Shown here one piece after another: positions 1 through 64,000 of a stretch of DNA of 64,000 nucleotides. The DNA is from Tateyamaria omphalii (GTDB lineage Bacteria > Pseudomonadota > Alphaproteobacteria > Rhodobacterales > Rhodobacteraceae). The position numbers and the translations under genes were made by a program. The stretch spans positions 248,001 through 312,000 of the forward strand of contig NZ_BMWT01000005.1 of NCBI RefSeq assembly GCF_014651375.1, written 5' to 3'. Numbering within the stretch: position 1 is the stretch's first letter; each line of letters begins with the position of its first letter. The notes under the pieces are model-generated. The model did not search any database. It was not told the origin of the DNA and saw only the letters and a program-made list of their open reading frames with translations.

Positions 1-2
1 CC

Positions 3-386
3 GTCGCTGCCGATGGCGGTTTCAGAGTACCACTCTTGATCCCACAAAGGACGTACACTGCAAGGTCATTTGTGAACAGTGACACTGCCTTCTTCGTTGA
101 ACTGCCGGGAACGTCGACGACGTTAGTCGCTTGTCTGGCCGTGAACATCATCGACCACGCATGGCTCATTTCCATCACGGGCACGGTCTCGACAGTAGAA
201 GCCTTTGCCACCTTGGCAGAAGCATCTGCTGGGGTTGTGGAGTTCACGACAGGACCTCTTTCTGGCCTGACCGGGACGGACGGAAAGATCACGCTTTCAC
301 TAGACAGCTCTGCCAGCCCGCCAAGGCTCTGGATTGAGAACCGGCTGAGCAGCAACCGCTTCTTCTCTCTGACACTTTTTGGTTAA
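3..386 (+). CDS. Phage virion or tail-associated protein, 5' end missing
   Basis: The frame is open to the left edge of the window and reads plausibly there (VAADGGFRVPLLIPQRTYTA), so the true start is probably outside. A TTG at 36, overlapping a stop in another frame, would otherwise give a 116-residue protein. The C-terminal part is rich in Thr, Ser and Gly with alternating hydrophobic residues, as in beta-rich virion proteins, and ends SNRFFSLTLFG. No family is recognised. The esterase gene starts 13 bases after the stop, so the two are probably cotranscribed. Confidence 0.6.
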   Translation, partial: VAADGGFRVPLLIPQRTYTARSFVNSDTAFFVELPGTSTTLVACLAVNIIDHAWLISITGTVSTVEAFATLAEASAGVVEFTTGPLSGLTGTDGKITLSLDSSASPPRLWIENRLSSNRFFSLTLFG

Positions 387-399
387 GCAAGGATCGAAC

Positions 400-1587
400 A
401 TGGGTTTCAATCTCATTTCACCGCGCATGGTCGAGGGCCTGCGCGACAGACCTCTACTCATCTTGATCTTGGGTCAATCGAATGCGGCGAACAGCAACCC
501 GCAGGCCCAAGGGGGCGACCTGGTTGTAGACGATCTCATCAAAGCTTTGGACGATTCCGCGTTTGTTGTCGTCAACCCAACGACAGGCGCTGGCGTGCAT
601 GCTGTCGGCTACAACAATCTGGCATTCCAAATGGCAAAGCGCGCGCGCCGCGATGGATACGGCGAAGTGTTCATTGTTCAAGAAGCGGTTGGCGGTGCGA
701 CGATCGACCAATTCATCGGCACAGGTCCACAAGCGCCCCGGTACACGTCCATGCAGGCAAAGATGAATGCCGCGCTCTCGTCTCCTGAGTTGGCAGCAAA
801 GGCTTTCGACTTTGTTGTAATTTGGATGCAAGGCGAGAGTAACGGCGGCCCCGGCTTTGAGCTGAGCCAATACGGAGCGCAGTTTGGCACGCTCAAGGGG
901 CAATTGCGATCTGAACCATGGTGGAAGGCGGGAACACAGATTGTTTGTGGCTCCATGCCGCCCCTATCATCCGCGCGGATTGTTGACGCGTTTTTCGTGA
1001 ACACGCTTCCGAATGACGACGATCCATACACGGTCACCGCCGACCTGCGTTCGTTCACCGCCGGTGCGGATCAGCTTCATTGGACGGGTGAAGAACTCGA
1101 TGAGGTGGGGGCACGGTTCTACGACACGTGGCGACGCAACATTGCCCCCGCAACTCCGACGCAAGACCGTGTCGCATCAGAGTATGTTTTGTTCAGCGGC
1201 GAGCACGTGAATGGCCGGGGATTGGGAATTCGCTGGGATGAAGCACCGTTGCAGGGAACGATTGGTGTGTCGTCCTACAGCTTTGCGGACAACCAGGTTT
1301 TTGTTACCCCCGCCAGTCTGACATTCGACAGCGATGATGGCTTTGTCAGGGCCAACGGTGATTTCTTTGTCAGCGGCCATTTGGAGTGCCTTTCAGGACT
1401 GACATTCGACAGCCAGTTTGGTTCTGCGTTTGTCGATGTTACAAATGCGGTCAACACCAGCGACGGAAAGAAGGCCGGAACCGCTTACTTCGATGCAGCC
1501 AACAACCGCCTAATCGTTGCGACCGGTCCTGCAGACAATGCCAGTTGGGTGTTTTTTAATCCAGCAGGGGCGATTTCCCCCGTCTAA
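400..1587 (+). CDS. SGNH/SASA-type carbohydrate esterase, phage-borne
   Basis: A 395-residue protein whose N-terminal two thirds match the sialate O-acetylesterase-like SGNH hydrolases. The Ser block is LILILGQSNAANS near residue 27, the Gly block QEAVGGATIDQF, the Asn block IWMQGESNGG, and the Asp-His block is probably ADQLHWTGEEL near 225. The C-terminal about 140 residues are beta-rich with repeated TFDS segments and look like a receptor-binding or virion-anchoring domain. The ATG at 400 follows an AAGGA at proper spacing. In phages such enzymes deacetylate host surface polysaccharide; the substrate here is unknown. The gene lies directly downstream of a virion gene and upstream of the lysis genes. 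Confidence 0.7.
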   Translation: MGFNLISPRMVEGLRDRPLLILILGQSNAANSNPQAQGGDLVVDDLIKALDDSAFVVVNPTTGAGVHAVGYNNLAFQMAKRARRDGYGEVFIVQEAVGGATIDQFIGTGPQAPRYTSMQAKMNAALSSPELAAKAFDFVVIWMQGESNGGPGFELSQYGAQFGTLKGQLRSEPWWKAGTQIVCGSMPPLSSARIVDAFFVNTLPNDDDPYTVTADLRSFTAGADQLHWTGEELDEVGARFYDTWRRNIAPATPTQDRVASEYVLFSGEHVNGRGLGIRWDEAPLQGTIGVSSYSFADNQVFVTPASLTFDSDDGFVRANGDFFVSGHLECLSGLTFDSQFGSAFVDVTNAVNTSDGKKAGTAYFDAANNRLIVATGPADNASWVFFNPAGAISPV

Positions 1588-1602
1588 GCCCAACCCTGAA
1601 CC

Positions 1603-1647
1603 GCGCAGAAACTGCGCCTGACTTGCCCGCCGCGTGCGGGTTTTTTT
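1603..1647 (+). terminator. Tandem hairpin and T-run terminator
   Basis: A GCGCAG/CTGCGC hairpin (1603-1617) is followed by CCCGC (1626-1630) and GCGGG (1636-1640) flanking a CGCGT loop, then seven T (1641-1647). This is a canonical intrinsic terminator for the structural genes. It stands 14 bases before the endolysin start, so some read-through or a separate lysis promoter is likely. Confidence 0.8.
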
Positions 1648-1660
1648 GTGGAGAATTGAC

Positions 1661-2458
1661 ATGAACCGCGAAGATTTCTTCGCTGCCCTGCGGAAGCGGG
1701 ACAGCGGTGTATTCGGCACGTCTCTTTCGCAAGGGCAAGTCGATGGCTGCGAGGCCATTCTGGACGCCTGCTATGAGGCTACAGCGTCTCTTGAGCAGGC
1801 CGCATACATCCTTGCAACAGGGTACGGTGAAACAGGCGGGAAAATGCAGGCCGTCCGTGAAAACCTGAACTACAGAGCCAGCGCCATTCGCAAGCACTTC
1901 GGCTCGCATCGGCGCCAAGGCTACACCCCAGAACAGCTTGCACGAAACCCTCAGAAGCTCGCCAACACCGTCTATGGTGGTGAGTGGGGGCGCAAAAACC
2001 TTGGAAACACACAGCCCAACGATGGCTGGGACTTCCGGGGCTGGGGCATTGGTCAATGGACCGGGCGCAGAAACACGGAAAAGGCGGGTCGGGACGTTGG
2101 CTTGGACTTGGTTTCTGATCCCACAAAGCTGGATGACCCTGCGACAAACGCGAGCTTGCTTGTGTCTTGGATGGTCGAGGGCAAGGCGACGGGCAAGCGC
2201 TTGGGGCAGTACATCAACGATGGACGCAAGGATTATCTGGCGGCACGGGCCGTCTGGGGGGGCGTGAACGCGTCGAAGTACGCCCAGCACGCTGAGCGGT
2301 TTGAAAAGGCATTGCACGCTGCCGGGTATGCCCCAAGCACAGCCCCACAGAAGCCGCCACAGCCCGATATGGAGCAACTGCCGGAGTTTGAGGGTGAAAC
2401 CTCGCCTTGGCTGGCATTGCTCAAAGCGATCCTCAGTATCATTGGGAGGAAGTCATGA
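1661..2458 (+). CDS. Phage endolysin, GH19 chitinase-like lysozyme
   Basis: A 265-residue protein with the fold signature of chitinase-like (GH19-type) phage lysozymes. Visible are AAYILATGYGETGGKMQ around residue 50, with the putative catalytic Glu in YGETGG, NLNYRASAIRKHF, and the substrate-groove stretch ANTVYGGEWGRKNLGN plus WDFRGWGIGQWTGR. A Pro/Gln-rich linker follows residue 225, and a short hydrophobic C-terminus (WLALLKAILSIIG) may touch the membrane. The ATG at 1661 was preferred over an upstream in-frame start because it follows GTGGAG and gives the usual N-terminus. The stop overlaps the next membrane gene (ATGA), so they form a lysis cassette. Confidence 0.8.
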   Translation: MNREDFFAALRKRDSGVFGTSLSQGQVDGCEAILDACYEATASLEQAAYILATGYGETGGKMQAVRENLNYRASAIRKHFGSHRRQGYTPEQLARNPQKLANTVYGGEWGRKNLGNTQPNDGWDFRGWGIGQWTGRRNTEKAGRDVGLDLVSDPTKLDDPATNASLLVSWMVEGKATGKRLGQYINDGRKDYLAARAVWGGVNASKYAQHAERFEKALHAAGYAPSTAPQKPPQPDMEQLPEFEGETSPWLALLKAILSIIGRKS

Positions 2459-2646
2459 ACTACGCCCCACTTGTGCGCATCTCGCTTCGCTATGGAGCTG
2501 GCGCACTGTTCAGTGTCTCGGTTGGTGACATGCTGGCCTCTGACCCTGACGTTGTGAATACGGCATCTGCTGCGCTTTCCTTCGTCATCACGGCAGTAAC
2601 CGAGTGGCTCTATGCCCGAGCTAAACGGGAAGGCGGCGCGACATGA
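2455..2646 (+). CDS. Small phage membrane protein, holin-like
   Basis: A 63-residue protein starting MNYAPLVRISLRYGAGALF with two moderately hydrophobic stretches (about residues 9-24 and 32-50) and a basic C-terminus (YARAKREGG). Its ATG overlaps the endolysin stop and its stop overlaps the next start, which is typical of holin or antiholin genes. The sequence alone does not say which lysis role it has. Confidence 0.6.
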   Translation: MNYAPLVRISLRYGAGALFSVSVGDMLASDPDVVNTASAALSFVITAVTEWLYARAKREGGAT

Positions 2647-2741
2647 GCAACGATCCAATCCTTGCCGGGCTTCTGGTGTTTGCCTTGATCATTCTGGCAG
2701 CCGTCGGTCTTGTCGGTGGCGTCTGGTTTTACCTGTCATGA
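2643..2741 (+). CDS. 32-residue single-span membrane peptide in the lysis cassette
   Basis: The frame reads MSNDPILAGLLVFALIILAA and ends in VWFYLS: a short polar N-terminus followed by one membrane segment covering nearly the whole peptide. It is coupled on both sides by 4-base ATGA-type overlaps, so it fits exactly between two lysis genes and is very likely translated. It may be an antiholin, a pinholin or an accessory spanin-like piece; no family is recognised. Confidence 0.55.
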   Translation: MSNDPILAGLLVFALIILAAVGLVGGVWFYLS

Positions 2742-3103
2742 TGGCCCTCATCGCAAAGTTTCTGGGCGGCAACGTGCTGGATCGTGTCTTGGATACGGTC
2801 GATCGAAAGGTCGATGCACAGACCGACAAGGATCGCATCAAGGGCGAAGTTGTGCAGCAGTATCTTGCCACGCGGGCTGACTTCATGCGGGCGGGCGGCT
2901 TTTGGTTGATGCTGTTGTTCGCAGTACCTCTGGCATTCTGGTTCAGCGCAGTGGTCTTGTATAGCGTCCTTTGGTGCGCCGGGTGCGCCTTCCCTCAGAA
3001 TTGGACCGTGGCGGCTCTTCCTGCGCCTCTGGATGAATGGGCCGGAACTATCATTGTTTCCATATTTGGCGTGGTCGCGGCTGACCGCATTCTAAGGCGA
3101 TAA
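2738..3103 (+). CDS. Holin-family protein (GTA-type 3TM holin)
   Basis: A 121-residue protein resembling the 'holin of 3TMs, for gene-transfer release' family found in alphaproteobacterial prophages and gene transfer agents. It has an amphipathic N-terminus (MMALIAKFLGGNVLDRVLDT), a charged segment (KVDAQTDKDRIKGEV) and two clear membrane spans (about residues 54-75 and 98-116, IIVSIFGVVAADRI). The start overlaps the preceding tiny gene. Its role would be to release the endolysin through the inner membrane. Confidence 0.7.
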   Translation: MMALIAKFLGGNVLDRVLDTVDRKVDAQTDKDRIKGEVVQQYLATRADFMRAGGFWLMLLFAVPLAFWFSAVVLYSVLWCAGCAFPQNWTVAALPAPLDEWAGTIIVSIFGVVAADRILRR

Positions 3104-3146
3104 GCGCATGAGCGTGAGCCGTATCATCGTGAAGGAAGTAGCGAAA

Positions 3147-3317
3147 ATGAGCGATCCGACAACTGCTGTCGCCGCAGGTGCTTTGACGAGTCCAATTTGG
3201 TTGCCGAGCTTGAACATGGTGAGCGCGTTTTTCGCAACTGTACTGCCCATCCTTGGTGCGATCTGGCTGATCGTTCAGATAGTGCGCGCGATCTACACGT
3301 GGCCAAGCAAGAGTTGA
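3147..3317 (+). CDS. Small single-span membrane protein
   Basis: A 56-residue protein beginning MSDPTTAVAAGALTSPIWLP, with one strong membrane segment (VSAFFATVLPILGAIWLIVQ) and a short basic tail. An in-frame ATG at 3108 would add 13 residues, but the ATG at 3147 has a better ribosome site (GAAGGAAGTAGCGAAA). It continues the run of small membrane genes after the holin; function unknown. Confidence 0.5.
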   Translation: MSDPTTAVAAGALTSPIWLPSLNMVSAFFATVLPILGAIWLIVQIVRAIYTWPSKS

Positions 3318-3419
3318 GAGCGTGTTTCTGCCGCGTACGGCAGGACCGCAAGCTAGGAAAGCCCAAGTCCAAGCCACCTATTTCCCGAATTCACACCTTC
3401 ACTACAAAGGAGGCACGCC

Positions 3420-3695
3420 ATGCCGCGCGCTCAACACCTCATTACGCTTGAACACAATGAAATCGCCGAGCTTACCAGAAACGATGTCACCGCGATCACG
3501 TTCCACTGCATTGTGGGAGAGGTGCATATCATCCGCTCGAACTCCGAACCGGACGTGAACGACAGTGGCTGGCTGTATCGGCGCGGTGAAGGTGAGCGCA
3601 ACATTGCCTTGGCTGACCTGTCTTCCGCACCTGGTACACGGGTTTGGGCCATTGGGCGGGCAATCGCATCTGAGGTGCTGGTGGACCATGCGTAG
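3420..3695 (+). CDS. Conserved phage-type hypothetical protein, 91 residues
   Basis: The gene has a strong Shine-Dalgarno (AAAGGAGG) before its ATG. The protein (MPRAQHLITLEHNEIAELTR...) is small, soluble and beta-rich, with no signal peptide or recognised motif. Its last 8 bases overlap the start of the next gene, so the two are translationally coupled. It may be a tail-tip or assembly accessory of the large protein downstream. Confidence 0.6.
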   Translation: MPRAQHLITLEHNEIAELTRNDVTAITFHCIVGEVHIIRSNSEPDVNDSGWLYRRGEGERNIALADLSSAPGTRVWAIGRAIASEVLVDHA

Positions 3696-4920
3696 CCCGT
3701 TTGAACGGTCGTTTTCGCCGTTTGGGTCTGAGGTCGTCGCTGGCAACATCCCCGTGGTCACCTCAGAAACGTGGGCTCTATCCGGCCACAGCTACGGCGA
3801 CACTCTGCAGGGCCGAAGGCCGGAGGGAAACGCGCTGCGTGATATGGCTGGCGTGGACGGGATCACACTGAATGAGTTCTTTGTCACGGGGGCGTGGCAG
3901 ACAGCGCAGTATCGCTATGATCGCAGCCAATCGAACGATGCAGGGGCAATCGGTCCTCCGCATCTGATTGACGAGCTGCGCGACCCAGCAAATGAATTCA
4001 CCTACCTTGTGAACATGGAAGGCATGGATGACCCCGGTGGCCTAGAGGGGATCACAAACGGTTCTCCGTCTTTTGCAGACACCGGTGCATTGGCGTGGCA
4101 TACTGAGGCCACGACTGCCGGAGTTGATACACATTTCTACATTCGTTGGGGTGGCTACAGCGCGGAGTACGGTGGGTTTAATCAGTCATGGCGCAACGCA
4201 ATCAGCAACGAGGAATGGGCGCGCTGGGATGGGATGAAGTCCTATGTGGACGCCAACAAGGCACATGGATCACCCTCGTTTGAATTTGTGTACCTTGATG
4301 CGGCTGTTGCGGTCCTGTTCGATCGGATTCAGGATGGAACTTACACCCAATTTTCCATTGGTGATTTCTTTTCTGACACCGTTCACATGGATACGAACCT
4401 TGGGCGTTGGCTTGTTTATGTGTTTGTTTGGTCTTCTATTCGCGGAACCGATCCGAATGTGTACCCGCTTCAATTGGGCGCGATGACAGCGCCAATCACG
4501 GCAGGCCAGAAAGCGGAACTTTTTAACCTCGTTGTGGATGTGCAAGCTGATCCGAGCCTTGCAATTCTGCCGGCTGGTCCTGCAACAGCACCCGCAGCTT
4601 TAACAGTGTCTGACTGGACTTTGGAAACGAGTGCTACCAGTGGGGCTGTTGACCTTACCATAACCACCGCGCCCGACGATGGCGGATCGCCAATCACCGG
4701 GTACCAGTACACGACAGCGGGCGCAGACAGCCATTGGGTAGATATTCCAAGCGCAGGCGCGTCCTACAGCGTGGGTGAGACTGCGCAGATTACACATCAC
4801 TCATGGGATCCAAGCTTTCCCATTGGCACCGGAAACAACGTAGGCATTTTGGTGCGCGCTGTTAACGCAATTGGCAATGGGCCTCTGTCGGATGGCAAGG
4901 GCGCTGCAACAGGGATGTAA
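3688..4920 (+). CDS. Phage surface protein with possible SGNH-like N-terminus and Fn3-like C-terminus
   Basis: A 410-residue protein. The start at 3688 overlaps the preceding gene; an upstream in-frame start would read through that gene out of frame and is unlikely. Near residue 30, TWALSGHSYGDTLQ resembles the first block of SGNH hydrolases, and later GIGD- and DTVHMDTNLGRW-like stretches could supply the acid-base pair, but the assignment is tentative. The last 100 residues (from PAALTVSDW) are a fibronectin type III-like beta domain (ITGYQYTT, VRAVNAIGNGPLSDG). It is probably a host-recognition or polysaccharide-modifying virion protein, paralogous in role to the esterase at 400-1587. Confidence 0.55.
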   Translation: MRSPFERSFSPFGSEVVAGNIPVVTSETWALSGHSYGDTLQGRRPEGNALRDMAGVDGITLNEFFVTGAWQTAQYRYDRSQSNDAGAIGPPHLIDELRDPANEFTYLVNMEGMDDPGGLEGITNGSPSFADTGALAWHTEATTAGVDTHFYIRWGGYSAEYGGFNQSWRNAISNEEWARWDGMKSYVDANKAHGSPSFEFVYLDAAVAVLFDRIQDGTYTQFSIGDFFSDTVHMDTNLGRWLVYVFVWSSIRGTDPNVYPLQLGAMTAPITAGQKAELFNLVVDVQADPSLAILPAGPATAPAALTVSDWTLETSATSGAVDLTITTAPDDGGSPITGYQYTTAGADSHWVDIPSAGASYSVGETAQITHHSWDPSFPIGTGNNVGILVRAVNAIGNGPLSDGKGAATGM

Positions 4921-4961
4921 CCCACCACCACTATACCGGCCCCTACAAGGGCGAGGTCAGA

Positions 4962-5381
4962 TTACCGGCAATAGCTGGATACGGGCAAAGCACGACTCCG
5001 GTCAGTTTCATACTCCCGATACTTGCCCCTTGAATATCTGGGGCAGTCCCGAGCAAGACCCTCCGAGATCGCGAGAGCGCCTATGTCCTGCCCAGAGGGC
5101 AGGTAGCAGGTGCCGACCCAACGGTCATGCGTCTTTGCGCCCGTGAGGCTACAGGAGATCGGCTTGCGCAGGACCAGACGACGCAACCACTTCCGCCCGG
5201 CCGCCCCCGCGGGTGTGTCCAATTCGGGCCCGTCGATCCCGTTGAAGCGCACGGGAAGATCTTTGACCTCGATGGTGTCTATGTCGCGAACATGCGTAAC
5301 GCGACCCTCAATCCAGTTCTGAGCACTGGCCGTCGCTGGAAGAGCAACAGCCAGGAATGGTGCAAGGATGAACCACTGCAT
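4962..5381 (-). CDS. Secreted thermonuclease-family (SNase) nuclease
   Basis: A 139-residue protein with a signal peptide (MQWFILAPFLAVALPATASA) followed by a compact staphylococcal nuclease domain. The key residues are visible: the Arg and Asp/Glu of VRFNGIDGPELDTPAG and the second Arg in KTHDRWVGTCYL. It would cleave DNA or RNA in the periplasm or outside the cell, with Ca2+ as cofactor in the family. It is transcribed opposite to the phage structural genes and overlaps the upstream gene by one base (TGATG). Confidence 0.8.
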   Translation of the reverse strand: MQWFILAPFLAVALPATASAQNWIEGRVTHVRDIDTIEVKDLPVRFNGIDGPELDTPAGAAGRKWLRRLVLRKPISCSLTGAKTHDRWVGTCYLPSGQDIGALAISEGLARDCPRYSRGKYREYETDRSRALPVSSYCR

Positions 5382-5803
5382 CAGCTCGCGACCTGCAGAT
5401 CGAGACAGCCGGCGACAAGAACAGCCTGCGCATCAAGAATAGTCGACACAACCTTTGCCGGTTTATCCGTCATGTCGGCAAGACCATCGTCTATGGCGGC
5501 ACTAAGCATCAGAGATGACTTTCGGGCATTTGAACAGGGTTGAGCCTCGTCCCATTCATCCAGTTCAGCAAGCTGCGCAATCCAGAGGGCTGCGAGTTCG
5601 CGAGTGAGTGTCAAAGGAAGTACACCAGCGACAAGAGCATACTCGATAACATCGTAGATCGTACTGTACCCCAAGGGAGCGAGTGGTCGCTCAGCACAGT
5701 GCAACGATCGGTCCAGGAGGCAATGGTGCCATAGCGTCTGAACTTGCGTCGGCGTGATTTTTAGAAAGTTGGCAATCTCATCTTGCGTGAGAGGAATGTG
5801 CAT
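5381..5803 (-). CDS. Unrecognised 140-residue protein paired with the nuclease
   Basis: The N-terminus (IPLTQDEIANFLKITPTQVQTLW) looks like a helix-turn-helix, suggesting a small regulator. The rest is helical and ends with a segment (MTDKPAKVVSTILDAQAVLVAG) of unknown meaning. Its stop overlaps the nuclease start, so the two form a two-gene operon. A role as transcriptional regulator of the pair is an inference from position and the apparent helix-turn-helix. Confidence 0.55.
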   Translation of the reverse strand: MHIPLTQDEIANFLKITPTQVQTLWHHCLLDRSLHCAERPLAPLGYSTIYDVIEYALVAGVLPLTLTRELAALWIAQLAELDEWDEAQPCSNARKSSLMLSAAIDDGLADMTDKPAKVVSTILDAQAVLVAGCLDLQVAS

Positions 5804-6081
5804 CTTTTTCCGTTCCGATTCTGCGCCCCATCACATGCTGCCCGGAGAAGTCTTTACAATTTGTGTAAAGCTGGTGAAGCCCTAGTCTAACACTATCCCG
5901 CAGGTTTCGGTGGTTCACACGGATCAGCGTGGGGATACGGCACGCTGGAACGCCGATGGACGGGCCGTAGGGACGTTTGTGGACGCGCAGGTTTCTATTG
6001 GGTTTCCCATCTAAGACAGCGTCGAAATTCCACGCAAAACTCGCGGTCGGTCATTGTCCAGTAGGTCGTGGATGGGCCGCA
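5804..6081. other. Intergenic stretch with a possible coding remnant
   Basis: No intact gene. On the + strand, 5892-6014 is an open frame without a start codon, beginning HYPAGFGGSHGSAWGY and ending TFVDAQVSIGFPI then TAA. It is Gly-rich like the C-terminus of a phage tail protein, so it may be a remnant of a displaced tail-fibre end. A palindromic ACAATTTGTGTAAA-like AT-rich patch near 5855 may contain the promoter of the leftward pair. Confidence 0.3.
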
Positions 6082-6987
6082 CTATAGATCAGAAATCTCT
6101 GGCAATGGATCAAAGTCTTCCAGTTCTTCGCTTTCCCAGCATTCGGCCGTGTCAGGAGTGTAGTTCAACACTTCTACTGAGAATTCTTTTTCAACGCTGG
6201 GATAGTTCTCGATGATTGGTTGCAGCCCTATCTCACCGATACTGTTAGACTGAGTCTTTTCCAGCAGATTTTCCAATGCGAGATGTGCCTGTTGACATGA
6301 TCGGTAGTCAACGAAAATACTTAGGATGCCACCCCACGGAGCACCTGGTACCAAGTGCAGCTTAACATTTGCGCCCTCTGGTCCTTGTGTCCAAACAATG
6401 GTCCCCTGTCGAAATGAGGATCTACGGTAGTCTTCTGTTCTTGTTCGAATCCCGGCTGGATCACTAAAGCTGAAATCTTTGGTACTTGTGAGCCAATCTA
6501 AAATCGTCGCGTCGGCTGTATACCGCCAACCTGAGAAGACTGCTACGGACCCATGCACCTCCACCCTCGGGTGCATTGAGAGGCTTAGTCGGGCTGAATC
6601 GTCCGTGTTTCTCGAAATTCGCGCTTGCGCTACCAGTGTTTTTGGGGAGCCCGGGACCGCTCTTCCCCAGTCAACGTGACTCGGCCTAGAACTGCCAGCC
6701 AAACGTCGCACCTCTTCTTTTGATTCCGCGACAATTTCATCAAAGTGTCGGGCTTTGTATGCGTCCAAGCCTAGGATTATTACTAGGACTGCTGTCCAGA
6801 GCGCTATTGCGCCGCGGAACCAGTTTGTCGCAGTACTTGCTGTAGCAACAAGATGGCTTTCGCGCGCCTCCGATGAAGCAAACCTATCAAATAGTGCGTC
6901 TACCTTTACCGCTAGGTATCTGACATCTGGTTCCGTAAAATCGGAGGTTTCTTTTTCCAATAGGCTCCCCGGATTCTGATCAGGCAT
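6082..6987 (-). CDS. Unrecognised membrane-anchored protein, 301 residues
   Basis: The N-terminus is cytosolic and polar (MPDQNPGSLLEKETSDF). One membrane span lies at about residues 60-76 (IALWTAVLVIILGLDAY), followed by a short charged helical neck (EIVAESKEEVRRLAG) and a roughly 200-residue soluble domain rich in beta strands (HPRVEVHGSVAVFSGWRYTA, GILSIFVDYRSC). No catalytic motif or family is recognised. It is monocistronic, opposite to the following membrane pair, and its base composition is visibly more AT-rich than the chromosome to the right. It is probably island cargo. Confidence 0.6.
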   Translation of the reverse strand: MPDQNPGSLLEKETSDFTEPDVRYLAVKVDALFDRFASSEARESHLVATASTATNWFRGAIALWTAVLVIILGLDAYKARHFDEIVAESKEEVRRLAGSSRPSHVDWGRAVPGSPKTLVAQARISRNTDDSARLSLSMHPRVEVHGSVAVFSGWRYTADATILDWLTSTKDFSFSDPAGIRTRTEDYRRSSFRQGTIVWTQGPEGANVKLHLVPGAPWGGILSIFVDYRSCQQAHLALENLLEKTQSNSIGEIGLQPIIENYPSVEKEFSVEVLNYTPDTAECWESEELEDFDPLPEISDL

Positions 6988-7268
6988 CAGATTCCCCCTA
7001 ATACTATTCTATTTCCCCCTATTGGTATCCTACTGTTGAATATCCAGTCAAATACCAGGTCTGCTCTCTTTCTTGCGCAGTAAGGGTGGCACTCTCCGCT
7101 TCGGAGCGTTTGATCTACACAAGTAGTTTCTGTTGCTTCCCTCGATTCTCATATGCACTGTGAATTGACTGCATCCTCTACGAAGGGCAAAGGATGTTTT
7201 AGGTCTGTGGTAGAGAAGTGCGATATGAGCGCTGGATACCGCGTCGGGTAACATAGGGACGCAAGTAG
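6988..7268. other. AT-rich intergenic region
   Basis: No gene is supported. The first 60 bases contain runs such as CCCCCTAATACTATTCTATTTCCCCC, read here as two blocks of CCCCCTA separated by AT-rich sequence, and probably hold the promoter of the leftward membrane gene. The remainder has no clear signal. Confidence 0.4.
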
Positions 7269-7405
7269 ATGGCACTTACAACCAGCGAAAAGCTGGACAT
7301 CTATCGTCGCAACCTTGCGCAGTACGAAGCGGCTGGCGATGACGATAAGGTGCGCGTTGAGCGGCGCTGATAGAGCGGCTTGAGCGTGAAGGGAAGAGTG
7401 GTTGA
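7269..7405 (+). pseudogene. Small phage gene broken by a one-base frameshift
   Basis: The intact frame from ATG 7269 gives only 33 residues (MALTTSEKLDIYRRNLAQYE... ending KVRVERR) and stops at 7370. If one base is read twice at 7367, the sequence continues as LIERLEREGKSG to a TGA at 7405, giving a smooth charged helical C-terminus. This pattern suggests a 45-residue gene of the small phage helical type that lost one base, or a real -1 frameshift. No obvious slippery heptamer is seen at the junction. Confidence 0.4.
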
Positions 7406-7537
7406 TGCTTTGACTGTGGGCAATGCATTTTGCGTCATGAATAGATCAACCGTGCGTATCGGCACTTACTTGGATTGAAACCGTCTTGGCGACCGCAGGA
7501 TGGGCTTTTGTTGAAGAAGGTAAGTAAAGGGTGATGA

Positions 7538-8275
7538 GTGCTGTTTTTTGACGATTCCCAGTTTGAAAAGATACGACGGTCCATCGTGCTCATCGGAGCG
7601 ACGTTCGTTGTTGTGTGGTATTTTGAGGTGCCAATCTCAAACCCATTGCAAGTTCTTGGATCGAAGGAAGACTCCGTTCCGGGCTTGAGCAATCAAGCCT
7701 TCATTTGGCTGCTATTGATGTTGCAGAGCTACCTGGTGGTGCGTCTGGCGATGTTGCGAGGTGCTACGTTAATCAGGCTTGAGCAGGCTTGGGCCGTAAA
7801 TGTCGTAGGGAGTCAGGGTGACGCCTCGGACAATGTTTTGGAAGCGAGAGCAAAATTACTTTCAGCCAGCGCTGACATCAGAAACTTGGAGAAAACGGTG
7901 CAGAATGCAAGCCAGATGTTTCGGCACCACTTTTCCAGTTTGGAACAGTATTTGGCACATGCTCACAGCGCAGGCATAGACCTTTCTGACGTGAGAAACG
8001 CAGATACCGATGGTACGCTAGGAGAGATTAAGTCGAATTGGGCAAATGCCTTGACAGCTTTGGAAACTGCGGCTGATACCGTTAAAGTAGACGCGGTCGA
8101 TACACTCACAAAAACTCTGCTAGATACCAAGGCTGATCGCGCAAGGGTTCGCGTCCGTAGGTCATTTTTTCTGTTTGATTTAGGACTTCCTGCTGTCATC
8201 TACTGTGCGCAAGTACTGCTTACCTTAGCCGGTGACAGGGCCGATTCCTTGAAAGTGTTTTTACTGTCGCTTTGA
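7538..8275 (+). CDS. Unrecognised polytopic membrane protein with coiled-coil centre
   Basis: A 245-residue protein with a GTG start preceded by TAAAGGG. Two membrane spans lie near the N-terminus (about residues 15-31, IVLIGATFVVVWYFEV, and 55-72, FIWLLLMLQSYLVV). A central helical cytosolic part (residues 90-195) reads like a coiled coil (LLSASADIRNLEKTVQNAS; ALTALETAADTVKVDAVDTL). The C-terminus contains one or two more hydrophobic segments (FFLFDLGLPAVIYCAQVLL). It overlaps or nearly overlaps the next membrane gene, so the two probably act together. No family is recognised; a membrane-perturbing or superinfection-exclusion role is speculation. Confidence 0.6.
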   Translation: MLFFDDSQFEKIRRSIVLIGATFVVVWYFEVPISNPLQVLGSKEDSVPGLSNQAFIWLLLMLQSYLVVRLAMLRGATLIRLEQAWAVNVVGSQGDASDNVLEARAKLLSASADIRNLEKTVQNASQMFRHHFSSLEQYLAHAHSAGIDLSDVRNADTDGTLGEIKSNWANALTALETAADTVKVDAVDTLTKTLLDTKADRARVRVRRSFFLFDLGLPAVIYCAQVLLTLAGDRADSLKVFLLSL

Positions 8276-8301
8276 TGTATTTACGAAAAGGAGCGGTGAT
8301 A

Positions 8302-8862
8302 GTGAACGATCTGAGCGATGCCTCACTTTCCCTAAATGAGACTCTGACGCTTGTTTTGTCGTTGATTGCATTGTTTTTTTCAGCCCTTACACTGGGGTGG
8401 ACGATCCACCGTGATCGTCAAAGACCCAAGTTCAAAGTTTCGGTTGCTGTTAGCAGGTTGGTGCATGAGACTGGATCGCCGTCACATCCCTTCATAAACG
8501 TTCAGGCCATCAACTATGGACCGATATCGAACCGTGTTGGTTTAGTTTTCCTTCGAAAAGGTTGGTTGAGGCGACGATTTGGAGACACCAGCACCGCTGT
8601 TGCCTTCCTAGCTGAGGACAACAATCATCTGGGCACCACCCCGCACTCTGTCAGAGCCAATCGCATTGAGGTAGGAGACAGTGTGAACTTCGCATTCCCT
8701 TTTGATGCAGAGTGCTTCCTGAAGGAAGACTGGAGTCAAATTGGCGTCGCAGACGGTTACGGAGCGGTTCATTGGGCGCCGAGGAAACAGTTACAAGAAG
8801 TACGTGATAGATTTCTGGAAGAGTTTGCTGACCAAATCGGTGGCAACAAAAAGGAGCCTTGA
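8302..8862 (+). CDS. Unrecognised single-span membrane protein, second gene of the cargo pair
   Basis: A 186-residue protein. The GTG at 8302 was chosen because AAAGGAG lies 8 bases upstream; an in-frame ATG at 8272 overlaps the previous gene and has no such site. One membrane span covers about residues 14-36 (LTLVLSLIALFFSALTLGWT). A C-terminal beta-rich domain follows (FKVSVAVSRLV, INVQAINYGPISNRVGLVFL), with the pattern of small sensor-like or immunoglobulin-like cytosolic domains. It is cotranscribed with the coiled-coil membrane protein. No function can be assigned. Confidence 0.6.
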   Translation: MNDLSDASLSLNETLTLVLSLIALFFSALTLGWTIHRDRQRPKFKVSVAVSRLVHETGSPSHPFINVQAINYGPISNRVGLVFLRKGWLRRRFGDTSTAVAFLAEDNNHLGTTPHSVRANRIEVGDSVNFAFPFDAECFLKEDWSQIGVADGYGAVHWAPRKQLQEVRDRFLEEFADQIGGNKKEP

Positions 8863-8895
8863 CGCACCACCCTCTGATCCGCTGTGATCATCTTA

Positions 8896-9585
8896 ATGTG
8901 CAATCTATACTCCAATCTCACTTCGCAAGAGGCTATGCGTCAGCTTTTTGACGTGCCGGTGGCTGATGATCATCTTGGTAATGCAGCACCACTGCCATCT
9001 ATCTATCCAAAAGGTGCAGCGCCCGTGGTTCGCCTTGGCCCGGACGGAGAGCGAGAACTGGTCAAAATGTCTTGGGGGTTCCGCACACCCAAGGTGTCAA
9101 AGAAAACCGGCAAGCCAATCAAACCGGCGGCCTGGAACAATGCACGCGACGACAAGCTGCACACTGGCTTGTGGAAGTCGAGCTTTCAGCAGCGGCGTTG
9201 CCTCGTACCAGCATCCAGCTTCTGCGAATCCAAGGGCAGGAACCCTGCGACCCACTATTGGTTCGGTATGGCATCGGATGACCTCGACGAGCGGCCACCC
9301 TTTGCATTTGCCGGATTCTGGCGGGATGAATACGACGATTTGGCCGTCGATGCGCAGGGTTTGTCGACGTACACGATCATCACGACCACCGCCAACGAGC
9401 TGGTCAAACCTGTGCACCCACAGCGCATGCCGGTGATCCTTGCCGCAGAAGAATATGAAGAATGGTTGTTTGGTAGTTCCGAGAATGTGGGGCGGCTGCT
9501 CAAGCCGTTTCCATCTGAGCATATGCGTGTCGTGGGGCAGGGCGTTGGGATGAAGGCTGATGATCCAGCCAGAACGCCTGTGTAG
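8896..9585 (+). CDS. HMCES/YedK (SRAP) abasic-site crosslinking protein
   Basis: SRAP proteins shield abasic sites in single-stranded DNA by forming a thiazolidine crosslink through Cys2. The start is set at ATG 8896 so that Cys is residue 2 (MCNLYSNLTSQEAM), as the chemistry requires; an upstream in-frame start would bury it. Conserved residues are present: the Asn of AAWNNARDD, the Glu of PASSFCESKG and the His of VKPVHPQRMPVIL. Length (229) is normal. Its position as the last large gene of the island, next to membrane cargo, fits the frequent presence of SRAP genes in mobile and SOS-linked loci. Confidence 0.9.
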   Translation: MCNLYSNLTSQEAMRQLFDVPVADDHLGNAAPLPSIYPKGAAPVVRLGPDGERELVKMSWGFRTPKVSKKTGKPIKPAAWNNARDDKLHTGLWKSSFQQRRCLVPASSFCESKGRNPATHYWFGMASDDLDERPPFAFAGFWRDEYDDLAVDAQGLSTYTIITTTANELVKPVHPQRMPVILAAEEYEEWLFGSSENVGRLLKPFPSEHMRVVGQGVGMKADDPARTPV

Positions 9586-9589
9586 GCCA

Positions 9590-9823
9590 TCACCAGTCAG
9601 ACACGCCTTTGCCGCCGCCGTGTGAGGATGACATGGGGTTTACGTCGCTGGGCAGGCACCAGCCTCTGACGCGGCGCTGACCAGTCCTGATACCGCAGCC
9701 GTCGCGTTCGCACAGTATCTCACGCTTATGCATGTCTGAGCCGTCATCACGAACAACGGTCGTTTGGCCGCAGGGGCAGGTGGAGTGGATGCCGATGAAA
9801 CCTTTGTTCTTGTAATGTTCCAT
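9590..9823 (-). CDS. Small Cys-rich protein, possible zinc ribbon
   Basis: The protein (77 residues from the ATG at 9823) contains the pairs STCPCGQ and LCERDGCG, plus a further Cys in RGWCLPS, a spacing that could bind one zinc. The rest is Gly/Ser-rich and basic. An upstream TTG would add ten residues. It is convergent with the SRAP gene, 4 bases apart, and lies at the edge of the island. Function unknown. Confidence 0.4.
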   Translation of the reverse strand: MEHYKNKGFIGIHSTCPCGQTTVVRDDGSDMHKREILCERDGCGIRTGQRRVRGWCLPSDVNPMSSSHGGGKGVSDW

Positions 9824-9885
9824 TTCCTGCTGATAGCAGTCAGGAGTCCCCAAAGAAAGCCACTAGCCTGTCAGACGATTCCCCT

Positions 9886-9913
9886 TCGTTTCTGTTACAT
9901 GTAACAGAAACGA
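9886..9913. promoter_or_regulatory. Perfect 28-bp palindrome between island and tRNA-Arg
   Basis: TCGTTTCTGTTACA is followed directly by its exact reverse complement. The centre (TGTTACATGTAACA) resembles LacI-family operators. It lies 34 bases from the tRNA 3' end. No T-run follows in the direction of tRNA transcription, so a simple terminator is unlikely. It could be an operator, an integrase/excisionase accessory site or a structured tRNA trailer. Confidence 0.6.
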
Positions 9914-9947
9914 GCAAATTGAACGGGCTCAAAAAGTCATGAAAATA

Positions 9948-10024
<77 letters not shown>

Positions 10025-10105
10025 ACTGGGGCGCGGTATAGCGGTGCCATCCGCGCCCTGCAATTGGAAATCGTAAGGCGCAGGTGTCCAGCGCCTCGGC
10101 CCGCC

Positions 10106-12064
10106 TTACAACGAGATGCGGAACTGCGCGAAGCCGTCAGGGCCGTCACCGGCAGGCTCGATTGCGACGCCGTCGACTTCATCAATGTAGTCCTTGGCTT
10201 TGGGGCCCGTTTCGAACAGGACTGAGGTGCCGTCGAGCGGTGCAAAGGACCAGTTGGCGTCAGCGCGGGGGCTGATTGTGCCCTGTTCCACGATGTACCG
10301 CACAATCACGTCGCGGTTTGTGTCGGGGGCTTCGAACACGATGGTATCACCCTTGGCGCCAGGGAAGTTGCCACCCCCGCCCGCACGGTAGTTGTTGGTT
10401 GCGATGATGAATTGTTGTTCAGGGTCAATAGGTTCACCATTGAACTTCAGGTCAACGATGCGGTTGGCATCTGTATTGATCAACTCACCCTTGGGGTCGA
10501 ATTTTGAAGGTTGGCTGAGGTCGATCTGGTATGTCACGCCATCCATCACGTCGAAATTGTAGCTTGGGAAGTCCGGGTTCAGAAGCGGCGCGTCAGTGCT
10601 GCCGGGTTCCACCTGGTTGAACATGCCGGCGGAACGTTCGAGCCAGTCCTTCACCTCGGCGCCCGTGACCAGGACCGCGCGCGCTGTGTTGGGATAGAGA
10701 TAAAGATCGGAGACGTTCTTGATCGCGACATCGCCCTTGGGGACGTCGGTAAAGTACTCGGGGCCTCCGCGACCACCCGCCTTGAACGGGGCGGCGGCAG
10801 AGAGGATCGGTAGCCCTTCGTATTCGGTGCCCTGCATCATCTGGGCGATGTACCAGCTTTGGGCAATCGACACGATCTGGACGGACGGATCGTCGGCCAC
10901 AAGTGCGAAGTAGCTGTGCAGCGGTGCGTCGGTCTTACCGACCGCGCGTCGGACATAGGCCAGTGTGGCGTCGTGGTCGGCTTGCACGCTGTCGAGGACC
11001 GGTTGGTGGTCTTCCACGAGTGCCGTGACAGAACGGTCTTCGTTCCGTTTGGAGATCGGGCGTGCTTCGGAGCCGTGCCCGGTGATGCGCCAACTTGAAC
11101 CATCGCGATCCAGCATCAGGTCGATCACGCCCAGGTGCGAACCCCAGAATCCACCCATGGCGGCTGGTTTGCCGTGGATCGTGCCATTGGACACATCGAC
11201 GGCGGGCAGGTCGGCATAGGTGGAGGAGGGGAAGACCTGGTGGTGGTGGCCCGTCAGGATGGCGTCGATCCCGTCAACGGCGGCGAGGGGGACCGAGGCG
11301 TTTTCCATGCCGTCGGAGTGGTCGGCTGCGCCAATGCCTGAGTGGCTGAGCGCGATGATGATGTCTGCCCCTTGCTCTTTCATCAGCGGGACGAGCGTTT
11401 TTGCTGTCTCGACGATGTCGCGGGCCTGCACGTTGCCTTCGAGATGGCGGCGGTCCCAGTTCATGATTTGCGGTGGGACAAAGCCGATCAGGCCGACCTT
11501 GATCGGGTGCGTTTCACCTGCACCATCCGTCATCGTCTGGTCGAGGATGACGAAGGGTGGCACCAGCGTCGTGTCGGCTGCGGCGTCCGCGCCTTGTTCT
11601 TTGGAGACGTTGGCGCAGACCACGGGGAAGTCGGCGCCTGCGAGCGACTTCATCAGGAAGTCGAGCCCGTAGTTGAATTCGTGATTGCCGAGGGTGGCCG
11701 CGTCAAAGCCCACTGTGTTCATGGCGGTGATTATGGGGTGGCTGTCGCCTTCCTTCATGCCCCGTTCGTAGGCGATGTAGTCGCCCATCGGGTTGCCCTG
11801 CAAGAAGTCGCCATTGTCGATGAGCATCGAGTTCGTGGCTTCGGCCCGGATGCTTTCGATGATGGAGGCTGTGCGCGACAGGCCCACGGTGTCGCGTGGT
11901 TTGTCGGCGTAATAGTCATAGGGGAAGACATGCACGTGCAGGTCTGTCGTTTCCATGATGCGCAGGTGTGCCTGATTGGTGCTGGCGCGCAGGGAGAACG
12001 GGTGCATGGCGGCGAAGGTGGCCGTGGTGGCCAGGAATGTGCGGCGTGAAATGAGATGTGTCAT
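10106..12064 (-). CDS. cpdB: Periplasmic 2',3'-cyclic-nucleotide 2'-phosphodiesterase/3'-nucleotidase
   Basis: A 652-residue bifunctional enzyme that hydrolyses 2',3'-cyclic nucleotides and 3'-nucleotides to nucleosides for uptake. It begins with a twin-arginine-like signal ([12 protein letters not shown]). The metallophosphatase motifs are all present: [38 protein letters not shown] and ILTGHHHQ. The C-terminal 5'-nucleotidase domain has the base-binding loop [14 protein letters not shown]. Length fits CpdB. It is monocistronic, 81 bases from tRNA-Arg, and marks the return to ordinary chromosome. Confidence 0.93.
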
Positions 12065-12247
12065 GTGGTTCCCCCGGAATATGTACTGTGGTTCACGTTA
12101 GGCGCGTAATGCCGCCGTGTCACAGTTTCATGTCTGATCTGGCAGAAGATCGCGCATTTTTGCCGGGTTTGAGCTCAGGGATTGACCAGATTCTTGCCGA
12201 CGCCCCCGTTTGGAACATCGCGAGGTAAAAGGGTCGGCCCCTGAGAC

Positions 12248-12270
12248 GAAAAAAGGCGCCATTGGCGCCT
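12248..12270 (-). terminator. Intrinsic terminator after the DUF882 gene
   Basis: AGGCGCC (12254-12260) and GGCGCCT (12264-12270) flank an ATT loop. On the minus strand the stem is followed by a run of T (six A on the + strand at 12249-12254 region), ending the leftward DUF882 gene. Confidence 0.8.
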
Positions 12271-12295
12271 CAAATCAGACTGAGTAGGTGCAGAC

Positions 12296-12865
12296 CTATC
12301 CGCCCCAGGACCGGACCACGCCACAATCCATATGCACGAAGTTCGAGCCGGAGTATTTGCCGACGCCGCCACCGCGGCAGGCCTGTGCCGCACGCGCCAT
12401 CTGGCTGACTGATCGGGTCGACAGGCGCAGGTCAGCAGCCTGACCTTTCATGTGCAGGGAGTTCTTGGCCACACCCCGGCTGCGCGAGCGCAGCATGGCG
12501 TTGGTTTTCGGGCTACGATAGCCCGAGAGCAGCATATAAGGTTCATCGACATTGAGCAGGTTGTGCGCGGCTGCCATGATATCAACATTGCGCAAATCCA
12601 TGGATTTCACGTCATCCGTACGCCAGTCACGCATGAAGTAATTCACTTCCTTGACCGCGTCTTTGATGTAGTGACCTTCGATCCAATAGATCATGTCGAT
12701 CCGTTCGCCAGTACGGCCGGAATACATTCGAAGACGGCGAATATCGCCCGCGCCCCGAAGAAATCCTGCTGCGTTTGAGAAAGTAGGCGCCGCCGTGATC
12801 GTCGTTGCCGCGAATGCGCCAAGTATTGCCCGGCGGGTCATGCCCGTAGAGGTATTCTTTGTCAT
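12296..12865 (-). CDS. DUF882 (YcbK-like) peptidase M15-type protein, Tat-exported
   Basis: A 189-residue protein from the ATG at 12865, with a twin-arginine signal (GMTRRAILGAFAATT). The domain shows the M15/DUF882 zinc-site motifs: LSGYRSPKTNAML with its Arg, the His of KNSLHMKGQAADLRL and the terminal His of SNFVHMDCGVVRSWGG. It is expected to act on peptidoglycan crosslinks in the periplasm. It is divergent from an L,D-transpeptidase, so both flanks of this promoter region serve cell-wall remodelling. A longer N-terminal extension in frame (to 13036) lacks a good start. Confidence 0.85.
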   Translation of the reverse strand: MTKNTSTGMTRRAILGAFAATTITAAPTFSNAAGFLRGAGDIRRLRMYSGRTGERIDMIYWIEGHYIKDAVKEVNYFMRDWRTDDVKSMDLRNVDIMAAAHNLLNVDEPYMLLSGYRSPKTNAMLRSRSRGVAKNSLHMKGQAADLRLSTRSVSQMARAAQACRGGGVGKYSGSNFVHMDCGVVRSWGG

Positions 12866-13177
12866 ATCACTGCGCGTCCCGTACGCCTGCCTGTCCGTGA
12901 TGTTACACGGAGTTTGCCATCTCATCCCCAGATGCAACATTTGTATGGCATAGCTTGATTCGTTTACCAAGTGCTGAATCGGGTCCATGAGGGGTCGCAA
13001 GTCATTTGGGCAGATTTTTGCGCAAACCCTGACCATTGTGTCACAAACACCCCAGAGCGATGCAGACGCGCATCATGCAAGTGCTTCTTGCTGCCCTGCC
13101 GGCAATGTGAATAGACAGGGCGCGCGCCGCTTTGGGATAACCTTGATCAATTGGCGTACAAGAATAATAGGTGCAAC
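12866..13177. other. Divergent promoter region between two cell-wall genes
   Basis: No gene is supported in this 312-base stretch. It separates the leftward DUF882 gene from the rightward L,D-transpeptidase and must hold both promoters. Long open frames crossing it on both strands are extensions of neighbours without start signals. Confidence 0.5.
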
Positions 13178-14785
13178 GTGACGGTGATTTTTTCTCGAAT
13201 TTGGATGATGGCACTGGCCATCATGGCGGCAACGCTTCTGACCACCACGCCGCAGACGGCTTCTGCACAGGTGACGGCCTTCAAACAGGCGGTGGCAGAG
13301 GCTGCGGCGCGGGACGCGGACATATCTGCTTTCTATAAGGCGAATGCTTATGAGAGCCTTTGGACTGGACGGACCGGCCGCGAGCGTCAGCGCCGTGTGG
13401 CATTGTTCAAGGCCTTGTCCAATGCGGGTCATCACGGTTTGCCGGCAGCGCGCTATGACGCTGCTGGTCTTCAGGCCAAGATGAAGGCCGCCAAGACGCA
13501 GCGTGATCGTGGCCTGGTCGAAGTCGAGATGAGCCGTACCTTCCTTCAATATGCGCGTGACCTTCAGACCGGAGTACTGGTCCCGTCGCGTGTGGACCGT
13601 GCAATCGTGCGGCAGGTTCCTTACCGGGATCGCACATCGTATCTGGTGAACTTCTCGAAATCTTCGCCCTCGGGGTTCTTCAAGGCGCTCGCGCCGAAGA
13701 CCATGGAATACAATGCCTTGATGAAAGAGAAGCTGCGTATGGAGCGTCTGCTTGCGAAAGGCGGTTGGGGTCAGAAGGTGCCCGTGAACTCCCTGAAGCC
13801 GGGCCAGACGGGCGATTCCGTCGCCATCATGCGCAATCGCCTGATTGCCATGGGCTTTCTGAAACGCACCAACACACAGACCTATGATGCGAGCATCCAA
13901 TCCGCTGTGCAGCAATTCCAGTTGGCACATGGTCTGGCCGCCGATGGTGTGGCCGGGCAGGGTACGATGACCGAGCTGAACAAATCTGTGCAGCAGCGTC
14001 TGCAGTCCATCATCGTCGCGATGGAGCGGGAGCGGTGGGTTAACCAGGAACGTGGCAAGCGTCACATCCTGGTCAACATCCCCGACTTCACGGCCAAGAT
14101 CATCGACGGCGGCAAGGTGACGTTCGAAACCCGGTCGGTTGTGGGAGCCAACAGGGATGATCGTCCCACGCCCGAGTTCTCGGACGTGATGGAGTTCATG
14201 GTCATCAATCCCAGCTGGTATGTGCCGCGTTCGATCGTGACCAAGGAATATCTGCCAGCGCTCAAGCGCAACCGCAACGCCGTGCGCCATATCGAGATCA
14301 CCGACAGCCGTGGCCGCAAGGTCAATCGCGGTGCGGTCAACTTCTCTCAGTACACAGCCAAGACGTTTCCATTTGCCATGCGCCAGCCGCCCAGCAAGGG
14401 CAACGCGCTAGGTCTTGTGAAATTCATGTTCCCGAATGTGCACAACATCTATCTGCATGACACGCCAGCTAAGAACCTGTTTGGTCGTGAAGTGCGTGCC
14501 TACAGCCATGGCTGTGTGCGTCTGGCTGATCCTTTTGACTTTGCCTACGCGTTGCTGGCCAAGCAGGAAGCGCAACCGGAAAAGTACTTCCAATCGGTTC
14601 TGGCGACAGGACGAGAGACGCGCGTTGACCTCAAGGCGCCGGTGCCTGTGCATCTGATTTACCGCACCGCCTTCACCACTGCGAAAGGGCACACTCAGTA
14701 CCGTCGCGACATTTATGGTCGTGATGCCAAAATCTGGAATGCGCTTGCGAATGCGGGGGTGGCCCTGCGCGCGGTTCAGGGGTAA
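13178..14785 (+). CDS. Murein L,D-transpeptidase (YcbB/LdtD-like, YkuD domain)
   Basis: A protein of about 535 residues that would form 3-3 crosslinks or attach proteins in peptidoglycan. It has an N-terminal signal (WMMALAIMAATLLTTTPQTA), a scaffold domain, a peptidoglycan-binding domain (SLKPGQTGDSVAIMRNRL; FQLAHGLAADGVAG) and a C-terminal YkuD domain with the catalytic motif HDTPAKNLFGREVRAYSHGC, where the Cys is the nucleophile. GTG 13178 was chosen as start; TTG 13151 and ATG 13205 are alternatives that differ only before the signal peptide core. It is divergent from DUF882 and 36 bases upstream of lpxD. Confidence 0.88.
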   Translation: MTVIFSRIWMMALAIMAATLLTTTPQTASAQVTAFKQAVAEAAARDADISAFYKANAYESLWTGRTGRERQRRVALFKALSNAGHHGLPAARYDAAGLQAKMKAAKTQRDRGLVEVEMSRTFLQYARDLQTGVLVPSRVDRAIVRQVPYRDRTSYLVNFSKSSPSGFFKALAPKTMEYNALMKEKLRMERLLAKGGWGQKVPVNSLKPGQTGDSVAIMRNRLIAMGFLKRTNTQTYDASIQSAVQQFQLAHGLAADGVAGQGTMTELNKSVQQRLQSIIVAMERERWVNQERGKRHILVNIPDFTAKIIDGGKVTFETRSVVGANRDDRPTPEFSDVMEFMVINPSWYVPRSIVTKEYLPALKRNRNAVRHIEITDSRGRKVNRGAVNFSQYTAKTFPFAMRQPPSKGNALGLVKFMFPNVHNIYLHDTPAKNLFGREVRAYSHGCVRLADPFDFAYALLAKQEAQPEKYFQSVLATGRETRVDLKAPVPVHLIYRTAFTTAKGHTQYRRDIYGRDAKIWNALANAGVALRAVQG

Positions 14786-14821
14786 ATCCTGCCCCTGAGG
14801 CTGCAGCCAAAGGGGACCGCC

Positions 14822-15913
14822 ATGCGTTACACCATTGCCGAGATCGCCAATGCACTTGAGGCAGAGGCGGTCGGTGACTCCGACATGGTTGTGACGGGGC
14901 TTTCCGAACCCGGTCAGGCGGGGCCAGAGGATCTGGCCCTTGCCAGCAATCCCAAATATGCAAAAACGCTCGCATCCGGATCAGCTCAGGCCGCGTTGTT
15001 GTGGGCGGATGCCGATTGGGAAGCCTTGGGCCTCAAGGCGGCGGTTCTGCCGCAACGCCCTCGCTTTGCAATGTCGCGCCTGACAACAATGGCTGATCCG
15101 GGGCAGGGGTTTGGGTCCGGCATTCATCCAAATGCCGTTGTTGATCCCACTGCGCGCCTTGGGGCAGATGTCACGGTTGGTGCCGGTGCGGTCATTGGGC
15201 CTGAAGCTGCCATTGGCGACGGATCGGTCATTGGTCCTTTGTCATATGTGGGGTGGCGTGCCTCGCTCGGCCCCAATGCGTACCTGCGTGAACATGTCAG
15301 CATCGGTGCTTACGTGCATGTCGGTGCCAATTTCGTAGCAAACCCAGGGGCACGGATAGGGGGCGACGGTTTCTCATTTGTGACTCCGGAAAAGAGCGGC
15401 GTGGAGGCGGTCAGGGAGTCCTTGGGCGATCAGGGCGAGGCAACCGGCCAGCCCTGGGCCCGGATCGCGAGCCTCGGCGCTGTTGCGATAGGGGATGATG
15501 TCGAGGTGGGCAGCAACTCCGTGATCGACAATGGCACCATTCGACCCACCACGATTGGGAACCGAACCAAAATCGATAACCTTGTCCACATCGGACACAA
15601 TTGTGTCGTCGGGGAGGACAACCTGTTGTGCGGCTGTGTTGGCCTTGCCGGGTCGGTGACGGTTGGCAATTTTGTTGTAATGGCGGGTCAGGTCGGCATA
15701 TCCGATAACCTGACCATCGGAAACAATGTGGTTCTGGCGGCAGCTTCCAAGGTGCTCAGCTCTGTTCGTGATGGAAAAGTCATGCTGGGCTATCCCGCCA
15801 CCGAGATGAAAACCAATCTGGACATGTTCAAGAATACCCGGCGCTTGCCGCGCATTCTCCGCGACGTCGCGGAGTTGAAGAAAGCGGTTTTCAAGTCCGG
15901 CACCAATGACTAA
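14822..15913 (+). CDS. lpxD: UDP-3-O-(3-hydroxyacyl)glucosamine N-acyltransferase
   Basis: Third step of lipid A synthesis, transferring a 3-hydroxyacyl chain from ACP to the glucosamine amino group. The 363-residue protein has the N-terminal uridine-binding domain (YTIAEIANALEAEAVGDSD), then the left-handed beta-helix built of hexapeptide repeats from about residue 105 to 320 (IGPEAAIGDGSVIGPL; NLVHIGHNCVVGEDN, with the catalytic His), and a helical C-terminus. It heads an operon with an acyl carrier protein and a ketoacyl synthase, which points to a dedicated supply of its acyl substrate. Confidence 0.95.
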   Translation: MRYTIAEIANALEAEAVGDSDMVVTGLSEPGQAGPEDLALASNPKYAKTLASGSAQAALLWADADWEALGLKAAVLPQRPRFAMSRLTTMADPGQGFGSGIHPNAVVDPTARLGADVTVGAGAVIGPEAAIGDGSVIGPLSYVGWRASLGPNAYLREHVSIGAYVHVGANFVANPGARIGGDGFSFVTPEKSGVEAVRESLGDQGEATGQPWARIASLGAVAIGDDVEVGSNSVIDNGTIRPTTIGNRTKIDNLVHIGHNCVVGEDNLLCGCVGLAGSVTVGNFVVMAGQVGISDNLTIGNNVVLAAASKVLSSVRDGKVMLGYPATEMKTNLDMFKNTRRLPRILRDVAELKKAVFKSGTND

Positions 15914-15946
15914 ATCATCGCCAAGTCAGGCAAGGGGGCAGGCGTC

Positions 15947-16207
15947 ATGAGCATCAAAGACAAAGTCATTGGGATCGTCGCAGAGCAAGCCATGCTGGAA
16001 CGAAGCGACGTGGCGCTGGAGAACACGCTCGAAGATCTTGGGATCGACAGCCTCGGTCTTGTCGAAAGCATTTTTGCAATCGAGGAAGAGTTCGATATTC
16101 AAATTCCGTTCAATGCGAATGAACCTCAGTCGAGCGATTTTGACATATCGAATGTGCAGGCAATTATCACCGGCATTGAGCGACTGATTGCAGAACAGAA
16201 AAACTGA
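15947..16207 (+). CDS. Acyl carrier protein, lpxD-linked
   Basis: An 86-residue ACP with the phosphopantetheine attachment Ser in DLGIDSLGLVE near residue 36. Helix II continues ESIFAIEEEFDIQIPF. It is not the fatty-acid operon acpP: it lies between lpxD and a KAS gene and resembles the specialised carriers (AcpXL type) that feed lipid A acylation. Its stop and the next start share one base (TGATG). Confidence 0.85.
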   Translation: MSIKDKVIGIVAEQAMLERSDVALENTLEDLGIDSLGLVESIFAIEEEFDIQIPFNANEPQSSDFDISNVQAIITGIERLIAEQKN

Positions 16208-17415
16208 TGTACCGTGTTGTAATTACTGGCGCGGGCACGGTGAATGCCCTGGGCCACGATGTCTCCGAAACGCTTGCGGCCATGCGCGAGGGAAAGTGCG
16301 GTATTGGCGACCTGGATTTTCAGGATGTGGATCGGCTTGCCATTAAGATCGGTGGCCAAGTTCGCGGGTTCGAGGCCGAAGGACGCTACAACCGCCAGCA
16401 GATGAGCCTTTATGACAGGTTCACGCAGTTCACCCTTGCCGCTGCCAAAGAGGCGATTGAACAAGCCGGATTGACATTCTCGGGCGATCTTGCCGCCAGA
16501 TCGGGTGTTATACTTGGAACAGCCGCTGGTGGCGTCAGCACCTGGGATCAGAACTACCGCCTCGTATACGAAGAGGGGAAGAACCGCGTTCATCCCTTTG
16601 TCGTACCGAAATTGATGAACAACGCGGCGGCGAGCCACGTGTCGATGGAATGGAACCTCAAGGGGCCGTCCTTTACGGTTGCGACGGCATGCGCATCTTC
16701 GAACCATGCCATGGCACAGGCCTTTCAGATGGTGCGCACAGGCATGGCACCGGTCATGGTCACGGGCGGGTCTGAAAGCATGTTGTGCTTTGGTGGTGTC
16801 AAAGCCTGGGAAGGTTTGCGCGTCATGTCCAAGGACGCCTGTCGCCCATTCTCTGCCAATCGCAATGGCATGGTGCAGGGCGAAGGCGCGGGCGTTTTCG
16901 TCTTTGAGGAATATGAGCATGCGCGCGCCCGCGGGGCCGACATTCTGTGCGAGGTTGCGGGTTTTGCCATGTCGTCAGATGCGGCTGACATCGTGATGCC
17001 GTCCAAGAATGGTGCAGCGCGCGCCATGTCCGGAGCGCTGGCGGATGCCGGCGTCAACGCGGACGAGGTTGGTTACATCAATGCTCACGGGACCGGTACG
17101 GCGGCCAATGACAAAACAGAATGTGCCGCTGTGGCGGATGTGTTTGGGCCACACGCGGATCAATTGATGATTTCGTCGACCAAATCCATGCACGGTCATC
17201 TGATCGGTGGCACCGGCGCAGTGGAGTTGCTGGCGTGTATTATGGCTTTGCGCGAAGGCGTGATTGCCCCGACTATTGGCTATGAAGAACCCGACCCGGA
17301 ATGTGCGCTTGATGTTGTTCCGAACGAGGCGCGGGACGCCAAGGTCGATGTGGTTCTGTCCAACGCTTTTGCATTTGGCGGTATGAACGCTGTTTTGGCG
17401 CTGCGCAAAGTATAA
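16207..17415 (+). CDS. Beta-ketoacyl-ACP synthase, FabF-like
   Basis: A 402-residue condensing enzyme of fatty acid elongation. The Cys-His-His triad is visible: Cys in FTVATACASSNHAMAQ near 160, His in YINAHGTGTAANDKTE, and the Lys-His pair in SSTKSMHGHLIGGTGA, with the Gly-rich end NAFAFGGMNAVL. It is translationally coupled to the ACP and follows lpxD, so it probably elongates an acyl chain for lipid A rather than serving bulk lipid synthesis. Substrate length cannot be read from the sequence. Confidence 0.9.
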   Translation: MYRVVITGAGTVNALGHDVSETLAAMREGKCGIGDLDFQDVDRLAIKIGGQVRGFEAEGRYNRQQMSLYDRFTQFTLAAAKEAIEQAGLTFSGDLAARSGVILGTAAGGVSTWDQNYRLVYEEGKNRVHPFVVPKLMNNAAASHVSMEWNLKGPSFTVATACASSNHAMAQAFQMVRTGMAPVMVTGGSESMLCFGGVKAWEGLRVMSKDACRPFSANRNGMVQGEGAGVFVFEEYEHARARGADILCEVAGFAMSSDAADIVMPSKNGAARAMSGALADAGVNADEVGYINAHGTGTAANDKTECAAVADVFGPHADQLMISSTKSMHGHLIGGTGAVELLACIMALREGVIAPTIGYEEPDPECALDVVPNEARDAKVDVVLSNAFAFGGMNAVLALRKV

Positions 17416-17445
17416 AGGCCACCGCAATCGGTGGCCTTTTCTTTG
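17414..17445 (+). terminator. Terminator of the lpxD-acp-KAS operon
   Basis: AAGGCCACCG and CGGTGGCCTT flank a CAAT loop, followed by TTCTTTGTGTTT. The long perfect stem and symmetric A/T flanks suit termination in both directions, including that of the convergent IalB gene, which ends at 17462. Confidence 0.85.
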
Positions 17446-17461
17446 TGTTTGCTACCCGTCT

Positions 17462-18106
17462 TCAGAATTGAGCGATAGATGTTTTGTCGAATGAGGCGGT
17501 GAACCCTTTAAGCGACATGTTCAGCTCGACTTTCTGATCAGGGGCCAGTGCCGGTACAATCGTCAGTCTTGCATTTGCACCACGCCGGAACTGTGCCACT
17601 TCCTCGGCAACCAGGCCGACGCGGGAATAGCATCCAATCGGGTTGCAAAAGGCGTATGGGTAACGGCGTGCCTGACCACCATCCACTTCCATGGTCAGCT
17701 GTTGGGGCAACGAGGTTTCGAGTGGTACGATAATCGTCGCACCGGCGACAGCGCGACCACCCTCAGGCAAGCGGAAGATCGAAACTTCTGCAACCGGTGT
17801 GCCTTCGTCGTCGGTCAGCAATTGGTACATCTGGCAGGGTTCTTCGCCTTCTTCTGCCTTGATGCAGCGCAAATCCCAATCGCCGTTCGTTTCCTTGGTA
17901 TAGGTCTGACCAACCTGCGGCAGCGATGCGTCTTCGCCCAGGCTCAGTTGATCTTCGATCGCGTTGCCAACAGATGGCGCATCGTTTGAGTTTTCAGGTG
18001 CCGCGTCTTCGGTGGCCGTATCTTCGGTTGTCGTATCCGTGGTTTGGGCCGTCGCGCCAAGCGGCAGCAAAAGGGCCACGGAGAGGGCAATCAGTGAAGT
18101 GCGCAT
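17462..18106 (-). CDS. Invasion-associated locus B (IalB) family protein
   Basis: A 214-residue exported protein with a signal peptide (MRTSLIALSVALLLPLGATA), an acidic Thr/Glu/Asp-rich linker to about residue 55, and an IalB domain. Visible family features are GDWDLRCI, EPCQMYQLL, the paired Cys of FCNPIGCYSR and the C-terminal FTASFDK. The family is periplasmic and common in alphaproteobacteria; in Bartonella it is linked to erythrocyte invasion, but free-living members have no settled function. It is monocistronic. Confidence 0.9.
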   Translation of the reverse strand: MRTSLIALSVALLLPLGATAQTTDTTTEDTATEDAAPENSNDAPSVGNAIEDQLSLGEDASLPQVGQTYTKETNGDWDLRCIKAEEGEEPCQMYQLLTDDEGTPVAEVSIFRLPEGGRAVAGATIIVPLETSLPQQLTMEVDGGQARRYPYAFCNPIGCYSRVGLVAEEVAQFRRGANARLTIVPALAPDQKVELNMSLKGFTASFDKTSIAQF

Positions 18107-18206
18107 GTCAATTCCGCTCTTGTTGCATTTGCCTGACTGCTAGCACGGACCAAAGCCGGTGTCAGGGGCAAAGGGCAAAGAATTCGAGACCGGCGGCAAA
18201 CAGCAA

Positions 18207-18232
18207 AAAAGGGGACCCCAAAGCCCCCTTTT
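18207..18232. terminator. A/T-flanked GC hairpin upstream of ialB
   Basis: AAAAGGGG (18207-18214) and CCCCTTTT (18225-18232) form a short terminator-like hairpin readable on either strand. No gene ends immediately before it, so it may stop read-through into ialB from the right. Confidence 0.35.
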
Positions 18233-18366
18233 CCAATCTCTTCTCTCCCCGTCGGACTGGCCGACTTATGGCGGGGAAGTTACGAGAGCGCAGGGCAGCG
18301 GTCAACAGTGAATATCGGAAAATGAAAAGTCCGTGAAATCAATGTTTAACCGAAGGTGGTATTTCC

Positions 18367-18480
18367 CAAAAAAAGGCCGCGCACGAAGCGCGGCCCAGTC
18401 TGACAGGGAGGAAGTGTTCCGCACCAGGAGGACGTCTTGGCGGGAACAAAAACACTATGGCACCCAAGTGTTAACTTTGT
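18367..18480 (-). ncRNA. Candidate small RNA with CCTCC motifs and a strong terminator
   Basis: On the minus strand three stem-loops occur in a row: AACACT/AGTGTT (18451-18472), a stem of GTTCCCGC/GCGGAAC with one bulge (18416-18447) whose loop shows CCTCC, and GGCCGCGC/GCGCGGCC with an ACGAA/TTCGT loop (18375-18395) followed by eight T. A second CCTCC lies unpaired at 18407-18411. No protein gene ends here on this strand, so the terminator needs another owner. Exposed CCTCC is typical of alphaproteobacterial small RNAs that pair with ribosome sites. Promoter and 5' end are not defined. Confidence 0.4.
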
Positions 18481-18517
18481 ATGGTCGGCGCGGCAGGCCC
18501 AATGGACAAAAGGTTAA
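18437..18517 (+). CDS. Possible 26-residue leader peptide before the HerA-like gene
   Basis: A TTG at 18437 has GGAGG five bases upstream and opens a frame ([19 protein letters not shown]...) that stops at TAA 18515-18517, six bases before the HerA-like ATG. It contains three Trp. It competes with the small-RNA reading of the same segment, because the GGAGG is the complement of the RNA's CCTCC. Only one of the two may be real. Confidence 0.25.
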
Positions 18518-18522
18518 CAGCA

Positions 18523-20064
18523 ATGAGTGACAGTCTTTTTATCGGTGGCGGCGGCGTGGACTATGCTGAGAAGCAGGGCCTGACGCTGAAATACGCCAAT
18601 CGCCATGGGCTCATCGCGGGGGCGACGGGGACGGGCAAGACGGTCACGCTCCAGATTTTGGCCGAGGGGTTCTCGAACGCCGGAGTGCCGGTGTTTCTGT
18701 CGGACGTCAAAGGTGATTTATCGGGGCTCGCCAAATCAGGGACAGCCGAGCACAAGCTGCACGGTCCCTTCACGGAGCGAGCGGAGAAGATCGGTTTCAC
18801 CGACTACACCTATCATGCCTGCCCGGTGACCTTCTGGGACATGTTCGGCCAACAAGGTCACCCAGTGCGCACGACGGTGTCCGAGATGGGGCCGCTGTTG
18901 CTGGCCCAGTTGCTTGAGTTGACCGAGGCGCAAGAGGGCATCCTGAACATTGCCTTCCGTCTTGCAGACGAAGAAGGCATGCCGCTTCTGGATCTCAAGG
19001 ACCTGCAGGCCCTTCTGGTTTGGGTCGGCGAGAACGCCAAGGACCTTAGCCTGCGCTATGGCAACGTGTCTTCGCAATCCATTGGCGCCATCCAGCGGCG
19101 CCTGCTGGTGTTGGAGAACCAGGGCGCGAGCCAGTTGTTCGGTGAGCCAGCGTTGGAATTGTCCGACCTTATGCGCACGGATGCCTCCGGCAAGGGGATG
19201 GTGAACATTCTTGCGGCGGATCAGTTGATGGGCGCGCCGAAACTCTATGCCACTTTCCTGCTATGGTTGCTGTCCGAGCTGTTTGAGGAACTGCCCGAAG
19301 TGGGTGATCCAGACAAACCCAAGCTCGTGTTCTTCTTCGATGAAGCGCACCTGCTGTTCGAGGACGCGCCCAAAGCGCTGGTCGACAAGGTGGAGCAGGT
19401 GGCGCGACTGATCCGCTCCAAAGGGGTTGGTGTGTACTTCATCACTCAGAACCCGGCGGACGTGCCTGAGGATATTCTGGGGCAGTTGGGCAATCGGTTC
19501 CAGCACGCACTGCGCGCCTTTACTGCCAAGGATCGCAAGGAACTGCGGATGGCGGCAGAAACCTACCGCGAAAACCCACGGTTTGAGACCGAGGAGGCCA
19601 TTCGCGAGGTCGGGGTGGGTGAGGCCGTGACCTCAATGCTGCAAAAGAAGGGGGTTCCGGGGATTGTCGAACGCACGTTGATCCGGCCGCCTTCATCTCA
19701 ACTTGGACCATTCACCAAGACCGAGCGTGCAGCTCATCTGGCGGCCAGCGATATGGCAGGCAAGTATGATGAGCCGATGGACCGCAAGTCGGCCTTTGAA
19801 ATTCTGAAGGCACGTGCAGATACCGCAGCCAAGGAAGCTGCCGAGGCAGAGGAAAAGGCTGAAGAGCTGGAGCCTGTCCTGCGTGAGTTCAATGCGGGCC
19901 GCCGGTACTCAGGTGCGCGGGTGACACGTTCAACCTCAAAGTCCACGCGTCGGGGGGCCAGTTTCGGCGAAGCGATGACCAAGATGGTTGTGAAGGAACT
20001 AACCGGCACCACGGGGCGGCGTATGGTCCGCGGCATTTTGGGCGGCCTCTTCAAAGGGCGGTGA
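18523..20064 (+). CDS. HerA-like ATPase (DUF853 family)
   Basis: A 513-residue P-loop ATPase related to HerA/FtsK DNA translocases. Walker A is [16 protein letters not shown] near residue 37, Walker [16 protein letters not shown] near 270, and a downstream sensor region [21 protein letters not shown] Glu-rich coiled coil (about 425-460) and a basic tail ([13 protein letters not shown]) end the protein. The ATG at 18523 gives the family N-terminus [11 protein letters not shown]. Members are widespread and soluble; their cellular role (DNA processing or proteostasis) is not well settled. Confidence 0.88.
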
Positions 20065-20124
20065 GATTGCACCATATCGGGCAGGAAGGCGTTGCGCCTT
20101 CGCCAAGATAGGGACTGGATCGCT

Positions 20125-20424
20125 ATGCCTGATGCGCATCGACTTAGACATGTTGTGTTTTTCCGGGCGAAGGAACGTGCGGATGTGGACCGTGTGTTTG
20201 ATGGCCTGTCCATTCTGGAAGCCAACCCGCATGCTGATGTGATCTCGGTTCGCAAGAACACGCACAACGATGCTCTTTCGGACGAGGTTGATGTGGTTGT
20301 GTATGCCGAGTTCAAGGACACCGACGCATTGGAGGCGTACAAGGCGCACCCGCTGTATCAGAAGTCCATAGATATTGTGCGGCCTCTGCGCGATCTGCGC
20401 GTCGCAGCGGATATTACGTTCTGA
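20125..20424 (+). CDS. Dabb-domain (stress-responsive alpha/beta barrel) protein
   Basis: A 99-residue ferredoxin-like fold protein: LRHVVFFRAKERADV at the N-terminus, VDVVVYAEFKDTDALEAY in the middle and YQKSIDIVRPLRDLR at the end, the usual Dabb pattern. Such proteins form dimeric barrels that may bind small hydrophobic ligands. It follows the HerA-like gene and overlaps the convergent DUF2306 gene by 11 bases. Confidence 0.8.
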   Translation: MPDAHRLRHVVFFRAKERADVDRVFDGLSILEANPHADVISVRKNTHNDALSDEVDVVVYAEFKDTDALEAYKAHPLYQKSIDIVRPLRDLRVAADITF

Positions 20425-21097
20425 TAGGCGCGGGTGCGCGGCGCATCCACCATTCAAGCGCAAACAGGTAAGGGACGTAGAAGGCAAAGACCTGTATCTG
20501 GTCAAACAGGCCGGAGAAGTCCGGTTCGGCAGCAAGACCGCAGGTGTGCTCTCCGATCGTGCAAGTGATCCCGTACCACAGGCCGTAATGCAGGCGGTAA
20601 AGCCAAGACCCTAGACCGAGGACGATCAGGCGCAGGCCCCAACGCCTGTGGCGCGCGTAGTCACGTGCCATGGCCAAGCGGGGCGTTTGGATGGCTGCCG
20701 TGATCATCAGCACACCGTAAATGCCGAAGCCCACCGACATCAACTGCCCACCAACTGTGCCGCTCAGAGCGATGTAGACCAGACCGCCGACACCCGTCAG
20801 CAACGCCATCACGGCCAGAACGCGGCCCGATATGCGGTGAACACGCGGCCATCGTTGTCGGATCGGACCAGCCAGTTGGATGACAGACAGCAAGGTCACA
20901 AGCGCACCCGACACCATATGGGCGAACAAGGCCAAAAGACTGGCCTGCGGCCCAGTGAGCCGCTCGATGGCAGAGGGGTCGCCGGACAGGCCAAGTGCGC
21001 CGCGCGATACGGAATGCCAGACAAAACCCTGGATCAGCACGAAAAGCAGCGATAGCCCGGCAATCGTCCATCCGGTCCGGCGTGCTGTGCGCTGCAT
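20414..21097 (-). CDS. DUF2306 family membrane protein
   Basis: A 227-residue protein with about six membrane spans, for example AGLSLLFVLIQGFVWHSV, ALVTLLSVIQLAG and VLAVMALLTGVGGLVYIAL. The family signature includes VHRISGRV and ARHRRWGLRL, with conserved His and Arg that suggest heme or proton chemistry, unproven. It starts one base after the livM stop on the same strand and is therefore the last gene of the liv transcript, though a link to transport is doubtful. Confidence 0.8.
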   Translation of the reverse strand: MQRTARRTGWTIAGLSLLFVLIQGFVWHSVSRGALGLSGDPSAIERLTGPQASLLALFAHMVSGALVTLLSVIQLAGPIRQRWPRVHRISGRVLAVMALLTGVGGLVYIALSGTVGGQLMSVGFGIYGVLMITAAIQTPRLAMARDYARHRRWGLRLIVLGLGSWLYRLHYGLWYGITCTIGEHTCGLAAEPDFSGLFDQIQVFAFYVPYLFALEWWMRRAPAPIRT

Positions 21098-21098
21098 G

Positions 21099-22424
21099 TT
21101 ACCTCTCTGGTATCAACCCTCTCGGGCTGAACCGTAGCACCAGAAGCAGGACAACTCCCATGGTCAAAAGTCGCATGTGGGCCGCGCTGTCGAGCAGGTG
21201 TTCGCGCAGCCAGAACCCTTCGGCCATACCTGAGGTGATGACCTGCATCACCCAAAGTCCAATGGGTTCAACCATGACCCAGAGCCACCAGATCAGAAAG
21301 CCGCCCAGCACAGCGCCAAGGTTGTTGCCCGATCCACCCACGATCACCATGACCCAGATCAGGAATGTGAAGCGCAAGGGCTGGTAGGTGCCCGGTGTCA
21401 GCTGTCCGTCCAGTGTGGTCATCATCGCGCCCGCGATGCCGCAGATAGCCGAGCCAAGGACAAAGATTTGAAGATGGCGGGCGGTGACGTCCTTGCCCAT
21501 GGCCTCGGCCGCAACTTCGTTGTCGCGGATGGCGCGCATCATGCGGCCCCAGGGCGAGTTCAGGGCGCGCTGCGCGAGGATGAAGAGGATCAACAGAACG
21601 ACTGTGAACAGCCCGGCATAGATGGTTTTGACCCAAAGGGTGGACGCAGTAACAGGATCAATGCCCAGCCCGCTTGCACGTTCGACAAAGGTCGCGCTGT
21701 TTTGCAGTTCGATCTCATAGGGTGCCGGACGCGGTAGTCCGACGACGTTCTTGACCCCGCGTGCCAACCAGTCTTCGTTCTTCAGGATGGCGATAATGAT
21801 TTCCGCGATGCCAAGTGTCGCGATAGCAAGATAGTCCGAGCGCAGGCCAAGCGCCGTCTTGCCGATGATCCACGCTGCACCAGCAGCCAGAAGACCGCCC
21901 ACGGGCCAAGCGATGATTGTGATCCACCCCCATTCTTTCCCGTGGGGGTTCAAGCCGCCCAAATAGCCTGCGTTCGCCGGATTTACAGCTTCGACTGCTG
22001 CAACACCTGAGTCAAATACGGCGCGATAGATAAAGAAACCGGCGACGAGGATCACAAGCATGACGATTGTGCGAAGCCGCCCCTTCGGCAGAGCGTTGTA
22101 TGCGAGGATGGCGCCAACAATGGTTGCCGCTCCGAGTACAAGGGCCGTGACCACCCGCAAACCGCCTGCTGACCACGCTTCTGGTTCGGGGGGCATCGAG
22201 ACAAGGACTGCTGCAAGTCCACCCAGCGCCACGAAGCCCATAATGCCGACGTTGAACAGGCCCGCGAACCCCCATTGCAGGTTGACCCCCAGCGCCATGA
22301 TGGCCGAGATCAGCCCGAAATTGACGATGGTGATGGCAAGGTTCCATGACGTCATGAGCCCCGTGCCGATGATCAGCGCCGCGATGAAGCCGAAATAGAC
22401 AAAGTTGCGTGTCGTGTCGGTCAT
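21099..22424 (-). CDS. livM: Branched-chain amino acid ABC transporter permease LivM
   Basis: A 441-residue inner membrane permease. The membrane spans begin with YFGFIAALIIGTGLMTSW, and the coupling loop is SDYLAIATLGIAEIIIAIL with GRMMRAIRDNEVAAEAMGKD, typical of LivM. It is longer than many LivM proteins because of an insertion around residues 100-190 containing two more spans. It pairs with LivH and receives energy from LivG and LivF. Its start overlaps the livH stop by 4 bases. Confidence 0.92.
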   Translation of the reverse strand: MTDTTRNFVYFGFIAALIIGTGLMTSWNLAITIVNFGLISAIMALGVNLQWGFAGLFNVGIMGFVALGGLAAVLVSMPPEPEAWSAGGLRVVTALVLGAATIVGAILAYNALPKGRLRTIVMLVILVAGFFIYRAVFDSGVAAVEAVNPANAGYLGGLNPHGKEWGWITIIAWPVGGLLAAGAAWIIGKTALGLRSDYLAIATLGIAEIIIAILKNEDWLARGVKNVVGLPRPAPYEIELQNSATFVERASGLGIDPVTASTLWVKTIYAGLFTVVLLILFILAQRALNSPWGRMMRAIRDNEVAAEAMGKDVTARHLQIFVLGSAICGIAGAMMTTLDGQLTPGTYQPLRFTFLIWVMVIVGGSGNNLGAVLGGFLIWWLWVMVEPIGLWVMQVITSGMAEGFWLREHLLDSAAHMRLLTMGVVLLLVLRFSPRGLIPER

Positions 22425-23431
22425 ACGGATTTCCCTGCAAACAGCCCCGTGGGCTTGAACAGAAGCACGATCAGCAGGATCACGAAGCTGACCGCGAATT
22501 TATAATCGGTGGACAGAAGCTGGGCGAGGCCAGCAGGCTCCAACACTTCGGGCAGGGCGTAGCCCGCGACCTTCTTCCAGGCATATGTGATCATCACCTC
22601 GGAAAAGGCGATTGTGAATCCGCCTGCAATGGCGCCAAGCGGGTTGCCCAAGCCACCCACTATAGCCGATGCGAATATGGGCAGGAGAAGCTGGAAGTAA
22701 ACGAAGGGCTTGAACGACTTGTCTAGGCCATAGAGCACGCCTGCGACCGTCGCCAGTGCTGCCACGATCAGCCACGTGACCATGACCACCCGCTCGGGGT
22801 TGATGCCGGACAGCAGCGCAAGATCCTCGTTATCCGAATAGGCGCGCATGGATTTGCCGGTGCGCGTGCGGTTCAGGAAGTAGAACAGCAGCGCCACAAC
22901 GATGACAGCGGTGATGACGGTCAGCCCTTGGGTGGTCTTGATGGCCAGCCCTTCCTTGAGCCCCGTCAGCGCCTTGAATTCGCGTACCGAGATGATGAAA
23001 CGTTCGCCGTCCGAAAAACGCTGATCGTCAGGGCCGATGATGAAGCGCACAAGGCCGTTCATGATGAACATGACACCCAGCGAGACCATGACAAAGATGA
23101 TCGGTTTCGCCTTTTGCCCGCGATAGAAGCGGTAAACCCCACGGTCGGTCGCCAGCACGAACAGAGCGCAGACGGCGATGCCAAAGGGCAGGGCGAGCAG
23201 GGCGGTGGGTAGTGGCCCCGCGCTGATCCCTGCAGCCTGGAAACCCCATGTGATCAGGATCGTCGCCATGGTGCCAAAGGCCATCGTGTCGCCATGGGCG
23301 AAGTTTGAAAAACGAAGGATGCCGTAGATGAGGGTCACGCCAAGCGCGCCAAGGGCGAGTTGGGAGCCATAGGCGATGGCTGGGATAAGGACGAAGTTCG
23401 ACAGGGTGATGAAGGCGTTGAGGAGGTCCAT
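22421..23431 (-). CDS. livH: Branched-chain amino acid ABC transporter permease LivH
   Basis: A 336-residue permease starting MDLLNAFITLSNFVLIPAIA, with the family motifs LGVTLIYGILRFSNFAHGD and RTRTGKSMRAYSDNEDLALL (the EAA-like coupling loop). About eight membrane spans are visible. An upstream in-frame start would overlap the neighbouring secreted-protein gene; the ATG at 23431 shares one base with that gene's stop (TAATG). Confidence 0.93.
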   Translation of the reverse strand: MDLLNAFITLSNFVLIPAIAYGSQLALGALGVTLIYGILRFSNFAHGDTMAFGTMATILITWGFQAAGISAGPLPTALLALPFGIAVCALFVLATDRGVYRFYRGQKAKPIIFVMVSLGVMFIMNGLVRFIIGPDDQRFSDGERFIISVREFKALTGLKEGLAIKTTQGLTVITAVIVVALLFYFLNRTRTGKSMRAYSDNEDLALLSGINPERVVMVTWLIVAALATVAGVLYGLDKSFKPFVYFQLLLPIFASAIVGGLGNPLGAIAGGFTIAFSEVMITYAWKKVAGYALPEVLEPAGLAQLLSTDYKFAVSFVILLIVLLFKPTGLFAGKSV

Positions 23432-23862
23432 TACTTCGCTGCCTCGCACTGTCCATTGTAATAGTCAGTGACGGGTCCATTCGGCTGGCTGATAGCCGTC
23501 ACTCGAACGCTTGACACCTTGGCGCTCGCCGCAAGCGTATAGATGTCACGATCAAAGACGGCCTGCACGGTGGCTGTGCGCCTTTTGAGACGGGCTGACG
23601 ACGACTTGCGGGCGACACCATCGAATGTCAGCAGCTGTGTCTGAGGGTTCCATGTCACGCGTGCGCTGATGGGAACGCAGTTTGAGTAGTCAACCACGCC
23701 GTTAGACTGCATCTTCAATTGACGGCCCGGATAGCAGTGATGTGTGAATGTGCATGTCAGTGGCGACTGTTTGAAGTTCAGAGACTGACCCAGTACCGGC
23801 GACGTCAAACCAAGCATTGCGATCATGCTAACCAACGCCGCGTGAACAAAAAGTGAGCGCAT
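23431..23862 (-). CDS. Small secreted Cys-containing protein inside the liv operon
   Basis: A 143-residue protein from the ATG at 23862, with a signal peptide (MRSLFVHAALVSMIAMLGLT, cleaved after VLGQ). The mature part is basic and beta-rich, with Cys in LTCTFTHHCYPG, SNCVPI and NGQCEAAK that could form two disulfides. It is not one of the usual liv components. It sits between livF and livH with tight overlaps on both sides, so it is cotranscribed with the transporter. A periplasmic accessory role is inference from position only. Confidence 0.65.
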   Translation of the reverse strand: MRSLFVHAALVSMIAMLGLTSPVLGQSLNFKQSPLTCTFTHHCYPGRQLKMQSNGVVDYSNCVPISARVTWNPQTQLLTFDGVARKSSSARLKRRTATVQAVFDRDIYTLAASAKVSSVRVTAISQPNGPVTDYYNGQCEAAK

Positions 23863-23864
23863 TC

Positions 23865-24686
23865 TCACCCCCCCAAAAAGCTCTTGCGCACTTCAGGATC
23901 TGCCAGCAGTTCCTTGCCCGTCCCGGTATACGCATTCCGGCCCTGCACCAGCACATAGCCTTTGTCTGCGATCTCAAGCGCTTGGCGGGCGTTCTGTTCG
24001 ACCATCAGGATCGGGATGCCGGTGCGGGCAACTTCAATGATCCGATCAAACAGCTCGTCCATCACGATGGGGCTGACCCCGGCAGTCGGCTCGTCCAGCA
24101 TCAGCACCTTGGGTTGTGTCATCAACGCGCGGCCCACGGCAACTTGTTGGCGTTGGCCGCCTGACAGCTCGCCTGCGGGCTGGCGGCGCTTTTCCTTGAG
24201 GATCGGAAACAGGTCATAGACCTGCGCCATCGTGTCCGAGAAATCGTCGCGCCGGATAAAGGCGCCCATCTCAAGGTTTTCCTCGACGGTCATGGAGGTG
24301 AAGATGTTGGAGGTCTGAGGCACAAAACCCATGCCTTTGGCCACACGGTCCTGCGGGGTGAGGTCCGTAATGTCTTCGCCATCAAGCCGAACAGAGCCTT
24401 GGCGCACATCCAGCATTCCGAAAACAGCCTTCATCGCTGTTGACTTGCCCGCACCATTTGGGCCGACAATCACCGCGATCTCGCCCGGGTTAACTGCGAC
24501 AGTGCAATCATGCAGGATGTCCGGCCCGTTGCCGTAGCCGCCCGTCATTGTGTCGCCGATCAGGAAAGCTTCGGCCGTTTGCATGGAGGTCTTTGTACCC
24601 GGGGATGCTGTCAAAGTTCCCGTGCCTTTGGGATTGGCAACTGATGCATCCTTATTGCCGCGGTCATCTTGATAGGGGTTGCTCAT
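23865..24686 (-). CDS. livF: Branched-chain amino acid ABC transporter ATPase LivF
   Basis: A 273-residue ATPase with Walker A VGPNGAGKSTAMKAVFG, the signature GELSGGQRQQVAVGRALM, Walker B KVLMLDEPTAGVSP and the His-switch region ILMVEQNARQALEIAD. An unusual N-terminal extension of about 35 polar residues (GNKDASVANPKGTGTLTASP) precedes the ATPase fold. It would energise LivHM together with LivG. Confidence 0.93.
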   Translation of the reverse strand: MSNPYQDDRGNKDASVANPKGTGTLTASPGTKTSMQTAEAFLIGDTMTGGYGNGPDILHDCTVAVNPGEIAVIVGPNGAGKSTAMKAVFGMLDVRQGSVRLDGEDITDLTPQDRVAKGMGFVPQTSNIFTSMTVEENLEMGAFIRRDDFSDTMAQVYDLFPILKEKRRQPAGELSGGQRQQVAVGRALMTQPKVLMLDEPTAGVSPIVMDELFDRIIEVARTGIPILMVEQNARQALEIADKGYVLVQGRNAYTGTGKELLADPEVRKSFLGG

Positions 24687-24696
24687 CGCATACCCC

Positions 24697-24753
24697 CCGT
24701 CTTCTTCTGACCGGAAATACCACGGGGGTATGGGGGTAGAGCCCCCGTATCGG
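24697..24753 (+). repeat. Dispersed intergenic repeat, copy A
   Basis: Contains CTTCTTCTGAC, three variable bases (CGG) and AAATACCAC at 24701-24723, followed by a GGGGG...CCCCC hairpin. The same 20 fixed bases recur at 49317-49339 and, on the minus strand, at 53360-53382. This copy lies between livG and livF. Confidence 0.8.
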
Positions 24754-24783
24754 TCGGATTGGCGCAGCCAATTCGAAAGAGAA

Positions 24784-25566
24784 TCATGCGCCCACCTTGT
24801 CTTTGTTCTTGAGGCCGGTGCCCAGATAGGCCTCGATCACCTGTTCGTTGGCCTTGATTTCGTCCAGTGTGCCCTCAGCCAGCACCTTGCCTTCGGCCAT
24901 GCAGATGACCGGATCGCAAATCTTGCCTATGAAATCCATGTCATGCTCGATCACAACGAACGTATAGTTGCGTTCGGCATTCAGTCGCAGGATAGCATCG
25001 CCGATGGTGTTCAGAAGGGTGCGATTCACGCCCGCGCCCACCTCGTCCAGAAAGACGATCTTGGCGTCGACCATCATGGTTCGGCCCAGTTCCAGCAGTT
25101 TCTTCTGGCCGCCCGAAACCTGACCTGCCTTGTGATCGGACAGGTGTTCGATGGTGAGAAACTCCAGTACTTCATCCGCCTTGGCCGCCAGTGCGCGTTC
25201 CTCATCCGCGATGCGTTTGCGTCCAAACCATGTGTTCCAAAGGGTTTCGCCCGATTGCGCCCCCGGCACCATCATCAGGTTCTCGCGGCACGTCATGGAA
25301 CTGAACTCGTGCGCGATCTGGAAGGTGCGGAGAAGACCCTTGTGAAAAAGCGTATGTGGCGGCAGGCCGGTGATGTCCTCACCATCCATTGTCACACGAC
25401 CGGATGTTGGTGGAAGAACGCCCGCGATCACATTGAAAAGTGTCGTTTTTCCAGCGCCGTTCGGTCCAATCAGGCCCGTGATCGAGCCGGGCTGGATTGA
25501 CAGCGATGCACCGTCAACAGCGTGAAATCCGCCGAAGTGTTTGTGGATGTCGTCTACGACGATCAT
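24784..25566 (-). CDS. livG: Branched-chain amino acid ABC transporter ATPase LivG
   Basis: A 260-residue ATPase starting MIVVDDIHKHFGGFHAVDGA. Walker A is IGPNGAGKTTLFNVIAG, the signature GQVSGGQKKLLELGRTMM and Walker B KIVFLDEVGAGVNRTL, where the usual Pro after the catalytic Glu is replaced by Val. The C-terminal stretch ILAEGTL-like GKVLAEGTLDEIKANEQV is typical of LivG. It is separated from livF by the repeat at 24697-24753 but is otherwise in the same operon. Confidence 0.93.
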   Translation of the reverse strand: MIVVDDIHKHFGGFHAVDGASLSIQPGSITGLIGPNGAGKTTLFNVIAGVLPPTSGRVTMDGEDITGLPPHTLFHKGLLRTFQIAHEFSSMTCRENLMMVPGAQSGETLWNTWFGRKRIADEERALAAKADEVLEFLTIEHLSDHKAGQVSGGQKKLLELGRTMMVDAKIVFLDEVGAGVNRTLLNTIGDAILRLNAERNYTFVVIEHDMDFIGKICDPVICMAEGKVLAEGTLDEIKANEQVIEAYLGTGLKNKDKVGA

Positions 25567-25610
25567 ATGCTTCCCCGCGCCGCTTTGAGAACGGTCTTCA
25601 AGATATTGAA

Positions 25611-25634
25611 ACAGCCCGGGAATGCCCGGGCTGT
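25611..25634 (-). terminator. Hairpin between livJ and livG
   Basis: ACAGCCCGGG and CCCGGGCTGT flank an AATG loop just after the livJ stop; the following T-rich tract is weak. Such partial terminators let the binding protein be made in excess over the transporter. Confidence 0.7.
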
Positions 25635-25654
25635 CCGTTGGTTTCAAGGTTCGG

Positions 25655-26854
25655 TTAGCGGTACTTGGCCGTGGTGATTTCACCGCCGTCGATGACGATC
25701 TGGCGATAGTTGCCCGCCGATTCTCCGGAGCCGATCAGTTCAACCGCCGTCGCGCCGACATAGTCGATGTCGCCACCGTCTTTGATGATCTGCAGGGCCT
25801 TGGCCAGCTCGCCAGGGAAGATTTGCTCGCCTGGCGCATTGGCCACGTCCATGACGTGGTCTTTGTAGTCATTGCTATCCTTGGAATTGGCTGCTTGCAT
25901 GGCCAGCATGATCAGAGCTGCCGCGTCATAGCTTTCCGGTGTGAAAGGCGACGTGGCGTCGAAGGCATCACCGACCATCTCCGCGAATTTGGCAGCGCCC
26001 GGGCTGTCGGTGCCGGGGTGTTGACCGGTCGAGCCTTCGATCTCGTCTCCAAAGTTCTCGGCCAGCTTGGCGCTGATCATTCCGTCAGGGAAGTGGAACG
26101 TGTCGAATGCGCCGGAGTCGAGTGCTGCGCGAACCACACCGGACCCGCCCTGATCGACGTAGCCGGCCACGACCAGACGTTCGCCTCCAGCGGCAGCCAG
26201 TGCACCGACTTCCGCGGAATAGTCCGCTTTGCCGTCTTCATGGGCTGCGTTGATTGTCACGGTACCACCTGCAGCTTCAAACGCGGCCTGGAAGCTGTCT
26301 GCCAGTCCTTTGCCATAGTCATTGTTGGTGTACGTAACGGCAACTTCCTTGATGCCTTCTTCCATCAGCACTTCGGTCATCACGACGCCCTGGCGTGCGT
26401 CCGAGGGTGCTGTGCGAAAGAACAGGCCGTTGTCTTCATTGTCGCTGTGCGACAGACCCGGCGACGTCGCTGATGGCGACACCATGACAACACCGTTGGC
26501 GACAGCCACGTTGTTCAGGATCGCGCCCGTGACGCCCGAGCAGTCGGCGCCCATGATGCCGTCGACCTTGTCGGACGTCACCAGACGTTCTGCGGCTGCT
26601 GTTGCCGCGCCCGCATCGACGCATGTGCTGTCTGCACGGACGGATGTCACGGTCGCACTGTCAAGCAGCAGGCCGGAATCAGTGACCTCTTTCATGGCCA
26701 GTTCTGCTCCGTCCGCCATGGATGGGGTCAGAGATTCAATGGGGCCAGTGAAGCCCAGAATGATGCCGATCTTGACTTCTTTTGCGTGTCCGCCGGCGAA
26801 TGCAGTGCCAGCCATCAATGCGGTGGTGGCTGACGCCATAAGCAGTTTTTTCAT
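25655..26854 (-). CDS. livJ: Branched-chain amino acid ABC transporter substrate-binding protein
   Basis: A 399-residue periplasmic binding protein of the LivJ class. Signal peptide MKKLLMASATTALMAGTAFA, then VKIGIILGFTGPIESL as the first strand of the type I fold. Ligand-pocket stretches include GADCSGVTGAI, VSPSATSPGL and VTYTNNDYGKGLADSF. The ATG at 26854 was chosen because a signal peptide begins there; the longer frame upstream is noncoding in character. It is the first gene of the operon livJ-G-F-x-H-M. Substrate specificity within the amino acids/amides family cannot be read. Confidence 0.9.
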   Translation of the reverse strand: MKKLLMASATTALMAGTAFAGGHAKEVKIGIILGFTGPIESLTPSMADGAELAMKEVTDSGLLLDSATVTSVRADSTCVDAGAATAAAERLVTSDKVDGIMGADCSGVTGAILNNVAVANGVVMVSPSATSPGLSHSDNEDNGLFFRTAPSDARQGVVMTEVLMEEGIKEVAVTYTNNDYGKGLADSFQAAFEAAGGTVTINAAHEDGKADYSAEVGALAAAGGERLVVAGYVDQGGSGVVRAALDSGAFDTFHFPDGMISAKLAENFGDEIEGSTGQHPGTDSPGAAKFAEMVGDAFDATSPFTPESYDAAALIMLAMQAANSKDSNDYKDHVMDVANAPGEQIFPGELAKALQIIKDGGDIDYVGATAVELIGSGESAGNYRQIVIDGGEITTAKYR

Positions 26855-27012
26855 TGCGTGTTCTCCCTGTGGATCATTGTCCTGCGGAGGAGCGTAAGCG
26901 GGCGATGCAAAAAAGAAAAGTCGAATAGTCTGGCGTGACCCACGGGAATGTGGGTGGACCGCGCGCGATGGATGATTAGCTAAAGTCCAGACCAATGATT
27001 AAGGAGATCCCA

Positions 27013-28101
27013 ATGCGCCGCCTTGTTGTTCTTGCCATGGCCTTTTTGCCAGTGTCCGCCTTTGCGTTGGAAACGGATCAGGGAGGCGTAACAGTGACGT
27101 CGGTCGTCACCGGACTCGATGCGCCGTGGGGCGTCGCTGAATTGCCGGACGGCTCTTTATTGGTGACGGAACGCAACGGGCGCTTGGTGCATGCGTCAGG
27201 TGGCGAAACACATGCAGTGGATGGCGTACCGCGTGTCGCTGCAGCCGGGCAGGGCGGGCTACTGGATGTTACCTTGGCTCGAGATTTTTCCACGTCTCGC
27301 ACGGTTTTTCTGACCTATTCCAAACCACAAGGGCGGGGATCGGGGACTGCGCTTGCGGCGGCAGAACTCAGCACGGATGGCGGACGGCTCGAAAACCTGC
27401 GGGATCTGTTTGAGAGCGCGCCGGGGGGCAATACCGGACGCCATTTTGGCAGCCGGGTGGTCGAAGCGCCCGATGGCACGCTGTATGTCACCATCGGGGA
27501 TCGCGGTGATCGCCCGTCCGCACAGGACCGATCCAATCACAATGGTGCAATTGTTCGGGTTAACCGGGATGGTTCAGTGCCCGCCGACAACCCATTTGTC
27601 GGACAGAAAGGAATTCAACCACACATCTGGTCGTTCGGTCACCGGAACCCGCAGGGCGCCGGTCTGGACGCAAATGGCACGCTGTGGACAGCTGAGCATG
27701 GTGCGCGCGGCGGAGACGAGGTGAACCGCGTGCAGAAAGGGGCAAATTTCGGGTGGCCGGTGATTTCTTACGGCGTTCACTACTCTGGCGCAAAGATCGG
27801 CGAAGGCACAAAACAGTCCGGGATGGAGCAGCCGGCCTTCTATTGGGATCCGTCAATGGCCCCATCGGGATTGATGGTTTACCAAGGCGACATGTTCCCT
27901 GAATGGCGAGGCGACATGTTCGTCGGTTCACTCAAGTTCAGCTACATTTCACGACTTGAAATGCGGGCAAGCAGCGTCCGCGAAGTCGAGCAGATCGAAA
28001 GCGACGAAACCCTGAGGGTGCGCGACATCGTCGAAGCGCCGGACGGGAGCATTCTTTTCATCTCGGTCGGCAACGGCGCAGTGTACCGGATGACGCGTTG
28101 A
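27013..28101 (+). CDS. PQQ-type soluble aldose sugar dehydrogenase (YliI/Asd-like)
   Basis: A 362-residue exported beta-propeller enzyme oxidising sugars with PQQ as cofactor. Signal peptide MRRLVVLAMAFLPVSAFA. Propeller motifs are GLDAPWGVAELPDGSLLVTE, LLDVTLARDF, PDGTLYVTIGDRGDRPS, WSFGHRNPQGAGLD and TAEHGARGGDEVNRV, the last with residues of the PQQ/Ca2+ site. The ATG at 27013 follows AAGGAG. Divergent from livJ. The exact sugar is unknown. Confidence 0.88.
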   Translation: MRRLVVLAMAFLPVSAFALETDQGGVTVTSVVTGLDAPWGVAELPDGSLLVTERNGRLVHASGGETHAVDGVPRVAAAGQGGLLDVTLARDFSTSRTVFLTYSKPQGRGSGTALAAAELSTDGGRLENLRDLFESAPGGNTGRHFGSRVVEAPDGTLYVTIGDRGDRPSAQDRSNHNGAIVRVNRDGSVPADNPFVGQKGIQPHIWSFGHRNPQGAGLDANGTLWTAEHGARGGDEVNRVQKGANFGWPVISYGVHYSGAKIGEGTKQSGMEQPAFYWDPSMAPSGLMVYQGDMFPEWRGDMFVGSLKFSYISRLEMRASSVREVEQIESDETLRVRDIVEAPDGSILFISVGNGAVYRMTR

Positions 28102-28141
28102 CGCCTGTACGATAGGGTGACCGCGGAAGAGGAGGACACCC

Positions 28142-28522
28142 ATGCCCATCGAACGTCTCGATCATGTGAACTTGCGCACAACGCGTCTTGCCGAAATGAT
28201 CCAATGGTACGAGGAGATTTTGGGGCTATCGGCTGGCGCGCGTCCTGCATTCAGCATGGATGGTGCGTGGTTATATGCCGGGGAGGTTGCAGCAGTTCAT
28301 TTGGTTGCTGTTGAAGATGATGGGGCGGCAGGATCTGAAACGGCGCTCAAGCTGGAGCATTTTGCCTTCCGCGCTTCGGGGAATCCGGAGGAGTTTCGAG
28401 ACAAGCTGCAACAACGAGGCGTTGCTTATCGTCGATCGGGTATTGAGGACATGAATTTGTCGGCCTTCAATGTGTGGGACCCGGACGGCAATCATATTCA
28501 TGTTGATTTTGTCGAAGGGTAG
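28142..28522 (+). CDS. VOC family protein (glyoxalase/dioxygenase fold)
   Basis: A 126-residue protein with two beta-alpha-beta-beta-beta modules. Candidate metal ligands are the His of IERLDHVNLRTTR, the His of LKLEHFAFRASG and the end DGNHIHVDFVEG. The strong AGAGGAGG ribosome site precedes the ATG. It follows the sugar dehydrogenase by 40 bases and may be cotranscribed. Substrate unknown. Confidence 0.85.
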   Translation: MPIERLDHVNLRTTRLAEMIQWYEEILGLSAGARPAFSMDGAWLYAGEVAAVHLVAVEDDGAAGSETALKLEHFAFRASGNPEEFRDKLQQRGVAYRRSGIEDMNLSAFNVWDPDGNHIHVDFVEG

Positions 28523-28793
28523 AATTCCCGGGGCATGGTGAAAGTTTGACGCGCATCGCCAATCTTTTGATCAAAGTACCATGTTTGCTCTGAAACGCTG
28601 ATTGTTGATGCATGCTGTCGGCGGTAACACGCACATGCGCAGTCATTTTGGTTGTCATGGTGTTCCGCTGTAAACAAAGTGCCCGTGCGTGCGTATCTTG
28701 GGTTTGTGCGGTTGAAGTCCGATGTGAGATGCGACGCTTACCTGCTTACAATGGGGCAAAAAATGTCGCGGATTGAACCACAAGGTTTGCAGC

Positions 28794-31046
28794 ATGGATG
28801 AATCAACGGCGCCTGATCGAACAGCTTTGATCGCCGGCGCGCGTGCGGCACGCCTGAACGGTCGCCCCGGTGAGGCGTGGCGTCTTTTGGAGTTGGCCAG
28901 AAGCGAAAGCAATCCGTCCAATCTGCCTGCCATTCTGATGATCGAGGCAGAGCTGCTGCACGATGCGGGCAGGGTTGAGGCGGCCGAAGACAGGTTGCAC
29001 AAGCTGCTGGATCAAGTCCCGGATCATTTCTGGGCTGCCTTCCATCTGGCGGCTGGTGCATGGCGACGCAAGGAATTCGATCTGGCGCAAACCAGAATCG
29101 CGACAGCGCGTGCTTTGGATCCAGACGGGCGCATAGGTGCGCTTTGGCGTCTTCGGGTTAACCTGATGAAGGATCTGGGCCATTCAAAACGCGCCGATCA
29201 CTTGCTGCGCCAGATGGCACATTTGTTTGAGAATGATCCTTGGCCAAGACAGCAAATGGCAATTCGTGCCAGAGCGGCAGGCCAATATGATGTCGCTGTG
29301 CGGCATTGCCGCGCGGCAATGCGGCTTGCGCCAGACGATCGCTCACATGCTCTGCTCCATGCCCAGGTGTTGGCCCAGCAAGGCGAAGTAAAACAGGCTG
29401 CGGGTGCATATGCCGAAATGGAAACGCGGTTCGGTGCAAACCCGGAACTGGCATTGGCGCGCATTCAGCTTCTAAGGTCGGCGCAGGACTTTGTCAGGGA
29501 AATCGAGGCCCTTTCGGATGCCTTGAGCGCGCATCCTGACGCCGCTGCATTGTGGCAACATCTCTTTAGCGTGCATCTTGCAGCGGCGCCGGACGATGTC
29601 CCGGAAGCCGTTCTTGAACTGTTGAATGCGCGGATCGCGCCTCCTGCGAACACGCTTTTGTCCATTCGGTATTGTCTGGAGACGGATCAGTTCGACAAGG
29701 CGAAAGCCCTTTGTAGAACGCTCGGACCGCGCACTTCGCATCCCATGCGGGCTTTGGAACGGGCCCAGGCGCTGTGGGGCATGCGGAACTACCGCATGGC
29801 GCTGCGATATCTGCGCTTTTGCATACGGCGCTGGCCCGCGTCACCAATGTTGCTGAAGGCATTTATTGTTTGGGGACTGAAACTTGGGCAAGGCGATGCT
29901 GTTGCACAGGCAATTGAACTGCACCTGAGTTTGCATTCGGAAGCTGCCTTGTATGAAAACAGACTTCTTTTGGCAGGATTTGCGAATGACTTGCCTGCGG
30001 CCATTGCCAGCTACAAGAAAGTGCGGGCTGGCGGGCAGGTGAAGCTGCACCAGCAGGAATTGATGGCCAAGATGATCGCCACGTTGGCCGAGTTTGATGA
30101 CATCCCATCGATACTGGCGGATACAGGTGATCCGCTTGGAGAGGCAGGAAAATTACTGCACCGCGCTGGCGTGCCGGGCGTATTGATGCTGGAGTATGAA
30201 ATTGAACGGTCCAATGGTGACATGTCACATGCAGACCTCAACGCATGGGCCCGGGCGCGGCCGGACTCCACCCTGGCCGCTATTCGCGTCATCGACCGTT
30301 GGAGACGCGACAGAGCGCAAGACATGGTTTCAGTTCCCGCTCATGAGGTAAACGCCAAAATACCTGCGCAGATTTATCAGTATTGGCATGATCCAAACCC
30401 GCCCGAAATGGTTGCAAGCCTAGTCGCGAGCTGGTCTGGTGTCCCTCGCTATGCACATATGTTGATGGACCAGAAGGCGGCGGTCAAATTCCTTAGAAAA
30501 GAGTATGGGGCAGCTTGGTTGCGGGCATTCCAGCTTGCGACGAATCCGTCGGAACAGGCGGATTTGTTGCGTCTGTGTATTCTGGCCCGGAACGGTGGTA
30601 TTTATGCTGATGTTGATGACTGTCTTTTTGGTGATCTCGACTCGATCTTGGCCAATGGCGCTGAATTGATCCTGTACCGTGAGACCATGGCAGGCGCGAT
30701 TGGAAACAATTTTATCGCCGCCCGGCCACAGCATCCAGTTGTTTTGCGTGCCGCTGAACTGGCGCGTGATGCACTTTTGGAACGTTCGGTAGAGCTGAGC
30801 TGGTCAAAGACCGGTCCGGGGCTGCTGACACGGGTTTTATCGAACTATGTTCTCGAAAACGCTGACGAAGGCGGGCAGGGGGCCGTGCATGTGCTTGCAC
30901 CTGGCGAAATCGAACGTTCCGTGTCGATGCATAACCGGCTGGTGCATAAGTCTGCGCAAACCCATTGGTCCAAGAGTAGCGGTCGCGGTGCACAAGGTGC
31001 TGCATTGTGGGTGCGCGCGCTTTGCGTTCTGGAACGATCAGCGTAG
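28794..31046 (+). CDS. TPR-repeat protein with C-terminal GT32-type glycosyltransferase domain
   Basis: A 750-residue protein. Residues 1 to about 510 are helical repeats of TPR type (AARLNGRPGEAWRLLELARS, VRHCRAAMRLAPDDRSHALL, AKALCRTLGP). The C-terminal 230 residues match the DXD sugar-binding glycosyltransferases: AQIYQYWHDPNPPEMV, LATNPSEQADLLRLCILARN and GGIYADVDD, with the metal-binding DXD. No signal peptide, so it is cytosolic. It probably glycosylates a protein or surface polymer, and the TPR part could recruit the acceptor. The next gene is an LTD-Hint surface protein, a possible target by position only. Confidence 0.8.
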   Translation: MDESTAPDRTALIAGARAARLNGRPGEAWRLLELARSESNPSNLPAILMIEAELLHDAGRVEAAEDRLHKLLDQVPDHFWAAFHLAAGAWRRKEFDLAQTRIATARALDPDGRIGALWRLRVNLMKDLGHSKRADHLLRQMAHLFENDPWPRQQMAIRARAAGQYDVAVRHCRAAMRLAPDDRSHALLHAQVLAQQGEVKQAAGAYAEMETRFGANPELALARIQLLRSAQDFVREIEALSDALSAHPDAAALWQHLFSVHLAAAPDDVPEAVLELLNARIAPPANTLLSIRYCLETDQFDKAKALCRTLGPRTSHPMRALERAQALWGMRNYRMALRYLRFCIRRWPASPMLLKAFIVWGLKLGQGDAVAQAIELHLSLHSEAALYENRLLLAGFANDLPAAIASYKKVRAGGQVKLHQQELMAKMIATLAEFDDIPSILADTGDPLGEAGKLLHRAGVPGVLMLEYEIERSNGDMSHADLNAWARARPDSTLAAIRVIDRWRRDRAQDMVSVPAHEVNAKIPAQIYQYWHDPNPPEMVASLVASWSGVPRYAHMLMDQKAAVKFLRKEYGAAWLRAFQLATNPSEQADLLRLCILARNGGIYADVDDCLFGDLDSILANGAELILYRETMAGAIGNNFIAARPQHPVVLRAAELARDALLERSVELSWSKTGPGLLTRVLSNYVLENADEGGQGAVHVLAPGEIERSVSMHNRLVHKSAQTHWSKSSGRGAQGAALWVRALCVLERSA

Positions 31047-31211
31047 CCCTTGCATTCAATAAGTGCTCATAAGCGGCTAATAATTAAGCAAATAAATATA
31101 CGGGCAGCTTTCCGCATCTTTTGAAGTTATCTGTTTGTTAGCCTTGTTTCTGGTCAATGCAAACCGTAGGGTTTGCCATGAATGATAGCGAGTGCAAGTG
31201 GAGAACGTTGC

Positions 31212-32270
31212 ATGCCAGATACCGATATTCAGATCACGGAATTCATCTACGATGCTCCAAACTCCGTCAATGACAACAACTACGAATGGGTCGAAATACT
31301 GAACACGGGTACCGGGCCCGTAGACCTTTCAAATTGGACCCTGTCAGATGCAGCCGGGGCATCGGATCCTATCGGAAGCGTGACGCTGGCTGCAGGACAA
31401 TATGCAGTTTTGTACAATGCAAACATATCGCAAGCCGATTTTGAAACGGTGTATGGTGCGCTTCCGGCCGGTGCTGTTCCTATCCCGGTGTCAAGCTGGC
31501 CTTCGTTGAACAATGGCGGCGACACAATCACGCTTGCCAATGCCAGTAGTACCGCGATTGAGACTTTCACCTATCCTGACGCCGCCGGACCGGGCGAAAG
31601 CCTGGAAGTGTCTGGGCCGGATGGTGCGGAGACATTCACCCAGGACACGTCGCCGACACCGGGTGCTTTGTGTTTTGCGGCTGGATCAATGATTGCAACA
31701 CCGGAAGGTGAGCGCGCGGTCGAGATGCTTCGCATCGGCGACTTGGTTCAAACAGAGCAGGGTCACGACGTCAAAGTGCTGTGGATTGGGCGACAAACGG
31801 TGCATACGGCGCATGCGCCGTTGCGGATGGAACCCGTCCGAATTGCCAAGGGCGCTCTGGGCGAAAACGTACCGCACCACGACCTGGTCGTCACAGCTGA
31901 CCATGGCATGGTCCTTGATGGTTTTGTGATCAATGCATCGGCGCTGGTCAATGGATCGACGATTGACTGGGTGCCTCTGACGGAGCTGGCCGAGCGGGTA
32001 ACTTACTACCATGTAGAGACAGAAAATCACGATGTGATCCTGGCAAATGGCGCCGCAAGCGAGACCTTTTTGGACATGCGTGGACGGGCGGCGTTTGACA
32101 ACTTCCAAGAGTACTTGGACCTTTACGGAACGGAACGTCTGATACCTGAGATGTCGCGCGCGCGGATTACGTCGCCTCGACTTCTTCCGGACAGCATTAG
32201 GCAACGCTGCGCGCGAGCTTTGGACAAGTCGAATGCGCAAGAGACAGCCGCAATCCGCCTGCGTGCCTAG
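31212..32270 (+). CDS. Lamin-tail-like (LTD) plus Hint-domain protein
   Basis: A 352-residue protein. Residues 1-150 form an LTD domain (ITEFIYDAPN, NYEWVEILNTGTGPVDLSNW). A Hint domain starts at Cys in ALCFAAGSMIATPEGERAVE near 157 and continues through LRIGDLVQTEQGHDVKVLW, HHDLVVTADHGMVLDG and YYHVETENHDVILANG. No signal peptide is present, so export by a type I system is likely. The Hint fold can cleave after its first Cys; whether this one does is unknown. The ATG at 31212 was preferred to an in-frame start 30 bases earlier. Confidence 0.85.
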   Translation: MPDTDIQITEFIYDAPNSVNDNNYEWVEILNTGTGPVDLSNWTLSDAAGASDPIGSVTLAAGQYAVLYNANISQADFETVYGALPAGAVPIPVSSWPSLNNGGDTITLANASSTAIETFTYPDAAGPGESLEVSGPDGAETFTQDTSPTPGALCFAAGSMIATPEGERAVEMLRIGDLVQTEQGHDVKVLWIGRQTVHTAHAPLRMEPVRIAKGALGENVPHHDLVVTADHGMVLDGFVINASALVNGSTIDWVPLTELAERVTYYHVETENHDVILANGAASETFLDMRGRAAFDNFQEYLDLYGTERLIPEMSRARITSPRLLPDSIRQRCARALDKSNAQETAAIRLRA

Positions 32271-32295
32271 AGGCGACCTTTAGACCGGGAAAATG

Positions 32296-32328
32296 GGCCG
32301 AGATGACGCTGTCATAGTTGTCTCGGCC
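32296..32328. terminator. Inverted repeat between convergent genes
   Basis: GGCCGAGA (32296-32303) and TCTCGGCC (32321-32328) enclose a further ATGAC/GTCAT stem. There is no T-run, but its place between the Hint gene and the convergent glycosyltransferase suits a transcription stop. Confidence 0.45.
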
Positions 32329-32414
32329 TGCTCGGGTTGCTGGCACCCCATGCGGTGCATTTCCTACAAGATCCAGCCATACCCGTATGCGTTACCTTCT
32401 GGTTGAAACGCGCA

Positions 32415-33728
32415 TCAACATCTGTCCGGATGTGCTGCTCGCTGTCCGACGTAGTCAGATTGGCCTAGAATGATGTCGATGGCGTTTGCCACGCCGTCTT
32501 CTTCTGTCAGTTGCGTTGCGAGTAGTCCGGCGTTGGCGCGCAAGGTTGGATTGCTTGTCAGTTCGCATATGGCTTTGGTGAGGTTTTGCTGGGTCAGTTG
32601 ACTGCGTTTGATTGGCGGCACAGCGACGCCAAGATCTACGCACAGCCGCGCCCAGCCGGGCTGATCACCCATGAATGGGCAAATGAGTGTCGGTGCGCCT
32701 GCTTGCAACCCCTCCGCTGTCGTGCCCGCGCCACCATGATGCACAACCGCAGCCATTTGTGGAAAGAGCCATCGAAAGGGTACCGGTGAAATGGCGATGA
32801 CATCATCACTCTCGTCAACCTCCAATTCGGCCCAACCCTTGGACACAACGCCACGTTGTCCCGCTTCACGCAAAGCCTCAGCGACAAGCCTTCCCAGCGC
32901 CCTTGAGTCCATACTGGGCATACTGCCAAAGCCGACAAACACCGGCGCTGGACCTTTTTCAAGGAATGTCGCCAGCTCCTTTGGTGGAACGAAATCGTCC
33001 GGCATGGGAAGCCGCCAATACCCAGTGATGTGGGCGTGATCCGGCCAATCCGCAGGGCGGGACATGAGGGCGCTACCATGGGCGTGCAAGACTGGGATTT
33101 CCCCGGCGCCGGGCGGAAATAAAACGGCTCTGGACGTCTTGATTGGCCGCAGGTTCAGCATGTCCTTTCGAAATCGGTTCACGCTTTTACGCAGAAGGCC
33201 GAACGAGGCGTATATCAGTCTGTAAGACAGCCGGTTGAAACCGGGAAGTCCAAGGGGTGCGATTCCCATGGCTGGAAACGCCTTGGTTGGCACAATCATC
33301 GGCTGAAGTGTCCCCAAAAACGCCGGAATCCCAAGTTTTTCAGCGATGTGCGGTGCCGCGAACAACTTCGAATGGTAAACAATCGAATCCGGTGCAAAAC
33401 TTTGGGCAGCACCCCAAACCTCTGCCATCAATTCGGCATTGATTGAACCGGATCTTCGGGCCAGCCGAATGCCGGCAGTGATGCGCTTTAGCAGGCCGGA
33501 ATTCCCCTCGAGCATTGCACGGCCGTCGTCGGATTCGATTGCTGCGAGAGAGGCATCCGACAATGCAAAGAAAGGCACGTCATGGCTTCGGACAAAGGGT
33601 TCAAACCGTTCTGAGGTTGCGAGCAACACCACACACCCTGCGGATTGCAGTCCGCGGGCGAGCGCAACAAATGGCTCAACATCTCCACGCGTGCCGTAGG
33701 TGCAAAGCAGGATCTTAAGAGGGCGCAT
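32415..33728 (-). CDS. UGT-type (GT1) glycosyltransferase
   Basis: A 437-residue enzyme of the sterol/rhamnolipid/macrolide glycosyltransferase class. The N-terminal half begins MRPLKILLCTYGTRGDVEPF, and the nucleotide-sugar site is VHHGGAGTTAEGLQAGAPTL followed by CPFMGDQPGWARLCVDLGV. The ATG at 33728 follows CAGGAGG; the longer upstream frame is rejected. The family moves a sugar from UDP- or TDP-sugar to a lipid or small hydrophobic acceptor. Possible acceptors in a roseobacter are carotenoids or hopanoid-like lipids, but nothing nearby fixes this. Monocistronic. Confidence 0.82.
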   Translation of the reverse strand: MRPLKILLCTYGTRGDVEPFVALARGLQSAGCVVLLATSERFEPFVRSHDVPFFALSDASLAAIESDDGRAMLEGNSGLLKRITAGIRLARRSGSINAELMAEVWGAAQSFAPDSIVYHSKLFAAPHIAEKLGIPAFLGTLQPMIVPTKAFPAMGIAPLGLPGFNRLSYRLIYASFGLLRKSVNRFRKDMLNLRPIKTSRAVLFPPGAGEIPVLHAHGSALMSRPADWPDHAHITGYWRLPMPDDFVPPKELATFLEKGPAPVFVGFGSMPSMDSRALGRLVAEALREAGQRGVVSKGWAELEVDESDDVIAISPVPFRWLFPQMAAVVHHGGAGTTAEGLQAGAPTLICPFMGDQPGWARLCVDLGVAVPPIKRSQLTQQNLTKAICELTSNPTLRANAGLLATQLTEEDGVANAIDIILGQSDYVGQRAAHPDRC

Positions 33729-33999
33729 ATTGTGCCTCCTGAGGTTCATCCGGATGTATGCATTCCCGCGCCGCAGATCATCCCTCTGAGCCTGCCAATG
33801 TGACCTGATCGGCAAAGCTAGCGATACATTGCGCAAAGCTTCGTCATTGCGTTGGGCCGACCTGCACAAATCTGATGACGCCATTGTTGCAGAGAGGAGT
33901 ATCCGGACATGCCCGCGTCATCTGGGCGAAGACATCAAAACCATTGGCATGTGGTACGGCCCTTGGATCCGCATTTTCCTGCCTGCTTCGACACTGCGT
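33729..33999. other. Intergenic region without a supported gene
   Basis: A frame on the + strand here (33829-34152) lacks a ribosome site and runs into the convergent oxidoreductase. The glycosyltransferase promoter should lie in the first 100 bases. Confidence 0.4.
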
Positions 34000-35061
34000 T
34001 TAAGTCCTGTGCGTCGGATCTTTGTCTTTGTTCCGAGTGTCTTGCGAGACGTCGATGACGATTTTTCCGGTATGCTGTTGGGTCATCAGTCGCGAGAACG
34101 CTGCCTGTGCTTCTTCAAAACGGAAGGTTTCCGTATCCAACACCGGGTGTAATGCGTTTGTGTTGTAAAAAGCGACAACGTCGCCAAGCATGCGCGTGTT
34201 TCCAACGAAAACACCGTTAACGGTCAGTGACTTGAAGATAATGCTCGTTGGGTCCACTGCGCCAGCAATGCCAGCCAGTACGCCGACAGCTGAAATGCGT
34301 CCGCCGAAAGTAGCCGCGTTGAGTGACCTTTGAAACGTCTTTGCGCCGCCCACTTCGACGATCACGTCAACACCCCGTCCGTCGGTCAGTTCAAGAACTG
34401 CACGATCCCAATCGGTGATCCGATTGTAATTTACGACATGATCCGCTCCGGCCTGCCTGAGCACTGCTTTCTTCGCTTCGGTGCCAGTCAAAGAGATAAC
34501 AGTCGCCCCTTTGGCCTTGGCGATCTGAAGTGCGAACATCGACACACCACCGGTTCCCATGGTCAACACGGTGTCCTCATGCCCCAACTCCCCTTTCTCG
34601 ATCAAAGCGTTCCAGGCCGTCACGCCTGCACATGGAAAGGCCGCCGCTTCTGCGAAACTGAGCGTTGGTGGGATCTTCACAAGAGCATGAGCAGGGAGGC
34701 GAACAAATTCGCTCAACATGCCTTGCAGTTCATGGCCAAGGGACTTTTCCGAACCATTGGGATTTCCATCAACGAAATCAGGAAAGAAGCCAGCCACAAC
34801 TCGTTCGCCGAGCTCGACATTGGTGACCGCTGAGCCCTTTGCGACGACACGCCCCGCGCCGTCAGAAACAGGCACGTGTTCGCCCCCCCCGTTGTTGAGT
34901 GGCAGGTCGCCACGGGCCAAGGCCAGGTCCTTGTAGTTCAGTGATGCGGCTTCGACGCGGACGATCACATCAGTATCGTTCAAAGGCACGGGATTGTTTT
35001 TGGTCTTTAGGTGCAAGCTATCGATGTCGGCAATTGAACCGAATGCATAGTATCTCATCAT
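34000..35061 (-). CDS. Zinc-independent MDR family alcohol dehydrogenase/quinone oxidoreductase
   Basis: A 353-residue medium-chain dehydrogenase/reductase. The N-terminal GroES-like domain contains VRVEAASLNYKDLALARGD, and the cofactor-binding Rossmann domain shows AAAFPCAGVTAWNALIEKG, VLTMGTGGVSMFALQIAKAK and VIVEVGGAKTFQRSL. The usual catalytic and structural zinc Cys clusters are absent. It is divergent from a LysR regulator that probably controls it. The substrate is not predictable. Confidence 0.85.
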   Translation of the reverse strand: MMRYYAFGSIADIDSLHLKTKNNPVPLNDTDVIVRVEAASLNYKDLALARGDLPLNNGGGEHVPVSDGAGRVVAKGSAVTNVELGERVVAGFFPDFVDGNPNGSEKSLGHELQGMLSEFVRLPAHALVKIPPTLSFAEAAAFPCAGVTAWNALIEKGELGHEDTVLTMGTGGVSMFALQIAKAKGATVISLTGTEAKKAVLRQAGADHVVNYNRITDWDRAVLELTDGRGVDVIVEVGGAKTFQRSLNAATFGGRISAVGVLAGIAGAVDPTSIIFKSLTVNGVFVGNTRMLGDVVAFYNTNALHPVLDTETFRFEEAQAAFSRLMTQQHTGKIVIDVSQDTRNKDKDPTHRT

Positions 35062-35088
35062 GTGCGGCCTTCCGTTGTGAGTTACGAG

Positions 35089-35105
35089 GAATTAGGGGGC
35101 AATTC
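35089..35105. promoter_or_regulatory. Candidate LysR-type operator
   Basis: GAATT and AATTC (35089-35093 and 35101-35105) form a 17-bp dyad in the divergent promoter region between the oxidoreductase and the LysR gene, in the size range of LysR boxes. A TTGACA follows at 35107. Confidence 0.4.
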
Positions 35106-35169
35106 GTTGACAAATAAGGTGCCATGGCGTCACTCAAACGTGTCCAAAAGGTTGACATTGGGGTTGGCA

Positions 35170-36066
35170 ATGGCGTCGAAAACAAAGCTCCATCTTGCGC
35201 GCACATTGATTGCAGCCGTGGAGGGAGGAAGCATTGCAAGCGGCGCGCGGGCCCTGAACATCACACGAAGTGCCGCCAGTAAGAACATCGCCCTTCTCGA
35301 AGACGCCCTGGGCACAAAACTGCTGAACCGCAGCTCACGTAGCCTGTCCCTTACTCACGCCGGAGAGGTCTACATACAGGAGGTGCAGAAAGCACTCAGA
35401 ATGATCGACGCAGCGGAAAGCGCTGTCTCCCAATACCGTGAGGAACCAACCGGGGTTCTGACGATTGATTCAACGATCCTGTTTGGCAGGATGGTGTTGG
35501 GGGATGTCATTCATGATTACTTGAAAAAGAACCCCAAGATGACCGTCGATCTTCGTCTGAACGACGACGCGTCCAACGTGACTTCGGGCGAAATTGATCT
35601 CTACTTTCGGACTGGTCGGCCGACACATCAGGACTTGATTGCCATAAAACTGATGGACATCTGTTTTCGCACGGTTGCGTCCCGGGAATACATTTTGAAC
35701 CACACGGCACCGCACTCCATCGCCGCCCTTGCCGATCACAACTGCATAAACTTTCGATTTCCTTCTGATCATTCGATCTTTCAATGGCGCTACAAACTGG
35801 GAAACGAAACGGCCTATCAAGTATTTGGTGGGAACCTTATCTCGACGGATGTCGAGGAAATTCGGAAGGCGGTTCATCGTGGGTTGGGTATTGCACAGTT
35901 GCCCAATCAGCTCATCGATGACGACATCCAGTTGGGCAGATTGGTCGACCTTTTTCCCGAAAATACCTTCGTGTCCAACGCCCTCTACATGTGCATTCCG
36001 CGGCATCGTAGGGCCGACATTAGGGTGACACGATTTAGGGCTGCGCTGAGGTCTCACCTTGGATAA
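35170..36066 (+). CDS. LysR family transcriptional regulator
   Basis: A 298-residue regulator. The winged helix-turn-helix is in residues 1-65 (ARTLIAAVEGGSIASGARAL, ITRSAASKNIALLEDALGTK, LLNRSSRSLSLTHAG). The effector domain follows from about residue 90. The first 36 residues of the longer frame are not part of the family, so the ATG at 35170 is used. By the usual LysR logic it controls the divergent MDR gene; the effector is unknown. Confidence 0.9.
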   Translation: MASKTKLHLARTLIAAVEGGSIASGARALNITRSAASKNIALLEDALGTKLLNRSSRSLSLTHAGEVYIQEVQKALRMIDAAESAVSQYREEPTGVLTIDSTILFGRMVLGDVIHDYLKKNPKMTVDLRLNDDASNVTSGEIDLYFRTGRPTHQDLIAIKLMDICFRTVASREYILNHTAPHSIAALADHNCINFRFPSDHSIFQWRYKLGNETAYQVFGGNLISTDVEEIRKAVHRGLGIAQLPNQLIDDDIQLGRLVDLFPENTFVSNALYMCIPRHRRADIRVTRFRAALRSHLG

Positions 36067-36147
36067 CTGGTGCGGTTACATCATTCGATGTGTTTTGGCT
36101 TACAGCCCGGCCGCTCAAGGTACGCTTCGCTCATTACAAGCCGGACG

Positions 36148-36996
36148 CTATAGTTTCTTTTTGAGATTGCTATAGCGCCGTCTGCTCACGGGGATGGCCG
36201 ATCCGTTCCCGAGCGTGCACGTGTATGCACTGCCAGCTGCTTTTATCTTTTTGACATGTTTGAAGCGAACCCAGTGTGAACGGTGGCATTGCATGCCGTG
36301 AAACCCCTTGAGGGCGTTCACACATTCAGAAAAGGACAGTTTCAGGGTAGCATGCCCATCGGCGGTTGTGATCGTCACATAATGATCCTGTGCTTCGACA
36401 TGAATTACGTCGTCGCCCAACCGCATTGGGGCCGAGGGTATGGCACTGCGAAGCGGGGGTTCCGGCAGGCTTCTTGACTGCAACAGTGTCCGGTACCTTT
36501 GAGCAATTTCCGCCGCCCGGTAGGCAAAAATCGCAACAAGAGCGGATAACCCAAGCGATGGCGGAGCCACTGCGACAAGTTCCTGAAAATAGAGCTGCGG
36601 GAAACCAAGGGTGACAAGATCGTTCGCCGATCTGTCCTCCAGAAAGGAATCCGCGATCAAAGAGAACAACGCAAGCAGAACTGGCAAAAGGCAGACTGCG
36701 AGTATCAACGGCAATGGCATTCTCACGCCCAGAAGAACGCCCAATGCTGTCGTTCCCGCAAGCAGGCAGGCGGCTACGAACAAGTGCGTGAACCAGTGTA
36801 GAACAGCAAGCCACAGCGGGTATTGCGCCGTCACAATTGGGTCGAGGCTGGTGATCACCAGACCACCCATCGCGGAAAACCCGATACAGTATTTGGTAAG
36901 CTGCCACCACGAGGTGTCGCCTGACCCAAACATCGTCATCAGAATCGTTGGAAGCAGGCGGGCCTCAAACTCTTTTTTGTTCCTGATGTCATGCAT
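36148..36996 (-). CDS. Membrane-anchored LytTR-type transcriptional regulator
   Basis: A 282-residue protein with four membrane spans in residues 35-165 (YCIGFSAMGGLVITSLDPIV; LFVAACLLAGTTALGVLLG; LILAVCLLPVLLALFSLIAD; GLSALVAIFAYRAAEIAQR) and a C-terminal LytTR DNA-binding domain (IHVEAQDHYVTITTADGHA, MQCHRSHWVRFKHVKKI, PVSRRRYSNLKKKL). It acts from the inner membrane without a visible kinase partner. A strong dyad lies 88 bases upstream of its start, between it and the mipA gene. Signal unknown. Confidence 0.85.
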   Translation of the reverse strand: MHDIRNKKEFEARLLPTILMTMFGSGDTSWWQLTKYCIGFSAMGGLVITSLDPIVTAQYPLWLAVLHWFTHLFVAACLLAGTTALGVLLGVRMPLPLILAVCLLPVLLALFSLIADSFLEDRSANDLVTLGFPQLYFQELVAVAPPSLGLSALVAIFAYRAAEIAQRYRTLLQSRSLPEPPLRSAIPSAPMRLGDDVIHVEAQDHYVTITTADGHATLKLSFSECVNALKGFHGMQCHRSHWVRFKHVKKIKAAGSAYTCTLGNGSAIPVSRRRYSNLKKKL

Positions 36997-37083
36997 CTCA
37001 ATGCTTCCTGTCAGTGCTGGTAGACGCGTCGTTCCTAAGGGGCCGCATCGACCAGGAGAACAATGAATTCGCGAACGGTACTA

Positions 37084-37109
37084 TAACGACCATTCGCGAA
37101 CGGTCGTTA
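37084..37109. promoter_or_regulatory. 26-bp dyad with TTCGCGAA core, likely operator
   Basis: Arms TAACGACC (37084-37091) and GGTCGTTA (37102-37109) surround the palindromic core TTCGCGAA (37093-37100); only the two bases flanking the core break symmetry. A second half-like copy, ATTCGCGAACGGT, occurs 25 bases upstream at 37067-37079. It sits between the LytTR gene and the divergent mipA-like gene. Confidence 0.6.
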
Positions 37110-37246
37110 ACCGCTCGCGGATTTTCGCGCGGCATTCAAGAACACGATCTTCTCAAGCCCGCTGGCTGCGGGCTGTTTGTGCACGCGTCAAATATCTGGA
37201 CGCATCACACAAACAACCAAACACACATCGAGAAGAGGATTTGCAC

Positions 37247-38038
37247 ATGCCGGTACGTTACAAGGCAACGCTGCTGCTCAACAGTGCATTCATGATCGCG
37301 GCGCTTTGCGCCCAACAGGCATCTGCCAATGAAACCGGGCGCGACCTGACCGGGGTTATTGGCATCGGAGTAAGCTCCGCACCAGAGTTCTCGGGCTCTG
37401 ACGATGACGCCACTGGTGCCTTTCCAATCATCAGTTTGACCTGGCGTGACCGCTACTTTTTGAATGATCGGGGGCTCGGCTTTTACGCGCTCAGAAACGC
37501 CGGTCCGCGCGATGTGTCGGTCAGCTTTGCCATTGGCTACGACTTTGATGAACGGCTGGCCGAGGACGACATTCGCTTGACCGGATTGAGAGACGTCGAA
37601 GCGGGTGCACTGCTGTCTGCCGGCCTGGATTTTGACCTGGGTGCAGCAGCCATCGAGGTTGAACTGAACCACGGGATCAGCAGCGATGGACACGAAGGAA
37701 CCCGCGCAATCGTGGGCGCAGCGTTCAGCCGAACTGTTGGTGACCGACTGCGGCTGGGTGCCAAGCCATTCGTCGTGTGGTCCGATGGGTCTTACGCTGA
37801 TGCCTTTTATGGTGTGAGTGCTCAGGAGTCTGCGCAGTCTTCATTTGCGGCCTTTGACGCGGGTTCGGGTTTCGAACGGGTGGGCATCGAATTGCAAGCG
37901 TCCTACGACCTTACACCGCGAACTGCACTCTTTGTTGGAGTTGAGCATTCTCAACTGCTTGGGGATGCCAAGGACAGTCCGATTTCCTTCGACGATTCCC
38001 AAACCGAGATATCAACCGGGATTCTCTTTCGCTTCTGA
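37247..38038 (+). CDS. MipA/OmpV family outer membrane protein
   Basis: A 263-residue protein with a signal peptide (LLLNSAFMIAALCAQQASA) followed by alternating beta strands. Family features are TGVIGIGVSSAPEFSGSDDD, FPIISLTWRDRYFLNDRG and the C-terminal aromatic residue (GILFRF) typical of outer membrane barrels. MipA/OmpV proteins interact with peptidoglycan enzymes or respond to envelope stress in some species. It is divergent from the LytTR gene and 64 bases upstream of an exported FAH-like gene. Confidence 0.85.
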   Translation: MPVRYKATLLLNSAFMIAALCAQQASANETGRDLTGVIGIGVSSAPEFSGSDDDATGAFPIISLTWRDRYFLNDRGLGFYALRNAGPRDVSVSFAIGYDFDERLAEDDIRLTGLRDVEAGALLSAGLDFDLGAAAIEVELNHGISSDGHEGTRAIVGAAFSRTVGDRLRLGAKPFVVWSDGSYADAFYGVSAQESAQSSFAAFDAGSGFERVGIELQASYDLTPRTALFVGVEHSQLLGDAKDSPISFDDSQTEISTGILFRF

Positions 38039-38102
38039 GCATTTTCGCACTCAGCAATGACAATCCCGATCCCATCTACCCCGACAAACTGGGAAACACG
38101 AC

Positions 38103-39380
38103 ATGAAACCCTTTTTTTACACCCCGCTCTTGGCTGTGCTGATCCTCGTAGCCGTCGTTCTGTCCATTGGCGAAGACCCGGATCGTACAAATCCGATTTC
38201 GGCCGAAGATGGCCCTTTGACCCCTTCGGTTCTACCTGTTGGCCAAGGCTTAACTCTGGCCCTTACAGCAGATGTTCAAGGCAGACCGACACCGCTTTTG
38301 GTGACAGGAGTGTCAAGAGACCAGGTGTCCGCAATCGACCTGTCCGAACATGGTGCTGAACACACCTCAGACCTGTTCAGCGTGGTGCGTGACATTGGTG
38401 AGCGCAGTCTCGAAGACCTCTTCCGTCAGGCAACTGAATCTGCCGCAGACGACGTCGTGACAACATACGCATTCGGCGAACTGAAATCCGTCGCGGGTCG
38501 AGGGCAACAGCATGTGGCATCTGGCACAAACTTCATCGAACACGCCGAAGAAACCCAGAGCCAATCTGTCTTCAATTTCCCAAAGTTTGGACGGGCGACG
38601 CCGCCTGTCACAACTGTGGCGCTCAAAGAAGGTGCATTGCTCGACTACGAAGTTGAAATTTGCACGATTTTTGACCGGGACATTTCCACGATCCAAGACT
38701 TCGATGCCGCGGAGAAGGGGTTCTTTCTCTGCGGTGATTTTACGGATCGGTCCGTATTGTCCCGGTTGATCGATGTGGACAATTTTGACTCCGGTTCCGG
38801 GTTCAGCGATGCCAAGAGCGGACCGGACTTTTTCCCCACGGGTGGACTTCTGGTGATCCCGAGAGATTGGCAGGCATTCGTAAATGAAGAGCGTATTGTG
38901 ACGCTTCGCAACGGTCAGTTGCGACAGGATGCGCGGGGTAGCGAGATGATCCTCGATTTTCGCGCATTGACCCAGAAAGTCTTGGAGGATTCCACGTCAA
39001 CACGGTTCTTGTACCAGGGTCAGCGCCATCGACTGGTAGAGGAGCAGAAAATTGGTCGGGCTCAAGTCCTGATGTCAGGCACACCAGAGGGGGTTATTTT
39101 CATGCCGCCGACCTGGCGCCAAATGGCACGCGGCGTCGTTCGGTATGTTTTGACCGGCACTTTTTTGACGTCAACCACAGGGTATGAGCACGTGGTCAAT
39201 TCCTTCATTCAGGACGAGTTGAACTCCGGCAGGTTTCTTCAGCCTGATGAGCAGATCACCTATGTCTCAAGTTCCATGGGTGTGATCACAACATCCGTCG
39301 TGGTGGGCGGCGATGACGCGACAGGTTTGAATGCCTCCGCAGCATCCCTAAAGGACACGATGCGTGCCAACCCGGGCTAG
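38103..39380 (+). CDS. Exported fumarylacetoacetate hydrolase-like protein
   Basis: A 425-residue protein with an N-terminal membrane anchor or signal (PLLAVLILVAVVLSIG). The FAH fold shows in LLDYEVEICTIFDRDIST (the E-x-E metal ligands), CGDFTDRSVLSRLIDVD and SGFSDAKSGPDFFPTGGLLV (Asp, Lys and Gly-rich site), then RALTQKVLEDSTS. FAH enzymes hydrolyse C-C bonds of acylpyruvates and act in the cytosol, so an exported form is unusual. It probably belongs to the LytTR/MipA locus. Activity is uncertain. Confidence 0.65.
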   Translation: MKPFFYTPLLAVLILVAVVLSIGEDPDRTNPISAEDGPLTPSVLPVGQGLTLALTADVQGRPTPLLVTGVSRDQVSAIDLSEHGAEHTSDLFSVVRDIGERSLEDLFRQATESAADDVVTTYAFGELKSVAGRGQQHVASGTNFIEHAEETQSQSVFNFPKFGRATPPVTTVALKEGALLDYEVEICTIFDRDISTIQDFDAAEKGFFLCGDFTDRSVLSRLIDVDNFDSGSGFSDAKSGPDFFPTGGLLVIPRDWQAFVNEERIVTLRNGQLRQDARGSEMILDFRALTQKVLEDSTSTRFLYQGQRHRLVEEQKIGRAQVLMSGTPEGVIFMPPTWRQMARGVVRYVLTGTFLTSTTGYEHVVNSFIQDELNSGRFLQPDEQITYVSSSMGVITTSVVVGGDDATGLNASAASLKDTMRANPG

Positions 39381-39833
39381 AAACGCGCGGGTGTGGGCGT
39401 CTGGGTCAAATCCTGAGAGCATATCATTCATTGATGGCCGATTGTGTGGATTGTCAGCCTGCGGCTCTCAATGGACCCGGACGGCCGCCAACGCAGACCT
39501 TTTCTTTGAGCCCAAGATGACGCCCGTGTTCACAGTAAAGTCTTTAACTGCGCCGCGTCATTGGGTTTTCCGGATCAGCAAGAGGAGTGACCCTCTGGAA
39601 GAGATCGGTCTTTGTGGCAGTACCACACAAGTCCTTCGATGGACCAAAGGCCTCTCTTTGCCTCGCTCAAATCGACTTGGTCACCGAGGACATGTGGAGC
39701 AGGCTACAGAGCATTCGCTAAACGTGGAAACTCGTGGTGAAAATTGATGAAATTGAGGCGTTTATGAGTTCCAAAGCCACGGCGTTTCGATGCAACGCAA
39801 ATGAAATTCAAGTCTTAGCAGAAGGCCAGAACC
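39381..39833. other. 453-base stretch without a supported gene
   Basis: One open frame (39364-39747, +) exists but lacks a ribosome site, begins inside the preceding gene and has no protein-like pattern. Low-complexity hints of old coding sequence are present, but nothing recognisable. The isochorismatase promoter is probably near 39750-39810. Confidence 0.4.
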
Positions 39834-40406
39834 TTGGACGCACTCGTTCTCATTGACATCCAAACTGGATTTGACGACCCGACCTGGGGGGATCGCAACA
39901 ACCCTTTTGCCGAGGATCGTGCAGGATTACTTCTTGATCGGTGGCGCAGTTCTGGACAGCCCGTCGTGCATGTTAGGCACGTCAGCAATGCCCCCGGTTC
40001 GCCGCTGAGTGGAGACGGAACACAGTTCAAACCACAAGTCGCGCCAAAACCCGATGAACTGATAATCGAGAAATCGGTAAACTCTGCATTTATCGGAACG
40101 GATTTGAATGAGCGGTTGCTGGCACTGGGCGCAACGGCCCTGACACTGTGCGGTTTGACAACGCCGCATTGCGTCTCCACCACAACGCGTATGGCCGCTA
40201 ATCTAGGCTTCAAAACGCGCCTTGTGGCGGATGCCTGCGCCGCATTTACGTCCAATGCAGATGTCAGCTTTGACGATGGCCCCGCCTTGACGGCGGATGA
40301 AATCCATCGAACGGCTTTGGCCCACCTTCACGGTGAGTTTGCGCATGTGTGCAATTCCGAAGAGGTGTTGAAGGACAGCGCGTATCCGGCGAGTGGCTTG
40401 GTTTGA
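39834..40406 (+). CDS. Isochorismatase family cysteine hydrolase
   Basis: A 190-residue enzyme. The catalytic triad is visible: Asp in ALVLIDIQTGFDD, Lys in LIIEKSVNSAFIG and Cys in LCGLTTPHCVSTTTRMA. The cis-peptide region follows the Cys. It starts at TTG 39834, with GAAGG eight bases upstream, and no ATG fits. Such enzymes hydrolyse nicotinamide, isochorismate or N-carbamoyl compounds; the substrate here is unknown. Monocistronic. Confidence 0.85.
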   Translation: MDALVLIDIQTGFDDPTWGDRNNPFAEDRAGLLLDRWRSSGQPVVHVRHVSNAPGSPLSGDGTQFKPQVAPKPDELIIEKSVNSAFIGTDLNERLLALGATALTLCGLTTPHCVSTTTRMAANLGFKTRLVADACAAFTSNADVSFDDGPALTADEIHRTALAHLHGEFAHVCNSEEVLKDSAYPASGLV

Positions 40407-40671
40407 TTTTTTTAACTTGTGACCTCTGTCCAAGATGGAGGAGCGTCACTCTGCATCAGTGGACCAAACCATATCAGCTTATGCGGCAGCGCGGTGTCTT
40501 TGTGGATGTTTCATGGCCGGCGCGCAATACTAGGGCAGGGCATCGCGTGTTGAAAACTGGCTTTTGAGTGGCTCTCAGCTGAACCAGTTGCATGTTGTTC
40601 GGAATACGAGGCGCAACGACGACAAACCGATGCCAATTCCAAATCCACATAAGTTGGGCCGTGCGGGAAAG

Positions 40672-40761
40672 TGGCGGAGAGACAGGGATTCGAACCCTGG
40701 GTGGGCTTGCACCCACAACGGTTTTCGAGACCGCCCCGTTCGACCACTCCGGCACCTCTCC
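40672..40761 (-). tRNA. tRNA-Ser (CGA)
   Basis: On the minus strand: acceptor GGAGAGG pairs with TCTCTCC, the D-arm is GCCGGAGTGGTCGAACGGGGC, the anticodon loop CTCGAAA gives CGA, a long variable arm (TGTGGGTGCAAGCCCACC) marks a class II tRNA, and the T-arm is CAGGGTTCGAATCCCTG. CCA is encoded. Confidence 0.96.
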
Positions 40762-40921
40762 GCGGGGGTCTGGTGCGCCCAATTACGGTGAACGACGCCG
40801 ACGCGCAAGATAGTTTTTTGCCGGGACGGCCCACACGGGAAATTTGATGGACGCGCCCGCAAAAACACATACCTTTGTTCATGATCGCGATTTGCCCGAG
40901 CAGAAAGAAATGAGGTTTGAT

Positions 40922-41749
40922 ATGCGTGCTCTTCGATGTGGATTTGTGTCCTTGGTCCTAACATGCGCCTTGTCCATCTCGGCCTATGCTGCAGATCGGG
41001 CGAAACTGCAGGACTTTCTTGAGGTGACGGGTTTCGATGTTGCGCTTGAAAGCATTCGTTTGTCCGCCGGCTCAGCGCCAGAGATGCTTGGTCTGCAGGC
41101 CGAAGACTTTGGAACGGAATGGACCCGGCTGACACGGGATGTTTTCAAGACCGAGGTCATGCACGAACTTGCCTTGGATATTCTTGAAAAAACTCTCGAA
41201 GACGACATGCTGACCCATGCAGCCGATTTCTATGCAACGGATCTGGGCCAGCGTCTGGTCGAGGCGGAAAACGCCAGTCACATGAAAGAAGATGATGCGC
41301 TGAAGCAGGACAGTGGCGACGCAATTGTTTCCGGGCTTGAACGGTTGGACAGTCCACGACTCGACTACCTCAAGCGGATGAACGAAGCCTCTGACAGCGC
41401 AGGTGTCAGTGTTCGCGCCATTCAGGAAATCCAGGTTCGCTTTCTTATGGCGGCCGCAGGGGCTGGTATCATCGAATTGCAACTCGAAGAACCGGATTTG
41501 CGCGAGCTTCTGTCCAGCGACGAGGATGTCTTGAAGGAAGAGATCGCGGAAAGTGCTTTGACAGGCGCTGCGTACACGTACCAATCCTTCTCCGATCAGG
41601 AAGTACTCGAATATGCCAAGGCTCTGGAACACCCCAAGATGCGCCATGTCTATGACCTTATGAATGCTGTCCAGTACGAGATCATGGCCAACCGGTTCGA
41701 GGCGTTGGCCCGGGCGATGCAATCGCTTCAACCAAGTCAGGAGCTATAG
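40922..41749 (+). CDS. DUF2059-like exported protein, first of a tandem pair
   Basis: A 275-residue protein from the ATG at 40922, with a signal peptide (FVSLVLTCALSISAYA). The helical domain contains MHELALDILEKTLEDDML, FYATDLGQRLVEAENAS and a second half with FSDQEVLEYAKALEHPKM, resembling the DUF2059 repeat. It is acidic. The family is periplasmic and of unknown function. The next gene starts at the following base and is a paralogue. Confidence 0.75.
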   Translation: MRALRCGFVSLVLTCALSISAYAADRAKLQDFLEVTGFDVALESIRLSAGSAPEMLGLQAEDFGTEWTRLTRDVFKTEVMHELALDILEKTLEDDMLTHAADFYATDLGQRLVEAENASHMKEDDALKQDSGDAIVSGLERLDSPRLDYLKRMNEASDSAGVSVRAIQEIQVRFLMAAAGAGIIELQLEEPDLRELLSSDEDVLKEEIAESALTGAAYTYQSFSDQEVLEYAKALEHPKMRHVYDLMNAVQYEIMANRFEALARAMQSLQPSQEL

Positions 41750-42520
41750 ATGCGCAGTGCCGCTCTGGGTTTGTCACTATGGCTGTTTGCGCAAGCTGCC
41801 TATGCCGACGTCAACCGTTTGGTTGATGCGATGGGCATACCTGAATTGATTTCAGCTTTTGTCGCGGAAGGTGTCGAAAGTGGCAATTCCATCGACGAGT
41901 CGTTCTTGAACGGGCAGGGCGGTGATGTTTGGGCGGACACCGTTCGGCGCCTGTATGATCCTTCTCGCATGGAAGCTGAACTGCGGACCATAATGACGGA
42001 AGAATTGGACCCGGACATATCCGAACAAGCCTTGCTTTTCTTTGAAAGCGAGTTGGGCGAACGGATCATCGCGCTGGAGGTGCAGGCACGACAGGCATTC
42101 CTTGATGAAACAGTGGAAAATGCAGCCAAAGCCAGCCCGGCGGCGCGGGGTGATAACGTAACCGACTACCTTGTGTCCCGTGACCTGATAGAACGGAATA
42201 CAGATGTGGCCGTCGCGGCGCAGGCTGCATTTTTGGAAGGAATGTCAGAGAGTTCAGGCCGCAATGATGACACGCCGGATATGGATCAATTGCGCGCACG
42301 CACCTTGGTCAATACGGAGGGTTGGTTGCGCGGCTACAACGCGCTCGCACAATCCGCGATGACTGATGATGATATTGCCATCTACACCGCCTTTTGGGAG
42401 ACGGATGTAGGCCGGGCAGTTGACGATGCGTTGTTCTTGGCGTTCGGACAAAGCTACACGACACTTTCCTACGCGCTCGGGCAGGCCGCAGGTCGGCTTT
42501 TACCTCAAAACGAGCTCTGA
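41750..42520 (+). CDS. DUF2059-like exported protein, second of a tandem pair
   Basis: A 256-residue protein with a short signal (MRSAALGLSLWLFAQAAYA). It shares the pattern of its neighbour: IMTEELDPDISEQALLFFES, ELGERIIALEVQARQ and AMTDDDIAIYTAFWETDVG. It begins directly after the stop of the first gene, so the pair is coupled and probably arose by duplication. Function unknown. Confidence 0.75.
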   Translation: MRSAALGLSLWLFAQAAYADVNRLVDAMGIPELISAFVAEGVESGNSIDESFLNGQGGDVWADTVRRLYDPSRMEAELRTIMTEELDPDISEQALLFFESELGERIIALEVQARQAFLDETVENAAKASPAARGDNVTDYLVSRDLIERNTDVAVAAQAAFLEGMSESSGRNDDTPDMDQLRARTLVNTEGWLRGYNALAQSAMTDDDIAIYTAFWETDVGRAVDDALFLAFGQSYTTLSYALGQAAGRLLPQNEL

Positions 42521-42590
42521 ATCTTCCTGCGCTGTACCATCCAAAGGCCGCTTTCCTGCACGCCTTTTCACCCAACTCCGGCGCGCAAAG

Positions 42591-43604
42591 TCAAAGATAG
42601 GCCGCCAGCAATCTTCCTTCGTGCGAATTCGCAACTGGGAACACCATGTCAGTGCCCTCAAAACCCTCGGTTGCCAGTTCAGGGAACAAGGCAATGATTT
42701 CTGCAATCTGCTCTGTATCCAGCGTCCCGCGGGCTTGGGTTCCGACATAGAAGCTTTCAGTGGGGCACCCGTTTGCCCAGATGATCTGATGCGCATCGAA
42801 CATGACGTGGACATATGTAACGAAACCAGTGGGCGTATTTTGGATTGTGTCACCGTTCACAAGGTGTTTTGCGGCGACCAAGATACGGTCTTCGCCCGTC
42901 ATCAATGCTGTTTCCGGCGTTTGCAGCAGTATTCGGTGATTGGGAGAGACCGTTAGGTCACGCCGAGTGCCTAAAGTGCCGGCGAAGATAGTGACCGGCG
43001 CGCGATTCCCGATCGCAGGCACGGTGCGTTTGCCAATCCATCTCACCGGCTGCGGGCCGTGACCCATCGTTGTTACCAAATCTCCTGGTTTCAAATCTTC
43101 GATGGGGCACGTGCCACCGGGAACGCGGATTCGTGTGCCGGACGTGAAGCAAACGAATTCTGAGTATGGTCTCGGATTGCGCCCAATGTTTCCTTCACTC
43201 GTGAACACATATTGCTGACCGGGAACCAACGGCTGGTTCGAAATGAAAGCCGTGGTGGTGTTGTTGCCGGTGTTGTTTGCGCCGATGGTGATTGAAAATC
43301 CTTCGAAGCCGTTGTCGTCGGTCAGGACGTAGTTGATGGTGACACGCGCGCCAGCGGGGTAAGTGACACCATCGATTGTGACGGGGTTCGCCAACACCTG
43401 GTTCGTGTCTGTGGGCGCTTCGTTGAAATCGGGATCATCATCATCAATGACGATCTGAAGAGGTTGAGCGGCTGCATTTAGCTGGATGTTAAACGGAGGG
43501 TTGCCTTGCGCGCGCGCACCGCTTTCGTTCGGAGGCGTGATGTTGCCCCCGGTGGTGTCGAAGTCATCAAGTTGATAAACCCATTGCAGGGTGTAAAGAG
43601 GCAT
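42591..43604 (-). CDS. Hint-domain protein with beta-rich N-terminus
   Basis: A 337-residue protein. The N-terminal 155 residues are beta-rich and Asn/Thr-rich with an acidic DDDDPDF stretch, probably a surface or calcium-binding domain. The Hint domain begins at Cys in FVCFTSGTRIRVPGGTCPIE and continues LKPGDLVTTMGHGPQPVRWI, DLTVSPNHRILLQTPE and VHVMFDAHQIIWANGC. No signal peptide is seen, as with other exported Hint proteins of roseobacters. A similar architecture appears at 31212-32270. Confidence 0.85.
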   Translation of the reverse strand: MPLYTLQWVYQLDDFDTTGGNITPPNESGARAQGNPPFNIQLNAAAQPLQIVIDDDDPDFNEAPTDTNQVLANPVTIDGVTYPAGARVTINYVLTDDNGFEGFSITIGANNTGNNTTTAFISNQPLVPGQQYVFTSEGNIGRNPRPYSEFVCFTSGTRIRVPGGTCPIEDLKPGDLVTTMGHGPQPVRWIGKRTVPAIGNRAPVTIFAGTLGTRRDLTVSPNHRILLQTPETALMTGEDRILVAAKHLVNGDTIQNTPTGFVTYVHVMFDAHQIIWANGCPTESFYVGTQARGTLDTEQIAEIIALFPELATEGFEGTDMVFPVANSHEGRLLAAYL

Positions 43605-43895
43605 AAGCTGCTCAACTAAATTAACAATTCTCGTGCCTCAGAGGCTCTACTATTATGGGTTGAATTGTGAGGCTGAATTTCGCGACCGGCAAAGTCCCGC
43701 CGACGCGATTTTTTCTGTAGCTGTGCTATGTGCTTGACTTGCGGTCGGAATACTTCAATAAGCGCGCATTCTGGCGGCGCTCGCGCTGTCAGATCATATG
43801 GATACCGCCCAAATGGGCGCGCTGTCTGAGGTGGCAAATGCCGTGAACACCCGGGTCCGGGGACCACAAGACGCGGAAACAAAAAGGAAAGACGC
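43605..43895. other. Leader region of rplU
   Basis: No gene is supported. TTGACTT at 43734-43740 and CAATAA at 43756-43761 form a plausible promoter (16-base gap) in the rplU direction, followed by a 130-base untranslated leader. The leader contains self-complementary GGGCGCGC and GCGCCC-like segments and may carry regulation of L21. Confidence 0.35.
43734..43761 (+). promoter_or_regulatory. Candidate rplU promoter
   Basis: TTGACT-like -35 and CAATAA-like -10 with a 16-base spacer, about 135 bases upstream of the rplU start and in its direction. No closer match was found. Confidence 0.35.
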
Positions 43896-44585
43896 ATGTT
43901 CGCGGTTATGAAAACCGGCGGCAAACAGTACAAAGTTCAATCGGGCGACACGCTCCGCGTTGAAAAACTGGCCGCAAATGCAGGTGACAAAGTCCAATTC
44001 AACGAAGTTCTGATGGTTGGTGGCGACAAGCCCCAAGTCGGTTCGCCAGTTGTTGCAGGCGCTGGCGTACAAGCCGAAGTCATCGAACAGATCAAAGGCC
44101 CCAAGACGATCAACTTCGTCAAGCGCCGTCGTAAGCACAGCTCGAAGCGCACCAAGGGGCACCGTCAGCAACTGACACTGGTCAAGATCACCGACATCCT
44201 TGCCTCTGGCGCGGACAAGTCCGGTGTGATGGCCGCAGTGAATGGCGCAGGGTTCGGCGTTGCCGCAGCACCGGTCGCCGCCAAGCCTGCGAAGAAAGCG
44301 GCGAAAGCCGATGCGCCCAAGGCTGAAGCCAAGGCAGAGCCGAAGAAGGAAGCCAAGAAAGCCGCGCCCAAAAAGGCGGACGCAGCTGGCGACGATCTGA
44401 AGCAACTGTCGGGTGTTGGTCCCGCGCTTGAGAAAAAACTGCACGACGCTGGTGTGACCACCTTCGCGCAGATTGCAGCATGGACCGAAGAGGACGTTGC
44501 TGCTATGGACGAGAAACTGTCGTTCAAAGGCCGGATTGAGCGTGAAGGCTGGATCGCTCAGGCCCAAGAACTGGCCAAAGGCTAA
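43896..44585 (+). CDS. rplU: 50S ribosomal protein L21 with C-terminal HHH domain
   Basis: Residues 1-105 are a complete L21 ([40 protein letters not shown]). An Ala/Lys-rich linker (residues 106-165, many KAAK units) follows, then a helix-hairpin-helix domain ([40 protein letters not shown]). At 229 residues it is twice the usual length. Such extended L21 is known in Rhodobacterales. The tail could bind rRNA or DNA. Operon with rpmA. Confidence 0.95.
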
Positions 44586-44597
44586 GGAGAGAGACGC

Positions 44598-44867
44598 ATG
44601 GCACATAAAAAAGCAGGCGGTTCATCCCGTAACGGTCGCGACTCCGCTGGCCGCCGTCTTGGCGTGAAACTCTATGGTGGCCAAGCGGCCATCCCCGGCA
44701 ACATCATCGTGCGTCAGCGCGGCACCAAGTTTTGGCCGGGCGAAGGCGTAGGCATGGGCAAAGATCACACGATCTTTGCAACCGTCGATGGCGCCGTCAC
44801 GTTCCACAAAGGCCTCAAGGGTCGCACGTTTATTTCCGTGCTCCCGGCTGCGGAGGCTGCTGAATAA
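44598..44867 (+). CDS. rpmA: 50S ribosomal protein L27
   Basis: An 89-residue L27 with the conserved N-terminus [20 protein letters not shown] and [20 protein letters not shown], reaching into the peptidyl transferase centre. It starts without the cleavable extension of Firmicutes. It is preceded by AAGGAGAGAG and cotranscribed with rplU. Confidence 0.97.
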
Positions 44868-44896
44868 GCCGTACCCAAAAGGTTTTGACAAAATCA

Positions 44897-44926
44897 GGGA
44901 TCGGCGGAAATGCCGGTCCCTTTTTC
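44897..44926 (+). terminator. Terminator of rplU-rpmA
   Basis: GGGATCGGC (44897-44905) and GCCGGTCCC (44912-44920) with one G-T pair, then TTTTT. It ends before the GNAT gene at 44961, which therefore needs its own promoter or read-through. Confidence 0.85.
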
Positions 44927-44960
44927 GTTTCCGCCCCCCGCAACCAGCGAGGAGGGTCTG

Positions 44961-45464
44961 ATGACAGACCTAATGACGACTGACCGCCTTACCCTGCGCC
45001 GCCCCGGAATGCAGGACGCCGCCGTGTTCACTGCATTGGTGGGTGACCTGGATGTGTCGCGCTGGCTGACCCGAGTGCCGCATCCCTATACGTTGGCGGA
45101 TGCCCAGGATTTCATCTCGCGTGTTGAAATCGGTGGCGGCAACACCTTTGCCATCTGTGTCGGAGATCAGGTCATCGGATGCATCGGAACCGAAGATCAG
45201 CTTGGCTATTGGTTGGGTAAGAACCATTGGGGCCACGGGTATGCGACCGAGGCCTGTAAGGCCATGATAGATCGACACTTCGCCCAAGATTCCTCGGATC
45301 TGAAAAGCGGCCATTTCGTGGAAAACACGGCCTCTAGCCATGTGCTTCAGAAGCTTGGTTTCGTACGCACATCGCAGACCCAAGCCAAGTGTCCTGCGAC
45401 GGGCGATACTCATGTCTTGCAGCGTATGGTGCTGACCCAAAACAGTTGGGAGATGATCGCATGA
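44961..45464 (+). CDS. GNAT family N-acetyltransferase, RimJ-like, first
   Basis: A 167-residue acetyltransferase with TDRLTLRRPGMQDAAVFTAL at the start, the acetyl-CoA loop GYWLGKNHWGHGYATEACKA and NTASSHVLQKLGFVRTS. This is the RimJ/RimL-like class, acting on protein N-termini or small amines. The ATG at 44961 has GAGGAGGG upstream. Its stop overlaps the next gene. It opens a run of GNAT-GNAT-LysE-GNAT genes before obgE. Confidence 0.85.
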   Translation: MTDLMTTDRLTLRRPGMQDAAVFTALVGDLDVSRWLTRVPHPYTLADAQDFISRVEIGGGNTFAICVGDQVIGCIGTEDQLGYWLGKNHWGHGYATEACKAMIDRHFAQDSSDLKSGHFVENTASSHVLQKLGFVRTSQTQAKCPATGDTHVLQRMVLTQNSWEMIA

Positions 45465-46012
45465 CGGCATCGATCAAACCCATATTGCGAGGGCCTCGCG
45501 TCACTCTACGGGATGTTATGCCCGGCGATGTCGATGCGCGTTTTGCTCTTGGAAACACTCCGGACATCATCCGCATGTTTGGCGGTGATCCAGCGCAGGT
45601 TAGGGACATAACCCGCGACGCAGCCCAAGCATGGGTTCAATCGAAGCAAGATGATCGGCATTCGTGGATCATTGACGTTGACGGCGCATTGATCGGTGCG
45701 ATCCGGTTGCACATGCTCAACCTCGCTGACAAGCGCGCGCTTGTTGATATTGGCATTCTGGATAGCGATGCCTTGGGGCAAGGTTACGGGTCTGAGGCAA
45801 TGCGGGTGCTGGCAGCCCATGCTTTTGACACTTTGGGGCTGCACCGTCTTGGATGCCGCGTTTTAGAGTTCAACGAAAGGGCCATAGCGGCATACAAGAA
45901 GGTTGGCTTTGTTGTCGAAGGGCGTGAGCGGGAGTCTGGGTTCATTGATGCCCAATGGCATGATGATCTAATCATGGGACTGCTCGACCGCGATCTGGTG
46001 CGTTTGCCATGA
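45461..46012 (+). CDS. GNAT family N-acetyltransferase, second
   Basis: A 183-residue acetyltransferase with ILRGPRVTLRDVMPGDVDAR, the acetyl-CoA motif DALGQGYGSEAMRVLAAHAF and the C-terminal FNERAIAAYKKVGFVVEGRE. ATGA overlaps with both neighbours show translational coupling. Substrate unknown. Confidence 0.88.
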   Translation: MTASIKPILRGPRVTLRDVMPGDVDARFALGNTPDIIRMFGGDPAQVRDITRDAAQAWVQSKQDDRHSWIIDVDGALIGAIRLHMLNLADKRALVDIGILDSDALGQGYGSEAMRVLAAHAFDTLGLHRLGCRVLEFNERAIAAYKKVGFVVEGRERESGFIDAQWHDDLIMGLLDRDLVRLP

Positions 46013-46611
46013 CGGTTGCGGCAATGTCCTTTGCGGTGTTTGCGGCCAGCCAGGTTGGCACGCCTGGCCCCGCGAACATGGCGCTTTTGGCCACAGGTGC
46101 GCGCTACGGCTTTCGCGCGGCTGTGCCATTCGTGGCCGGTGTCGCATTGGGCAAGCAACTCATCATCTGGCCGGTGGGTTTTGGTCTGATGGAGTTGGCT
46201 GATCGTGCGCCATGGGTGTTCGAGACCCTGAAATGGGCGTCGGCCGCCTATATCATATGGCTGGCACGGAAGGTGTCACAACTGCGCCTTGGTGCATCCG
46301 ATCCGGGTGCTGTCGCGCCTGGCTTCGTCGCTGGTCTTGTGGTGCACCCGCTGAACCCCAAGGCATGGGCAATGATTGTCGCAGGTTTCACAGGCTTCGT
46401 ATCGCCCGGTACGGATGCCGTTATCGCAACGGCAACGATTGGTGGAATATTGCTCGCCACTCAGGTGCTGTTTCACCCGCTTTGGACACTTGCCGGTGAT
46501 CGTATCGCGCGCACCCTCGCAGGAACGCGTGCGGAACCTTATCTGATGTATACCCTCGCGGCCCTGACGGTCGCGTCGGTGCTGTTTGTTTTGTTCGGAG
46601 GAGGGACATGA
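46009..46611 (+). CDS. LysE/RhtB family amino acid exporter
   Basis: A 200-residue inner membrane exporter with about six spans. The family signature is SQVGTPGPANMALLATGARY near the start, then VAGVALGKQLIIWPVGFGLM and HPLNPKAWAMIVAGFTGFVS. Members export amino acids or their derivatives. It is overlapped by GNAT genes on both sides, so acetylated and exported compounds may share this operon; that is inference. Confidence 0.88.
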   Translation: MTVAAMSFAVFAASQVGTPGPANMALLATGARYGFRAAVPFVAGVALGKQLIIWPVGFGLMELADRAPWVFETLKWASAAYIIWLARKVSQLRLGASDPGAVAPGFVAGLVVHPLNPKAWAMIVAGFTGFVSPGTDAVIATATIGGILLATQVLFHPLWTLAGDRIARTLAGTRAEPYLMYTLAALTVASVLFVLFGGGT

Positions 46612-47150
46612 CAATGGAGATGGAAAAAATCGTGACCCAGAATGTGATCGAAACGGAGCGCTTCGTTCTGCGCCCGTTGCGCCGCTCAGACAAGGGGTTG
46701 ATCGAAATGTATACGAGCGATCTGCGCGTCGCACGTAACACGCAATCCATTCCACATCCGATCCCGCCGGGCATGACCGAAGCTTTCGTTTCCCGCGCGA
46801 TGGGAGATGAGCGCGAGGAAGATGTCTGGGCCATGGACGGGCTGAAATCCGGAGGTGCTGAAATCATGGGGCTGATCTCTTTGACCCGCATGGACCGCAA
46901 TCAGTCCGAAGTTGGATATTGGGTCGCGCCGCATTTCTGGAACACCGGTCTCGCATCCGACGCGGTTCAGGCGCTTGTGGATGCCAATCCGATGGACAAT
47001 GCCACGATGTTTGCCAGTGTATTTCAGGACAATCCGGCTTCGGCCCGTGTGTTGACGCATTGCGGGTTCGAATATCTTGGCGATGCCGAAGGGTTCTCGG
47101 TTGCGCGCGATGCGACCGTGCCCACATGGACCTATAGTCGCAAACTCTGA
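46608..47150 (+). CDS. GNAT family N-acetyltransferase, third
   Basis: A 180-residue acetyltransferase with VIETERFVLRPLRRSDKGLI, the CoA site SEVGYWVAPHFWNTGLASDA and NPASARVLTHCGFEYLGDAE, RimJ-like. The start overlaps the LysE stop. An internal ATG at 46614 could also serve. It ends 36 bases before obgE, with a GC hairpin between. Confidence 0.88.
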   Translation: MTMEMEKIVTQNVIETERFVLRPLRRSDKGLIEMYTSDLRVARNTQSIPHPIPPGMTEAFVSRAMGDEREEDVWAMDGLKSGGAEIMGLISLTRMDRNQSEVGYWVAPHFWNTGLASDAVQALVDANPMDNATMFASVFQDNPASARVLTHCGFEYLGDAEGFSVARDATVPTWTYSRKL

Positions 47151-49315
<2,165 letters not shown>

Positions 49316-49352
49316 TCTTCTTCTGACTATAAATACCACCGCCGGAGGCATG
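49316..49352 (+). repeat. Dispersed intergenic repeat, copy B
   Basis: CTTCTTCTGAC, TAT and AAATACCAC at 49317-49339, between proB and proA. It is identical to copies A and C in all 20 fixed positions. The following GC part is shorter than in copy A. Confidence 0.8.
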
Positions 49353-49390
49353 GAAATCTGCGGCGCACCGCCCGAAAAAGGACGTGACCG

Positions 49391-50656
49391 ATGAAAGACT
49401 TCGCTGACATTCCCGCCTTGATGGCCGATATCGGCAGCCGCGCAAAATCCGCTGCTGCGTCACTGGCCTTTGCAAGCGCCGAGCGGAAGCACGCTGCGTT
49501 GATCAGCGCGGCAGAGCACGTTTGGAACAGTCGGGATGCCATCATTGCGGCGAACGTGCTGGATATGGAATTCGGGCGGAACAAGGGATTGTCCGATGCG
49601 ATGATGGATCGTCTGCGGCTGGAAGAAGAGCGCATTCAGGGGATCGTGGATGGCCTGCGCGCGGTTGCAGAACAGGCTGATCCGGTCGGAGAGGTGCTGG
49701 TGGAGTGGACGCAACCGACCGGACTGAACATTCAGCGGGTCCGGACACCGCTCGGGGTTGTTGGCGTTATCTACGAAAGCCGCCCCAATGTGACGGCAGA
49801 TGCCGGGGCTTTGTGTTTGAAGGCTGGGAACGCTGTTATACTGCGTGGCGGATCAGAAAGCTTCCATTCATCGGGGGCCATTCACGCAGCTTTGCAAGCG
49901 GGTCTGCGCGACGCTGACCTGCCCGAAGATGCGATCCAGTTGGTGCCCACGCGAGATCGTGCTGCAGTCAGCGAAATGCTGACCATGACCGACACAATAG
50001 ATGTAATTGTGCCACGTGGTGGTAAGGGCCTGGTTGGCCTCGTGCAGCGCGAGGCACGCGTGCCCGTCTTTGCGCATCTCGAAGGGATTGTGCACATCTA
50101 CATCGATAAGTATGCGGATCCCGAGAAAGTCCTCAAGGTCGTTTTGAACGCAAAAACGCGGCGCACTGGCATCTGTGGGGCTGCCGAATGTCTGTTGATT
50201 CATCAGGATGTTGCGTCGACCATTGGTCAAGGGGTTGTCCGCGCATTGATGGATGCGGGCGTACGTGTTCATGCAGATGTCGCGTTGCAGACGATCGAAG
50301 GGGTGTTGGCCGCCACTGATGCCGACTGGGGCAAGGAATACCTCGATATGGATATTGCCGCACGCGTGGTGTCGGATGGTGATGCGGCGATTGAGCATAT
50401 CCGCAGACATGGTTCAAACCACACCGATTGTATCCTGACCGAAGATGCAGAAGCTGCTGCCAAGTTCTTCAACCAGCTCGACAGCGCGATTCTGATGCAT
50501 AACGCCTCCACACAGTTTGCAGATGGCGGTGAGTTTGGCATGGGCGCAGAGATCGGGATCGCGACGGGCAAGATGCATGCGCGCGGCCCGGTGGGTGCAG
50601 CGCAGCTCACCAGCTTCAAGTACTTGGTGCGTGGCGACGGGACCGTGCGGGCCTAA
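49391..50656 (+). CDS. proA: Gamma-glutamyl phosphate reductase
   Basis: Second step of proline synthesis. The 421-residue enzyme contains [35 protein letters not shown] and the catalytic Cys in [20 protein letters not shown]; the C-terminus [18 protein letters not shown] is typical. It follows proB by 75 bases, with repeat copy B between. Its end overlaps the convergent chpT by 4 bases. Confidence 0.97.
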
Positions 50657-51249
50657 AATCGGATTGTCAGCCTGTCTGGCAAAAGTTCGGTCGAAATCTT
50701 GCGTTTTGCGTCTGCGGCCACCTCAGGCAACAACGCGAATTGCACATGGGCTGGGGCCAGTTCCTCAACACTATTTCCTTTGAGCAGGCCCCAAAGCGAC
50801 GCATCGATGCTTTGTTTGGTGGAATGCCCCGTGATGTCCCACGCGCCATCAGTGCACGCAATTTCAATCCGTCCGCCGTAGGGCAGGGCTGTTTCAAGAC
50901 ATTGGACCGCCAGAAAGGCCATCCTTACGGCCCAACGTGGTTGAGGATCAAGCGGGCCATAGACGGCTTGCAGTCGTCCGCCGTCCATACTGTCCGACAG
51001 GATCGACACGACCTCGGCCCGGCCGAGGGGCTGTGTACTTGCGGCGCCGTATGCGATGCGAAAGAACCGGATGCGCGCGCTGGCATTACCCACGCTTTCC
51101 GAGATCAGATCAAGTTCCGGACCGGTTTGCCCGCCGGACATCCCCAGCAATTCCAAACCGTTGTTGATCGCCCCGATTGGCGATATGAGGTCGTGACAGA
51201 TGCGGCTGCCGATCAGTGCCGCCAGATTGATGTTACTTTGGCCCATCAA
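50653..51249 (-). CDS. chpT: Histidine phosphotransferase ChpT
   Basis: A 198-residue phosphotransferase that passes phosphate from CckA to CtrA and CpdR in alphaproteobacterial cell-cycle or motility control. The DHp-like helix carries the His in [20 protein letters not shown]. The degenerate ATPase-like C-terminal domain ([20 protein letters not shown]) lacks an ATP lid, as in ChpT. The annotation fits the Rhodobacterales context, where CtrA controls motility and gene transfer. Confidence 0.9.
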
Positions 51250-51284
51250 TGGCCCCCAGATAGTGAAGTGGTAAAGGCCCCGAC

Positions 51285-51467
51285 ATGGAAGATTTAAATG
51301 CCATTCTGGCTCCCGGCATGTTGGTACGTCACCCCCAATATGATGAGTGGGGGATTGGGCAGGTCCAAAGCAACATCGCCGCCAAGATCACCGTGAATTT
51401 CCCCAACGAGGGCAAGGTCGTGATTGATGGAACGCGGATCGCTTTGATCCCGGTCTTTGATGCTTGA
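51285..51467 (+). CDS. DUF3553 small protein
   Basis: A 60-residue protein (MEDLNAILAPGMLVRHPQYD, EWGIGQVQSN, KVVIDGTRIALIPVFDA) that resembles a small beta-barrel, as in the CarD/TRCF RNA polymerase-interacting fold family. DUF3553 proteins are short alphaproteobacterial proteins of unknown role. It starts 35 bases upstream-divergent from chpT. Confidence 0.8.
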   Translation: MEDLNAILAPGMLVRHPQYDEWGIGQVQSNIAAKITVNFPNEGKVVIDGTRIALIPVFDA

Positions 51468-51561
51468 ACATCCTTTCTAAAACCTTAACGCATTGCAACC
51501 TCTGGTCGCATGCGTCGCCAATCCCTACCCATTTGCAAGATATGCCGATACACCGCCCGCG

Positions 51562-52323
51562 ATGAGCCTGACCAAAGCCCCAGAATTTCGTGTGAGCCTT
51601 GTGGACGACCCGACGGACCTGCGGGCTGCGCAGGCATTACGTTACGATGTTTTCGTGCGTGAACTGGGCGGTGGCGGCGCGATGGTCGATCATGATGCCG
51701 GCCTTGAACGTGATCGTTTCGATCCTTTTTTTGACCATCTTGTTCTGCACGATGATGCGGTGGGGCAGGTTGTTGCCGTCTACCGCATGCTTCGCGCTGA
51801 ACAGGCCGAAGCAGCAGGCCAATTCTACTCGGAAGACGAATATGATCTGGCGCTCCTGCGCGCGACGGGGCGGAGGCTGTTGGAGCTGGGTCGATCCTGC
51901 GTGCATAAAGACTATCGTGGTGGACCGGCGCTGTATCATCTTTGGAATGGTCTTGCCGCCTATGTGGCGGAGCATGAGATTGAGATCATGTTTGGTGTTG
52001 CGTCGTTTCACGGCACGGACCCGGACGCCTTGGCGCAACCGCTTTCACTGCTGCATCATCGGCACCTTGCACCCGAACCGCTGCGCGCAACGGCCCGGGA
52101 ACCGCACGCCGCGTCTATGGATCTGATGCCTGAAGATCAGATCGACCGACGCGCCGCGATGGTGGATATGCCTGCCTTGATCAAAGCCTATCTGCGCCTT
52201 GGTGGTGTTGTGGGTGAGGGGGCTTATGTCGATCATGCCTTCAACACGACAGATGTGTGCCTGATCATGGAAACGGCTGCCATGTCGGACCGCCAGAAGC
52301 GGATTTATGGAGCAGTTTCATGA
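51562..52323 (+). CDS. olsB: L-ornithine N-alpha-acyltransferase
   Basis: First enzyme of ornithine lipid synthesis, transferring a 3-hydroxyacyl group from ACP to ornithine. The 253-residue GNAT-like protein shows DLRAAQALRYDVFVRELGG, AVYRMLRAEQAE, RLLELGRSCVHKDYRGGPAL and MFGVASFHGTDPDALAQPLS. An upstream in-frame start (51493) is less likely. Its stop overlaps olsA (ATGA). Confidence 0.92.
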   Translation: MSLTKAPEFRVSLVDDPTDLRAAQALRYDVFVRELGGGGAMVDHDAGLERDRFDPFFDHLVLHDDAVGQVVAVYRMLRAEQAEAAGQFYSEDEYDLALLRATGRRLLELGRSCVHKDYRGGPALYHLWNGLAAYVAEHEIEIMFGVASFHGTDPDALAQPLSLLHHRHLAPEPLRATAREPHAASMDLMPEDQIDRRAAMVDMPALIKAYLRLGGVVGEGAYVDHAFNTTDVCLIMETAAMSDRQKRIYGAVS

Positions 52324-53177
52324 ACATGACATGGGACGGTGCGCCGCCGCCTGACCATGTGGTGCGCGGGCCAGCGGCAGCGCTGCGCGTCCTTTGGCGG
52401 GGCGTGGGTATCATCTTGATCATTGTCATCGGATTGGCGTTGCTCCTGCCTTTGCGTCTGATTGAACGACCATTCTTTGGATTGGCGCGGCCGTGGACGC
52501 CGTGGATCACGCAGGTGGTGTGTCGCCTGTCCCTGTTCTGGCTTGGGCTGTCCTACATCCGCAGTGGTAAACCGATGAAGGGGCGGGGCGCGATCGTGGC
52601 CAACCACTCATCTTGGTTGGACATTTTTGTTCTGAATGCGGCGGACCGTATCTATTTCGTGTCGAAATCCGAGGTGGCCAGCTGGCCCGGTATCGGAACA
52701 TTGGCCCGCGCCACAGGGACGTTGTTCATCGCCCGTGATCCACGCGCAGCCAAGGTTCAGACGGAGTTGTTCCAAGAGCGGCTGCTGGCCAGTCAACGAC
52801 TTCTTTTCTTTCCCGAGGGAACCAGTACAGACGGCTTGCGCGTCTTGCCGTTCAAAACGACCCTGTTCGCGTCATTCTTTGCTGAGGATCTGCGCCCACA
52901 TTTGTCCGTGCAGCCGGTTACCGTGGTGTACCATGCGCCGAAGGTGCGTGATGCCAGGACCTATGGATGGTGGGGTGACATGGAATTTGGCACTCACCTG
53001 TTGGCGACGCTGGCCTTGCCAAGACATGGGCGGGTGGAAGTGATTTATCATGCGCCTTTGCCTGTGTCTGACTTCGCGGATCGCAAGGCTTTGGCTGCAG
53101 CGGCAGAGGCGGTAGTGCGTGCCAACCATGCGCTTGCAGCGGATGAACATCCGATAAACGACGGGGCTGAAGTTTGA
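52320..53177 (+). CDS. olsA: Lyso-ornithine lipid O-acyltransferase
   Basis: Second enzyme of ornithine lipid synthesis, a 1-acylglycerol-3-phosphate acyltransferase relative. An N-terminal membrane anchor (IILIIVIGLALLLPLRLI) precedes the catalytic motif NHSSWLDIF (H-x4-D), LFIARDPRAAK, FFPEGTSTDGLRVLPFKTTL and VVYHAPK. The start overlaps olsB. Length 285. Confidence 0.92.
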   Translation: MNMTWDGAPPPDHVVRGPAAALRVLWRGVGIILIIVIGLALLLPLRLIERPFFGLARPWTPWITQVVCRLSLFWLGLSYIRSGKPMKGRGAIVANHSSWLDIFVLNAADRIYFVSKSEVASWPGIGTLARATGTLFIARDPRAAKVQTELFQERLLASQRLLFFPEGTSTDGLRVLPFKTTLFASFFAEDLRPHLSVQPVTVVYHAPKVRDARTYGWWGDMEFGTHLLATLALPRHGRVEVIYHAPLPVSDFADRKALAAAAEAVVRANHALAADEHPINDGAEV

Positions 53178-53560
53178 CATTTTGTCGCGCGGAAGGTTGG
53201 ATGGCCGAACGCTTTCAGCCTGTCATCCCGCATGCACAGGGGATGGAGCGCAATATGGCTACGGTTTTGGCCCACCAGATCTTGTGTTTGTTTGATCCGA
53301 AGGACACGCTTGCGCGCGACGCCATTGTTAGGGGCTTTGCCCCGTCCTTCGGGCTCCCCGTGGTATTTCCAGTCAGAAGAAGACGGGCGTGCCCGATAGG
53401 GTGATTTCGGGCTTGCCAATTGGGGAAGGTTACCGTAATGCGCGCCCATCAATCCGCAGTTCGGGGCGGGCAGATGGGGGAGACATCCCCAAATGTCCAC
53501 CGGTTGGTGCATCCGCGCTGATACCCCGGGCAAGGCGAAAACCGGAAAAGGATAAAGCAC
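53178..53560. other. Leader region of rpsB with repeat copy C
   Basis: No gene is supported; one + frame at 53174-53404 is rejected. The region holds repeat copy C and, from about 53400, a GC-rich untranslated leader before rpsB with complementary GGGGGAGACATCCCC (53475-53489) and a following ACCCCGGGCAAGG segment. It may carry S2-dependent autoregulation, as rpsB leaders do in other bacteria. Confidence 0.4.
53331..53388 (-). repeat. Dispersed intergenic repeat, copy C
   Basis: On the minus strand: CCCGT, CTTCTTCTGAC, TGG, AAATACCAC (53382-53360), then GGGG and a GGGGC...GCCCC hairpin. It is more similar to copy A than to copy B in the flanks. Confidence 0.8.
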
Positions 53561-54361
53561 ATGGCTCTTCCCGAGTTCTCCATGCGCCAGCTGCTTGAAG
53601 CAGGCGTACACTTTGGTCACCAGACACAACGCTGGAACCCGCGCATGTCGCCCTTCATCTATGGCGCACGCAACGGCATTCACATCATGGACCTGACACA
53701 GACGGTTCCGATGCTGGACCAGGCCCTGCAAGCGGTGCGTGACACCGTTGCAAAGGGTGGCCGCGTTCTGTTCGTCGGCACCAAGCGTCAAGCTGCTGGC
53801 CCGATCGCTGAAGCTGCTGAAAAATGCGCACAGTATTACATGAACCACCGCTGGCTGGGTGGCACGCTGACCAACTGGCAGACAGTCTCTCAATCCATCA
53901 ACCGTCTGAAGGCGATTGATGAGCAAGCCGAGAACGGGTTCGAAGGCCTGACGAAGAAAGAGCGCCTGGGCATGGAACGTGACCAGGGCAAGCTGCAAGC
54001 TTCGCTGGGCGGTATCCGCGAAATGGGCGGTCGTCCCGACCTGCTGTTCGTCATCGACGTCAAGAAAGAAGCGCTGGCCGTTGCCGAAGCCAACAAACTG
54101 GGTATCCCGGTTGTGGCCGTTGTCGACACCAACTGCTCGCCCGATGGTGTTGACTACATCATTCCCGGCAACGACGACGCGGCCCGTGCCATTGCGCTGT
54201 ATTGCGACCTGGCATCCCGCGCGGCTCTGGATGGTATGAGCGCCCAACTGGGTGCGGCTGGCGTTGATCTTGGCGCGATGGAAGAAGCCCCGGTTGAAGA
54301 AGCTGTGGCCGAAGAGGCACCCGCAGAAGAAGCTGCTGCCGAAGCGCCTGCGGAAAGCTGA
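53561..54361 (+). CDS. rpsB: 30S ribosomal protein S2
   Basis: A 266-residue S2 with [52 protein letters not shown] and [20 protein letters not shown]. An acidic Glu/Ala-rich C-terminal extension ([19 protein letters not shown]) is present, common in alphaproteobacteria. It is in operon with tsf. Confidence 0.98.
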
Positions 54362-54434
54362 AGCGTCACAGAACTGACATGTGCGGCGGGCTAAGCCCTG
54401 CCGCAAACCACACCTATTTGAGGAGAGCCAAGAG

Positions 54435-55316
54435 ATGGCAATCACAGCAGCATTGGTGAAAGAACTGCGCGACAGCACCGGCGCAGGCATGATGGACGCG
54501 AAAAAAGCGCTGACCGAAACCGGTGGCGACATGGAAGCTGCCGTAGACTGGCTGCGCACGAAGGGTCTGGCGAAGGCCGCCAAGAAATCCGGGCGTACCG
54601 CTGCCGAAGGTCTTGTGGCCGTTGTCGTCGATGGTGGCACCGGCGTGGCCGTCGAAGTGAACTCTGAAACCGACTTTGTCGGCAAGAACGCTGAGTTCCA
54701 GGAAATGGTGGCGGGTATCGCAAATGCCGCCTTGGGCGTGGACGGTGTCGAGGCGCTGGTCGCAGCTGATATGGGCGGCAAGTCCGTGGCTGACGTAGTG
54801 ACCGACAAAATTGCGACCATTGGTGAAAACATGTCTGTGCGCCGTATGGCGAAGATCGAGATCACAGGCGGCACCGTTGTGTCCTATGTCCACAATGCAG
54901 TGACTGCTGGCATGGGCAAAATCGGTGTGCTTGTAGCTTTGGACGGTGGTGACGAGGCCTTTGGCAAGCAGGTTGCAATGCACATTGCCGCTGTGAACCC
55001 TGCCGCTTTGGGCGAGGACGACCTTGATCCCGCAGTGATTGAAAAAGAAAAGCAGGTTCAGATGGACATTGCCCGTGAAAGCGGCAAGCCTGAGCAGGTG
55101 ATCGAGAAGATGATTGTCGGCCGGATGAAAAAATTCGTCGCCGAATCGACCCTGTTGAATCAGCAGTTCGTTGTGAACCCTGACCTGACGGTCGAAGCGG
55201 CAGCCAAGGAAGCTGGCGCGACGATCACTGGCTTTGCCCGTTTGGAAGTGGGCGAAGGCATTGAAGTCGAGAAGGAAGATTTTGCAGCTGAGGTTGCAAA
55301 GGCCGCTCAGGGCTAA
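54435..55316 (+). CDS. tsf: Elongation factor Ts
   Basis: A 293-residue nucleotide exchange factor for EF-Tu. Features are [20 protein letters not shown], the TDFVGKN motif in [19 protein letters not shown], and [20 protein letters not shown]. The ATG at 54435 gives [19 protein letters not shown] ribosome site precedes it. Confidence 0.98.
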
Positions 55317-55338
55317 TCTTTTCCTTGCATGGAACAGG

Positions 55339-55370
55339 AAACGGCGTGCCGATTGGGGTGCGCCGTTTTG
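55339..55370 (+). terminator. Terminator of rpsB-tsf
   Basis: AACGGCG (55340-55346) and CGCCGTT (55361-55367) flank a 14-base loop, followed by TTTGC. It ends 19 bases before the peptidase start, so partial read-through is possible. Confidence 0.7.
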
Positions 55371-55388
55371 CATTGGAGGGTTAGGCTC

Positions 55389-56300
55389 ATGCTGGATGTG
55401 GGTGATGGTCACCAGCTGTGGTTTGAACAGGCTGGAGAAGGTATAGATGCCCTCGTTTTGCATGGTGGGCCAGGATCGGGCTGCAAACCCGGTCACTATG
55501 ATCTGTTCGATCTGTCACGGTACCGCGTAACGCTTTTCGATCAACGTGGTTGCGGCCAGTCAACGCCTGCGGCGGCAGAGACGCTGGAAGCGCTTGAGGC
55601 CAACACAACCTCTCATCTGATCTCTGACATCGAAGCGCTACGTGTGCACTTGGGGGTGGATGCCTGGGTGTTGTTCGGAGGGTCTTGGGGGTCGACGCTG
55701 GCTTTGGCCTATGCCCAGGCCTGTCCCACTAGAGTTCGTGCGATGGTCTTGGCGGGTGTTGCCACCACTGCCGAACGGGACCTTCAATGGCTTTACGGTC
55801 ACATCGGCAACATGTTTCCCGAGGCATACGCGGCATTTTGTGCTGCCGTCCCAAACGTGAGCACTGATCCGGCCGCGACTATTGACCGTATCCGCGCCTA
55901 TCATGATTTGTTGTGCGATCCGGTCTATGCGCAGACCGCCGCAGACGCATGGTGCCAATGGGAGACCGGTATTTTTGGCGGTGATATTCATGCGCTTGCC
56001 TCACGTTATTCAGATTCAACCTTTCGGTTGGGGTTTGCGCGGATTGTTACGCATTATTTTGCCAATCGGGCCTGGTTGGAAGACGATCAACTCCTTCGGA
56101 ATTTACCGGCAATTGCCCACATTCCCTGTACGATGATCCACAGCCGGTTCGATCCGTCCTGTCCGTTAAGGGCGCCGTGGGAACTGGCGCAAGCCTGGCC
56201 CAACGCGGCTTTGCAAGTATTGGACGGCACCACGCATTCTGCTTTGGACGATGAAATGTGCGAGGCCATTCGGTCGGCAACGGATGCTTTGGTGATTTGA
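55389..56300 (+). CDS. Proline iminopeptidase-like alpha/beta hydrolase
   Basis: A 303-residue enzyme removing N-terminal proline. The oxyanion region is VLHGGPGSGC, the dyad region LFDQRGCGQS, the nucleophile elbow FGGSWGSTLALAYA, the Asp in SRFDPSCPL and the His in LDGTTHSALDDE. The ATG at 55389 starts MLDVGDGHQLWF. Length fits prolyl aminopeptidases (pip), though relatives act on other amides. Confidence 0.88.
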   Translation: MLDVGDGHQLWFEQAGEGIDALVLHGGPGSGCKPGHYDLFDLSRYRVTLFDQRGCGQSTPAAAETLEALEANTTSHLISDIEALRVHLGVDAWVLFGGSWGSTLALAYAQACPTRVRAMVLAGVATTAERDLQWLYGHIGNMFPEAYAAFCAAVPNVSTDPAATIDRIRAYHDLLCDPVYAQTAADAWCQWETGIFGGDIHALASRYSDSTFRLGFARIVTHYFANRAWLEDDQLLRNLPAIAHIPCTMIHSRFDPSCPLRAPWELAQAWPNAALQVLDGTTHSALDDEMCEAIRSATDALVI

Positions 56301-56667
56301 AAGTGAGTGGGCGAGATCGCGTTTGGGGTCGCAATCCCGCCCGTTTGTCGGCGTCCTTGGCCACGGGGATGAGACACGTGGACGCTACAAAGTCCGACCC
56401 ACCTGCTGAAAAATACACAGGCGAGCCGGGTCCGGAAGAACCGGTCGAAACGCAGTGCCCTCGTAATCGCGAGAGGTCCGTTTCGCTGTTCCCTGGCTAA
56501 AGCCACCACTCACGGAACACGCCTACAATGCCAAATTTTAAGTCCGTTAGCAAAGTGGGGGATTCCTTACCCGTTGGTCAAAGATTCAAGTGTGACGACC
56601 TTGGGTTGTATTTTTGAGTAATTTTTGGGCAGTTATGCACAGAAAAACGACCGGCACTCAGTTTTGC
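56301..56667. other. Region between two genes with one weak small frame
   Basis: It holds a possible small gene at 56369-56500 (listed separately) and otherwise no recognisable signal. The convergent histidine phosphatase ends at 56668. Confidence 0.35.
56369..56500 (+). CDS. Possible 43-residue protein, weak evidence
   Basis: The frame reads MRHVDATKSDPPAEKYTGEP and ends CPRNRERSVSLFPG. It is polar and Pro/Glu-rich and has GGGG upstream at plausible distance. No family is recognised, and no other evidence supports translation. Confidence 0.25.
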   Translation: MRHVDATKSDPPAEKYTGEPGPEEPVETQCPRNRERSVSLFPG

Positions 56668-57270
56668 TCAGATTTCGAAGGCTTGCTCGATCGAGCACCA
56701 ATGTGTCTGAACCCGGAGATTCGCCCGGTCAAAGATCATCACGTTGCCACCCCCACCTGGCCCCTGATCATACTCTCGACTGATCGGCGTGTTGGCGCAG
56801 GCGCAATACAAAAGAGAACCCACCGCGCCGTGGCCAACGACCAAGATGTCTCCGGGCGGTGCTGTATGTGTCATGGTTTTGATGCTGATCAGGATGCGTG
56901 TTTGAGCATCCTGTGCCCGCTCCCATCCCCGTATAGATTTGGTTGGGTTTGCAAAGAATGCGTCCGCTGTCTTTTCGAACTCAGACGGGGGGAGGTAGCC
57001 CGTGGCAGAACGGTCATTTTCATAGCTGTCTTCGGCGATAACAACCTCCAAACTCAGGGCCGACGCAAGCGGACCCGCCGCATCACGTGCTTTGCGTTCC
57101 GGGCTGGAGAAGACAGAATTTGTGCCGTCCAGACAGGTCGGGGCGGTCTCTGCAAGTGCTCTAATTCTGGACTGGCCGACGTCATTGAGGGGCCATTCAG
57201 TGATTGGTACATATGGGTCGATCTGAACCTGCGGGTGGCTCAGATAAATCAATCGTGCGTTTTGGGTCAT
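56668..57270 (-). CDS. Histidine phosphatase family protein with degenerate RHG motif
   Basis: A 200-residue protein of the phosphoglycerate mutase-like fold. The first block reads RLIYLSHPQVQID, so the usual Arg-His-Gly is Ser-His-Pro: the phosphate-accepting His stays but the preceding Arg is lost. Later blocks are GQSRIRALAE, FSSPERKARDAAG and ILVVGHGAVGSLLY with the second His. It ends with EQAFEI. The start lies 4 bases after the LuxR stop. Its catalytic state is uncertain. Confidence 0.75.
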   Translation of the reverse strand: MTQNARLIYLSHPQVQIDPYVPITEWPLNDVGQSRIRALAETAPTCLDGTNSVFSSPERKARDAAGPLASALSLEVVIAEDSYENDRSATGYLPPSEFEKTADAFFANPTKSIRGWERAQDAQTRILISIKTMTHTAPPGDILVVGHGAVGSLLYCACANTPISREYDQGPGGGGNVMIFDRANLRVQTHWCSIEQAFEI

Positions 57271-57274
57271 CAAT

Positions 57275-58024
57275 TTATGCTTCGAGTATGAACATCTGAT
57301 TTGCGAAGGCAGCCTTAAGCACCGCTTGCGCAGTTGTTTCAACTGCCAATGCTTCTCGTGCAAGGCGGAGGTGCTTTTCCACCGTCGCTGATGTCAGGCC
57401 CATCAAAACGGCAATATCCTGCATGGTCTTGCCGTCGCCAACCCATTCCAGAGCTTCACGCTGGCGTTTGGTCAATGAACGATTGGGGGCCGTATAGGGC
57501 AACGTAAGAATCTTGAGATGCGCCACGTTGTTCATCAGGTGGATGTCGCGACCATGCTCGGCCCATACGGCATCAATCTCTTCCTGCGTCATACCTTTGC
57601 GTGCGGTGAGGGCGATGGCACCCTTTGACCGGGCTGAGACCGACTTGAAGCTGATCGTGTATCCGACGGTTACGCCCATGGAGTAATTGAACTCCAGCAC
57701 ACGCTGTTCTGAAGCGCTCAGCGTTTCAGAAGACTGCATTTGCGCAAGGATACCCCAGCTGCATGCGCCTTCGTTATTCAATGCCCAGTTGACCATAGGG
57801 GCATGGACGTAATGCTGTTCGCCCAGGAATGTATCCGTATACGCGCGGTCGTGATTTGTGAGGATGATGAAATCCTCGGGATCTCCAAGCGAATTGCCTG
57901 ACCGGTAGCGGGTGAAGCCATAGATCAACCTGTCAAACCCGTATTCCGCCATCTTGCGCGAATGGGCTTCCCATAGTTCCTCTATGGTTTGGCAGTTCGA
58001 CAGCCTGTGCAGATAGCTTTTCAA
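57275..58024 (-). CDS. LuxR family regulator with autoinducer-binding domain
   Basis: About 249 residues from the TTG at 58024, which overlaps the aroQ stop; the longer frame to 58093 overlaps aroQ further. Residues 20-165 form the autoinducer-binding domain (YGFDRLIYGFTRYRSG; HAPMVNWALNNEGACSWG, with the conserved Trp). The C-terminal helix-turn-helix is LTKRQREALEWVGDGKTMQD, IAVLMGLTSATVEKHLR. No luxI synthase is in the window, so it may be a LuxR solo. It is followed by the degenerate phosphatase and preceded by aroQ. Confidence 0.85.
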   Translation of the reverse strand: MKSYLHRLSNCQTIEELWEAHSRKMAEYGFDRLIYGFTRYRSGNSLGDPEDFIILTNHDRAYTDTFLGEQHYVHAPMVNWALNNEGACSWGILAQMQSSETLSASEQRVLEFNYSMGVTVGYTISFKSVSARSKGAIALTARKGMTQEEIDAVWAEHGRDIHLMNNVAHLKILTLPYTAPNRSLTKRQREALEWVGDGKTMQDIAVLMGLTSATVEKHLRLAREALAVETTAQAVLKAAFANQMFILEA

Positions 58025-58464
58025 GTCCGCCCCCCAAGGTGTCCTATCAACGCGTCCAGAGCCAGAGTATAGCCTGCAACGCCAAAGCCGCAAATCATGC
58101 CGATGGCAACCGGCGCAATATAGCTGTGATGGCGAAAGGTTTCGCGTGCGTGGATATTGCTGAGGTGCAGTTCAACGACGGGCAATTCAGTTCCAAGGAT
58201 CGCATCATGCAATGCGATCGACGTGTGTGTGTAGGCGCCCGCATTCAGAACAATGCCGTCATGCGTTCCTTTTGCAGCATGAATGATGTCAACAAGTGCG
58301 CCTTCGTGGTTCGACTGGGCGCATGTGACGTCATAGCCGTTTTTGACACCATATTCACGGCACAATTCTTCGACCTGGGGCAGGGTGGTTGCTCCATAGA
58401 TCTCGGGCTGACGGGTGCCGAGCAGATTCAGATTGGGACCATTGAGGACCAGAACAGAAGTCAT
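58021..58464 (-). CDS. aroQ: 3-dehydroquinate dehydratase, type II
   Basis: Third step of the shikimate pathway. The 147-residue enzyme has VLVLNGPNLNLLGTRQPEIY with the catalytic Tyr, SNHEGALVDIIHAAKG, NAGAYTHTSIALHDAI and the active-site His in ELHLSNIHARETFRHHSYI. Standard length. Confidence 0.95.
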   Translation of the reverse strand: MTSVLVLNGPNLNLLGTRQPEIYGATTLPQVEELCREYGVKNGYDVTCAQSNHEGALVDIIHAAKGTHDGIVLNAGAYTHTSIALHDAILGTELPVVELHLSNIHARETFRHHSYIAPVAIGMICGFGVAGYTLALDALIGHLGGRT

Positions 58465-58526
58465 GGGAAAAACCTTAGATTTATGACGGTGTTATCCACT
58501 CTGCCCCATATCTGTCCAGTGCAGGG

Positions 58527-58997
58527 TTAGTCGGATGGGTCAAAGACCGCCAATCCAAGCCATTCTGCAACAAGAGCGGGCGTATCAGATCCATCGATTT
58601 CGATCGTCAACGCCATCGTGCGCAGCAGCTCGCATTCGTTCCGCTGCCGAATGTCGTTGAGTGTGAAGCGTCCCCGCAAACGGTCACCTGGACGCACAAC
58701 GGCGAGGAAGCGTAAGCGATTGAAGCCGTAGTTTATACCCATCGATTGACCGGGTAGAAGTGGGAAACAGTCATAGGCAAAGCGCGATGCCAGGCTCAGA
58801 GTGAGAAACCCGTGTGCGATGGTGCTTTGGAAGGGCGTGTTTTTGGCGCGCTCAGGATCGATATGTATCCACTGGTCATCATATGTTGTGGCGGCAAACT
58901 GGTCGATCATTGGCTGATCGACCTCGATCCATTGTGACACTCCGACTTCCGTGCCGATTTGTTCCGACATAAGCTTTAGTGCTGTCTGGATGCTCAT
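58527..58997 (-). CDS. MaoC-like enoyl-CoA hydratase/dehydratase
   Basis: A 156-residue hot-dog fold hydratase. The hydratase motif is QWIHIDPERAKNTPFQSTIA, with catalytic Asp and His, then HGFLTLSLASRFAYDCFPLL. Such enzymes hydrate 2-enoyl-CoA. It is coupled to the MDR gene upstream (ATGA overlap), fitting acyl-CoA metabolism. Confidence 0.9.
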   Translation of the reverse strand: MSIQTALKLMSEQIGTEVGVSQWIEVDQPMIDQFAATTYDDQWIHIDPERAKNTPFQSTIAHGFLTLSLASRFAYDCFPLLPGQSMGINYGFNRLRFLAVVRPGDRLRGRFTLNDIRQRNECELLRTMALTIEIDGSDTPALVAEWLGLAVFDPSD

Positions 58998-59995
58998 GGA
59001 TCAGGACCTACGCGCACCATGCGCTTGCCGGTGTTGTCGCCCTTCAGAAGACCAATGAGGGCCTGGGGCGCGTTTTCCAATCCTTCGACGATATCCTCTG
59101 TAACCTGGATCTTGCCTTGTTGGACCCAAGCTTGCAAAGCGCGAGTCGCCTTAGCGTCGTCGCGTGCAAAATCCATCACGATGAACCCTTCCATTCGAAG
59201 CCGTTTGACGACAACAACACCGGGCAAGTTTCGGGGCCCTGTCGGGTTGGTTGTGTCATATTGGCTGATCGCGCCGCAGCATACGACGCGACCGCGTTCG
59301 TTCATCAAAGCCAGTGTCGTTTCAAGGATATCTCCACCCACGTTGTCGAAATACACATCGACGCCATTTGGGCAGGCCGCCTTCAGAGCTTTGAAGATGC
59401 CGCCTGCGCGGTAGTCGATGCAGGCGTCAAATCCAAGCTCCTTGGTCACAAACGCGCATTTCTCGTGCCCGCCAGCGATACCAACGACCCGGCATCCAAG
59501 GGCTTTGCCGATTTGTCCCACATAGCCGCCGACAGAGCCGGCCGCGGCGCTGACCACAATCGTTTCCCCGGCCAAAGGTTGTCCGATCTGCATCAATCCG
59601 TGAAACGCGGTTTTGCCGGCGATTCCATAGACGCTCAGCAAGTGACTGAGCGGTTGAACCTTGGGCAATTTCTGTACCTTGTGTGCCGCACGGGTGACAT
59701 GATCGGCCCAGACACTTTCTGTCGCCACGATGTCGCCGGGAGCCAGTCGCGGCGACTTGCTCTCCATGACCTCGCAGATCGCGTATGTGGGCATCGCGTC
59801 GCCCGCATTCACCGCGTCACGGTACGTGGCCCCTTGCATCCAGGATCTGTTGGCCGCGTCGATGCTCATCAGGATGGTCCGCAAGAGAACCTCACCATCC
59901 TGTGGCGCGGGCGTTTCTGCCTCCCGAAGTTCGAAGTGTTCAGGACCGAGCGCCCCCTGAGGCAGGCTGGCAACAACAATCTGACGGTTGGTCAT
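58994..59995 (-). CDS. NADP-dependent MDR oxidoreductase, CurA-like
   Basis: A 333-residue double-bond reductase of the leukotriene B4 dehydrogenase/CurA class. Key stretches are NRQIVVASLPQGALGPEHFE, TILMSIDAANRSWMQG, VSAAAGSVGGYVGQIGKALG (NADP site), ELGFDACIDYRA and VYFDNVGGDILETTLALM. The ATG at 59995 is the family start. Coupled to the MaoC gene; it reduces alpha,beta-unsaturated carbonyls. Confidence 0.9.
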   Translation of the reverse strand: MTNRQIVVASLPQGALGPEHFELREAETPAPQDGEVLLRTILMSIDAANRSWMQGATYRDAVNAGDAMPTYAICEVMESKSPRLAPGDIVATESVWADHVTRAAHKVQKLPKVQPLSHLLSVYGIAGKTAFHGLMQIGQPLAGETIVVSAAAGSVGGYVGQIGKALGCRVVGIAGGHEKCAFVTKELGFDACIDYRAGGIFKALKAACPNGVDVYFDNVGGDILETTLALMNERGRVVCCGAISQYDTTNPTGPRNLPGVVVVKRLRMEGFIVMDFARDDAKATRALQAWVQQGKIQVTEDIVEGLENAPQALIGLLKGDNTGKRMVRVGPDP

Positions 59996-60021
59996 AGTAT
60001 GGCTCCTGTGTATGAGGGGGT

Positions 60022-60684
60022 ATGACGAAAGAGTACCGCCAACCCGTTTACGCGCCGCCCGCAGGGGCGGCTGATCTGTTTTTGATCCGCCACGGGGAAA
60101 GCGCGGCTGCGCGACCCGGCGTGAGCTTTCCAATCAAGGATGGCAGTGGCGATCCACCTTTGCACCCGCAAGGGGAGCGACAAGCTCTGGCGGTTGGAGA
60201 ATGTCTGAAAAGAGAAACGTTTGCAGCGCTTTATGTAACGAAATTGACGCGCACGCATCAGACGGCTGCCCCACTGGCTGGGCATTTGGGTATTACTCCG
60301 ATCGAGAACCCTGATTTGCACGAGGTGCATCTTGGAGAATGGGATAACGGCTTGTATCGGATCAAGGCGGCACAGCGCGATCCAATCTACCAACGTGTGT
60401 TGGAGACGCAGGATTGGGCACCAATCCCCGGGGCGGAAACACGCGATGCGTTTTTTGCGCGGGTGCGCAAAGGGTTGCTCGATGTTGCCCGATCGCATGC
60501 AGATGAGCGCGTTGCGGTTTTCGTACATGGCGGCGTTATCGGTGCCGCCCTTGCTATGGCAACCGGGTCGGAACCGTTCGCGTTCCTTGGCGCTGCCAAT
60601 GGTTCGATCAGCCGCGTGGTGGTTCACGGCGAACGCATGGTCGTCCGAGGGTTCAATGAAACGCGACACCTTGACCACCTTTAG
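60022..60684 (+). CDS. Histidine phosphatase family protein
   Basis: A 220-residue phosphatase. The motif LFLIRHGESAAARPG is intact, LYVTKLTRTHQTAAPLAGHL carries the second Arg, LHEVHLGEWDNGLY the Glu, and VAVFVHGGVIGAALAMATG the second His. It is convergent with the quinone oxidoreductase, with a 4-base stop overlap. Substrate unknown. Confidence 0.88.
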   Translation: MTKEYRQPVYAPPAGAADLFLIRHGESAAARPGVSFPIKDGSGDPPLHPQGERQALAVGECLKRETFAALYVTKLTRTHQTAAPLAGHLGITPIENPDLHEVHLGEWDNGLYRIKAAQRDPIYQRVLETQDWAPIPGAETRDAFFARVRKGLLDVARSHADERVAVFVHGGVIGAALAMATGSEPFAFLGAANGSISRVVVHGERMVVRGFNETRHLDHL

Positions 60685-61676
60685 ACGTTTGTGAGCACGA
60701 CCTTGCCTTGAACCTTACGGTCCGCGATCAGGTCCAACGCCTTGGCAGCATCCTGCATCGGAAAGCTGGCAGAGATGCGCGGCTTTACTTGACCTTTTTC
60801 ATACATCTCAAACAGTTCCGAGACATTTTGCACGTGTCCTGCGGGATCGCGGTAGATTGATGCGCCCCAGAATACGCCGACGATCTGGCACGATTTTAAT
60901 AGGGTCAGGTTCAATGGGATAGCCGGAATGCCGGCAGGAAACCCGACAACAAGAAACCGACCGCCCCACGCCATTGAGCGGATCACTGGTTCGGCGTAGT
61001 CGCCGCCAACGGCGTCATAGGCCACGTGAACACCCTCTGATCCTGCGACCTTCTTGATCTCACCCGAGAGCGCTTTTTGTGCGCCACGGTCCATCTCGCG
61101 TGGATAAATGATTGTATGGTCTGCACCCAGATCGCGGCAAAAATCTGCCTTGTACTGGGAGCTCACGGCGGCGATCACGCGGGCACCGGTCGCTTTGCCA
61201 AGCTCTATAGCCGCCGCACCGACACCGCCCGCTGCGCCTAGGATCAAAAGTGTTTCGCCTTTCTTCAATTCCCCTCTATTTTTCAAAGCGTAATGGGACG
61301 TCCCGTATGTAAAAATGAAGCAAGCCGCTTCATCGAACGGCATGTTTTCCGGGATCTTCACACAAGACGTGGCGGGAGCACAAAGATGGGTGGTGAAGCC
61401 GCCAAAACCGGTCATGGCCAGCACGCGGTCACCGACTGCCAGATGCGAAACGCCTTCGCCAAGCGCCTCGACAACGCCTGACACCTCGCCGCCGGGGGCA
61501 AAAGGGCGTGGCGGTTTGACTTGGTAGAGATCGCGGATGATCAACGTATCCGGGAAGTTGACACCCGCGGCTTTGACCGCAATCCGCACTTCGCCTTTCT
61601 TTGGTTCCGGCTTCGGTCCTTCGGTCCATTCCAGCGTTTCAGGGCCACCGGCTGCGGTGCTGAGCATGGCGTGCAT
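60681..61676 (-). CDS. NADPH:quinone oxidoreductase family protein
   Basis: A 331-residue zinc-free MDR enzyme: MHAMLSTAAGGPETLEWTEG, IAVKAAGVNFPDTLIIRDLY, TFGTSHYAL-like FIFTYGTSHYALKNRGELKK, LILGAAGGVGAAAIELGKAT (NADPH site) and VAYDAVGGDYAEPVIRSMAW. The ATG at 61676 follows GGGAGGACC. Such enzymes sit in acyl-CoA operons and reduce enoyl or quinone groups. It is divergent from the SDR pair. Confidence 0.9.
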   Translation of the reverse strand: MHAMLSTAAGGPETLEWTEGPKPEPKKGEVRIAVKAAGVNFPDTLIIRDLYQVKPPRPFAPGGEVSGVVEALGEGVSHLAVGDRVLAMTGFGGFTTHLCAPATSCVKIPENMPFDEAACFIFTYGTSHYALKNRGELKKGETLLILGAAGGVGAAAIELGKATGARVIAAVSSQYKADFCRDLGADHTIIYPREMDRGAQKALSGEIKKVAGSEGVHVAYDAVGGDYAEPVIRSMAWGGRFLVVGFPAGIPAIPLNLTLLKSCQIVGVFWGASIYRDPAGHVQNVSELFEMYEKGQVKPRISASFPMQDAAKALDLIADRKVQGKVVLTNV

Positions 61677-61814
61677 ATAGGGTCCTCCCTCCCATGACGT
61701 TACGGCAGGGGTGCAATGTGCCTGCCTTTGTCTCATCCTGCAGTTGAGGAGGCGCGGCTGTAAAGCCGTGGACAGGGCGACGTTACGGTAGCCCGCAGAA
61801 CGGAGGAAAGAGCC

Positions 61815-62639
61815 ATGGACCCCCAAACCCTTTTTTCATTGGATGGAAAGGTGGCTCTGGTCACCGGTGGCGCAACCGGCATTGGGCGGATGGCCGCCAC
61901 AGGTCTGATGATGGCGGGCGCCCGTGTACTGATCGCAAGTCGCAAAGGTGAGGCATGCGAGGCCGTGGCAGCAGAACTGAACGCCATGGGTGCGCAGGGT
62001 TCCGCCGAAGGGTTTGCAGGCGATGTCGGCAGCGAAGAGGGTATCGCGGCCTTGGTCGCTGAAGTGTCCAATCGTACAGACAAGCTGCACATCCTGATGA
62101 ACAATTCCGGCGTCACGTGGGGCGCGCCGATGGGGCAGTTTCCACATCAGGCATGGGAAAAGGTCATGAACGTCAATGTGGCGGGCCTGTTTCACCTGAC
62201 GCAGAGCCTGTTGCCGATCCTGATCAAGACCGCCACCGCAGATGACCCGGCCCGCGTGGTCAATGTGGGGTCGGTCATGGGGGATGCGCCTTTGGGTGAC
62301 GGGGCCTATTCCTACGCTGCGTCCAAGGCGGCGGTCCTGCATATGACCAAGATCATGGCCAAAGAGCTGGCGGGGCATCACGTGACCGTAAACGCGCTCG
62401 CACCGGGGCCGTTTGTCAGCAAGATGACGGCCTTCGCGACGGCGGACGAAGGTATGCGCGAAAAGGTCGGTGCCGATGTGCCCTTGGGCCGTGTGGGCCG
62501 GGACGAGGATATTGCAGGCTGCATGCAATTCCTGTGCGGGCAGGGCGGTGCCTATCTGACCGGGGCGATCCTGCCGGTGTCCGGCGGCATTCAGGTCATG
62601 TCAGGCCCGAACCTGTTCCGCGCGGCTCTGGAGGGATGA
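61815..62639 (+). CDS. SDR family oxidoreductase, first
   Basis: A 274-residue short-chain dehydrogenase. NAD(P) site KVALVTGGATGIGRMAATGL, the NNSG motif LHILMNNSGVTWGAPMG, catalytic Ser in VNVGSVMGDAPLGDGAYSYA with the YSYAASK Tyr-Lys pair, and NALAPGPFVSKM. It is coupled to the second SDR by an ATGA overlap. It precedes a thiolase in the same direction, consistent with 3-hydroxyacyl-CoA or related alcohol oxidation. Confidence 0.92.
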   Translation: MDPQTLFSLDGKVALVTGGATGIGRMAATGLMMAGARVLIASRKGEACEAVAAELNAMGAQGSAEGFAGDVGSEEGIAALVAEVSNRTDKLHILMNNSGVTWGAPMGQFPHQAWEKVMNVNVAGLFHLTQSLLPILIKTATADDPARVVNVGSVMGDAPLGDGAYSYAASKAAVLHMTKIMAKELAGHHVTVNALAPGPFVSKMTAFATADEGMREKVGADVPLGRVGRDEDIAGCMQFLCGQGGAYLTGAILPVSGGIQVMSGPNLFRAALEG

Positions 62640-63520
62640 TCCGCTTCGACGATCAGGTCGCGGTTGTGACGGGGGCCGAGGCGGGCCTGGGGCGGTCTCA
62701 TGCCTTGGGGTTGGCCGCGCGCGGTGCTCGTGTTGTTGTCAACGATATGGGCGTACCCAGCACGGTGGTTTCGGAAATTGAGGCGGCGGGCGGTCAGGCC
62801 GTGGCCGCTCCCGCCGACGTCTCTGATCCCGTTGCTGTCAGGGACATGGTCGCGCAGGTCATGGACCATTGGGGTCGGATCGACATTCTGATCAACAACG
62901 CGGGCATCCTGCGCGACAAGACCTTTGCCAAGATGGATATGGATGACTTCGCCAAGGTGATCAATGTGCACTTGATGGGTACTGCGCAGTGCTGTCACGC
63001 CGTTTGGCCGATCATGCGTGCCCAAGGCTATGGTCGGATCGTGCTGACAGCCTCTGGATCGGGGCTTTACGGCAATTTTGGGCAGTCCAACTATGGGGCA
63101 GCCAAGGCTGCGATGGTTGGTTTGATGAATGTGCTGCATCTTGAGGGTGCGCGGGATGACATCCGGGTCAATACATTGGCCCCAACCGCAGCAACAGCGA
63201 TGACCGAAGGTCTGCTGCCACAAGCGGCGCTGGATCTGCTCCAGCCAGAAACAATCACACCGGGTGTACTGCACCTCGTCAGTCAGGACGCGCCAAGTCG
63301 TGCTATCCTGTCAGCTGGCGGTGGCACGTTCGCGATTACACAAATTACAGAAACCCAAGGTGCGTTGATAGAGGGCGAGATTACACCCGAAGCCGTGGCT
63401 GCGGCGTGGTCCAAAATCTCGGACCCAACGGACGCTGAGCCGTTGGAAAACGCTTTTGCACAGACCCGCAAATACGCACTGCGCGCGGCCAAAGCCAAGG
63501 GGGTCAACCTTGACTGGTAG
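62636..63520 (+). CDS. SDR family oxidoreductase, second
   Basis: A 294-residue short-chain dehydrogenase resembling the FabG-like part of multifunctional MFE-2 enzymes. NAD(P) site QVAVVTGAEAGLGRSHALGL, NNAG motif IDILINNAGILRDKTFAKMD, catalytic Ser in IVLTASGSGLYGNFGQSNYG and the Tyr-Lys in NYGAAKAAM. The C-terminal extension EGEITPEAVAAAWSKISDPT is typical of that subgroup. Starts at the ATGA overlap with the first SDR. Confidence 0.9.
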   Translation: MIRFDDQVAVVTGAEAGLGRSHALGLAARGARVVVNDMGVPSTVVSEIEAAGGQAVAAPADVSDPVAVRDMVAQVMDHWGRIDILINNAGILRDKTFAKMDMDDFAKVINVHLMGTAQCCHAVWPIMRAQGYGRIVLTASGSGLYGNFGQSNYGAAKAAMVGLMNVLHLEGARDDIRVNTLAPTAATAMTEGLLPQAALDLLQPETITPGVLHLVSQDAPSRAILSAGGGTFAITQITETQGALIEGEITPEAVAAAWSKISDPTDAEPLENAFAQTRKYALRAAKAKGVNLDW

Positions 63521-63536
63521 CGGGCAATGCGCCTTC

Positions 63537-63580
63537 ATCTTGCCAAGTAAACTCCGGGGTCCGGGGCAGCGCCCCGGTCC
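63537..63580. repeat. GC-hairpin intergenic element, relative of the dispersed repeat
   Basis: CTTGCCAAGTAAACTCCGGGG precedes the hairpin CCGGGGC-AGC-GCCCCGG (63561-63577). It is reminiscent of copies A-C but shares only the overall layout, between the SDR and thiolase genes. Confidence 0.5.
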
Positions 63581-63611
63581 ACTACTCTCAACCCCAATAA
63601 GGACCAGATAA

Positions 63612-64000
63612 ATGCGCGACGCTGTCATCGTCTCAACCGCTCGTACCCCTATTGGCAAGGCCTACCGCGGGGCATTCAATGCGACGATGCCGCAGGCTTT
63701 GGCGGCACATGCCATCGAACACGCCGTCAATCGGGCCGGTGTTGAAGGCGGCGAAGTGCAGGATGTGATCCTTGGGGCTGCGCTGCAACAAGGGCACACT
63801 GCCAGCAACATAGCACGACAGGCGGCTATTCGGGCCGGGTTGCCCGTGACCGTAGCCGGCATGAGCCTGGATCGGCAATGCGCGTCGGGCATGATGGCGA
63901 TTGCGACAGCTTCCAAACAAGTGGTCCAGGATGGGATGGATGTGGTCATCGGCGGCGGGGTTGAATCCGTGTCCATGGTGCAAACACCCGAAATGCGGGC
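63612..64000 (+). CDS. Acetyl-CoA acetyltransferase (thiolase), 3' end missing
   Basis: The first 129 residues of a thiolase: MRDAVIVSTARTPIGKAYRG, VILGAALQQGHTASNIARQA and the acyl-accepting Cys in GMSLDRQCASGMMAIATASK, then DVVIGGGVESVSMV. The frame has no stop before the window edge. It probably completes an acyl-CoA degradation set with the SDR, MDR and MaoC genes. Confidence 0.93.
   Translation, partial: MRDAVIVSTARTPIGKAYRGAFNATMPQALAAHAIEHAVNRAGVEGGEVQDVILGAALQQGHTASNIARQAAIRAGLPVTVAGMSLDRQCASGMMAIATASKQVVQDGMDVVIGGGVESVSMVQTPEMR

Follow-up and report, generated by a model that had tools for sequence, protein, structure and literature searches.

Membrane-protein cargo of a prophage at a tRNA-Arg(CCG) attachment site in Tateyamaria omphalii, with a possible role in phage exclusion

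The segment at positions 5804-9947 of the window (the whole 64,000-nucleotide stretch of Tateyamaria omphalii DNA that was analysed) is, with strong support, cargo of a prophage integrated at a tRNA attachment site. It carries three genes, here called A, B and C, for proteins with hydrophobic spans that are rare in the collections searched. We tentatively favour, as the most likely of several readings, that A-C are accessory genes of the phage whose products work at the inner membrane, most plausibly in superinfection exclusion or in abortive infection, and that B and C form a pair.

The prophage is apparently complete, measures 47.5 kb and includes the segment as part of its right end. A perfect 51-bp repeat (100%) of the 3' half of tRNA-Arg(CCG) bounds it on both sides: attR lies at 9947-9997, within the 3' half of a tRNA gene (9948-10024, minus strand) that is intact at the right junction, while its partner attL lies at G000:C5:210459-210509. 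The integrase gene adjoins attL and its product matches phrog_1 (E 3e-32), without a Pfam match at E 0.01; repeats that overlap a tRNA 3' end, with an integrase beside one of them, are the arrangement of a tRNA-integrated prophage. Genes for a Cro/C1-type HTH protein, terminase, portal, tail and endolysin were all found inside. In all 11 congener loci that have the tRNA and the right flank, no match to the left flank, the cargo or the integrase was found in the 1.5 kb across from that flank. The proposal of an earlier note that this is prophage cargo at a tRNA attachment site is thus borne out by the att repeat, the integrase and the phage structural genes, and every part named there (thermonuclease, A, B, C, SRAP protein and tRNA) is present.

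A, B, C and the SRAP gene sit between the lysis/late genes and attR, in an order interrupted by strand changes. The late/lysis module contains the endolysin (1634-2458, plus strand) and a 163-aa protein with three predicted spans (2612-3103, plus strand), which matches phrog_12264 (unknown function) and is holin-like by position and anatomy only. This shared prophage end invites the reading that A-C are late accessories of lysis or release, such as a holin, antiholin or spanin-like protein. We regard it as quite improbable, as the gap is about 3 kb to A and 4.4 kb to B and contains two genes on the minus strand as well as a 451-aa ORF on the plus strand, A itself is on the minus strand, the G+C content of A-C is lower, and no significant match to a lysis family was obtained. 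The two minus-strand genes encode an SNase-like thermonuclease (4962-5381; Pfam SNase 22.3 bits, cut-off 21) and a 140-aa protein (5381-5803) with a weak HTH resemblance below the cut-off and a hydrophobic stretch at residues 118-136. A search for promoters over 4900-10100 brought no supporting evidence: one sigma-70-like site, inside A, against 3.2 expected in shuffles.

On the attR side of C lies the SRAP (HMCES/YedK-type) gene (8896-9585, plus strand), whose product matches PF02586 over nearly its full length (E 1.7e-33; residues 5-216 in a frame of 233 aa) as well as three distinct solved sequences, and starts with Met-Cys if ATG 8896 is used. A cysteine at position 2 is expected of SRAP proteins. 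The gene is an ordinary member of its family, outside any claim of novelty. Between it and the tRNA are a small cysteine-rich ORF beside attR (87 aa, 9590-9853, minus strand) and a perfect 26-bp palindrome (9887-9912) found at a single place in the genome. The SRAP gene hints at genome-maintenance cargo and, together with the phage-borne, rare and membrane-bound nature of A-C, would suit host-takeover or counter-defence proteins serving the prophage's own infection; this is improbable given the position at the late/attR end, away from the early genes, and the lack of a significant match to a known family.

The base composition of A-C differs from that of most neighbours. Third-position G+C (GC3) is 0.47, 0.52 and 0.50 for A, B and C. 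It ranges over 0.58-0.67 in the ORFs of the endolysin, SASA and the 451-aa and 163-aa proteins, and over 0.64-0.77 in four host ORFs; the 140-aa gene is just as low (0.52), so that A-C do not stand alone in this. When the segment was randomised 500 times with a first-order Markov model, the longest ORF reached a median of 142 aa, a 95th percentile of 204 and a maximum of 270. A (301 aa) exceeded the longest ORF in 500 of 500; B (245 aa) passed the 95th percentile without reaching the maximum; C, listed as an ORF of 196 aa, stayed under the 95th percentile, and its length by itself does not prove it a gene. A codon model trained on 15 long ORFs to the right of the tRNA gave its highest score to the annotated frame of A and of B, the score of A still being negative, while for C the annotated frame and one reverse frame tied (-0.014 and -0.013). 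That C is a gene is supported instead by a conserved relative, L065. These figures bear on whether A-C might be freshly captured or decaying ORFs without present function, as the weak codon bias, the missing relatives of A and B, the length and codon bias of C within chance and a stretch of about 550 bp separating A from B, in which no gene was called, would allow. The lengths of the A and B frames, plausible Shine-Dalgarno sites and the conservation of C speak against it, and we consider it rather improbable.

As a set, A-C gave no Pfam match (0 of 3) and no significant PHROG or NCBIfam match, PADLOC recognised none of the four proteins A, B, C and SRAP, and the DNA of positions 1-9947 had no relative in the phage collection. 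No link by sequence or domain to a known exclusion or defence protein was thus found in Pfam, PADLOC, PHROG or NCBIfam. Two outcomes named beforehand as fatal to the idea of phage cargo did not materialise: A-C matched no known phage structural or lysis family, and no core chromosomal homologues appeared in the genus or family sample. One of the two relatives of C, however, lies on a contig (L018, from the class sample) whose other genes look chromosomal by eye.

Gene A (6082-6987, minus strand) encodes 301 aa with one predicted span (residues 56-74) and a C-terminal part of about 225 residues. Spans of all three proteins were predicted by hydropathy in a 19-residue window, using a hydropathy scale and not a dedicated predictor. 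The single span claimed for A agrees with this; its proposed beta-rich domain rests on a single-sequence AlphaFold2 model whose confidence is too low for use (mean pLDDT 40.5). No relative of A was detected in the viral_contigs, plasmids, phages (by protein) or genome_contigs collections, where single-protein scans of the viral and genome contigs reach close relatives only. The family sample (159 genomes) gave its own genome and one match in a frame with 7 stops, and the class sample (289 genomes) five matches beyond its own genome, three of them interrupted by stops; a further comparison recovered the matches of A to L028, L024 and L027 with E-values of 0.007-0.065. Matches in the PDB were weak for A and B (best E 0.42 and 0.33). 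A thus appears to have no believable relative in any collection searched.

Gene B (7538-8275, plus strand) encodes 245 aa with three predicted spans (residues 15-33, 55-73 and 210-228), in keeping with the polytopic protein described from the sequence. The coiled coil also claimed is not demonstrated: the middle has 130 residues without proline, and its amphipathic periodicity is reached by 100 of 1000 shuffles. The charges predict an N-in orientation for B, its helical middle lying in the cytoplasm. Its stop overlaps the start of C as TGATG if C begins at ATG 8275; the alternative start, GTG 8302, lies 26 bp past the stop. Co-expression of the two genes is probable, and a partnership between their products is suggested. 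B had no relative in viral_contigs, plasmids, phages (by protein) or genome_contigs, and in the family sample both B and C were confined to their own genome. The class sample gave three matches to B beyond its own genome; the match to L021 (29%, E 1.7e-4 in a small set) was rejected, as it lies in frame within an amidohydrolase-like ORF. A 'stress response' match in NCBIfam (E 0.11) was under its cut-off. On these searches B, too, seems to have no believable relative.

Gene C (8302-8862, plus strand) encodes 186 aa from GTG 8302 or 195 aa from ATG 8275; the GTG has the better Shine-Dalgarno sequence and agrees with the relatives. One span lies near the N terminus, as claimed, and the motif D-x-[FY]-G-x-x-HW near the C terminus; the beta-rich character rests on a single-sequence AlphaFold2 model whose confidence is likewise too low for use (mean pLDDT 45.9). 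The idea that all three proteins belong to unrecognised membrane families is supported, with the exception that C has two distant relatives, which make it a member of a rare family. One is encoded on L065, a viral contig of IMG/VR (28% over 178 aa, E 6e-16 in that one comparison; E 6e-14 for the soluble parts alone), and the other on L018, from another genome of the class (soluble part, E 5e-7 over 53 aa), so that the three share a span, a domain and homology in the soluble part. The five C-type proteins examined, two of them without demonstrated homology, all carry 0-1 K/R on the N side of the span and 4-6 on the C side. By this charge pattern C is predicted to be N-out, the domain of C and of the four similar proteins facing the cytoplasm.

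In further searches, C as a single protein had no relative in viral_contigs, plasmids or phages (by protein), and the class sample gave three matches beyond its own genome. The class-sample matches of A-C total 11, of which L018, L020 and L021 were inspected; the others (L019, L022-L028) had E-values of 2e-4 to 0.01. A profile of C, L018 and L020 found nothing in viral_contigs, profile searches hit 2 of 299 and 3 of 298 genomes besides the own one (G325, among the latter, is itself a row of the profile), and a second profile scan returned only the contig already known. The L065 protein found nothing in phages or plasmids. An adiponectin match of the first C profile in the PDB (E 1e-4) was attributed to chance, as no stretch passes alone.

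Genes around the two relatives of C were named by eye and not by profile, as were the amidohydrolase, EamA, HNH, MFS, cysteine desulfurase, P4-type integrase and DUF3800 assignments in general, the large terminase of L067 and the head-gene block of L020. L065 carries HNH-like and large-terminase-like ORFs about 4 kb from the C relative. On L018 the other genes look chromosomal and an EamA-like transporter ORF adjoins. B and C were not seen together near either: a 195-aa ORF without a predicted span, unlike B, lies upstream in L018, and no partner was recognised by eye in L065. The setting of L018, with the position, foreign composition and membrane anatomy of A-C, would also fit lysogenic conversion genes that serve host fitness other than by exclusion (envelope stress, nutrients, surface properties). 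We rate this as unlikely, since A-C show no significant transport, enzyme or stress domain.

A further resemblance, to Dub35A_053 of Lactococcus phage Dub35A, was tried and dropped. L020, whose own match to C had E 0.007 (BLASTP E 0.038), suggested it by tblastn (29%, E 6e-6). Like C, Dub35A_053 is a single-span protein with the same charge pattern; its gene lies directly after the lysin at the right genome end. Alignments show a few shared columns, the hhalign probability is 0.5% once the spans are removed, and profile scores are 1.6 bits for L020 and 0.0 for Dub35A_053, whereas the best shuffles scored 8.3 and 9.7 (hmmsearch reported 831 and 878 of 1000). As the profiles hold only 2 and 3 sequences, the power of these tests is low. 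Dub35A_053 had no relative in viral_contigs and only itself in phages. The likeness to C is best treated as analogy. A Dub35A lysogen resists phages and the authors, in the available part of that report, found no cause; orf53, its single-span gene behind the lysin, is not among the genes stated there as tested (PMC7693887).

A defence function of A-C is suggested by positional and anatomical precedent in published systems, compared here by description from the available parts of the reports. PdpSau, a membrane-anchored abortive-infection protein whose gene always follows that of the amidase in prophages of S. aureus, resembles the predicted C in its N-terminal anchor and cytoplasmic domain, is an accessory gene just past the lysis module and typically replaces other cargo (PMC10127798); it differs in being a single gene for 278 aa with an OB-fold-like domain, and A-C matched no PADLOC model. 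SieA of phage P22 is, like the predicted B, a three-span inner-membrane protein of a prophage (PMC10883804), although it has 162 or 164 aa and acts alone, whereas B has about 136 residues between spans 2 and 3 and no significant family match. Lactococcal prophages carry one- and two-gene Sie systems; SieF7/2AB (two genes) and Sie2009 are small membrane-associated proteins like B and C, though encoded in the lysogeny module and not at attR, and the second SieF7/2AB protein has a zinc-binding motif and is not described there as a membrane protein (PMC7693887). In E. coli, 12 of 21 newly selected defence systems sat in intact prophages (PMC9519451).

On the exclusion or abortive-infection reading, A-C would be moron genes of a temperate tailed phage, which entered as foreign DNA in the stretch from the lysis genes to attR. 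Expressed together in the lysogen, B and C would be seated in the inner membrane, where a second phage would be stopped: on contact with a component of the incoming phage, the C domain, which B holds in place, would prevent the genome from entering or set off leakage through the membrane. A would act independently, as one more accessory gene of this kind. It is possible, if on balance unlikely, that B and C form a new two-component exclusion or abortive-infection system of the inner membrane, carried by an alphaproteobacterial prophage at its attR end, in which a three-span scaffold joins an N-out anchor presenting a cytoplasmic sensor domain of a new family. A limited literature search, mostly of titles and the starts of abstracts, met no exclusion gene named in Rhodobacteraceae. 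Should the B-C pair block other phages, prophage-encoded exclusion would gain a family that has gone unrecognised.

The three membrane-protein genes, A (6082-6987, minus strand, 301 aa), B (7538-8275, plus strand, 245 aa) and C (plus strand, from 8302 or 8275 to 8862, 186 or 195 aa), occupy the right-hand end of what appears to be a complete prophage in the 4.75 Mb genome that contains the window (C5:248001-312000). A perfect 51-bp copy of the 3' half of tRNA-Arg(CCG) is found at C5:210459-210509, 47.5 kb leftward of the intact tRNA (window 9948-10024) with its right attachment copy (attR, 9947-9997), and is adjoined by a 341-aa integrase (phrog_1, E 3e-32; no Pfam match at E 0.01). Between these copies, profile matches identify a Cro/C1-type HTH protein, Terminase_3, Phage_portal_3, a TMP_2 tape-measure protein and a phage-tail protein, together with a DUF6260 protein that is capsid-like by position; an esterase and then an endolysin follow the tail genes. 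It is from these structural genes, the integrase and the att copies that we place the segment at the prophage end. The closest terminase matches among those listed, two Synechococcus phage records, share 63% identity. The att repeats and the integrase establish the prophage setting, and the earlier note was right to describe prophage cargo at a tRNA attachment site. Of the Rhodobacteraceae prophages of high and medium quality, 35% are integrated in tRNA genes, including those for Arg (PMC8224337).

A survey of 19 congeners found the tRNA still next to this right flank in 11, a match to the right-flank gene but none to the tRNA in six, and a match to the tRNA alone in two (G163, G173). At all 11 of the joined loci, the 1.5 kb beyond the tRNA, away from the right flank, showed no match to the left flank, cargo or integrase, and the neighbours differ (four share one transporter-like ORF, named by eye), so that the sequence on this side varies within the genus. 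A clean empty site was not found at any of the 11 loci; the prophage boundaries are drawn from the att repeats and the integrase.

Right of the endolysin, a three-span 163-aa ORF and a 451-aa ORF (plus strand) are followed by a 140-aa gene (5381-5803), an SNase-like gene (4962-5381) and A, all on the minus strand, then by B, C and the HMCES/YedK-type gene SRAP (8896-9585) on the plus strand. A small cysteine-rich ORF (9590-9853, minus strand) lies between SRAP and attR; a similar, shorter stretch occurs in congener G169 (L016:1371-1577), near an apparent P4-type integrase remnant named by eye. The SRAP relative in congener G177 (L015:1240-2301) belongs to an open frame of 353 aa that is extended at the N terminus; close by is an ORF that by eye resembles DUF3800. 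A 26-bp perfect palindrome at 9887-9912, 34 bp from attR, is unique in the genome, also when 3 mismatches are tolerated, and is possibly an operator or integrase-related site. Just before the start of A (6992-7021, minus strand) are two copies of TAGGGGGAA, 21 bp apart, the nearer overlapping its likely ribosome-binding site; this 9-mer has no further copy in C5:205000-259999 or the remainder of the window.

The G+C content is 0.55-0.59 across window 1-5500 and drops to 0.48-0.52 across 5501-9000, and GC3 is 0.47 in A, 0.52 in B, 0.50 in C and 0.52 in the 140-aa gene, versus 0.62 in SRAP and 0.67 in the endolysin. No ORF in any of 500 randomised segments is as long as the frame of A (the longest there has 270 aa); the frame of B is above the 95th percentile of 204 aa, though shorter than that longest ORF, and the length of C is below that percentile. 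Codon bias weakly favours the annotated frames of A and B and is undecided for C.

Profile searches bore out the description of A, B and C as unrecognised membrane families: no Pfam or PADLOC family was found at E 10, and PHROG and NCBIfam gave insignificant matches only (best PHROG E 0.011, for B). When the segment DNA was searched in 20 genomes of the genus, its own included, only three matched: the own genome, G177 (351 bp at 67%, within SRAP) and G169 (56 bp at 88%, in the small ORF near attR). DNA resembling A, B or C was therefore undetected in all 19 congeners. A and B have no believable relative in the collections searched, where the three are accessory genes almost without relatives.

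Two relatives of C survive our tests. One is a 187-aa protein (L065) encoded by the virus contig IMGVR_UViG_2881853255_000009 (28% identity over 178 aa, with E 6e-16 in a single comparison; E 6e-14 for the soluble domains alone), where HNH-like and large-terminase-like ORFs, named by eye, lie about 4 kb away. The other is a 174-aa protein (L018) from G325, which belongs to the same class (E 1.9e-5; E 5e-7 over 53 aa of the soluble part); the two share 42% identity in the soluble part. By eye, the remaining genes of its contig in G325 resemble chromosomal ones, which weakens the idea of a strictly phage-borne C family.

Two further proteins have the layout of C: L020, within an apparent phage head-gene block (an IMG/VR contig of equal length matches at 100%), and Dub35A_053 (L032:5974-6444), a single-span protein encoded directly after the lysin of Lactococcus phage Dub35A and found, among 50,697 phage records, in that of Dub35A alone. 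Homology to C was not supported: with spans removed the hhalign probability was 0.5%, and L020 and Dub35A_053 scored 1.6 and 0.0 bits by profile, below the highest shuffle scores of 8.3 and 9.7, although with profiles of only 2 and 3 sequences a very distant relation could be missed. We treat the likeness as analogy. The available text of PMC5301393 holds no discussion of this post-lysin gene. Contig L073, phage-like, binned in a genome from the same class and possibly a misbinned phage that infects a different host, carries, judging by eye, both a gene for a left-end protein with two hydrophobic stretches (430-1278) and, among genes resembling head genes, a single-span gene like C (6816-7322).

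In all five C-type or C-like proteins, 0-1 K/R residues lie on the N side of the span and 4-6 on the C side. The positively charged side of a span lies in the cytoplasm (positive-inside rule), and the C-terminal domains of C, L065, L018, L020 and Dub35A_053 are accordingly predicted to be cytoplasmic. For B, this rule points to an N-in protein with its first two spans joined by a periplasmic loop and a cytoplasmic middle of about 130 residues, which is without proline; an arginine run precedes the third span. Of the "coiled-coil polytopic" description of B, the polytopic part agrees with three predicted spans; for the coiled coil, amphipathic periodicity of the middle was not significant in a simple test (100 of 1000 shuffles reach the observed value). 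The topology of A is ambiguous.

Several papers supply precedents. SieA of P22, a three-span inner-membrane protein, blocks injection (PMC10883804); PdpSau, always downstream of an amidase, causes abortive infection (PMC10127798); and intact prophages housed 12 of the 21 defence systems selected in E. coli (PMC9519451). Lactococcal prophages carry one- and two-gene superinfection exclusion systems, and a Dub35A lysogen shows heterologous resistance to phages of three groups, the responsible gene being unidentified there; orf3, orf4, orf5 and orf12 had no significant effect when tested (PMC7693887). By analogy with these precedents, exclusion would be the most likely role of the cargo genes.

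The observation of three unrecognised membrane-protein genes at a prophage end is sound. Orphan cargo is common in prophages, so A, B and C are of moderate interest, and it is the B-C pair that stands out.
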